A stretch of DNA of 45,257 nt from an uncultured Flavobacteriaceae bacterium (GTDB taxonomy: Bacteria > Bacteroidota > Bacteroidia > Flavobacteriales > Flavobacteriaceae), in NCBI GenBank assembly GCA_937937185.1, contig CALDCO010000178.1, positions 1 through 45,257 on the forward strand, written 5' to 3'. A program made the translations under genes and the position numbers. Below the pieces are notes generated by a model. It saw nothing but the letters and a program-made list of their open reading frames with translations. It made no database searches and was not told the origin of the DNA. Of the stretch, positions 1-45,257 are shown in pieces; positions within the stretch are counted from its first letter, which is position 1, and each line of letters opens with the position of its first letter.

Positions 1-456
1 GGTAGTACAAGAAAGATAAAGAAGCAAAAAGGAACTGGTACAGCGAGAGCAGGTAGTATTAAATCTCCTATCTTCAAAGGTGGAGGTAGAATTTTTGGTC
101 CTAGACCACGTAACTATTCTTTTAAATTGAATAAGAATTTAAAAAGATTAGCACGTAAATCTGCACTAAGTATTAAGGCTAATGACAAAGCTATTACAGT
201 TGTTGAAGACTTTACTTTTGATACAATTAAAACAAAGAATTTTACTGCAGTTTTAAAGTCTTTAGGACTGGAGGATAAAAAATCTTTATTTGTGTTGGGA
301 GAGTCAAATAAAAATGTATATTTGTCGTCACGCAATTTAAAAAGTTCTGAAGTCATAACTTCCTCAGAATTAAGTACTTATAAAATACTTAATGCTAAGA
401 ATGTTGTGCTTTTAGAAGGTTCTTTGAAAGGAATTGAAACGAATTTAAGTAAATAG
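1..456 (+). CDS. rplD: 50S ribosomal protein L4 (5' truncated by window edge)
   Basis: Frame 1 reads [57 protein letters not shown]..., an L4 signature. The ORF track begins at an internal Met (127). Directly precedes rplW. Confidence 0.95.
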
Positions 457-462
457 AAAACA

Positions 463-753
463 ATGAGTATCTTAATTAAACCGATAATCACAGAAAAAGC
501 CACTCTAAATAGTGAGTTAAATAACTGTTTTAGTTTTTTCGTGAATACGAAGGCGAACAAGGTAGAAATTAAAAAAGCAGTAGAAGCTGCTTATGGTGTT
601 TCTGTTGAAAAAGTTCGAACTATAAATGTCCGTCCAGATCGTAGTACTAAGTACACAAAAACTGGTATTCAACATGGTAAAACAAATGCTCGCAAAAAAG
701 CAATTGTACAACTGGCGGAAGGTGAGATAATTGATTTATACACTAACATGTAA
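463..753 (+). CDS. rplW: 50S ribosomal protein L23
   Basis: [18 protein letters not shown]..., S10 operon order. Confidence 0.97.
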
Positions 754-764
754 TTAAAAGACAA

Positions 765-1589
765 ATGTCAGTAAGAAAATTAAAACCAATCACACCAGGA
801 CAGCGATTTAGAGTTGTAAATGGATTTGACGCCATTACAACTGATAAGCCGGAGAAAAGTTTACTTGCTCCGAAAAAACGTTCAGGTGGTAGAAACAGTC
901 AAGGTCGTATGACGATGCGCTACAAAGGCGGTGGTCATAAGAAAAGGTATCGTATTATCGATTTTAAAAGAAGTAAGACAGGAATCCCTGCAGAAGTAAA
1001 ATCGATTGAGTATGATCCAAACAGAACAGCATTTATCGCTTTACTTAACTATCAAGATGGTGAGAAAGCTTATATTATTGCTCAAAATGGATTAAAAGTT
1101 GGCCAAAAAGTAGTGTCTGGAGATCAAGTAGATCCAGAGATAGGAAATGCAATGAAATTGGCAAATATTCCACTAGGTACTATAATTTCATGTTTAGAAT
1201 TGCGCCCAGGACAAGGTGCTGTGATGGCTCGTAGTGCAGGAGCATTTGCTCAATTAATGGCAAGAGATGGTAAATTTGCAACCATTAAATTACCATCGGG
1301 TGAAACAAGATTGTTATTAGCAGAATGTATGGCGACCATTGGAGTAGTATCTAATTCAGACCACCAATTATTAGTTGGCGGTAAGGCCGGGAGAACAAGA
1401 TGGTTAGGAAGAAGACCAAGAACAAGACCAGTAGTCATGAATCCAGTAGATCACCCAATGGGAGGTGGTGAAGGAAAATCTTCCGGTGGACATCCTCGTT
1501 CTAGAAATGGTATACCAGCTAAAGGTTATAGAACCCGTTCTAAAACAAAAGCAAGTAATAAATATATTGTAGAACGTAGAAAGAAATAA
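765..1589 (+). CDS. rplB: 50S ribosomal protein L2
   Basis: [18 protein letters not shown]...[23 protein letters not shown]. Confidence 0.98.
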
Positions 1590-1592
1590 AAC

Positions 1593-1871
1593 ATGGCAAG
1601 ATCATTAAAAAAAGGACCTTACGTTCATTATAAATTAGAAAGAAAAGTAGCTGCTAATGTAGAGGCTAATAAAAAAACAGTAATCAAAACTTGGTCTAGA
1701 GCAAGTATGATTACTCCAGATTTTGTTGGGCAAACTATAGCCGTTCACAATGGCCGCCAATTTGTGCCAGTTTATGTAACTGAAAACATGGTTGGGCATA
1801 AATTAGGAGAATTTTCACCAACGCGATCTTTTAGAGGTCATGCAGGTGCTAAAAATAAAGGTAAAAAGTAG
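1593..1871 (+). CDS. rpsS: 30S ribosomal protein S19
   Basis: [11 protein letters not shown]...[17 protein letters not shown]. Confidence 0.98.
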
Positions 1872-1876
1872 TAGCT

Positions 1877-2284
1877 ATGGGAAGTCGTAAAAAACAAATG
1901 GCAGACGCTATTAAGGAAAGTAAAAAACAAATTGCTTTTGCTAAACTTAATAACTGTCCTACATCACCAAGAAAAATGCGTATAGTAGCTGATTTGGTTA
2001 GGGGAGAACGCGTAGAAAAAGCACTTAACATTTTAAAGTTTAATTCAAAAGAAGCTTCAAAACGTTTAGAAACATTGTTAGTCTCTGCAATTGCAAACTG
2101 GCAAGCGAAAAACGAAGAGGCAAGTATCGAAGAAGCTGAACTTTTTGTTAAAGAAATTAGAGTTGACGGAGGATCTATGTTAAAAAGATTACGTCCTGCA
2201 CCTCAAGGCCGTGCACACAGAATAAGAAAACGTTCAAACCATGTTACAATAGTGGTTGGAGCAAACAATAATACACAAAGCTAA
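1877..2284 (+). CDS. rplV: 50S ribosomal protein L22
   Basis: [19 protein letters not shown]...[24 protein letters not shown]. Confidence 0.96.
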
Positions 2285-2293
2285 GATAGATAT

Positions 2294-3019
2294 ATGGGAC
2301 AAAAAACAAATCCAATCGGGAATCGCTTAGGAATTATCAGAGGATGGGAATCTAACTGGTATGGAGGAAACGATTATGGTGATAAACTTGCCGAAGACGA
2401 TAAGGTTAGAAAATACGTTCATGCGCGTTTGTCTAAAGCGAGTGTAAGTAGAGTAATTATTGAAAGAACTTTAAAACTTGTAACCGTTACTATCACTACG
2501 GCACGCCCAGGTATCATTATTGGTAAAGGCGGGCAAGAGGTAGACAAGTTAAAAGAAGAGCTTAAAAAAATTACTAGTAAAGAAGTTCAGATTAATATTT
2601 TTGAAATTAAAAGACCTGAACTTGATGCGTTTTTAGTAGGATCAAGTATAGCACGCCAAATAGAAAATAGAATTTCGTACAGGCGAGCTATAAAAATGGC
2701 AATTGCTGCTACGATGCGTATGAATGCTGAAGGAATTAAAATTCAAATTAGTGGTCGTTTAAATGGTGCTGAAATGGCACGTAGCGAGCACTATAAAGAA
2801 GGACGAATTCCTTTATCAACATTTAGAGCCGATATTGATTATGCTTTAGTTGAGGCACATACTACTTATGGTAGATTAGGTGTTAAGGTGTGGATCATGA
2901 AAGGTGAAGTATATGGTAAAAGAGAACTTTCTCCTCTTGTTGGATTATCTAAGAAGCAAGGAAAAGGTGGACGCGGAAGTGGTGGAAATAATAAGAATCA
3001 ATCTCGTCGTAGAAAGTAA
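2294..3019 (+). CDS. rpsC: 30S ribosomal protein S3
   Basis: [27 protein letters not shown] motif GIIIGKGG. Confidence 0.98.
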
Positions 3020-3039
3020 TTTTTTAAAGAAAAAGGAAA

Positions 3040-3459
3040 ATGTTACAGCCTAAAAGAACAAAATTTCGTAAACAGCAGAAAGGTCGTATGAAGGGGATCT
3101 CTGGTAGAGGTCACCAACTTTCAAATGGCACTTTCGGGATAAAATCATTAGATTCGAATTTTTTAACTTCGCGTCAAATTGAAGCCGCTCGTATTGCCGC
3201 TACACGTTACATGAAAAGAGAAGGTCAACTTTGGATTAAAATATTTCCAGACAAGCCCATCACAAAGAAACCTCTAGAAGTACGTATGGGTAAAGGTAAA
3301 GGAGCTGTCGAATATTGGGCTGCGGTAGTAAAGCCAGGTAGAATTCTTTTTGAAGTTGGAGGAGTGCCTTTAGCTGTTGCTAAAGAAGCATTACGCCTTG
3401 CGGCACAAAAATTACCTGTAAAAACTAAGTTTATAATTGCTAGAGATTACCAAGCATAA
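3040..3459 (+). CDS. rplP: 50S ribosomal protein L16
   Basis: [19 protein letters not shown]. Confidence 0.98.
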
Positions 3460-3479
3460 TTTATTTGATATGAAATGAG

Positions 3480-3512
3480 CTAACTTAATATTTCAAAGAA
3501 ATGAGGAGTTAG
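3480..3512 (+). promoter_or_regulatory. Hairpin in the rplP-rpmC spacer (possible RNA regulatory or processing structure)
   Basis: ctaact-taat-atttc-aaa-gaaat-gagg-agttag: outer stem ctaact/agttag and inner stem atttc/gaaat. Confidence 0.35.
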
Positions 3513-3553
3513 TGAATGACATCTGACAAATTTAAAAAAGTAAGAGATTACAG

Positions 3554-3745
3554 ATGAAACAATCAGAGATTAAAGAATTATCAATAGCTGAGTTACAAGA
3601 GAAACTTAGTGAGACAAAGAAGAGTTATTCAGATTTAAAAATGGCTCATGCAGTATCTCCTTTAGAGAACCCAATTCAATTGCGTGCAGCAAGAAGAACA
3701 GTGGCTAGAATTGCTACTGAATTAACTAAAAGAGATTTACAATAA
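3554..3745 (+). CDS. rpmC: 50S ribosomal protein L29
   Basis: MKQSEIKELSIAELQEKLSETK. Confidence 0.96.
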   Translation: MKQSEIKELSIAELQEKLSETKKSYSDLKMAHAVSPLENPIQLRAARRTVARIATELTKRDLQ

Positions 3746-3757
3746 TTCTGCAAAGAC

Positions 3758-4015
3758 ATGGAAAAAAGAAACTTAAGAAAAGAACGTATAGGTGTTGTTA
3801 CTAGTAACAAAATGCAGAAATCAATTGTGGTATCTGAGGTTAAAAAAGTAAAACACCCTATGTATGGTAAATTCGTTTTGAAAACAAAGAAATATGTTGC
3901 TCATGACGAAACAAACGATTGTAACATTGGAGATACAGTAAAGATTATGGAAACAAGACCTTTAAGTAAATCTAAATGTTGGAGATTAGTTGAAATAATT
4001 GAAAGAGCGAAATAA
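3758..4015 (+). CDS. rpsQ: 30S ribosomal protein S17
   Basis: [19 protein letters not shown]. Confidence 0.97.
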
Positions 4016-4017
4016 TT

Positions 4018-4386
4018 ATGGTACAACAAGAATCAAGGTTAAGAGTAGCAGATAACACTGGAGCAAAAGAAGTATTAACAATACGTGTTCTAGGTGGTAC
4101 TAAAAGAAGATATGCTTCTGTAGGGGACAAAATAGTGATTACAGTTAAAGATGCAACACCTAATGGAAACATTAAAAAAGGTGCAGTTTCTACAGCGGTT
4201 GTTGTGCGTACCAAAAAAGAAGTAAGACGTCCAGACGGATCTTATATAAGATTCGACGATAATGCTTGCGTTCTTTTAAATCCAACTGGTGAAATGAGAG
4301 GCACTCGTGTTTTTGGACCAGTGGCTAGAGAACTTCGTGATAAACAATTCATGAAAATTGTATCATTGGCACCTGAAGTGCTTTAA
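4018..4386 (+). CDS. rplN: 50S ribosomal protein L14
   Basis: [27 protein letters not shown]. Confidence 0.98.
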
Positions 4387-4398
4387 TGAATTAGTAAG

Positions 4399-4710
4399 AT
4401 GACAAAGTTTAAAATTAAATCAGGAGATACTGTAAGAGTAATAGCTGGAGATCACAAAGGATTAGAAGGTAAAATATTAAAGGTATTAACCGATAAGAAT
4501 AAAGCGATCGTTGAGGGTGTAAACATGGTTAAGAAACATACAAAACCAAGTGCACAGAGTCCTCAGGGCGGTATCGTAGAAAAAGAAGCGCCAATTCAAA
4601 TGTCTAATCTTTCTTTGTTAACCGCTAAAGGGGAAACAACAAGAGTAGGGTACAGAATGGAAGGCGATAAGAAAGTAAGATTTTCAAAAAAATCTAATGA
4701 AGTAATATAG
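4399..4710 (+). CDS. rplX: 50S ribosomal protein L24
   Basis: KOW motif [23 protein letters not shown]. Confidence 0.97.
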
Positions 4711-4712
4711 TT

Positions 4713-5264
4713 ATGGCATATTCACCTAGACTTAAAGAAGAGTATAAAAGCAAAGTAATTGCAGCTCTTACAGAAGAATTTGGTTATAAAAATGTAATGC
4801 AGGTCCCTAAACTTGAAAAGATCGTTGTATCTAAAGGAGTTGGTGCTGCTGTTGCAGATAAAAAGTTAATAGACTATGCAGTAGACGAATTAACTACGAT
4901 AACAGGACAAAAGGCGATAGCAACACTATCTAAAAAAGATGTTGCCTCCTTTAAATTACGTAAAGGCATGCCAATAGGCACTAAGGTTACGTTAAGAGGC
5001 GAAAGAATGTACGAGTTTTTAGATCGTCTTATCACAACTGCTTTGCCTCGCGTAAGAGATTTTAATGGAATTAAAGCAAAAGGTTTTGATGGAAGAGGTA
5101 ACTATAATTTAGGCGTTACTGAGCAAATTATCTTTCCAGAGATAGATATCGATAAAATTAATAAAATCTCAGGAATGGATATTACCTTTGTAACCTCTGC
5201 TAAAACAGATAAAGAAGCAAAATCATTATTAACCGAATTAGGATTACCTTTTCAAAAAAACTAA
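4713..5264 (+). CDS. rplE: 50S ribosomal protein L5
   Basis: [15 protein letters not shown]...[21 protein letters not shown]. Confidence 0.97.
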
Positions 5265-5267
5265 GTT

Positions 5268-5537
5268 ATGGCTAAAGAATCAATGAAAGCCCGCGAGGTG
5301 AAAAGAGCTAAAACAGTAGCTAAATATGCTGAAAAAAGAAAGGCTTTAAAAGAAGCTGGAGATTACGAGGCATTACAAAAGCTACCAAAAAACGCATCAC
5401 CAGTGCGCATGCACAATCGTTGCAAACTAACGGGAAGACCTAAAGGGTATATGCGTAATTTTGGTATTTCTCGTGTGACGTTTAGAGAAATGGCAAATAA
5501 AGGCTTAATACCTGGTGTTAAAAAAGCGAGTTGGTAA
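5268..5537 (+). CDS. rpsN: 30S ribosomal protein S14
   Basis: [17 protein letters not shown]...[27 protein letters not shown]. Confidence 0.97.
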
Positions 5538-5608
5538 AATTATAAATTGGTCTAAGGTTCGGTTACATTATATGTGAAATCGAAAACCAAGTCCGCAAAT
5601 TAATAGAT

Positions 5609-6007
5609 ATGTATACAGATCCAATTGCAGATTATTTAACTCGTATTAGAAACGCAGTGCGTGCTAATCATAGAGTTGTAGAAATACCTGCATCAAATTT
5701 AAAAAAGAACATCACAAAAATATTATTCGATCAAGGATATATTTTAAGTTATAAGTTCGATGACTCAACTGTTCAAGGCACTATTAAAATAGCGCTGAAG
5801 TACAATAAAGAAACTAAAGAACCAGTAATTCACAAGATTCAAAGAATAAGTAAGCCTGGTTTACGTAAATATTCTAATTCTAAAGAATTACCTAGAATTC
5901 TTAATGGTCTTGGAATTGCTATTGTTTCAACCTCTCATGGTGTCATGACTGGCAAACAAGCGCAAAGAGAAAATGTGGGTGGCGAAGTTTTATGTTACGT
6001 TTACTAA
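5609..6007 (+). CDS. rpsH: 30S ribosomal protein S8
   Basis: MYTDPIADYLTRIRNAVRANH. Confidence 0.97.
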   Translation: MYTDPIADYLTRIRNAVRANHRVVEIPASNLKKNITKILFDQGYILSYKFDDSTVQGTIKIALKYNKETKEPVIHKIQRISKPGLRKYSNSKELPRILNGLGIAIVSTSHGVMTGKQAQRENVGGEVLCYVY

Positions 6008-6025
6008 TCAAAAAGGGAGAAAGAG

Positions 6026-6568
6026 ATGTCAAGAATAGGAAATAACCCAGTTGCAATTCCAGAAGGAGTTACAGTAGAAGTAAAAGATAACATTATTACA
6101 GTAAAAGGTAAAAAGGGTGAGCTGTCTCAGCCTTACGATACTGTTGAAGTTAAAGTTGAAGATGCTAATGTGTTAGTGACGCGCTCATCTGAAAACAAAG
6201 AAAGTAAAGCCAAGCATGGTTTATACAGATCATTAGTAAACAACATGATTAATGGTGTTTCTAAGGGATGGACCAAAGAGCTTGAGCTTGTAGGAGTAGG
6301 GTATAGAGCCAGTAACCAAGGAAATAGATTAGAATTAGCATTAGGTTTCTCTCACAACATCGTGATGAGTATTGCACCTGAAGTAAAAGTCGAAACGGTT
6401 TCAGATAAAGGTAAAAACCCTATCATTAAGTTAACCTCACACGACAAACAACTTGTAGGGCAAGTCGCTGCGAAAATACGTGGCTTTAGAAGACCAGAAC
6501 CTTACAAAGGAAAAGGAATTAAGTTTGTTGGTGAAGAAATAAGAAGAAAAGCAGGTAAATCAGCTTAA
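6026..6568 (+). CDS. rplF: 50S ribosomal protein L6
   Basis: [19 protein letters not shown]...[13 protein letters not shown]. Confidence 0.97.
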
Positions 6569-6578
6569 TAAGTTAGTT

Positions 6579-6935
6579 ATGGCGTTAACAAAGAACCAAA
6601 GAAGAAAAAGAATTAAAAGCAGAATTCGCAAGGTTGTTTCTGGAACAGAAGCAAGACCAAGGCTAACTGTTTTTAGAAGTAATAAAGAAATTTATGCTCA
6701 AGTAGTAGATGATGTTACGGGTAAAACTTTAGCAGCAGCCTCTTCTAGAGATAAAGAGATTAGTTCTGCAAAAGGAAATAAATCAGAAGTAGCGACATTA
6801 GTAGGTAAATCTATTGGAGATAGAGCCCTTAAAGCAGGTGTGAAAATGATTGCTTTTGATAGAGGCGGTTATTTATATCACGGTAGAGTAAAATCGTTAG
6901 CTGAAGGAGCTAGAGAAGCAGGACTTAAATTCTAA
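6579..6935 (+). CDS. rplR: 50S ribosomal protein L18
   Basis: [17 protein letters not shown]...[26 protein letters not shown]. Confidence 0.97.
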
Positions 6936-6941
6936 GAAATT

Positions 6942-7466
6942 ATGTATCAAAAATACAAAAGCGCAGAGTTAGTAAAACCAAGTGGATTAGATCTTAAAGA
7001 TCGTTTAGTTGGTGTTCAAAGAGTTACTAAAGTAACAAAAGGAGGAAGAGCATTTGGTTTTTCTGCAATCGTAGTGGTTGGAGATGAAGCTGGTGTTGTA
7101 GGACATGGTTTAGGAAAATCTAAAGATGTGGCCAGTGCAATAGCAAAGGCCATTGAAGATGCAAAAAAGAACCTGGTACGAATTCCTATAATTAAAGGAA
7201 CATTACCTCATGAACAAAAAGGAAAATACGGAGGAGCAAGAGTAAATATTATTCCTGCAGCTCCTGGTACAGGAGTTATTGCTGGTGGTGCTGTAAGAAC
7301 AGTATTAGAAGCAGTAGGAGTACACGATGTACTTTCTAAATCTCAAGGATCTTCAAACCCTCACAATGTTGTTAAAGCAACCTTTGATGCATTATTGCAG
7401 CTAAGAAGTGCGCAAACAATAGCTGGTGAGAGAGGAATTTCTCTTGAAAAAGTTTTTAACGGTTAA
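6942..7466 (+). CDS. rpsE: 30S ribosomal protein S5
   Basis: [31 protein letters not shown]. Confidence 0.97.
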
Positions 7467-7571
7467 ATTTAAGAGATTAGGCTATAGTTATACGAAGGCG
7501 GTAAATTATTTTAAATACTAATTTGCTTTTAAAACTCTAAGGACTAAGACTAAACACTGAAAACTAAAAAA

Positions 7572-7751
7572 ATGGCAAAGATAAAAGTAACGAAAGTTAA
7601 AAGCGCGATTAATCGTACTAAAAGACAAAAGCTAACTTTATTAGCATTGGGTCTAAAAAAGATTGGTCAAACAGTAGAACACGAAAACACTCCTAATATT
7701 TTAGGAATGGTTAGAAAAGTAAATCACTTAGTTTCTGTAGAAGAAGCTTAA
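7572..7751 (+). CDS. rpmD: 50S ribosomal protein L30 (not in supplied ORF track)
   Basis: Translated by hand: MAKIKVTKVKSAINRTKRQKLTLLALGLKKIGQTVEHENTPNILGMVRKVNHLVSVEEA*. Lies between rpsE and rplO as expected. Confidence 0.95.
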   Translation: MAKIKVTKVKSAINRTKRQKLTLLALGLKKIGQTVEHENTPNILGMVRKVNHLVSVEEA

Positions 7752-7768
7752 TAATATAATACTGAAAA

Positions 7769-8221
7769 ATGGATTTAAGTAATTTAAAACCCGCAGAAGG
7801 TTCAGTTAAAAACCAAGGTAAAAGAGTAGGTAGGGGGCAAGGTTCTGGTAAAGGAGGCACGGCAACACGTGGCCACAAAGGGGCAAAGTCTCGTTCTGGT
7901 TATTCTAAGAAAATTGGTTTTGAAGGAGGGCAAATGCCACTTCAAAGACGTGTGCCTAAGTTTGGCTTTACAAACATTAACCGTAAAGAATACCAAGGTA
8001 TTAACTTGGATACTATTCAAAAACTGGTTGATGAAAAGAAAATTAAAGATACTCTAGATTTAGAAACAATAATCACCTTAGGTTTAGCTGGCAAAAATGA
8101 GTTAGTTAAAATACTTGGAAGAGGAGAATTGAAATCTAAATTAAACATTACAGCTCATAAATATACTGCTACTGCAAAGTCTGCTATTGAGGCTGCAGGA
8201 GGAGAAGCTGGAACTTTATAA
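7769..8221 (+). CDS. rplO: 50S ribosomal protein L15
   Basis: MDLSNLKPAEGSVKNQGKRVGRGQGSGKGGTATRGHKG. Confidence 0.97.
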   Translation: MDLSNLKPAEGSVKNQGKRVGRGQGSGKGGTATRGHKGAKSRSGYSKKIGFEGGQMPLQRRVPKFGFTNINRKEYQGINLDTIQKLVDEKKIKDTLDLETIITLGLAGKNELVKILGRGELKSKLNITAHKYTATAKSAIEAAGGEAGTL

Positions 8222-8236
8222 GACGATACGAAGCAC

Positions 8237-9580
8237 ATGAAATTTATAGAAACCTTAAAAAATGTTTGGAAAATAGAGGAGTTAAGAAACAGAATTCTTG
8301 TTGCCCTTAGCTTACTTTTAGTTTACCGTTTTGGTGCTCAGGTAGTATTACCGGGTATTGATGCGGCTCAGCTTGGAGATTTGCAAAATAATGCAGAAGG
8401 GGGAATTTTGGGATTATTAAATGCGTTTACAGGAGGTGCATTTGCTAACGCCTCAGTATTTGCATTAGGCATTATGCCGTATATCTCTGCTTCTATTGTA
8501 GTGCAATTAATGGGAATAGCCATTCCTTATTTACAAAAACTACAAAAAGAAGGGGCTAGTGGCCAAAAGAAAATTACTCAAATTACGCGATGGTTAACCA
8601 TTGGTATTTGTTTAGTTCAGGCACCTGGATACTTAGCGAGTTTGCCTAGTTTAGGGATTCCGCAATCTGCTTTCTTATTAGGGAATGGTGGATTATTCTA
8701 TTTTTCATCAGTAATCATATTAGTAACAGGTTGTGTTTTTGCTATGTGGTTAGGAGAAAAAATCACAGACAAAGGTATTGGTAATGGTATTTCATTGTTA
8801 ATTATGGTAGGTATTATTGCGACCATGCCTCAAGCATTCATACAAAATGTTGCTTCAAGAATGGAAGGTAACAAAGTGATGTTAATCCTTTTTGAAGTAG
8901 TGATCTGGTTTGGTATTATTTTAGCGTCTGTCATGTTAGTTATGGCCGTAAGAAGAATTGCAGTGCAATATGCGCGTCGTTCGGCTACTGGTGGGTACGA
9001 AAAAAATGTATTTGGATCTCGACAATATATCCCTTTAAAATTAAATGCCTCTGGAGTGATGCCAATTATCTTTGCTCAAGCAATTATGTTTGTTCCTGGT
9101 CTAATTGGGAAAGCTTCTTTTTTAGAGAATACAACTGCAGGCCAGTGGTTACAGGCTAATTTTCAAGACATGTTTGGTTTATGGTATAATATCGTATTTG
9201 GGTTGTTAATTATCATATTTACCTATTTCTATACTGCGATTACTGTACCTACAAATAAAATGGCAGATGATTTAAAACGAAGTGGAGGGTTTATACCAGG
9301 GATTCGTCCTGGTTCAGAAACCTCAGAATACCTAGATAAAATCATGTCGCAAATAACATTACCAGGTTCTATATTCTTAGCACTCATTGCTGTGTTCCCA
9401 GCATTTGTAGTTAAGCTTTTAGATGTACAACAAGGCTGGGCATTGTTTTTTGGTGGAACTTCACTGTTAATTATGGTTGGAGTTGCCATTGATACGATGC
9501 AACAAGTAAATTCTTATTTGTTAAATAGACATTATGATGGCTTAATGAAAACAGGTAAAAATAGAAAAGCTGTCGCTTAA
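8237..9580 (+). CDS. secY: Preprotein translocase subunit SecY
   Basis: Multi-TM protein, spc operon position, RILVALSLLLVYRFGAQVVLPGID. Confidence 0.98.
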   Translation: MKFIETLKNVWKIEELRNRILVALSLLLVYRFGAQVVLPGIDAAQLGDLQNNAEGGILGLLNAFTGGAFANASVFALGIMPYISASIVVQLMGIAIPYLQKLQKEGASGQKKITQITRWLTIGICLVQAPGYLASLPSLGIPQSAFLLGNGGLFYFSSVIILVTGCVFAMWLGEKITDKGIGNGISLLIMVGIIATMPQAFIQNVASRMEGNKVMLILFEVVIWFGIILASVMLVMAVRRIAVQYARRSATGGYEKNVFGSRQYIPLKLNASGVMPIIFAQAIMFVPGLIGKASFLENTTAGQWLQANFQDMFGLWYNIVFGLLIIIFTYFYTAITVPTNKMADDLKRSGGFIPGIRPGSETSEYLDKIMSQITLPGSIFLALIAVFPAFVVKLLDVQQGWALFFGGTSLLIMVGVAIDTMQQVNSYLLNRHYDGLMKTGKNRKAVA

Positions 9581-9679
9581 ATTTAGACTATAGAGAATGG
9601 TCTTTAGACATTAGAAAAATAAAAATAGAATACCAAGTTAAGTTCTAATAACTATAGACTAAGAACTAAACACTAAAAT

Positions 9680-9895
9680 ATGGCAAAACAAGCAGCAATA
9701 GAACAAGACGGGACGATAATAGAGGCATTATCAAATGCGATGTTTCGTGTCGAATTAGAAAATGGTCACATAGTGACGGCACACATCTCTGGTAAAATGA
9801 GAATGCATTATATTAAACTTTTACCTGGAGATAAAGTAAAATTAGAAATGAGTCCTTACGATTTATCAAAGGCTCGAATAACTTATAGATACTAA
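9680..9895 (+). CDS. infA: Translation initiation factor IF-1
   Basis: [45 protein letters not shown]. Confidence 0.97.
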
Positions 9896-9899
9896 TACG

Positions 9900-10016
9900 A
9901 TGAAGGTAAGAGCATCAGTAAAAAAGAGAAGTGCAGATTGTAAAATTGTACGAAGAAAAGGTAGACTTTACGTCATTAATAAAAAGAATCCTAGATTCAA
10001 ACAAAGACAAGGATAA
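9900..10016 (+). CDS. rpmJ: 50S ribosomal protein L36 (not in supplied ORF track)
   Basis: Translated by hand: [38 protein letters not shown]. Confidence 0.96.
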
Positions 10017-10121
10017 ACTAAGACATGAGTCATTAGAGTTTAGACGTTAGATGAATCTGATTGAAATAGAAATGTTTAGGATTCTAACAACTAAAAACTA
10101 ACAACTAGAAACTAAAAAAAT

Positions 10122-10496
10122 ATGGCAAGAATTGCAGGTGTAGACATACCAAAACAAAAAAGAGGAGTAATTTCTTTAACCTATATCTACGGGATAGGTA
10201 GAAGTAGAGCAAAAGAAATTTTAGATTCAGCTAAAGTTGACGAAAGCATTAAAGTACAAGATTGGACAGATGATCAAATCGGAGCGATACGTGAAGCTGT
10301 AGGAACATATACTATCGAAGGAGAACTTCGTTCTGAAACACAATTAAACATTAAACGATTAATGGATATTGGCTGTTACAGAGGTATTCGTCACAGAGTA
10401 GGTCTTCCTCTAAGAGGGCAGCGCACTAAAAACAACTCTAGAACTAGAAAAGGAAGAAGAAAAACAGTTGCTAATAAAAAGAAAGCAACTAAATAA
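10122..10496 (+). CDS. rpsM: 30S ribosomal protein S13
   Basis: [26 protein letters not shown]. Confidence 0.98.
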
Positions 10497-10604
10497 TTAT
10501 TAAATATTAGTCTTTGGTATTTAGACGTTGGAAGGAATCTGTTTGAAATTATAAAAGGTTTAGGATTCTAACGACTAACGACTACAAACTAAAAACTTAG
10601 AAAC

Positions 10605-10988
10605 ATGGCAAAAACAAGTACTAAAAAGCGTAAAGTTATAGTAGATTCTATAGGAGAAGCTCACGTTACTGCGTCTTTCAATAACATTATTATCTCTCTT
10701 ACCAATAAAAAAGGCGATGTTATATCATGGTCTTCTGCAGGTAAAATGGGATTTAGAGGCTCTAAGAAGAACACGCCTTATGCAGCGCAATTGGCAGCAG
10801 AAGATGCTTCAGGAGTGGCTAAAGAAGCAGGATTGAAAAAAGTAAAAGTATACGTTAAAGGACCTGGCAATGGTAGAGAGTCGGCGATCCGTTCAATACA
10901 CAATTCAGGCATTGAAGTCACTGAAATTATTGATGTGACACCACTACCTCACAATGGGTGTCGCCCTCCTAAACGTAGAAGAGTTTAA
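10605..10988 (+). CDS. rpsK: 30S ribosomal protein S11
   Basis: [46 protein letters not shown]. Confidence 0.98.
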
Positions 10989-11031
10989 GACACTCATTTA
11001 ATAAAAATTAATGTCGGCTGTATATATAGAG

Positions 11032-11058
11032 TTGATGTTAATTTTTTGTGTAAATTTG
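11032..11058 (+). promoter_or_regulatory. Putative Bacteroidota-type promoter upstream of rpsD
   Basis: TTG (11032-11034) then TAAATTTG (11051-11058), matching the TAnnTTTG -7 consensus known for Bacteroidetes sigma-ABfr; spacing ~16 nt. Confidence 0.45.
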
Positions 11059-11159
11059 CACACTAAAAAATAATTAACAAGTATCAAAGAGAGATTCGCG
11101 ATTATCGAAGGATAAGATTAAGACCTTAATTCATAATTACTCTCAAAAAACAATTTAAA

Positions 11160-11765
11160 ATGGCAAGATATACTGGTCCTAAAACTAAAATAGCTCGTAA
11201 ATTTGGCGAGGCTATATTTGGAGATGATAAAGCCTTTGAAAAAAGGAATTACCCTCCAGGTCAACACGGAAACAACAGAAGACGTGGTAAAAAATCTGAA
11301 TACGCAATCCAATTAATGGAGAAGCAAAAAGCAAAATACACCTATGGTATTTTAGAGCGTCAATTTAGAAACATGTTTAAAAAAGCAACAGCAGCACCTG
11401 GTATTACAGGTGAGGTTTTGTTACAATTGTGTGAATCGAGATTAGATAATGTGGTTTATAGAATGGGATTATCGCCTTCTCGTAGTGGGGCCAGACAATT
11501 GGTTTCGCACAGACACATTACCGTTAATGGAGAATTGGTAAATGTGCCTTCATATCAACTAAAAGCAGGAGATGTTGTTGCCGTAAGAGAAAAATCTAAA
11601 TCTCTTGAAGTTATAGATAGATCTTTATCTAACTCAAGCCAAATTTATGAATGGATTACATGGAATAATGATAAAAAAGAAGGAACGTATGTTTCTATTC
11701 CAGCTAGAATTCAGATCCCAGAAAAAATTAACGAGCAGTTCATCGTCGAATTATATTCTAAATAA
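11160..11765 (+). CDS. rpsD: 30S ribosomal protein S4
   Basis: [21 protein letters not shown]. Confidence 0.98.
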
Positions 11766-11786
11766 TAACTGATACAAATCACAAAT

Positions 11787-12779
11787 ATGGCAGTATTTAA
11801 TTTTCAAAAGCCCGACAAAGTAATCATGATCGATTCAACCGATTTTGAAGGTAAGTTTGAATTTAGACCTTTAGAACCTGGTTATGGTTTAACCGTTGGA
11901 AATGCTCTTAGGAGAGTTTTATTATCTTCTTTAGAAGGGTTTGCAATAACATCAATAAGAATTGAAGGCGTAGATCATGAATTTTCTACAATTGCGGGTG
12001 TGGTAGAAGATGTCACTGAAATGATTCTTAATTTAAAACAAATGCGTTTCAAACGTCAAATAGAAGACGTAGACAATGAATCTGTTTCTATTTCTATCTC
12101 AGGACAGGAACAAATAACAGCAGGAGACTTTCAAAAATTTATTTCAGGGTTTCAAGTTTTAAATTCAGATTTAGTAATCTGTAACCTGGATCCTAAAGTA
12201 AATATAAATATGGAAATTTCTATTGAAAAAGGAAGAGGCTATGTTCCTGCAGAAGAGAATAAAAAGGCTTCAGCACCTATGGGAACCATCTTTACAGATT
12301 CAATTTATACGCCTATAAAGAATGTTAAATATCGTATTGAGAACTTTCGTGTAGAACAAAAAACAGATTACGAAAAATTAATTTTCGAAATTGTTTCAGA
12401 TGGTTCAATTACACCTCAAGATGCTTTAACAGAAGCAGCAAAAACATTAATTCATCACTTCATGCTATTCTCAGACGAGCGTATCACATTGGAAGCCGAT
12501 GAAATTGCACAAACTGAAACTTATGATGAAGAATCGCTTCATATGAGACAATTGCTTAAAACGAAGTTAGTAGATATGGATTTATCTGTACGTGCACTTA
12601 ATTGTTTAAAAGCAGCTGAAGTAGATACCTTAGGCGACTTGGTATCATTCAATAAAAACGATTTAATGAAGTTTCGTAATTTTGGTAAAAAATCTTTAAC
12701 AGAGCTTGAAGAGCTGGTTAATGTTAAAGGACTAAATTTCGGAATGGATTTATCAAAGTATAAATTAGATAAAGACTAA
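11787..12779 (+). CDS. rpoA: DNA-directed RNA polymerase subunit alpha
   Basis: [35 protein letters not shown]. Confidence 0.98.
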
Positions 12780-12920
12780 TAAACTAAGATTGTATATTAA
12801 TGAATGATGACTTTTAAATTCATTCTAAAATTTACAGTCTTTTTTATTCCAAATAAAATTAACCCATCATATTTTGCTCCTTAAAAGAGTTGAGCAAGAT
12901 GATGATTAAAACAAAATGTC

Positions 12921-13388
12921 ATGAGACACGGAAAGAAAGTAAACCATTTAGGGAGACAAACAGCGCATAGAAAAGCAATGTTAGCTAATATGGCATGTTC
13001 ATTAATAGAACATAAACGTATTAACACTACAGTAGCAAAAGCAAAAGCATTAAAACAGTTTGTTGAGCCAATGATTACAAAATCAAAAAGCGATACAACT
13101 CATAACAGGCGTATTGTTTTTAGTAAATTGAGACAAAAAGAAGCCGTTACTGAGTTATTTAGAGACATTGCATCAAAAGTAGGAGACCGTCCAGGAGGAT
13201 ACACTAGGATAATTAAATTAGGTAACCGTTTAGGTGATAATGCAGACATGGCAATGATAGAATTGGTTGATTATAACGAAATCTATAATGCAGATAAGGT
13301 TAAGAAGAAAACAACTCGTAGAAGTAGAAGAAGAGGAGGCTCTAAAACTGTAGTGACACCACCAGTAGCTTCCAATGAAGAAGAATAG
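12921..13388 (+). CDS. rplQ: 50S ribosomal protein L17
   Basis: [34 protein letters not shown]. Confidence 0.98.
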
Positions 13389-13417
13389 ATACTAGTTTAG
13401 TATTGATAATATTTAGA

Positions 13418-13447
13418 GGGTAAACTATTTTAGTTTACCCTTTTTTG
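13418..13447 (+). terminator. Rho-independent terminator after rplQ
   Basis: gggtaaact-attt-tagtttaccc then tttttt. Confidence 0.85.
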
Positions 13448-13466
13448 TTTATTAAACTTAACTTAA

Positions 13467-13609
13467 CGTGATTTCGACATAAGAAAATTTACGTCAGTCA
13501 GTGATTTTCTATAAAGCCCCTATTTCCGATACAATTTTTCTTCGTTTTCACTCTGAAAAATCACTCAATTTGACGGCTTTTCATTCTAAATCTTTAACTT
13601 GAACTCTCG
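13467..13609 (-). repeat. Intergenic palindromic repeat element, copy 1 (inverted relative to copy 2 at 44851-45029)
   Basis: Reverse complement (aacgagagttcaagttaaagatttagaatgaaaagccgtcaaattgagtgatttttcagagtgaaaacgaagaaaaattgtatcgg...actgacgtaaattttcttatgtcgaaatcacg) aligns along its length with 44851-45029. Confidence 0.85.
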
Positions 13610-13712
13610 TTAATTTATTAGAGCATAAAAGTGAATCTATTTTAACCTTTTTAAAAGGAAAAAATATTATTTTCAAATGCAGACAATGCTAAAAATAATG
13701 CCCTATTATAGT

Positions 13713-13747
13713 ACACTATAAATGTTGATAAGGATTTGAAATATTTA
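13713..13747 (+). repeat. Direct repeat copy 1 flanking the metalloprotease gene
   Basis: acactataaatgttgataaggatttgaaatattta vs acattataaatgttaataaggatttgaaacatta at 16320. Confidence 0.7.
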
Positions 13748-13873
13748 ATTATAAACATAATCTTTGTATTTTATCTAATTAATAGGGTTTTTTGTCAAAA
13801 AAAATATTCGAATTGTGAAATTATAGTTAATTTTATAAAAATTACTTAATTCAAAAAATAAATACCCTCAACA

Positions 13874-16081
13874 ATGAAGAACAATCAACCATTCGTAGCT
13901 CCAATTCTTGGAGTTTTGTTTACTTTTCTAGTAGGTATGATATCCGCTCAAAACGGAGTAACATACAATTTAGGCAATGAAGCCGATTTTTCTAAAACTC
14001 TACTGACTACTCAAAAAATAAGTTCTGATTTAGAGTTAAAAGTTTCCGAAAGTCAGAGTTATATGGCGAGAATAAACGTAAAAGACGTAATTTCTAATGA
14101 AGAGTACTTCGTTACAGGAGTACTAAAAAACGTAGAGAACGGTACGTTTTCTATTTCTAAAGCAAATGGCCTAATTGAAGGGCACATTTTACTTTCTGAC
14201 AAAGGATACCAATACACTCTAAATTCAAATCAAGAAGTGTTATTAAAACAAAAGGATCTTGGAGAATTAATATGCGTTGGTGTAGAAAAAGTTGGCGCAA
14301 ACAATGCAACTCCCGAAACTTCAGAACTTGTTATGGCTCCAATTCTTAACAGTTTGCCTGGTGCAACAGCTGTGGTTTATTTAGATTTTGATGGAGAAGT
14401 GGTTTCAGGCACCTCATGGGCAGGTGGAGCGACCATTAACGCAAGACCAGAAGGATATAGCGAGAATGAAATGAGAAGAATATGGGAATATGTAGCAGAA
14501 GATTTTAGTCCTTTTCAAGTAAACGTTACTACAGATAGAGCCGTATATAATAAGGCTCCTAAAAATAAAAGAATGATGACCATATTTACGACCACGACTA
14601 CCGCAGCTCCTGGTTCGGGAGGGGTAGCCTTTCTAAATTCTTTTTCTAGTAATAGAGATGATCCTTGTTGGGTATTTAATGGTCGGCCAGGAAGTATTAA
14701 AGCGGCAGGAGAAACGGCATCCCATGAAGTAGGTCACACAGTTGGACTAAGACACGATGGTCAAGGTTCTAATACCTACTATCAAGGTAACGGCGTATTT
14801 TGTCCAATAATGGGAGGTAATTTCAGAAACCCTGTTGGACATTGGAGTAAAGGAGAATATACCAATGCTAACCTGTTTGAAGATGATTTAGCGATTATTA
14901 CTAGAAGTAGAAATTTTGGTTACAAAAATGACGACCACGGGAATTCAAGAAATAACGCTACAAAATTGGTGATAAAAAATAATGGTTCTGTAGATGCTAG
15001 GGATAATAAGGGAGTTATTGAAAAAAGTAATGATAAAGACCTGTTTTCTTTCAACACAGAAGGCGGAGAAATTGATCTTAAATTCAAGCCAGCCTCTGCT
15101 CAGCCCAACTTGAATATTCAAGCTAGAATACTTGACTCTTCTGGGAAAGAAATAGCTAAAAATAACCCTAGAGGAGGGGATCTTAGTGCGGCTATTAAAA
15201 TGGATTTAAAACCCGGGACTTATTATGTTGAAATTGATGGAAAAGGTGAAGGAAATCAATCTAATGGGTATGCCGAGTATGGCTCGTTAGGGGTGTTTTC
15301 TATATCTGGCAAAATCGTATCTTCCTCCTCCTGCGGATCTGGGAATACTGCGACAGTAGATGCATCTAAAACAAAATATGACTATGATGTTGGGACGCCT
15401 TGTTCTCCTATAATGAACAATTGGGCTCAAATATCCGATAAAACTACTGGTGATATTAAATGGAATGTGGCTGTTAAATCTGGAGACAGAGGCGAATCTC
15501 AGGGCGTTAACAAAAATAATCAGGACTTTGTTTTTAGTGGTCGTAAAGCGGTACTTAGTCATAAACTAAGAAAAGGTTCTTGGGAAATTGTTATGAATAT
15601 GGGAGATGCTGGATTTCCTCATGACAATATGCGAGTTACTGCAGAAGGAATTATTATTGGAGACAACATTAACAGTGCTCGTGGAGAATTTCCTTATGTA
15701 ACAGGTACTGTAGACGTATCAGATGGAGAATTAAACATTGAGATTGAAGACCGAGGTGGGAACGATCCTAACTGGGTTTTAAATCGTTTGTCTATAGAGT
15801 ATAAAGGCGTATTAAGCGCAGAAACCAATGAGATTAATGACAAGTTTGTTTTATATCCTAACCCTGTAAAGGACATACTTAATCTTAACTTCTTAAGCTC
15901 TAAAACCAATACTAATAGGCTAGTTTACATATACGATACTATTGGAAAGCAATTGATGAAAAAAGAATTGTCTGCAGACAAAAATAGTATAGATGCTTCT
16001 GCACTACAGTCTGGTGTTTACTATTTAAAAGTAGTCGAGACAAATCGAGTTGTACAAACCGTACCATTTGTTAAGGATTAA
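13874..16081 (+). CDS. Secreted metzincin-type (reprolysin-like) zinc metalloprotease with C-terminal T9SS sorting domain
   Basis: N-terminal signal-like segment; zinc motif HEVGHTVGLRHDG (HExxHxxGxxH); C-terminal type A-like sorting domain (FVLYPNPVKDILNLNF...IYDTIGKQLMKKELSADKNSIDASALQSGVYYLKV). Confidence 0.88.
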   Translation: MKNNQPFVAPILGVLFTFLVGMISAQNGVTYNLGNEADFSKTLLTTQKISSDLELKVSESQSYMARINVKDVISNEEYFVTGVLKNVENGTFSISKANGLIEGHILLSDKGYQYTLNSNQEVLLKQKDLGELICVGVEKVGANNATPETSELVMAPILNSLPGATAVVYLDFDGEVVSGTSWAGGATINARPEGYSENEMRRIWEYVAEDFSPFQVNVTTDRAVYNKAPKNKRMMTIFTTTTTAAPGSGGVAFLNSFSSNRDDPCWVFNGRPGSIKAAGETASHEVGHTVGLRHDGQGSNTYYQGNGVFCPIMGGNFRNPVGHWSKGEYTNANLFEDDLAIITRSRNFGYKNDDHGNSRNNATKLVIKNNGSVDARDNKGVIEKSNDKDLFSFNTEGGEIDLKFKPASAQPNLNIQARILDSSGKEIAKNNPRGGDLSAAIKMDLKPGTYYVEIDGKGEGNQSNGYAEYGSLGVFSISGKIVSSSSCGSGNTATVDASKTKYDYDVGTPCSPIMNNWAQISDKTTGDIKWNVAVKSGDRGESQGVNKNNQDFVFSGRKAVLSHKLRKGSWEIVMNMGDAGFPHDNMRVTAEGIIIGDNINSARGEFPYVTGTVDVSDGELNIEIEDRGGNDPNWVLNRLSIEYKGVLSAETNEINDKFVLYPNPVKDILNLNFLSSKTNTNRLVYIYDTIGKQLMKKELSADKNSIDASALQSGVYYLKVVETNRVVQTVPFVKD

Positions 16082-16144
16082 TCTTAAACAGGTTAGTTGT
16101 AATAGTTCATATTTTTCTTATATATATTCTATTCGACCTCAAAT

Positions 16145-16177
16145 AAAAAACCTCTGTGATTACAGGGGTTTTTTTAT
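16145..16177 (+). terminator. Terminator after metalloprotease gene
   Basis: aaaaacctctgt-gatt-acaggggttttttt. Confidence 0.75.
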
Positions 16178-16319
16178 TTGACTAACCAAAAAGTATATGG
16201 ATAATGATATATTTTCCTCAAAAAATAGTCACTTCAACCTTAAATTTCTGAAGATTCTATTTTTACATTTAGTTTCAATAATATTTCAAAATTCATAGCT
16301 AAAGGAAAATCGAATAGAT

Positions 16320-16354
16320 ACATTATAAATGTTAATAAGGATTTGAAACATTAA
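16320..16354 (+). repeat. Direct repeat copy 2 flanking the metalloprotease gene
   Basis: acattataaatgttaataaggatttgaaacattaa; see copy 1 at 13713. Confidence 0.7.
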
Positions 16355-16385
16355 GGATAAACTATTTTACTTTATCCTTTTTTTT
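16354..16385 (+). terminator. Terminator-like hairpin upstream of carA, similar to the rplQ terminator
   Basis: aggataaa-ctattttac-tttatcct then a T run; compare gggtaaactattttagtttaccctttttt at 13418. Confidence 0.7.
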
Positions 16386-16455
16386 ATAGAAATTTGCAAA
16401 ACTTTTATTTTCAAAATTTGTTTGCAACAATATTAGGAAGACTTACATAACATAA

Positions 16456-17565
16456 ATGATGAAATACCAAAAACTTAAAAAAGCAGTAATTTTATTAGCC
16501 GATGGCACTATTTTTCACGGCAAAGCTGTTGCTAAATCCGGAACTGCTTTTGGTGAAATTTGTTTTAATACGGGAATGACTGGTTATCAAGAGATTTTCA
16601 CAGACCCTTCCTATTATGGCCAGTTAATGGTAACAACAAATGCGCATATAGGTAATTATGGAGCTAATAATGAAGAAATAGAATCAGACTCTATTAAAAT
16701 TGCGGGTTTAATTTGTAAAAATTTTAGTTATGACTATTCTAGAGTAGATGCGGATGAATCGTTATTGTCTTTTTTAGAAAAAAGTAATTTATTCGCAATC
16801 TCTGATGTCGACACAAGAGCTTTAGTAAGTTATATTAGAGACAATGGCGCTATGAATGCTGTAATATCTACCGAAGTAGATCGTATAGAAAGCCTTAAAG
16901 AACAATTGGCTAAAGTGCCTAATATGGACGGCTTAGAATTGGCTTCTAAAGTCTCTACTAAAGCACCTTATTATGTTGGTAATGAAAAATCCTCCATTAA
17001 AATAGCGGCTTTAGATATTGGCATAAAAAAGAATATCCTTCGTAATTTAGCCAAGCGAGATGCCTATATAAAAGTGTTCCCTTATAATTCTACTTTCGAA
17101 GAATTAAACGAATGGAAACCAGATGGTTATTTTTTATCTAATGGTCCTGGAGATCCAGAACCTTTAGAAGCGGCTCAAAAATTAGCAAAACAAGTGATCT
17201 CTAAAGATTTACCGCTTTTTGGTATTTGTTTAGGGCATCAAGTTATTGCCTTGGCCAATGGCGTTTCAACTTACAAAATGCATAATGGACACCGCGGGAT
17301 TAATCACCCGGTAAAGAATCTAATAACAGGGAAAGGAGAAATTACTTCTCAAAATCATGGGTTTGCCGTTAATAGAGAAGAAACAGAAGCACATCCAGAT
17401 TTAGAAATAACTCATGTGCATTTAAATGATAATACTGTGGCAGGGATAAAGATGAAGACTAAAAATTGTTTTTCTGTTCAGTACCATCCAGAAGCAAGCC
17501 CGGGACCTCACGATTCCTCTTATTTGTTTGATGAGTTTATAAACAACATTAAAGCGAATAAATAG
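16456..17565 (+). CDS. carA: Carbamoyl-phosphate synthase small subunit
   Basis: FGEICFNTGMTGYQEIFTDPSYYGQ; GATase motif FGICLGHQVIALA. Confidence 0.97.
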   Translation: MMKYQKLKKAVILLADGTIFHGKAVAKSGTAFGEICFNTGMTGYQEIFTDPSYYGQLMVTTNAHIGNYGANNEEIESDSIKIAGLICKNFSYDYSRVDADESLLSFLEKSNLFAISDVDTRALVSYIRDNGAMNAVISTEVDRIESLKEQLAKVPNMDGLELASKVSTKAPYYVGNEKSSIKIAALDIGIKKNILRNLAKRDAYIKVFPYNSTFEELNEWKPDGYFLSNGPGDPEPLEAAQKLAKQVISKDLPLFGICLGHQVIALANGVSTYKMHNGHRGINHPVKNLITGKGEITSQNHGFAVNREETEAHPDLEITHVHLNDNTVAGIKMKTKNCFSVQYHPEASPGPHDSSYLFDEFINNIKANK

Positions 17566-17706
17566 TTGAAATATATGTAATAAAGTGCTTGTTTTTTTGC
17601 CTTTATGCATTTACTATAACGTTATCGAAATTATTATGTTTAATTTTTCGAGGTATCATTACACAAAAGGGAATTAAACAGTAAATTTACAAATCTTAAA
17701 ATATAG

Positions 17707-19008
<1,302 letters not shown>

Positions 19009-19035
19009 TAAACTACTTAGGTATTAAATCATTTA

Positions 19036-19071
19036 AAATCTTGTCATAATTATATGTGGCAAGATTTTTTG
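19036..19071 (+). terminator. Terminator after eno
   Basis: aaatcttg...caagatttttt. Confidence 0.75.
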
Positions 19072-19084
19072 TTACTTTTATTTT

Positions 19085-20164
19085 GTGAATATAAAAGTTG
19101 CCTTTAATACATTCCTTCAATTAATCTATAAGACTTTAGCAGGTTTGTTATCTGTTGCTTCTGTTTTTTTAATTGCAGCTGTATTAATTGCTTATGGTTT
19201 TAATTTAGATGTCAATAAATATATTTTATTATTTTTTTTCAGTATTGCTTTAGTTCTACTGTTTTACATATGGAAAAATTATGATAAAATAAGTGATAAC
19301 GAAAATAAAAATAGTTCTTCTCATCTCATTAGAGAAATCATCAAATTAACAGTAAGCATAGTGATATTTTCCCTTATAGTGATGATCACAAATAATAATA
19401 CTAAAATACAGAATCATAATGATTTTGAGCAAACCGATGAGATGGTAACTCTAATGATTGACAGCTCTCAAACAACATCTAGAAAATATTATATTAGCAA
19501 TCAAGTTTGGAAGAGTTTTGATGGAGAAACTCACCGATTGCCATTTAAAGTGAATTATGATGACGTAATTAAGTCAAAAAAAAATAAAGAAGATTTTAAA
19601 ATAACTTATCGATTTTCTTGGGAAAATTTCTATAAAAATATAGCGGATAATGATCGTCCATTATTAGAAGATTTGGCAAAAACTTTCTTTAATTACCAAA
19701 AAAAAGAGAATATGAATAGAAGAGATTTTGCTGAATTAATGATCTCTGCTATTCAAGATATACCTTATAATTTGATATTAAGTGTTCCTTGTGAAAAAAC
19801 AGATGTAAAACCATGTTTTGGTAATGTGAAGTTAGGTATATATACTCCTGCAGAATTTATATCAACATTAAGCGGAGATTGCGATACAAGAACAGTTATA
19901 CTTTTTACGTTACTATCTAGATTTAATTATGATGTTGCTATTTTAAATAGCAAAAAATATAAACATTCAGTTTTAGGATTAAATATTCACTCTACAGGGA
20001 AATTCAAAACCCATAATAACAAGAAGTACTATTTTATTGAAACTACAGCAAAAGGCTGTCCTATTGGTTACCTTCATCAAGATGTATCAAATGTTAATTA
20101 TTGGGGTTTTGCCTTAATATATAATACAAAAATAAAACAATGGAACTATTCTACCTTGCATTAA
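19085..20164 (+). CDS. Membrane-anchored transglutaminase-like protein (two N-terminal TM helices)
   Basis: Hydrophobic N-terminus; C-terminal GDCDTRTVILFTLLSRF...KYKHSVLGL...YYFIETT, resembling a Cys-His-Asp/Glu transglutaminase-like fold. GTG start. Confidence 0.6.
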   Translation: MNIKVAFNTFLQLIYKTLAGLLSVASVFLIAAVLIAYGFNLDVNKYILLFFFSIALVLLFYIWKNYDKISDNENKNSSSHLIREIIKLTVSIVIFSLIVMITNNNTKIQNHNDFEQTDEMVTLMIDSSQTTSRKYYISNQVWKSFDGETHRLPFKVNYDDVIKSKKNKEDFKITYRFSWENFYKNIADNDRPLLEDLAKTFFNYQKKENMNRRDFAELMISAIQDIPYNLILSVPCEKTDVKPCFGNVKLGIYTPAEFISTLSGDCDTRTVILFTLLSRFNYDVAILNSKKYKHSVLGLNIHSTGKFKTHNNKKYYFIETTAKGCPIGYLHQDVSNVNYWGFALIYNTKIKQWNYSTLH

Positions 20165-20652
20165 GTCAAATAATCATTTCAATTATTTTAGCAATTATTA
20201 TATTTTTTATTTCATATAAAGTTTTAATCAAAGTATTTAGACTTGAAGAAAATAAATTTGATAATGAAAACTTAGCACTAAGTATATTTTTTTCAGGAGT
20301 TATTTTTAGTATTGGTTATTTATTAAGCGGCATCATTCCGTCAATTATAAATGCTATTCAACTTATAGAAATTAATATAGAAGGGTATTTGTTTTTTGAA
20401 GTTTTTAAATATTCTTCAATTTGTTTGTTAGTAGGTTTTATAGCAGCTTCTACTATTCAGTTTTCTTCTTTCTTTTTAGTAAAAGTGCTTACAAAATATA
20501 TAAGAGAAGTTGAAGAATTAAAAAAGAATAATTTAGCAGTTTCAATACTATTAGTAAGTATTCTTATTTCAATTACTTTAATATGTAAAGATAGTTTGGT
20601 ATTTTTATTAGAAACTTTTTTACCTCAACCAGATATTATTCAATTCAATTAA
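20140..20652 (+). CDS. Multi-TM membrane protein, DUF350/YjfL-like (tentative)
   Basis: Two similar halves (NLALSIFFSGVIFSIGYLLSGI / NLAVSILLVSILISITLICKDSL); overlaps the upstream gene by 25 nt. Confidence 0.5.
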   Translation: MELFYLALSQIIISIILAIIIFFISYKVLIKVFRLEENKFDNENLALSIFFSGVIFSIGYLLSGIIPSIINAIQLIEINIEGYLFFEVFKYSSICLLVGFIAASTIQFSSFFLVKVLTKYIREVEELKKNNLAVSILLVSILISITLICKDSLVFLLETFLPQPDIIQFN

Positions 20653-20663
20653 TTCGTAAATGA

Positions 20664-20702
20664 ATACTTTACCCTAAAGAAAGAGCCTTTAAAATAGAAT
20701 AA
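20664..20702 (+). pseudogene. Remnant of an enolase 3' end
   Basis: taccctaaagaaagagcctttaaaatagaataa reads [10 protein letters not shown], matching the eno C-terminus [11 protein letters not shown] (18973-19008). Confidence 0.75.
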
Positions 20703-20726
20703 AGAAAGGATTAGTATAAGCTTTTG

Positions 20727-20762
20727 GGGATCATTATCTTAATAATGATCCCTCTTTTTTTA
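20727..20762 (+). terminator. Terminator downstream of the enolase remnant
   Basis: gggatcatta-tctt-aataatgatccc then tctttttt. Confidence 0.85.
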
Positions 20763-20865
20763 AATCATTTTTCAAATTTTTACTTTGTTAAATCCAATGT
20801 TAACAAGCTTTATATATCGTTAGATATTTTGTAATTTAGCTATCCAAAAATTAAACACCATATAT

Positions 20866-22152
20866 ATGTCAGATACAGCTATTTTAGAGATTAAAGGCGA
20901 AAAACACGAGTTTCCTTTAATAGTAGGAACAGAGAATGAAATAGGAATAGATATAAAAACACTCAGAGGGGCTACCTTAGGAGTAACAACCATTGATCCA
21001 GGTTATAAAAACACAGGCTCTTGCCAAAGTGGGATCACATTTTTGGATGGAGAAAAAGGCATTTTGAGATATAGAGGTTATGCTATTGAAGATTTGGCAG
21101 ATAAAGCAGATTTTTTAGAGGTCGCTTATTTATTAATTTTTGGGGACTTACCATCGAAGGACCAACTCATTAAGTTTCATGCAGATATTAAAACGGAATC
21201 TGTTGTCGACGACGATGTAAAAAAGATATTAGACGCGTTTCCTAAATCGGCTCATCCTATGGGGGTTTTATCCTCTCTTACAAGTGCTTTAACGGCATTT
21301 AACCCAACTTCGGTAAATGTAGATTCAGAAGAAGACATGTATAAGTCTGTCGTAAAAATATTAGGAAAATTCCCCGTTTTAGTTGCTTGGACCATGCGTA
21401 AGAAAAAGGGTTTGCCATTAAACTATGGTAGTAATTCTTTAAATTATGTAGAGAATGTATTAAAAATGATGTTTGAAAAACCCAATGAAGAATACGTTCA
21501 AAACCCCATTTTAGTAAATGCGTTAGATAAATTATTAATTCTTCATGCAGACCACGAACAAAACTGTTCCACGTCTACGGTACGAATTGTAGGCTCATCG
21601 CACGCGGGCTTGTTTGCTTCACTTTCTGCTGGAATTTCAGCACTATGGGGCCCACTTCATGGTGGCGCTAACCAAGCTGTTTTAGAAATGCTTGAAGCGA
21701 TAAAAGACGATGGTGGAGATACTAAAAAATATATGGGTAAGGCTAAAGATAAGCAAGACCCTTTCCGTTTAATGGGTTTTGGGCATAGAGTTTACAAAAA
21801 TTTCGATCCTAGAGCAAAAATTATTAAAGTGGCGGCAGATGAAGTATTATCAGATTTAGGAGTTGAAGATCCAATTTTAGATATTGCTAAAGGATTAGAA
21901 AAAGAGGCATTACAAGATGAGTATTTTGTAAAACGTAAGCTGTATCCTAACGTCGATTTTTATTCGGGGATCATATACAGAGCTATGGGAATTCCTACTG
22001 AAATGTTTACCGTAATGTTTGCTTTAGGTCGCCTTCCTGGTTGGATTGCCCAATGGCGAGAAATGCGTTTACGAAAAGAGCCTATTGGTCGTCCAAGACA
22101 AATTTATACCGGAGAAAATTATAGAGCATTTAAAACCATTGATAAGCGATAA
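20866..22152 (+). CDS. gltA: Citrate synthase
   Basis: GYKNTGSCQSGITFLDGEKGILRYRGY...GPLHGGANQAVLEML...MGFGHRVYKNFDPRA. Confidence 0.97.
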   Translation: MSDTAILEIKGEKHEFPLIVGTENEIGIDIKTLRGATLGVTTIDPGYKNTGSCQSGITFLDGEKGILRYRGYAIEDLADKADFLEVAYLLIFGDLPSKDQLIKFHADIKTESVVDDDVKKILDAFPKSAHPMGVLSSLTSALTAFNPTSVNVDSEEDMYKSVVKILGKFPVLVAWTMRKKKGLPLNYGSNSLNYVENVLKMMFEKPNEEYVQNPILVNALDKLLILHADHEQNCSTSTVRIVGSSHAGLFASLSAGISALWGPLHGGANQAVLEMLEAIKDDGGDTKKYMGKAKDKQDPFRLMGFGHRVYKNFDPRAKIIKVAADEVLSDLGVEDPILDIAKGLEKEALQDEYFVKRKLYPNVDFYSGIIYRAMGIPTEMFTVMFALGRLPGWIAQWREMRLRKEPIGRPRQIYTGENYRAFKTIDKR

Positions 22153-22175
22153 CACCAATAAATAAATTTAATAAG

Positions 22176-22206
22176 AAGCTTCATAAACCATTATGGAGCT
22201 TTTTTA
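22176..22206 (+). terminator. Terminator after gltA
   Basis: aagcttcataa-acca-ttatggagcttttttat. Confidence 0.75.
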
Positions 22207-22233
22207 TATCTGAAAAAAATATGATTATTTAAG

Positions 22234-23148
22234 ATGCTAAAGCTAAATGTTAAAAATGAAACGTCACGTTTACGAGCTGTAGTTTTAGGAACGGCAGTGA
22301 GTAATGGTCCAACACCAAAAGCTGAAGACTGTTACGATCCTAAAAGTAAATTACATGTATTAGCTGGTACTTATCCTCTAGAGAAGGATATGGTAAAAGA
22401 AATGGAAGCATTAGCAAACGTTTTTAAGAAGTATGGCGTAAGCGTCTTTAGACCAAAAATAATTAAAAATTACAATCAAATATTTTCTAGAGACATTGCT
22501 TTTGTTGTCGATAATAAATTCGTGAAAGCAAATATTTTACCAGATCGAAAACGTGAATATAATGCGATACAACATGTTATTGATGAAATAGACCCGATTA
22601 ATATTCTTACACTTCCTGAAGAATGTCATATAGAAGGTGGCGATGTGATGCCTTGGAACGACTATGTATTTGTAGGAACCTACTCCGGGAAAGACTATCC
22701 CGATTTTATTACCGCAAGAACAAACAAAGCCGCTGTAATTGCCCTGCAAGATCATTTTCCTAACAAAATAGTTAAATCTTTCGAACTAAGAAAGTCTAAT
22801 ACCAACCCTAAAGAAAATGCCTTGCATTTAGATTGTTGTTTTCAGCCAATAGGAACTCATAAAGCCATACTTCATAAAAATGGATTTTTATTAGAAGAGG
22901 ATTACAATTGGTTGGTTAATTATTTTGGAAAGGCGAATGTTTTTGAAATTAATAAAGAAGAAATGTACCATATGAATAGTAATATTTTTTCTATCTCAGA
23001 AAATATTATTATTTCAGAACGAAATTTTACAAGATTAAACACCTGGTTAAAAGCGCAAGGCTTTATTGTTGAAGAAGTGCCTTATGCCGAAATAGCGAAG
23101 CAAGAGGGTTTATTACGCTGTAGTACCTTACCGTTAATTCGAGATTAA
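22234..23148 (+). CDS. Dimethylarginine dimethylaminohydrolase / amidinotransferase-family (guanidino-modifying fold) protein
   Basis: Conserved motifs EECHIEGGDVMPWNDYVFVG, LHLDCCFQPI and a terminal Cys motif LLRCSTLPLIRD. Confidence 0.75.
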   Translation: MLKLNVKNETSRLRAVVLGTAVSNGPTPKAEDCYDPKSKLHVLAGTYPLEKDMVKEMEALANVFKKYGVSVFRPKIIKNYNQIFSRDIAFVVDNKFVKANILPDRKREYNAIQHVIDEIDPINILTLPEECHIEGGDVMPWNDYVFVGTYSGKDYPDFITARTNKAAVIALQDHFPNKIVKSFELRKSNTNPKENALHLDCCFQPIGTHKAILHKNGFLLEEDYNWLVNYFGKANVFEINKEEMYHMNSNIFSISENIIISERNFTRLNTWLKAQGFIVEEVPYAEIAKQEGLLRCSTLPLIRD

Positions 23149-25448
23149 AAACGAAGCTTATAACTTAAATTAGGCGTTATTCCTAAAGAATTATTATCAA
23201 TCTTAGAAATGGAATTGTCTTCGTTTAATAGATAATAGGTGTTAATTGTATTTTTTTGGTTTAGTAAGTTCCATACAGAGAGACCAATAGTGCTATTTAT
23301 AGATTTATTTAGTTTGAGTGAGTAGGTTGTTGAAAAATCGGCTCTAAGGTAATCTCTTAAATTTCTGCTATTGGGTAATTCAAAATTAATTTCATTATTT
23401 ACAACAGGATTTCTTTCATTAGGAATAGTTACCGGAATTCCCGAGTGCCAATTAATTCCTAAGGCAAATTTAAAATTATTTATAGAATAGGTGTTTGCGA
23501 AAGTTATGGCATGATTTATATTTAAAGAGTTTGGAAAACGATTGCCATTATTTAAAGCATTAAAAGTGTAATTGTTATTACTAAAAGAATAGCTTAACCA
23601 AGTAGTGGTGTTTTTAAACTGTTTGTTAATTAAAAAATCTATTCCTTTTACATCATATCTCCCTATTGCATTAACAAATTGAAATTGATTCTGAAAGCCT
23701 TGATTTCTTGTAGTAATCCCATTAACTTGTTTAAAGTAACCTTCTGCACTAATTAAGAGTTTGTTTTTATTATAATGAATACCAATTGAGGCTTGTTTAC
23801 TTTTTATAATGGGGTTTTGTGTGTTATCGGCCAATACCCAACGTCGCTTTTCAACCCCTAAAAAATCGTTTTGACGATCAATAATTTGAGAAGTCGTTTG
23901 GCTTTTAATTTCGGCTAAAACTTCTACTTTAAAATAATCTAAAAACCGCTGGTTAAAACTTAATCTAGGCTCTGTAAGGAAGGTGTTAAATTTAGGGATG
24001 TAGTTGCCTCTTAAGCCTGCTCTTAAATAACTATTTTTATTTTTCGAATGCCATTTAATTTCAGTGTAGGCAGAGTGATTTCTAAGTACTCTTTTTATAT
24101 TACTTCTAAAAACAGGGTTATTAACATCTTCCAGATTAGTAATACCCACCTCAAAAAACTGATAGCCACTTATCCAATTTAAAGCCTCTCCTAATTTATA
24201 ATTGGTTTGAAATTTAATTCCGGTATCTAATACTTCATTTTTTTGGATTAATCGTTGGTCATTAATCACATCGAAATTAATAGCGTCAAGTCGGTAATTA
24301 GATAAATAGAGTTGAAAATTAGTTTTAAAAGCATTAGACCATTCCCTGTTATATGATAATCCGGTAACTAAATTTTGCTGTTCAATACCACTATTTAAAG
24401 TGCTTGTGGTATTGGCGTTTTCATCACTTTCGGTATAATTAAGGGTGTTAAAGGTGTTTAAGAAATTAAATCTTATCTTATCTTTATTAGAAATATCGTA
24501 CAATAGTTTTCCGCCTAAATCGTAAAAATAAAAGGCTTCGTTTGTTGCAATCGTTCTATTATTTCTTGAACTATTGTTAATATCGGTGTCTTGAAAAACA
24601 CGTTTAAAGTATTGGTTATAAGTTGGGGTTTCAATAAAATCTGTCATCGAACGGCGAGCGGTTAATTGCAGTTCTAATTTTTTATTTAACGGTAATTTCG
24701 TGAACGCATCAAAATAAATAAGATTTAAGCCCGCACCAGTCGATATCGAATCATTTAAAGTACGATCAAGTTCGATATCTATAGTGCTAGATACACTTTC
24801 ACCATGCGATGCACTAGTGCCATTTTTAGACAATACCACTCTATTGGTTAAATAAGTACTAAAAGCAGAGATTAGACCAAAAAAATGACCGGATTGATAA
24901 ATTTTTATACCATCCCATAGAATTAAATTTTGGTCGTGTGTGCCCCCTCTAACATTAATATTAGAAATGGTTTCATTAGCACTTAAAACCCCTGGTACAG
25001 CCTGAATGGTTTGTAAAATATCGGGTTCGGTAAGTCCTGGAAGAATATTAAATTTTTCTGGCTTAATAATAATATTCCCATTGCTGTCTTTTAAGACACT
25101 TTGAGTTAAATAGTTAGACACTATAATTTCATCAAGTAGCTGAATGCTTGGTTGCGATTTTTTTTTTCTAATGGGTTTTATAGAAATGTAACGTTTGTCT
25201 AATATTTTAAATTCAACCTGTGTTTGCGTTTCTATATAACTAAGCTTATCTTTTAAGGAAAGATTGTTTGAAGGTGCTAGGCATTTTAAATCATTAATAG
25301 TACTATTCGCATAAGAAAAACGAACACGATGTTGTTCTTCTATGGCGTTTATTATTGAAATTAAAGATTGCTTTTCTTTTATCTGTGCATAGGTTGTGGT
25401 GCAAAAACTAAAAATTAATAGAAAAGCAACAACCTGCCTTTTAATCAC
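23145..25448 (-). CDS. TonB-dependent outer-membrane receptor with N-terminal STN signalling domain (FecA-like)
   Basis: Signal peptide; STN-like LISIINAIEEQHRVRFSYANSTIND; plug domain PDILQTIQAVPGVLSANETISNINVRGGTHDQNLILWDGIKIY; C-terminal aromatic end NLSYKLRF. Confidence 0.9.
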   Translation of the reverse strand: MIKRQVVAFLLIFSFCTTTYAQIKEKQSLISIINAIEEQHRVRFSYANSTINDLKCLAPSNNLSLKDKLSYIETQTQVEFKILDKRYISIKPIRKKKSQPSIQLLDEIIVSNYLTQSVLKDSNGNIIIKPEKFNILPGLTEPDILQTIQAVPGVLSANETISNINVRGGTHDQNLILWDGIKIYQSGHFFGLISAFSTYLTNRVVLSKNGTSASHGESVSSTIDIELDRTLNDSISTGAGLNLIYFDAFTKLPLNKKLELQLTARRSMTDFIETPTYNQYFKRVFQDTDINNSSRNNRTIATNEAFYFYDLGGKLLYDISNKDKIRFNFLNTFNTLNYTESDENANTTSTLNSGIEQQNLVTGLSYNREWSNAFKTNFQLYLSNYRLDAINFDVINDQRLIQKNEVLDTGIKFQTNYKLGEALNWISGYQFFEVGITNLEDVNNPVFRSNIKRVLRNHSAYTEIKWHSKNKNSYLRAGLRGNYIPKFNTFLTEPRLSFNQRFLDYFKVEVLAEIKSQTTSQIIDRQNDFLGVEKRRWVLADNTQNPIIKSKQASIGIHYNKNKLLISAEGYFKQVNGITTRNQGFQNQFQFVNAIGRYDVKGIDFLINKQFKNTTTWLSYSFSNNNYTFNALNNGNRFPNSLNINHAITFANTYSINNFKFALGINWHSGIPVTIPNERNPVVNNEINFELPNSRNLRDYLRADFSTTYSLKLNKSINSTIGLSVWNLLNQKNTINTYYLLNEDNSISKIDNNSLGITPNLSYKLRF

Positions 25449-26355
25449 GCTTTAAAATTATTGTATTGCCTTTTTTTACGTAGGTTAATTGCAAGGGAGC
25501 AGTTATAGACTTTAAAGAAGTTTCGAGATTTGTATGAGAAAAACCACCAGTAAATAATTGATCTTTATCTACATTTATAGTAGCGATTTTAATATTGTAT
25601 TGCCTTTCCAATTCAGCAATAACTTCGCGGTAAGGAATACTATTAAAAATACTTTCGTTTTCTAACCAAAGCGGGCTTTTATAGTTCGTTTTATTTTGAG
25701 GGCTAATCTCATCTTTTAATACTAAAAAACGATTGCCAGGTTTAAGTTTTACCTCATTACCCTTATAAGTAACACCTACGAGACCTTCGTAGCAAACTAC
25801 TTCAAAATAATTTTCGCGCGTTTTTACATTAAACTCGGTACCATAAACAGTAATGATGCCGTGACTGGTATTCACGTTAAATGTTGCGCCTTTGGCCACA
25901 TTAAAAAACGCTTCGCCTTTAAGTGATACGTTACGATTGGTATCCCACTTTTTTTCACTAAAGGTTAGAGAAGATAAACTATTAAGATTAACGATAGAAT
26001 GATCGGGTAATTTTATTTCATCCTTTTGGGCAACCATAGTAGTAAAAGAAGATTCTGGATTATATGTAAATTTATAAATACCAAAGCAAATCACAAAGAT
26101 GGCCGCGGTTTTCGACAAAATGCTTAACCAGTTTTTAGAAATTTGACGTTTCTTAGATTGGATGGCTTTTTTAAGTGCTTTGAATTCAGCTTCACTACTA
26201 AATACAGGCGTTTCTAATGTTTCGGTATGCTTAGAAATTTTTGTTAGCGTTTCATAATCATCAAGCAATTTAAATGCTTCCAATTCTTCAGCATTTAAAT
26301 CATGATCTAACCATTTTTTTACTAAGTATTCTTTTTCCATTGTTTCCATAATCAA
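25441..26355 (-). CDS. FecR-family anti-sigma factor
   Basis: One TM helix (LSKTAAIFVICFGIYKF); FecR-like VNLNSLSSLTFSEKKWDTNRNVSLKGEAFFNVAKG...FNVNTSHGIITVYGTEFNVKTREN. Confidence 0.92.
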   Translation of the reverse strand: MIMETMEKEYLVKKWLDHDLNAEELEAFKLLDDYETLTKISKHTETLETPVFSSEAEFKALKKAIQSKKRQISKNWLSILSKTAAIFVICFGIYKFTYNPESSFTTMVAQKDEIKLPDHSIVNLNSLSSLTFSEKKWDTNRNVSLKGEAFFNVAKGATFNVNTSHGIITVYGTEFNVKTRENYFEVVCYEGLVGVTYKGNEVKLKPGNRFLVLKDEISPQNKTNYKSPLWLENESIFNSIPYREVIAELERQYNIKIATINVDKDQLFTGGFSHTNLETSLKSITAPLQLTYVKKGNTIILKRD

Positions 26356-26638
26356 CTATATAACAACTAAAGGTCTAAAAAACCTACCTTTTGTAATCAT
26401 AAATTATATGATAAGATGTTATAAAAATAGGATTTCTAGAGTAATAAGCCGAATTAATGCTGCTCTTTTTAACATAATACTAAGATTTAAACCGTTAATG
26501 CCATGTTATTTAGCTTAATATTGGCTAAACAATGGCTTTTCTTTTTCTTAAAAAACAGAAAAAAATAATGTTTAGTTGTAGGAGTTTAACCGTTTTAGTA
26601 TTGAAAAAAGTTTAAACCACTTCTTAAAAATAGTAATA

Positions 26639-27154
26639 CTATAGTTCATCAATGGTCTCTCTTAATTTTTTAAGCGCACCGTAAATTCGTTTTTCTACAG
26701 CTTTAGTGCTAATGCCTAATAACTCGCTAATTTCTTTAAATCGTTTGCCTTCAACTCGATTCATTAAAAAAGCTACCCGCTGTGCTTCAGTTAAATTACG
26801 AATAGCTGTATTTATTTTTAATTGATACTCTTTTTCTTCCATTAAAAATTCAGGGCTTTCAAAAGTATGAGATTTGGGCTTAGTTTCTTTAAATTTTAAA
26901 ACCACTTTTTGATGCTTCGTTTCATTTAGCATCATATTGTTAGCAGTAGTAAATAAAAAAGATTTTGCTTTTTGGGGGCTTATTTTTTCACAGTTTTCCC
27001 AGAGTTTAATAAAAGCATCTTGAACTTTGTCTCTAGGGTTCAAAGCATTTCCAAATTTATAATATAAAAAGTTATTTAAATCTTTTGAGTATTTTTTGAA
27101 AAGCGAAGCAAATAGGTGATCTTCACAAATGTTATCATGCAATGATTTGCTCAT
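26639..27154 (-). CDS. RNA polymerase sigma-70 factor, ECF subfamily (FecI-like)
   Basis: Region 2 FLYYKFGNALNPRDKVQDAFIKLWEN; region 4 TEAQRVAFLMNRVEGKRFKEISELLGISTKAVEKRIYGALKKLRE. Confidence 0.93.
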   Translation of the reverse strand: MSKSLHDNICEDHLFASLFKKYSKDLNNFLYYKFGNALNPRDKVQDAFIKLWENCEKISPQKAKSFLFTTANNMMLNETKHQKVVLKFKETKPKSHTFESPEFLMEEKEYQLKINTAIRNLTEAQRVAFLMNRVEGKRFKEISELLGISTKAVEKRIYGALKKLRETIDEL

Positions 27155-27301
27155 AAAATAAAATTAATATCTGTTAAAACTAAAAAAATTAAATTTAATG
27201 GTAGGAGTTTTTAGTTTGTAATTGTTCTATTTATAGGAACGCATCATAAACGATTGTTGTGCTCTAAAGAATATTATTTATTAATCCAAAAATAGTTTAA
27301 A

Positions 27302-28789
<1,488 letters not shown>

Positions 28790-28900
28790 ATTATGCTAGT
28801 CCCCTTATATTAATGCTAAATAAAAAGCAAAATAGATTAATTAACGGTTTTAATTTTTAGTCATTTTACAAACCAGAGTATTGTTGCTTTTATTTGCTAA

Positions 28901-28932
28901 AAACGCTATCAAAATTTGATAGCGTTTTTTTT
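28901..28932 (+). terminator. Terminator after the poly-Asp lipoprotein gene
   Basis: aaacgctatcaaaatttgatagcgtttttttt, near-perfect palindrome plus T run. Confidence 0.85.
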
Positions 28933-29099
28933 ATGCTATTATTTTTAGAATGGTACTTTTAAAGTTAAAATGCTACAAGCTACTTAGTATTAATAATGCC
29001 ATGCAAAACCTACAAGAGAAGCATTTTAAACATTGTATTTAAGTACAGAAAAACAAAATATTTCTTTACTTTTGTGTCCTTAAAAATGCACAAAGAGCC

Positions 29100-30428
29100 A
29101 TGTTCAATAATTTAAGTGATAAATTAGATAAAGCGTTTCATGTTTTAAAAGGACATGGAAGTATTACAGAAGTAAATGTTGCTGAAACATTAAAAGAAGT
29201 TCGTAGGGCCTTACTAGATGCCGATGTCAACTTTAAAATAGCCAAAGAATTTACCAATCGCGTCAAAGAAAAGGCATTAGGGCAAAATGTATTAACGACC
29301 CTACAGCCTGGGCAGTTAATGGTTAAAATTGTTAAAGACGAGTTAACCGAGTTAATGGGCGGCGATGCAGCAGGTATTAATTTATCTGGCACGCCAAGTG
29401 TTATTTTAATGTCTGGTTTACAAGGGTCTGGTAAAACAACATTTTCTGGTAAGCTGGCTAATTTTTTAAAGAATAAAAAAACAAAGAAACCCTTATTAGT
29501 AGCTTGTGATGTGTATCGTCCTGCTGCAATAGATCAATTACATGTGGTAGGCGATCAAATAGGAGTAGAAGTCTTTAGCGATCGAGGAAATAACGATCCA
29601 GTGGCCATTTCTCAAGCCGGCATTGCTCATGCTAAGGCAAATGGTCATAATGTTGTTATTATAGATACCGCAGGACGTTTAGCCGTAGATGAGGCTATGA
29701 TGACCGAAATCTCCAATATACACAAGGCGATTCAACCTCAAGAAACCTTATTTGTTGTCGATTCTATGACTGGGCAAGATGCTGTAAATACCGCTAAAGC
29801 ATTTAATGATGTTTTGAATTTTGATGGCGTTATTCTTACAAAATTAGATGGCGATACTCGAGGAGGAGCTGCCATAACAATTAAATCGGTGGTAAATAAA
29901 CCAATCAAGTTTATTGGTACTGGAGAAAAAATGGAGGCCATCGATGTGTTTTATCCTTCTCGTATGGCAGATCGAATCTTGGGAATGGGAGATGTGGTTT
30001 CTCTTGTAGAAAGAGCTCAAGAACAGTTTGATGAAGAAGAGGCAAGAAAACTTCAAAAGAAAATTGCAAAAAATCAATTTGGATTTGATGATTTTCTAAA
30101 ACAGATTCAGCAAATCAAGAAAATGGGGAATATGAAAGACCTTATTGGAATGATTCCCGGTGCAGGAAAAATGATGAAAGATATCGATATCGATGATGAT
30201 GCTTTTAAGCACATAGAAGCAATCATTCACTCCATGACGGTAAAAGAACGTACTAATCCTTCTATAATAAATGCAAGTCGAAAGAAAAGAATAGGTAAGG
30301 GGTCGGGAACTTCTGTACAACAAGTGAACCAATTGTTAAAGCAGTTCGACCAAATGAGCAAGATGATGAAAATGATGCAAGGTGGTGGCGGTAAAAGAAT
30401 GATGAATGCTATGAGAGGCATGCGTTAA
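29100..30428 (+). CDS. ffh: Signal recognition particle protein Ffh
   Basis: MSGLQGSGKTTFSGKLANFLK, VACDVYRPAAIDQL, DTAGRL; Met-rich C-terminal M domain. Confidence 0.97.
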   Translation: MFNNLSDKLDKAFHVLKGHGSITEVNVAETLKEVRRALLDADVNFKIAKEFTNRVKEKALGQNVLTTLQPGQLMVKIVKDELTELMGGDAAGINLSGTPSVILMSGLQGSGKTTFSGKLANFLKNKKTKKPLLVACDVYRPAAIDQLHVVGDQIGVEVFSDRGNNDPVAISQAGIAHAKANGHNVVIIDTAGRLAVDEAMMTEISNIHKAIQPQETLFVVDSMTGQDAVNTAKAFNDVLNFDGVILTKLDGDTRGGAAITIKSVVNKPIKFIGTGEKMEAIDVFYPSRMADRILGMGDVVSLVERAQEQFDEEEARKLQKKIAKNQFGFDDFLKQIQQIKKMGNMKDLIGMIPGAGKMMKDIDIDDDAFKHIEAIIHSMTVKERTNPSIINASRKKRIGKGSGTSVQQVNQLLKQFDQMSKMMKMMQGGGGKRMMNAMRGMR

Positions 30429-30445
30429 GATTAAAAACTAAAAAA

Positions 30446-30570
30446 ATGAAGCCTCATCGAGCCTTTCGACTGTCGCTCAAGACTAGCTAAATTCGAGAAG
30501 GATTAAATATTAAGACGATTCAAAATAGGTCTCGTTTCGAGACTTTGGGAGCGTCGACCAGACATAAAAC
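30446..30570. repeat. Structured intergenic element between ffh and folD
   Basis: Contains perfect hairpin gtctcg-ttt-cgagac (30529-30543) and catcgagcctttcgactgtcgctcaagac, resembling flavobacterial intergenic repeat families. Confidence 0.4.
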
Positions 30571-30581
30571 ACACTCTAAGA

Positions 30582-31469
30582 ATGACTATACTAGACGGGA
30601 AAAAAGTAAGCAACGACATTAAGGATGAAATTACTATTGAGGTAAAGAAAATGAAAGAGAATGGGGAAAAAGTACCTCATTTGGCAGCAGTAATTGTAGG
30701 TAATGATGGTGCTAGTTTAACTTATGTGGGTAGTAAAGTGAGATCTTGTGAACGCGTGGGGTTTGAGTCTACCATGGTGAGACTCTCTAATACCACTAGT
30801 GAAGTAGAGTTATTAGATAAAATAGAAGAACTTAACAATAATGACGATATCGATGGTTTTATTATTCAATTGCCATTGCCCCCACAAATTAATACTCAAA
30901 AAGTATTAATGGCTGTACATCCCGATAAAGATGTAGATGGGTTTCATCCAATGAATTTTGGTAAAATGGCTCTAGATATGTCTACATTTATTCCTGCCAC
31001 TCCTTTTGGTATTTTAGAACTATTAGATCGTTATGGGGTAGAAACAAAAGGAAAGCATACGGTTGTTATTGGGCGTTCTCATATTGTTGGGCGTCCTATG
31101 AGTATATTAATGGGAAGAAAAGGGTTTCCTGGAAATTCTACAGTCACTCTAACACATAGTCATACTAAAAATATTACTCAAATAACTTCTCAGGCAGACA
31201 TTATCATTTCGGCTTTGGGTGTGCCAAATTTCTTAAAAGCTGAAATGATTAAAGACGATGCCGTTATTATAGATGTTGGAATAACCAGAGTTCCTGATGA
31301 CAGTGCAGCTAGGGGCTATATTATAACTGGTGATGTAGATTTTGATAATGTGAGTAAAAAGGCAAGTTATATTACTCCAGTACCAGGAGGTGTTGGCCCT
31401 ATGACTATTGCTATGCTGCTTAAAAACACATTATTAGCAAGAGAGCGACATAGAGCTTATTCTAAATAA
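30582..31469 (+). CDS. folD: Bifunctional methylenetetrahydrofolate dehydrogenase / methenyltetrahydrofolate cyclohydrolase
   Basis: DGKKVSNDIKDEI...GFIIQLPLPPQIN...VVIGRSHIVGRPMSILMGRK...TPVPGGVGPMTIAMLL. Confidence 0.97.
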   Translation: MTILDGKKVSNDIKDEITIEVKKMKENGEKVPHLAAVIVGNDGASLTYVGSKVRSCERVGFESTMVRLSNTTSEVELLDKIEELNNNDDIDGFIIQLPLPPQINTQKVLMAVHPDKDVDGFHPMNFGKMALDMSTFIPATPFGILELLDRYGVETKGKHTVVIGRSHIVGRPMSILMGRKGFPGNSTVTLTHSHTKNITQITSQADIIISALGVPNFLKAEMIKDDAVIIDVGITRVPDDSAARGYIITGDVDFDNVSKKASYITPVPGGVGPMTIAMLLKNTLLARERHRAYSK

Positions 31470-31762
31470 GAGTTAAAGACAACTAGGTTTTTAATAAGTA
31501 TTTTATGATGATGTTAGCAAGCGCTGTTTTTTGTCTAACACGTTGATATTTTATGTTAATTTAGCTACAAACCCTCAGATCTAACTCAGGGATTAAATTT
31601 AAAAAACCAAGACATTTTAAAATTAACCTTAAGAATGATATCCCCTTTAAAATCAAAATAATAACATATTTGTAGTGTATATCTACTTAAAAAAGATATA
31701 TTTGTTCTATCTCTCCTTGTTGTGTAATTTAAAATGAAGTTCATGACTTCAACCTATTTGAA

Positions 31763-32545
31763 ATGTGTTTTCAATTAAGCTTGCCTAATGGTGTGCTGCA
31801 AATAAGTATGTTTAGTTTAGAGCATATTATACCAGTTATATTGTGTGTTGTGTTGGGAGCTACACTCATTGCTTATGCCAATTTAAGATTGGATATTGAC
31901 CAACAGAAAAAACTGTTTAGTCGCTTAGGCTGGTTTGTCTGTCTTAGTGTTGTAGCGTTTCACATCAATTTATTAATGTCTGGACGTTATGATATTAAAG
32001 TAGATTTACCACTCTTTTTGTGTAGTTTTATGGCCATTTTTATTCCTGTTTTTACTTCAACTAGAAAGTACTGGCTTTATGAAATATTTGTGTTTTGGAT
32101 TATAGCAGGAACCACTCAAGGTATTATTACTCCAGATGTTGGCGGCGTGTTTCCGGATTTTGAATATTTTAGATATTGGATTGTCCATTTAGGGCTTTAT
32201 ATAATAATATTTTATGCGATTATCGTTTTTAAAATGAGGCCCAAATTAACTAGTGTCTTTAAAGCTGTTGTAGGTATACAATTTTACATTATATTGATGG
32301 CTTTTATCAACTACTTTTTAGATTCAAATTATTCGTATTTAAGTCGTAAACCTGTATCGGCTTCGATTTTAGATTATTTTGGAGAATGGCCCACATATCT
32401 TGTTGTGGTAGAATTATTGGTTATTCCTTATTTTTTATTAATTTATTTTTTCTTTCAAATCACCAATAAAAAAAAGAATCATAAAGGAATTAAATCAAAA
32501 AAAAACCTTAATATGTTTCTGTTTTTTAACAGCTTATCAAAGTAG
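31763..32545 (+). CDS. TIGR02206/YwaF-like multi-TM membrane protein (true start possibly 31808, MFSLEHIIPV)
   Basis: About six hydrophobic segments; motif PLFLCSFMAIFIP...QGIITPDVGGVFPDFEYFRYWIVHLGLY. Confidence 0.7.
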   Translation: MCFQLSLPNGVLQISMFSLEHIIPVILCVVLGATLIAYANLRLDIDQQKKLFSRLGWFVCLSVVAFHINLLMSGRYDIKVDLPLFLCSFMAIFIPVFTSTRKYWLYEIFVFWIIAGTTQGIITPDVGGVFPDFEYFRYWIVHLGLYIIIFYAIIVFKMRPKLTSVFKAVVGIQFYIILMAFINYFLDSNYSYLSRKPVSASILDYFGEWPTYLVVVELLVIPYFLLIYFFFQITNKKKNHKGIKSKKNLNMFLFFNSLSK

Positions 32546-32548
32546 AGA

Positions 32549-33820
32549 TTATAAGTGTTCTAAAATTCGTTCTAGAGCCATCCCTCTGGAACCTTTAATT
32601 AATACAGTAGCATTATTAATAGGTTTCATTTTTGTGATGCAATCATTAAAAGTTTTAAACGTCGACGTTTTTTCAGAATTGCTGGTTGTGGCACTAAAAT
32701 TTTCGCCCACTAATATAATTCGACTTATTTTCAATGATAGTGCATAATTTACAATATTTTGGTGTTCAGCTTTAGCCTCTTTTCCTAGTTCAAACATGTC
32801 TCCTAAAATAGCTATTTTGTTTTCACGGTCTAGCTTATCGAGGTTTAATAAAGCGGCAGACATACTCGTTGGGTTAGCATTATAAGCGTCTAATATGATT
32901 TGATTGGTCTCTTTTTGAATTATTTGAGACCTGTTATTGCTAGGTGAATAATTTTCTATAGCCTTCTTAATTTTGGAGTGCGCCACTTTAAAATAGGAAG
33001 CCATACATATTGCAGCCGCTATATTATTGTAATTGTAGCTTCCAATTAAACGACTTGATATTATCGCGTTATTAAAGGATACACTTACAAATGGTTGGCT
33101 ATTAGTGTCGCTAATAAGAACATCGGCTTCTTTGTGACCAAAAGTATAACTCATGCCGCCAAGAGCGTGTTTAACTTGTAGCTCGTCTGCTTTATTTATA
33201 AATAGTAATTTGCCGTGCTTCATCACATAATTATAAAGCTCTGTTTTTCCTTTAATGACGCCTTCTATACTGCCAAATCCTTCTAAATGCGCTTTGCCAA
33301 AGTTGGTGATATACCCAAAATTAGGCATGGCAATAGTGCATAAAAAACCAATTTCACCTAAATGGTTTGCGCCCATTTCTACAATGCCTATCTCAGTATC
33401 TTTATCCATAGAAAGAAGCGTTAATGGGACACCTATGTGGTTATTTAAATTGCCTTTAGTCGCCGTTGTTTTATATTTTTGAGACAATACAGCATTAATT
33501 AGTTCTTTGGTTGTTGTTTTGCCATTGCTCCCTGTTAATGCTATGATTGGGATGTTTAGATAAGTACGATGAAAACGAGACAAATCTTGTAAAGTTTTTA
33601 AAACATCTTTAACCAATATCATTTTATTTGATGTCTTGTATTTTGGATCGTCTATAACAGCATATTTAGCCCCTTTTGTGAGTGCATTTTCGGCAAATAA
33701 ATTGGCATTAAACTGATCTCCTTTTAAGGCGAAAAAAAGATCGTCTTTCATTATTTTCCTTGTATCAGTAGAGATTTTGGTGCACTTTAAAAAAAGCGCA
33801 TGAAGAGATTTAATTGTCAT
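32549..33820 (-). CDS. murF: UDP-N-acetylmuramoyl-tripeptide--D-alanyl-D-alanine ligase (ORF extends to 33850; start proposed at MTIKSLHALF)
   Basis: ALTGSNGKTTTKELINAVLSQKY...EMGANHLGEIGFLC...LDAYNANPTSMSAAL. Confidence 0.93.
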   Translation of the reverse strand: MTIKSLHALFLKCTKISTDTRKIMKDDLFFALKGDQFNANLFAENALTKGAKYAVIDDPKYKTSNKMILVKDVLKTLQDLSRFHRTYLNIPIIALTGSNGKTTTKELINAVLSQKYKTTATKGNLNNHIGVPLTLLSMDKDTEIGIVEMGANHLGEIGFLCTIAMPNFGYITNFGKAHLEGFGSIEGVIKGKTELYNYVMKHGKLLFINKADELQVKHALGGMSYTFGHKEADVLISDTNSQPFVSVSFNNAIISSRLIGSYNYNNIAAAICMASYFKVAHSKIKKAIENYSPSNNRSQIIQKETNQIILDAYNANPTSMSAALLNLDKLDRENKIAILGDMFELGKEAKAEHQNIVNYALSLKISRIILVGENFSATTSNSEKTSTFKTFNDCITKMKPINNATVLIKGSRGMALERILEHL

Positions 33821-33831
33821 AAAATAAAAGT

Positions 33832-33865
33832 ATAAAAAAAGTCCTAACAACAGGTGTTAGGACTT
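33832..33865 (-). terminator. Terminator of gldJ (minus strand)
   Basis: Minus strand aagtcctaaca-cctgt-tgttaggactt followed by a T run. Confidence 0.85.
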
Positions 33866-33886
33866 GTAATTTATATAGAATAAATA

Positions 33887-35557
33887 TTAATCACTTTTTT
33901 TCTTTTTCTTTCCTTTAGATTTAGAACCTACTCTAGACATTGCGCATCTAAAGCCAATGTAATCCGTTGCTCTATTTTGAGAATAATAGCGTCTTTGCGC
34001 TGGGTCTAACCAGTATTCTCTATCTTTCCAAGAACCTCCTTTAAAAACTCTTACTTCATCATTAATTAAAGATGTTCTCCTACCAGATTTATCCCACTGT
34101 CTTATTAGATTCCCTAAAGAATCGGTTTGTACGTTATGTTTAGGAGAATTGTACATTTTGCTAGTTACATCTTGCTCGCCTTCTTCTTCTTCATCGTCAA
34201 AACCATCATCATAGTGACGAGAAGAACGTTTGTCTCCATCTCTAAAGTTTCTGTTATCACTGGTATCGAAGTTTGTTCTTAAGTAAGTCTCATTTTCGTC
34301 AACAGGAACTGTAGAAATTTCACCTGGTAAATCCCTAGCAATAAGTTTTCCGTTAGGAAGCGTGTCATAGACAATCTCATCGGCCGTTACAATTTTTACT
34401 GTACCATCATCATTAATGGCATTCTTGGTATAAACATTTCCACGGTAGTAATTAAAATCGTTAAACTCATCATCTACTATTGGCCTGTAAACATCAGCTA
34501 CCCATTCAGCAACATTTCCAGCCATGTCATATAAACCAAATGAGTTTGGCTCATAAGATTTTACTTGGTTAGTAATATCGGCACCATCATCAGACCATCC
34601 AGCAATACCTCCATAATCTCCTTTTCCTTGCTTAAAGTTAGCCAATTGGTCACCACGCACTTTACGGTTTCCAGAACGGGTATATTGACCTTCCCATGGG
34701 TATTTTTTTCTACCTCTGTAAACGTTATAGCTTCTTAATTCAGATAAACCCAAAGCAGCATATTCCCACTCGGTTTCCGTTGGTAGTCTGTAGTTAGGAG
34801 AAATAACACCAGACTCGCGTCTTGCATAAACATTGGATTCGTTACCTTCAGCATCTACAGTTGGCTTTACCTTACCGCCTCTAATAATTTCTTCATTACC
34901 ACCAAAAGTTTCTGTTGGAGAGTTAATATATGTTGCCGTGCTGAAATTAGAATCAGAAGTAGCTTCTAAGTGTGAACCTTGTTTAAGATATCCTCCTTTT
35001 TGTAAATACATTTCGTTAACACGGTCTGTTCTCCAGTTAGAGAATTCAACAGCTTGAATCCAACTCACACCAACTACAGGATATTCACCATAACCTGGGT
35101 GGCGTAGATAGTTTTCTGTCATAACCTCATTGTATCCTAAACGATTTCTCCAAACTAGAGTGTCTGGCACGACACCGTTGTATATTAATCTAAAATCTTC
35201 TTCAGTTGGCGGAAACGTTCTTTTTGTCCAATCTAAAAATTCGAGATACATTTTATTGGTTACCTCAGTTTCGTCCATATAAAAAGATTGAACATGCTGC
35301 TGATTAGGATTGTTATTCCAATCATGCATCACATCATCTTGAACTTTACCTTTTGTGAAAGTACCACCCTCTACAAAAGACATGCCTGGAGGTGTTTCTT
35401 GTTCTTTAAATTTCGTATTGTACTGGAAACCACCATCTTTAGAATTAATGTCCCATCCTGTTGCTCTAGAAGTGTTAGAATCTCCCTTTTTACAACCAAC
35501 CAAGGTTAATGTCACTGCTGCTGCTAGCAAAACCCTTGATATTAATACTTTTCTCAT
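33887..35557 (-). CDS. gldJ: Gliding motility lipoprotein GldJ (SUMF1/formylglycine-generating-enzyme-like fold)
   Basis: Lipobox TLVGCKKG; PPGMSFVEGGTFTKG; ETEVTNKMYLEFLDW; C-terminal FKGGSWKDREYWLDPAQRRYYSQNRATDYIGFRCAMS; next to porU. Confidence 0.93.
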   Translation of the reverse strand: MRKVLISRVLLAAAVTLTLVGCKKGDSNTSRATGWDINSKDGGFQYNTKFKEQETPPGMSFVEGGTFTKGKVQDDVMHDWNNNPNQQHVQSFYMDETEVTNKMYLEFLDWTKRTFPPTEEDFRLIYNGVVPDTLVWRNRLGYNEVMTENYLRHPGYGEYPVVGVSWIQAVEFSNWRTDRVNEMYLQKGGYLKQGSHLEATSDSNFSTATYINSPTETFGGNEEIIRGGKVKPTVDAEGNESNVYARRESGVISPNYRLPTETEWEYAALGLSELRSYNVYRGRKKYPWEGQYTRSGNRKVRGDQLANFKQGKGDYGGIAGWSDDGADITNQVKSYEPNSFGLYDMAGNVAEWVADVYRPIVDDEFNDFNYYRGNVYTKNAINDDGTVKIVTADEIVYDTLPNGKLIARDLPGEISTVPVDENETYLRTNFDTSDNRNFRDGDKRSSRHYDDGFDDEEEEGEQDVTSKMYNSPKHNVQTDSLGNLIRQWDKSGRRTSLINDEVRVFKGGSWKDREYWLDPAQRRYYSQNRATDYIGFRCAMSRVGSKSKGKKKKKSD

Positions 35558-35799
35558 ATTTTTATATGTTTAAGTAAGCTACTATTATTTTTTTTGGAAA
35601 CGCAATATAAGAATTATACCCAACTTTACAAGTGAATTTGTAAGTTTTGATACAAAAAACAAGTGCTTCATCCATGTTATTTTACTTCCCAGCACTATTT
35701 TTTCACAATAAACTGCTGTTAAGAAATTACATAACGTGCCATATTGAAATTTATTATCTTAAAATTATGAAAGCTTAAGATTAATTTAACGCACAAATC

Positions 35800-35826
35800 A
35801 ATAATAACATTTGAATAATGACGTTA
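35800..35826 (+). repeat. Direct repeat copy 1 in the gldJ-porU intergenic region
   Basis: aataataacatttgaataatgacgtta; 25/27 identical to 36305-36331. Confidence 0.85.
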
Positions 35827-36304
35827 ATTTGTGTAATTTTATAAGGGATATTTAGCTTTGATTGTTGCTATATAGATTGTTTTTTTATGATAACGGAACG
35901 TATTTCTTAATCTCTAATGCCTCAATGACATTACAGAAAAGGCATTAAAGAAAAGGAGTATCAAAAATATCAAATTCATTAACCTTAATTATAGTCCTTT
36001 AAAATAAAAATTCAAGATTAAAGAATCTTCAAAAGCGGAAGTAAGCCGTGTTACTTAATTCCGACAGTATATAAAGAAAACAATTATTAGTAATTTGGAA
36101 TGGGTTGCTGCAATTATTAAAACAGCAAAACAGTTCAGGAGGTGTTAGAGTCCAAAATAATGGTATATTTTTAGTATTAAATACAATCGCATAGGTGTTT
36201 TTTACTTATCAAAACAGTTTCTGATTATTGAGAAACTTTCCTGCTAGTGGTATTAAAATATATTATCGTAATTTTGAAAGGTTTTGTTAAATTATTTAAC
36301 GACC

Positions 36305-36331
36305 AATAATAACATTTAAATAGTGACGTTA
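36305..36331 (+). repeat. Direct repeat copy 2 immediately upstream of porU
   Basis: aataataacatttaaatagtgacgtta. Confidence 0.85.
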
Positions 36332-36340
36332 TTCTAGATA

Positions 36341-39300
36341 ATGAAAAAGATAGTATTAGCCTTATTTACATTAGTTAGCACATTGCTTTATTCACAGCAA
36401 AAGAAAGTGCTTATTAACTGGAATGGCTCCAAAACAATAGCAACAGATCATAATCAATTTGTTGTGCCTTCGTTTACGCCAACTGAAAATTATGTTTACA
36501 GCTTTGATAAAGGTTTAGAGTATGTCGAGCAATGGGAGATGTCTAATTACATCAAAGAAGGATCGGCAAGGATTACAAATTTGGTTTATTCGCCAATATC
36601 AAAACAAGAATTAAAAGCTATTGATGTTAACAAAATACCTTCAAAGCAGAAATTTAGCATAAAAAATTCCCAAGCGCGGAAAAAGATTTATGGTATTTTA
36701 TCAGTGTCTGCCATATTAAAAGACGGTGATACCTACAAGAAGTTAGAATCGTTTACCGTAAATTACCAAAAAACAAATCAATTTAATAATAGAAGATCTA
36801 AACAAAACATTGTTAATTCGGTATTAAATACAGGGTCATGGTTTAAGTTTGCCATAGACCGATCGGGTGTTTTTAAGTTGTCAAAACAGTTTCTGGATGA
36901 TTTAGGAATAAACACTGATGAATTAAATCCTAAAACGATACGGATTTTTGGTAATGGCGGGCATATTTTACCTTATGCTAATGAAATGCTTGTGCCTATA
37001 GACCCTACAGAGAATGCTATTAAGGTAATAGGAGAGGAAGATGGTGTTTTTAATGAAGGCGATTATGTGTTATTTTATGGAGAAGGACCAAATGGATTTG
37101 ATCAGGTAAGTAATACCAACATTAATTTATATACCAATATTACTCATTATTACATTAATGTAAATGGCGATGAAGGTAAGCGTATTGGTACTTTTGTACA
37201 GCCAACAGGGGCGACGACCCTTAGCATTAATACCTTTCAAGATTATCAGTATCATGAATTGGATGAGTTTAGCTTAAAATTTGTAGGAAGACGATGGTTT
37301 GGGGACGAGTTTGATACAGAGGTTTCTAAAGTTTTCGAATTTAATTTTCCAAATTTAATAAACGCAATTCCTATTGATCTAAAAATAGTACTGGCTTCCA
37401 CTTCAAGTACCTCGTCGAGAATGCGAGTGCGATTAAATAATACTGAAATTACAAGTATTAGTATTCCATCAAACTCAGATTCTAGCTTTTCAGATTTGGT
37501 GACTTCAAATTCTGACAATGTAACTCTTAATTTGGATTATGATAAATCTGGAGTGCCTAGCGCCAAAGGTTATATCGATTTTATAGCCTTAGAAGCGACG
37601 CGGGCTTTGAGTTTTGTCGGAAATCAGTTTCAGTTTTACAATAATGAGGCAACGACTTCAACAGGAATAGGAGAGTATACATTATCAAATGCTTCTGCAG
37701 TAAGCGAAATATGGGATATAAGTGATAAATTTAATGTGAGTTCAATTGAAAATACTACAGGAGCATCTATTGTATTTAAAGCGCCTTTAGGCGAATTAAA
37801 AACCTTTGTAACAGTTACAGACGCTAATTTTTATGAGCCAATACAGCCTTCTTCAAGTTTTGTGAGTAATCAAAATATAAAAGGAACCGTTTTTCAAAAT
37901 AGTGAAGGCGAATTTGAAGATGTAGACTATTTAATGCTCACACCTGCTTCCCATTTAGCCCAGGCAGAACGTTTAGCAGAGATCAATAGAAAACGTTACA
38001 ATCTTAACGTGAAAGTATACACTACAGAAGCCATTTATTCTGAATTTAATTCAGGAAACGACGATATATCTGCAATACGAAATTTTGTAAAGTATGTTTA
38101 TGAAAATGCGAGTACAGAAGATAATCGCATAAAATATTTATGTTTGTTTGGCGATAATAGTTTTGATTATAAAGAAGGAAGAATTAGAGGAACAACTAAC
38201 AAATATTATTTTCCAACATGGAATGCTTATAATAGCTTTGATTTAACCAGTTCTTTTATCTCTGATGATTTTTTTGGAATAATGGACCCCAATGAAGGAA
38301 ATTTAGATGTTTCAGATAAATTAGATATCGCTGTTGGGCGTATTTTAGCAGATTCGCCATTGCGGGCCAAACAAATGGTAGATAAAATAGAGCGCTATTA
38401 CAGCAAAGAAGCTTTGGGGAGTTGGCGTAATAATTTTATGGTAATTTCTGATGATGTGGATGAGAATTGGGAAAGGGTAATTCAAGAAACTACAGACCTC
38501 ATTGCTGATACTGTTGAAGAAGAACGACCTTTTACAAATGTAGTTAAAATTCATACCGATTCTTTCCAGCAAGAATCATCTTCAGGAGGAGAACGTTATC
38601 CTGAAGCTTCCGAAGCCATTAATAACGAGATAGAAAACGGCGCACTGGTTATTAACTATTTTGGTCATGGTGGTGAAAATGGTTTTGCTAGCGAGCGGAT
38701 TTTTAGAAATCCAGATGCGATAGCACTTCGTAATGTGTGTAGAATGAGTTGCTTAGTTACAGTAACCTGTGAATATAGCCGATTCGATAACCCTCTGCGT
38801 GTAACTGGCGGTGAATTAATGTATTGGAATGCTGATGGAGGTGCCATTGCTCTAGTGACTACAACACGTGAAATTTTTGTTAATGTAGGCGTTACTTTTA
38901 ATAAAGTAATAAGTGAATATTTGTATTCGTATAACGATGATGATCCATTTGGAGAATTCGAATACCCAACAATGGCAGAGGCTTTACGCTTATCAAAAAT
39001 AGACCCTTCAATAACTAACATTAATCAAAAACGCTTGGTGTTTTATATTGGAGATCCCGCTATGAAACTAGCAATACCAGGACCTAACGTTAGATTAACA
39101 AAAGTTAACGATGCACCCATAACAGGACCAACCGATGTTTTGGAAGGCTTAAGTTATGCGAAATTGAGTGGAGAAGTTACAGATGAATTAGGAAATGTGT
39201 TAACTAATTATAATGGAAAAATAGTCACTACCATTTACGATAAAGACATACAAAGAGAAACGCTAGCCAATGATGGTGTTAGAGATGGATCTGGAGCACC

Positions 39301-40201
39301 AATAAAACTTGAATTTAAGACGCTAGGTGAGGTGATTTTTAGAGGTCAGGCAACGGTAACCAATGGTTTGTTTGATATAGATTTTATAGTGCCTAAAGAT
39401 GTAGGTATACCAGTAGGGACAGGGAAAGCTAGTTTTTACGCTTTCGATGAAACGACAGTAACCGATAGAACAGGAGCGGATACAAACACTTTGCAAATTG
39501 GAGGAATTAATGAAAATGCAGAAGAAGACAATGTAGGGCCAGTAATAAATTTATTTTTAAACGATGAAAATTTTGTTTCAGGAGGCATTACAAACACGTC
39601 TCCCACGCTTTTGGCAAAATTGGAAGATAGTAATGGCATAAATACAGCCAGTGGTATTGGTCATGATATTGTTGCAATAATTGATGGCGATGAGGTTAAC
39701 CCTATAGTTCTTAATGACTATTACGTTACCGATCTGGATGTTTACACTTCTGGAAGTTTGAGTTTCCCTTTTAGAGACTTGGAGCCTGGATTACATACAC
39801 TTTCTCTAAAAGCATGGGATGTGTACAATAATTCTTCAACATCAGAGTTACAGTTTATGGTTTTTGATGAAAATGAATCTTTAGTTATAGATAATGTTCT
39901 TAATTACCCTAATCCGTTTGTAAATTATACAGAATTCTGGTTTAACCATAATAGCTCTGAATTATTAGATATCTCAGTGCAAATATTTACAGTAACAGGT
40001 AAACTAGTGCGAACATTAAATGGCCAAACTACTGGTGTAGGTAGCAAATCTTCAGCTTCAGTTTCAAGAGATATTGTTTGGGATGGTCGAGATGATTTTG
40101 GTGATAGAATAGGTAAAGGAGTTTATGTCTATAAGCTAAAAGTGCGTTCCGAAACAACGAATAAAACGGTAGAAAAAATTGAGAAACTTGTTATACTCTA
40201 A
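36341..40201 (+). CDS. porU: Type IX secretion system sortase PorU (C25 peptidase family)
   Basis: NYFGHGGENGFASERIF with catalytic-type His; LVTVTCEYSRFDNP with Cys; C-terminal YVYKLKVRSETTNKTVEKIEKLVIL; followed by porV. Confidence 0.95.
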   Translation: MKKIVLALFTLVSTLLYSQQKKVLINWNGSKTIATDHNQFVVPSFTPTENYVYSFDKGLEYVEQWEMSNYIKEGSARITNLVYSPISKQELKAIDVNKIPSKQKFSIKNSQARKKIYGILSVSAILKDGDTYKKLESFTVNYQKTNQFNNRRSKQNIVNSVLNTGSWFKFAIDRSGVFKLSKQFLDDLGINTDELNPKTIRIFGNGGHILPYANEMLVPIDPTENAIKVIGEEDGVFNEGDYVLFYGEGPNGFDQVSNTNINLYTNITHYYINVNGDEGKRIGTFVQPTGATTLSINTFQDYQYHELDEFSLKFVGRRWFGDEFDTEVSKVFEFNFPNLINAIPIDLKIVLASTSSTSSRMRVRLNNTEITSISIPSNSDSSFSDLVTSNSDNVTLNLDYDKSGVPSAKGYIDFIALEATRALSFVGNQFQFYNNEATTSTGIGEYTLSNASAVSEIWDISDKFNVSSIENTTGASIVFKAPLGELKTFVTVTDANFYEPIQPSSSFVSNQNIKGTVFQNSEGEFEDVDYLMLTPASHLAQAERLAEINRKRYNLNVKVYTTEAIYSEFNSGNDDISAIRNFVKYVYENASTEDNRIKYLCLFGDNSFDYKEGRIRGTTNKYYFPTWNAYNSFDLTSSFISDDFFGIMDPNEGNLDVSDKLDIAVGRILADSPLRAKQMVDKIERYYSKEALGSWRNNFMVISDDVDENWERVIQETTDLIADTVEEERPFTNVVKIHTDSFQQESSSGGERYPEASEAINNEIENGALVINYFGHGGENGFASERIFRNPDAIALRNVCRMSCLVTVTCEYSRFDNPLRVTGGELMYWNADGGAIALVTTTREIFVNVGVTFNKVISEYLYSYNDDDPFGEFEYPTMAEALRLSKIDPSITNINQKRLVFYIGDPAMKLAIPGPNVRLTKVNDAPITGPTDVLEGLSYAKLSGEVTDELGNVLTNYNGKIVTTIYDKDIQRETLANDGVRDGSGAPIKLEFKTLGEVIFRGQATVTNGLFDIDFIVPKDVGIPVGTGKASFYAFDETTVTDRTGADTNTLQIGGINENAEEDNVGPVINLFLNDENFVSGGITNTSPTLLAKLEDSNGINTASGIGHDIVAIIDGDEVNPIVLNDYYVTDLDVYTSGSLSFPFRDLEPGLHTLSLKAWDVYNNSSTSELQFMVFDENESLVIDNVLNYPNPFVNYTEFWFNHNSSELLDISVQIFTVTGKLVRTLNGQTTGVGSKSSASVSRDIVWDGRDDFGDRIGKGVYVYKLKVRSETTNKTVEKIEKLVIL

Positions 40202-40319
40202 ATAAAAATTATATTTGTTAAAAATAATAAATAGAACAAACGTTAACTATTTAGCTTAAATAATTAAAAATAGTATAGGCGAATTACTTTTAACTCAAAA
40301 TAAAAATCACACGTTACGT

Positions 40320-41570
40320 ATGAAATATAAAATTCTTATGGCATTTATTTTTCTTTTTTCATTAGCTTTAAGTCATAAAGCTAAGGCTCAAACAGAAGTA
40401 ATTAGACCATTTCAAGATTCCAGAGTAATTACAACTGGAGTTCCATTTTTATTAATAGCACCAGATGCCAGAGCGGCCTCTTTAGGCGATATGGGAGTTG
40501 CAACCTCTACTGATGCTTTTTCTCAACAATGGAATTCATCAAAATATGTAATGTCTACAACCAAATCAGGGGTAGCAGTAAGTTACACGCCTTATTTAAG
40601 TCAATTAGTGAGAGATATTTTTCTTGGAAGTGTTACGTATTTTAATCGTATAAACGAACAAAGTGCTGTTGGTGCCAGTTTTAAATATTTTTCTTTAGGA
40701 GATATCGAGTTTGTACAAGATGAATTTTCTGAAGCCTTGGTTCAAAGACCTAATGAATTCACTTTCGATGTTTCTTATGGTTTGAGATTGAGCGACGAAT
40801 TCGCATTGTCTGTGGCTATGCGTTATTTAAGTTCCGATTTAAAGTTACAAATAGGGGATACAGATGCTTCTGCAGCAAGTACCTTTGGTGTAGATATAAG
40901 TGGGTTTTACCAAACTGAAGAAAAAGCATACAACACTTTCAACGGACGTTGGAGAGGAGGGTTTGCGATTCAAAATTTAGGGCCTAAATTTAGATATGAT
41001 GAAGGAGGCGTTGAAAACTTTCAACCTACAAATTTACGTTTAGGTGGTGGCTTTGATTTTATATTTGATGATTTTAATAAATTAGGAGTAACAGCTGAAT
41101 TAAATAAGTTACTTGTGCCTACTCCTCCCGTTAGAGGAGAAAGAATAGTATTCGACGATCTTGATAATAATGGCACATTCGATCCTGGGGTTGATAATTT
41201 AATTAGTCGCGATCAGGATTACATCATAGAAGGAAAAGAAAATAGAGATGTTAATTTCATATCTGGGGTTTTTCAATCATTTGGTGATGCACCAGGTGGC
41301 GGGAGCGAAGAATTACAAGAATTTACTTATGCTTTAGGGGCAGAGTATTTGTATCAAGATTCATTTGCTTTTAGATTGGGTTATTTTAATGAACATGAAA
41401 CTAAAGGGGCGAGAAAGTTTTTTGCTTTAGGCGCAGGCTTTAAGTATAATGTACTTAACATCGATTTGTCCTATTTATTCTCTGCTTCACAAGTTCAAAG
41501 CCCTTTAGAGAGTACTTTGCGCTTTTCTTTGACATTTAATTTAGGTGCTGGAACTTATGAAGAATATTAG
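40320..41570 (+). CDS. porV: Type IX secretion system outer membrane channel protein PorV (LptO)
   Basis: PFLLIAPDARAASLGDMGVATSTDAFSQQWNSSKYVM, PorV signature; follows porU. Confidence 0.95.
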   Translation: MKYKILMAFIFLFSLALSHKAKAQTEVIRPFQDSRVITTGVPFLLIAPDARAASLGDMGVATSTDAFSQQWNSSKYVMSTTKSGVAVSYTPYLSQLVRDIFLGSVTYFNRINEQSAVGASFKYFSLGDIEFVQDEFSEALVQRPNEFTFDVSYGLRLSDEFALSVAMRYLSSDLKLQIGDTDASAASTFGVDISGFYQTEEKAYNTFNGRWRGGFAIQNLGPKFRYDEGGVENFQPTNLRLGGGFDFIFDDFNKLGVTAELNKLLVPTPPVRGERIVFDDLDNNGTFDPGVDNLISRDQDYIIEGKENRDVNFISGVFQSFGDAPGGGSEELQEFTYALGAEYLYQDSFAFRLGYFNEHETKGARKFFALGAGFKYNVLNIDLSYLFSASQVQSPLESTLRFSLTFNLGAGTYEEY

Positions 41571-41595
41571 AAAACATATCAAATAAAGAATACAA

Positions 41596-41623
41596 AAAAC
41601 TATTGCAGCGCAATAGTTTTTTT
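41596..41623 (+). terminator. Terminator after porV
   Basis: aaaactattg-cagcg-caatagttttttt. Confidence 0.85.
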
Positions 41624-41874
41624 GTTTATAATGAAGTGGTTTAAACACTTTTTAATTGTGATGCTAATGCAAGTTCTGATTTAAAATGGGATGATTAACA
41701 AAATAAAACAAAAGTTTAAATATCGGAATTTGTTTTACAAGGACCAGAATTGAAGGATTCTATCTTAATTCTCTACTAACTTTTTTAGAATTAACTCAAT
41801 CGTTTTCGTTAAAAATTAAATGATTTTAAATGGTATTTAACGAATTTCAATTTTATAGTTACTAACTAATGTAT

Positions 41875-41882
41875 TACTTTTG
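41875..41882 (+). promoter_or_regulatory. Putative -7 promoter element upstream of pdhA
   Basis: TACTTTTG matches TAnnTTTG; distance supports the downstream start at 41910. Confidence 0.35.
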
Positions 41883-42908
41883 TTATTCGTTTTTAAAAGT
41901 AATTTGTTAATGCAGAAAGTAACAAAAGAAGTATATTTAAAATGGTATGAAGACATGCTATTTTGGAGAAAGTTTGAAGACAAACTCGCAGCGGTATATA
42001 TTCAACAAAAAGTAAGAGGGTTTCTACACTTATACAATGGACAAGAAGCAGTTCTTGCTGGCGCTTTACATGCGATGGATTTAACAAAAGATAAAATGAT
42101 TACTGCTTATCGTAATCATGTACAGCCCATAGGAATGGGAGTTGATCCTAAACGTGTTATGGCTGAGTTATATGGAAAAGCAACAGGAACTTCCCAAGGC
42201 TTAGGTGGTTCGATGCATATTTTTTCTAAAGAGCATCGTTTTTATGGTGGGCACGGTATTGTTGGTGGGCAAATCCCTTTAGGTGCAGGCATTGCATTTG
42301 GCGATAAATATCATGGCAAAGACGCCGTTACCATTTGCTGTTTTGGCGATGGTGCAGCAAGGCAAGGTTCACTTCATGAAACTTTTAATTTAGCAATGCT
42401 CTGGAATTTACCAGTGGTATTTGTTTGTGAAAACAATGGCTATGCCATGGGGACATCTGTAGAAAGAACAGCGAATCACACAGACATTTGGAAATTAGGC
42501 TTAGGATATGAAATGCCTTGTGGCCCTGTAGATGGAATGAACCCTGTTAAAGTAGCTGAAGCTTTTGATGAAGCTATAAAACGCGCTCGCAAAGGAGGAG
42601 GACCAACGTTTCTAGAATTGAAAACCTACAGATATAGAGGGCATTCAATGAGTGACGCCCAACATTACAGGACAAAAGACGAAGTAAAAGAATACAAAAA
42701 AATAGACCCTATAAAACAGGTGAAGGATATTATTCTAGATAAAAAATACGCAACTGAGGATGAACTTAAAATTGTAGATAAGCGTGTTAAAGCATTAGTT
42801 GCAGAATGTGAAAAATTTGCTGAAGAATCACCATACCCAGAAAAGCGTTCGATGTATGATGTCGTATACGAACAAGAAGATTACCCATTTATTCAGCACA
42901 AATTATAA
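41880..42908 (+). CDS. pdhA: Pyruvate dehydrogenase E1 component subunit alpha (likely start 41910, MQKVTKEVYLKWYEDM)
   Basis: GQEAVLAGALHAMDLTKDKMITAYRNHVQPIGMG...TPP motif CCFGDGAARQGSLHETFNLAMLWNLPVVFVCENN. Confidence 0.95.
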   Translation: MLFVFKSNLLMQKVTKEVYLKWYEDMLFWRKFEDKLAAVYIQQKVRGFLHLYNGQEAVLAGALHAMDLTKDKMITAYRNHVQPIGMGVDPKRVMAELYGKATGTSQGLGGSMHIFSKEHRFYGGHGIVGGQIPLGAGIAFGDKYHGKDAVTICCFGDGAARQGSLHETFNLAMLWNLPVVFVCENNGYAMGTSVERTANHTDIWKLGLGYEMPCGPVDGMNPVKVAEAFDEAIKRARKGGGPTFLELKTYRYRGHSMSDAQHYRTKDEVKEYKKIDPIKQVKDIILDKKYATEDELKIVDKRVKALVAECEKFAEESPYPEKRSMYDVVYEQEDYPFIQHKL

Positions 42909-42911
42909 GCT

Positions 42912-44537
42912 ATGGCAGAAGTAATTAATATGCCGCGTTTAAGCGACACCATGGAAGAAGGTACAGTAGCCACTTGGTTGAAAAAAGTAGGGGATAAAAT
43001 TGAAGAGGGCGATATTTTAGCAGAAATCGAAACCGATAAAGCGACTATGGAGTTTGAGTCTTTTAATGAAGGGACGCTACTTCACATAGGCGTTAAAGAA
43101 GGTGAAACCACAAAGGTCGACGAGCTACTAGCTATTATTGGCGAAGAAGGAGAAGATATTTCGAGCTTTTTAAAAGAAAAAAACACCTCAAAAGAGAATA
43201 AAGATAACACGCCTACTGCGGATACAAGTAGTAAAGAGAATAAAAATGATTCTGCTGGTGAAGTTGAACTACCCGAAGGCGTAATTATTGTTACAATGCC
43301 TCGATTAAGTGATACTATGGAGGAAGGTACGGTAGCTACTTGGTTAAAAAAAGTAGGGGATACAGTTGAGGAAGGCGACATTTTAGCAGAGATTGAAACC
43401 GATAAAGCCACCATGGAATTCGAATCTTTTAATGCAGGTACTTTGTTGTATGTAGGGTTAAAAGAAGGAGATTCTGCTAAAGTAGATGATTTATTAGCTG
43501 TTATTGGTCCTAAAGGGACAGAGGTTTCTCATATTGTAAAAAATTTCTCGGTGAATGCTAATCCGGTTCCCGAAGTGGCGCTTGAGCCTGATCAACCACA
43601 GCAAGTGCCATCTAAGTCTGTTGCTAATAATTCAACTAAACAAACTCCAGAAGTTATTGCTTCTAACACTACAGGGCGAGTATTTGTTTCGCCTTTAGCA
43701 AAGAAAATGGCTGAAGAAAAAGGGCTAGACTTATCTCAAATTAAAGGATCTGGAGAAAACGGCCGGGTTATTAAAAGAGATATAGAAAGTTTTGTGCCTG
43801 GAAAATCGGAAGGAAAATCACTAGCGCCAGTCGCAAAGTTTATTCCTTCAGGGCAAGAAGATATCGATGAGGTTAAACATTCTCAAATGAGAAAAGTAAT
43901 TGCTAAACGTTTAGCCGAATCGAAGTTCTCTGCACCACATTATTATTTGAATGTAGAATTTGATATGGAAAATGCTATGGCATTTAGAGCACAATTTAAT
44001 TCTATTCCTGAGGTTAAAATCTCTTATAACGATATGATTGTTAAGGCTTGTGCTTTAGCGTTACGTCAACATCCGCAGGTAAACTCCAGATGGTTTGCCG
44101 ATAAAATGCAATTAAATAATCACGTACACATAGGCGTTGCGGTTGCTGTAGATGATGGTTTAGTAGTTCCTGTTGTTCGTTTTGCTAACGAGCAAACATT
44201 ACCTCAAATAGGGGCTGCGGTTAAAGATTATGCTGGAAGGGCAAGACAAAGAAAACTAACCCCTCAAGAAATGGAAGGGAGTACATTTACCGTTTCTAAT
44301 TTAGGGATGTTTGGTATAGAAAGTTTTACATCGATTATTAACCAGCCTAATTCAGCTATATTATCTGTAGGCGCTATTGTTCAAAAACCCGTTGTTAAAA
44401 ATGGGGAAATCGTTGTTGGGAATACCATGAAACTTACATTAGCATGCGATCATAGAACTGTCGATGGCGCTTCTGGCTCTCAGTTTTTACAAACCTTAAA
44501 GGGCTATATAGAAAATCCAGTAACCATGTTAGTTTAG
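42912..44537 (+). CDS. pdhC: Pyruvate dehydrogenase E2 (dihydrolipoyllysine acetyltransferase) with two tandem lipoyl domains
   Basis: Two copies of MPRLSDTMEEGTVATWLKKVGD...EIETDKATMEFESF; E3-binding domain VSPLAKKMAEEKGLDLSQIKGSGENGRVIKRDI; catalytic DHRTVDGA. Confidence 0.96.
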   Translation: MAEVINMPRLSDTMEEGTVATWLKKVGDKIEEGDILAEIETDKATMEFESFNEGTLLHIGVKEGETTKVDELLAIIGEEGEDISSFLKEKNTSKENKDNTPTADTSSKENKNDSAGEVELPEGVIIVTMPRLSDTMEEGTVATWLKKVGDTVEEGDILAEIETDKATMEFESFNAGTLLYVGLKEGDSAKVDDLLAVIGPKGTEVSHIVKNFSVNANPVPEVALEPDQPQQVPSKSVANNSTKQTPEVIASNTTGRVFVSPLAKKMAEEKGLDLSQIKGSGENGRVIKRDIESFVPGKSEGKSLAPVAKFIPSGQEDIDEVKHSQMRKVIAKRLAESKFSAPHYYLNVEFDMENAMAFRAQFNSIPEVKISYNDMIVKACALALRQHPQVNSRWFADKMQLNNHVHIGVAVAVDDGLVVPVVRFANEQTLPQIGAAVKDYAGRARQRKLTPQEMEGSTFTVSNLGMFGIESFTSIINQPNSAILSVGAIVQKPVVKNGEIVVGNTMKLTLACDHRTVDGASGSQFLQTLKGYIENPVTMLV

Positions 44538-44795
44538 CTCTGTTTTTTTTAAAGAAGTTTAAACCACAAAGTAGTTTCTTATTCAGAATAGATAAGCTTA
44601 ATAAATACTCTAGTAAATGGTACAGCTAAATGAATATGAAACAAAACCAATATTCATAGAAAAAAGCTCGGTGTAACAAAGGCTATACTAGTGTTTTTTG
44701 CTTTAAACACTATCTTTTTTTTATTAATCTTAAGTACCATTTTATATAGGTTTAGCTATAGAGTCTTATCTAAATGGGTATAAATAAAAATTCAC

Positions 44796-44829
44796 AATCC
44801 CAATTCATTCATTTGACTTGGGATTTTTC
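44796..44829 (+). terminator. Terminator-like hairpin between pdhC and the palindromic repeat
   Basis: aatcccaa...ttgggattttt. Confidence 0.7.
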
Positions 44830-44850
44830 TATCTTTAGAGTCTAAATTAC

Positions 44851-45029
44851 CGTGAGTTCGACCTAAGGATTTAGAATGAAAAAGCCGTCAAATTGAGTGA
44901 TTTTTCAAAGAGAAACGAAGAAAAATGGTATCGAAATTAGGCTTTTGATTGAAAATTTATTGGTCTTCGATACAATTTTGTATCGAAAATCACTCGGACT
45001 GACGTAAATTTTCCTGTGTCGAACTCACG
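44851..45029 (+). repeat. Intergenic palindromic repeat element, copy 2, with perfect 11-bp terminal inverted repeats
   Basis: Left end cgtgagttcga (44851-44861), right end tcgaactcacg (45019-45029); nested inverted segments cgtcaaattgagtgatttt / aaaatcactcggactgacg and tcgatacaattttgtatcga. Confidence 0.88.
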
Positions 45030-45059
45030 TTAAATTAAGAGATTTAAAACAACTTACCA

Positions 45060-45257
45060 ATGAGGAAATTATCAACACTTATGCTGCTCACCTTCCTATT
45101 AACATGCAAATCTTCCCAAAGAGAAAATTCTAAAGAAATAACGATTACAAGCGATGAAGTTAGAGAGATGGTCTCTTATTTAGCTTCGGATGATTTAAAA
45201 GGTAGGGATACAGGTAGTAAAGAAATAGATGCTGCTGCGGCCTACATAGAAAAGCAA
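45060..45257 (+). CDS. M28/M20-family-like peptidase lipoprotein, N-terminus only (truncated by window end)
   Basis: MRKLSTLMLLTFLLTCKSSQRENSKEITITSDEVREMVSYLASDDLKGRDTGSKEIDAAAAYIEKQ; 'YLASDDLKGRDTGSKE' is typical of M28 aminopeptidases. Confidence 0.7.
   Translation, partial: MRKLSTLMLLTFLLTCKSSQRENSKEITITSDEVREMVSYLASDDLKGRDTGSKEIDAAAAYIEKQ

Follow-up and report, generated by a model that had tools for sequence, protein, structure and literature searches.

What kind of unit is the palindromic stretch of about 180 bp that separates a pyruvate dehydrogenase gene (pdhC) from a peptidase-like gene at the end of a flavobacterial contig, and how did it come to lie there? The window, that is the whole stretch of 45,257 nucleotides that was analysed, belongs to a draft genome of 3.54 Mb in 362 contigs that is 96% complete (G000). 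The original prediction, made from the letters alone, wavered between a MITE-like non-autonomous element and a structured RNA or promoter element. It is the first of these that is borne out by many copies, target duplications, empty relatives and a transposase with matching ends in related genomes. The element is very probably a non-autonomous IS982-type transposable element (a MITE) with an inverted pair of REP-like units as its cargo.

The unit between pdhC and the peptidase-like gene

The two 11-bp ends, CGTGAGTTCGA (44851-44861) and TCGAACTCACG (45019-45029), are perfect inverses of each other and lie exactly where they had been placed. Exact copies of them occur within the window at these two ends only, and allowing one mismatch adds a third end site at 13467 (chance expectation 0.26 sites). 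The mobile unit is slightly wider than the predicted 44851-45029 and spans 44850-45030, as similarity among the copies stops at the A preceding CGTGAGTTCGA and the T following TCGAACTCACG. The element measures 179-181 bp, and its 11-bp perfect repeats sit inside an 18-bp end consensus. The features of the locus, together with a second copy elsewhere in the window, are as follows.

42912-44537, + strand: gene upstream of the element, resembling pyruvate dehydrogenase E2 (from matches to the 2-oxoacid_dh, lipoyl and E3-binding domains)
44830-44837, + strand: TATCTTTA, which may be a -7 promoter box for the gene downstream, present after pdhC in four relatives (L219, L222, L223, L226)
44843-44849, no strand: left target-site duplication TAAATTA (from the sequence and the duplication test over 46 copies)
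44850-44868, + strand: left IS982-type terminal inverted repeat, consensus ACGTGAGTTCGACMTAAG (from the alignment; matches the ends of 1-kb IS982 elements in relatives), its first base being C in the window copy and A in the consensus
44886-44939, + strand: left REP-like unit with the head CGTC at 44886-44889, family-wide form GTCARTTCGAGTGATTTTT..AAAATTGTATCGAGAAC (from the alignment and copies elsewhere)
44940-44962, no strand: spacer separating the two inverted REP-like units (from the alignment)
44963-45004, - strand: right REP-like unit, inverted, with the head CGTC (GACG on the + strand) at 45001-45004 (from the alignment)
45010-45030, - strand: right IS982-type terminal inverted repeat, family form TTTTCTTATGTCGAACTCACGT (from the alignment; right end of the IS982 in G002, TTTCTTATGTCGAACTCACGTT)
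45031-45037, no strand: right target-site duplication TAAATTA (from the sequence)
45060-45257, + strand: start of the downstream peptidase-like gene, the contig ending at 45257 (full-length homologue after pdhC in L219)
13467-13609, - strand: another, more diverged member of the MITE family, 143 bp, flanks TAACTTA and TAATTTA (84% over 107 bp)

The element contains no open reading frame of at least 80 aa, in line with its description as non-coding, and the downstream start codon at 45060 stands 30 bp past its end, as had been stated. The 66-residue fragment of the downstream gene has no significant Pfam match, and the name peptidase is a reading from its sequence alone.

Copies, target duplications and empty loci

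The genome carries at least 50 copies of the element; had the two in the window been the only ones, this would have told against the MITE-like reading. Full or near-full copies scored in the genome number at least 40, most of them 90-97% identical. The left end was found at 70 sites in the genome at up to three mismatches versus 0 in the reversed control, and TTAACGTGAKTTCGA at 185 sites versus 29 in the control. For 52 copies aligned with 20-bp flanks, the mean pairwise identity is 0.81 with the flanks counted, and none of the 52 overlaps an open reading frame of at least 90 aa by more than 60 bp. The copies occupy tandem, convergent and divergent gaps between genes, and 27 of the 52 lie near contig ends or have one visible neighbour. 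On contig C277 (L037, about 980-1350), two copies are arranged in tandem, both ending in CACGCTAATTTA and apparently sharing a common target duplication.

Beyond the ends of the element lie AT-rich words that are alike within a copy and different between copies, for instance TAAATTA, TAATTTA, TAGATTA, TAAAATA, TAAGTTA and TAATTA. An exact target duplication of 6-8 bp is present in 26 of the 46 both-ended copies (lengths 6, 7 and 8 in 8, 17 and 1 copies, respectively) and missing from the other 20. Shuffling the flank partners gave a mean of only 5.0 exact duplications (sd 2.0, maximum 14 in 5000 shuffles). The window copy itself has TAAATTA on both sides, and hence the target duplications foreseen for a MITE-like element are found here as well as across the family. 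When the length was fixed at 7, the mean flank identity was 0.64 versus 0.60 in shuffles, a small difference because the duplications vary between 6 and 8 bp and every target is AT-rich.

Empty sites, likewise foreseen, were found in four relatives in which the same peptidase-like gene comes shortly after pdhC, with no such element in between: an uncultured Flavobacteriaceae MAG (L219; pdhC product 84% identical), a Lacinutrix MAG (L222), Bizionia paragorgiae (L223) and Hanstruepera marina (L226). These relatives are diverged and the exact target sequence is not preserved in them. TATCTTTA, which we take to resemble the Bacteroidota -7 box, is kept in all four, mostly directly 3' of a terminator-like hairpin, and in the window the element begins 12 bp 3' of it. 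A search for sigma-70 promoters and terminators inside the element gave 2 promoter-like sites in the region versus 2.9 expected, and 0 terminators. The unit would have entered the gap between the promoter-like TATCTTTA and the start codon of the peptidase-like gene, and it would probably add a long hairpin to the 5' untranslated RNA of this gene.

The 228 bp that follow the element (45030-45257) recur with 226 of 228 positions identical on another contig of the same genome (C290; L009 1177-1404), after another MITE copy. The C290 copy has a different left flank, and matching duplications together with conserved gene order are seen for the window copy only. MITE-mediated recombination, strain variation and misassembly are possible alternatives for this repeat.

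The suggestion that the whole element could fold into one long stem agrees with its predicted single-strand energy of -56.7 kcal/mol, versus a shuffled mean of -35.1 (z = -5.5; reached in 0 of 200 shuffles). The perfect inner hairpin TCGATACAATTTTGTATCGA is indeed present in the window copy, but it is private to it: position 44980 is G in this copy and C in each of the other 39 copies in the alignment, and the hairpin is therefore not a family trait. Could the element be a structured regulatory RNA or UTR element that is under selection as RNA? The stable fold would fit such a role, and so would the intergenic positions of the copies and the start codon 30 bp downstream of the window copy. However, among 40 copies the paired changes stay near their shuffled values (compensated pairs 4 versus 3.2; further pair types 29 versus 28.8), and two-sided changes are confined to the terminal repeats and the part of the outer stem next to them, with none in the core. 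RNAalifold gives -6.5 kcal/mol with a covariation term of -0.04, no Rfam family is matched at threshold, and the copies are spread over convergent, tandem and divergent gaps alike. We consider selection as RNA to be very improbable for this family.

IS982 ends and a REP-like interior

The end sequence occurs at up to two mismatches in 103 of 400 genomes of Flavobacteriaceae, and it is in such relatives that the anticipated transposase with matching ends was found. A transposase gene lies between two such ends, spaced about 1 kb, in G061 (301 aa, intact), G151 (299 aa) and G169 (broken). The products of the first two match the IS982 family (NCBIfam NF033520; 267 bits for G061 and 254 bits for G151, cut-off 130) and PF13612 in Pfam. 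G296 has one more IS982 with these ends, flanked left and right by TAATTA. Moreover, G002, which is of the same genus as the source genome, has an interrupted IS982 (85% identical) whose right end TTTCTTATGTCGAACTCACGTT matches the MITE sequence TTTTCTTATGTCGAACTCACGTT past the shared repeat and into the subterminal bases. In the source genome no IS982 gene was detected by protein or NF033520 profile search, though a draft of 362 contigs breaks at repeats and an IS copy may be missing from it. From these relatives we infer a putative IS982 parent, of which no copy was found in the assembly of the source genome; the presence of the parent transposase in the same genome is usual for a MITE, not required.

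The interior of the element is unlike the interiors of IS982 and consists of an inverted pair of CGTC-headed REP-like units, with the heads on both sides (columns 40-43 and 155-158 of alignment A1). The exact YGTCA..TGACR pair is kept in 34 of the 52 copies versus 1 in shuffles. A less degenerate form, GTCARTTCGAGTGATTTTT...AATTGTATCGAGAAC, is found in many copies in other Flavobacteriales, and in G048 it forms clusters of alternating units. The same core is present in G024, G031 and G034, all three without any site of the first end type, and the source genome itself has free pairs without these ends on contigs C5 and C182. A second, palindromic end type, ACCCGTTGTGCATTTTGA, which surrounds another IS982 transposase in G001 (193 bits), encloses the same pair in G008 and G031 and half of it in G021; the duplications next to the two G008 copies, as read by eye, are TTTAAAA and TTGATTA.

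The first end type also encloses other repeats. It surrounds GTCAGTTCGAGCGCAGTCGAGAAC pairs in G205, where 14 of 20 elements keep the YGTCA..TGACR pair (0.55 in shuffles), and in G378, where 4 of 19 do (0.4 in shuffles), and in G330, G286 and G375 (one element each) it surrounds repeats of the TGTCATTCCG or GTCAGGTTG type; several genera in this comparison are represented by a single element each. REP-less elements make up most of the G378 family and are found in G142, in G338 and as a 74-bp element in G021. Because the core occurs free and within other ends, and the first ends occur with other REP classes or with none, ends and core are modules that can be separated and that have come together more than once.

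Several further observations concern these repeats and ends. In the G048 clusters (L117, L127, L135, L141), which are BIME-like, the GTCAGTTCGAGTG repeats alternate in orientation and follow one another at regular intervals of about 43, 54 and 112 bp. About 30 elements of 290-415 bp in G378 (L299-L318) have unequal ends, AACGTCAGTTCGATATAA and AACGTGAGTTCGACGTAA, and lack a REP pair. Five IS982 copies of that genome (56% identity) are not the obvious parents of its MITEs, as they seemingly have AACCTGAG ends versus AACGTSAG in the MITEs. The first end type (ACGTGAGTTCGA) and many flavobacterial REP heads (GTCAGTTCGAG) both contain GTSAGTTCGA, and one G378 end reads CGTCAGTTCGA; judged by such shared letters, IS982 ends and REP heads may have a common origin.

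An inverted REP pair is also what a REPIN is made of, and the whole unit might be one, spread by a RAYT (an HUH single-strand enzyme); the source genome does have Y1 transposases, among them one RAYT-like gene of 190 aa. In 11 genomes searched with PF01797, however, no fetched Y1 locus is flanked by these repeats. The RAYT-like gene has an inverted repeat of its own, GCTAGCGCTCGTCTGTG, and the one intact IS200-like copy near the ends of the element (on C64) has inserted itself into a copy of the MITE. The GTAG head of REPIN/RAYT systems is absent, both heads reading CGTC. HUH transposition is not known to produce target duplications, whereas they are present in 26 of the 46 copies here, and IS982 genes lie between the same ends. 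We have rejected a RAYT origin of the whole unit, as no Y1 gene comes with these repeats and that on C64 belongs to an IS200-like insertion; its probability seems slight indeed. The C64 element (L076 485-1375) carries an intact 164-aa Y1 transposase and lies in the central spacer of the MITE copy, while the RAYT-like gene on contig C345 (L103 1180-1891) stands between inverted GCTAGCGCTCGTCTGTG copies, a different REP type.

In the IS982 explanation, a transposase that has since been lost from the genome, or is missing from the assembly, would have bound both ends in trans and moved the unit into AT-rich intergenic sites resembling TAAWTTA, with duplication of 6-8 bp. The REP pair would have been captured between two IS982 ends and then amplified as a passenger. 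Alternatively, REPs may have been inserted later into one IS982 MITE, which then amplified while carrying them. REPs and MITEs do each occur separately in these genomes, and a late insertion is indistinguishable here from capture at birth, but the association across genera and with two end types would need many REP insertions into MITEs. We therefore regard the late insertion as rather unlikely and prefer capture between the ends.

Known systems and the spread of REP pairs

IS982 MITEs (in Cardinium), a REP-containing MITE (in Coxiella) and a MITE with another repeat as cargo (in Porphyromonas) were known before; what is new is that REP pairs have repeatedly been joined to IS982 ends, with both end types and in a number of genera. 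An exact-word literature search for MITEs in Flavobacteria found none, which does not imply their absence.

MITECca01 of Cardinium cOegib is about 240 bp long, has 169 copies and carries ends of the IS982 family (ISCca4), according to the portion of the report available (PMC9769881). It shares with the window element a Bacteroidota host, IS982-family ends, the lack of a gene and a mostly intergenic distribution. Unlike the window element, it has its parent IS982 intact in the same genome, being derived from a defective ISCca4 copy, and no REP cargo is mentioned in that portion (PMC9769881). QMITE2 of Coxiella burnetii (150-190 bp) resembles our element as a short MITE with terminal repeats, direct repeats (there 7-11 nt) and a REP inside (PMC5896051, from the accessible text). 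It lies mainly in 3' untranslated and intergenic regions, its small copies are plain REPs, and the REP serves as an IS insertion target (PMC5896051). However, its REP is of the GTAG type, its host is a gammaproteobacterium and the accessible text reports no link to IS982 (PMC5896051), whereas in elements of the present kind, which are spread over different genera, the REPs belong to several classes and the IS982 ends to two types. BrickBuilt of Porphyromonas gingivalis is likewise a MITE with a foreign repeat as its interior, there a minisatellite, but it has IS5-like ends and 23-nt tandem repeats (PMC4596501).

The core itself recalls the CGTC-tagged REP superfamily, which has CGTC or TGTC heads, forms inverted pairs and is reported in Bacteroidetes (PMC3733652, here and below from the part of the paper at hand). 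The head and the inverted pairs are shared with our element, but the published repeats have 8-9 bp stems starting with AT, 4-5 nt loops and CCA tails, versus a unit of about 40-54 nt with an interrupted stem and no AT start here; for this reason we call the core REP-like and do not file it in that family. That part describes the superfamily as not linked to tyrosine transposase genes, with links to other transposase genes only fortuitous, and proposes mobilisation by other transposases as one option (PMC3733652). Some REP dimers are noted there inside longer palindromes, with no transposon explanation given in that part (PMC3733652).

As a tentative extension, which we think possible though doubtful, IS982 transposases could be what generally carries CGTC/TGTC-type REP pairs around in Flavobacteriaceae, in that different IS982 lineages repeatedly capture the REP class present in their genome and spread it as MITE cargo, and the REPs later lose the ends. 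If true, this would explain how a REP superfamily is dispersed without a transposase of its own. REP-like pairs inside two kinds of IS982 ends, with duplications around the whole unit, offer a concrete and testable route for REP multiplication, and the question raised in 2013 about the spread of CGTC REPs is thereby made testable rather than answered. Some flavobacterial repeats that resemble folded RNAs or terminators are in fact transposon cargo.
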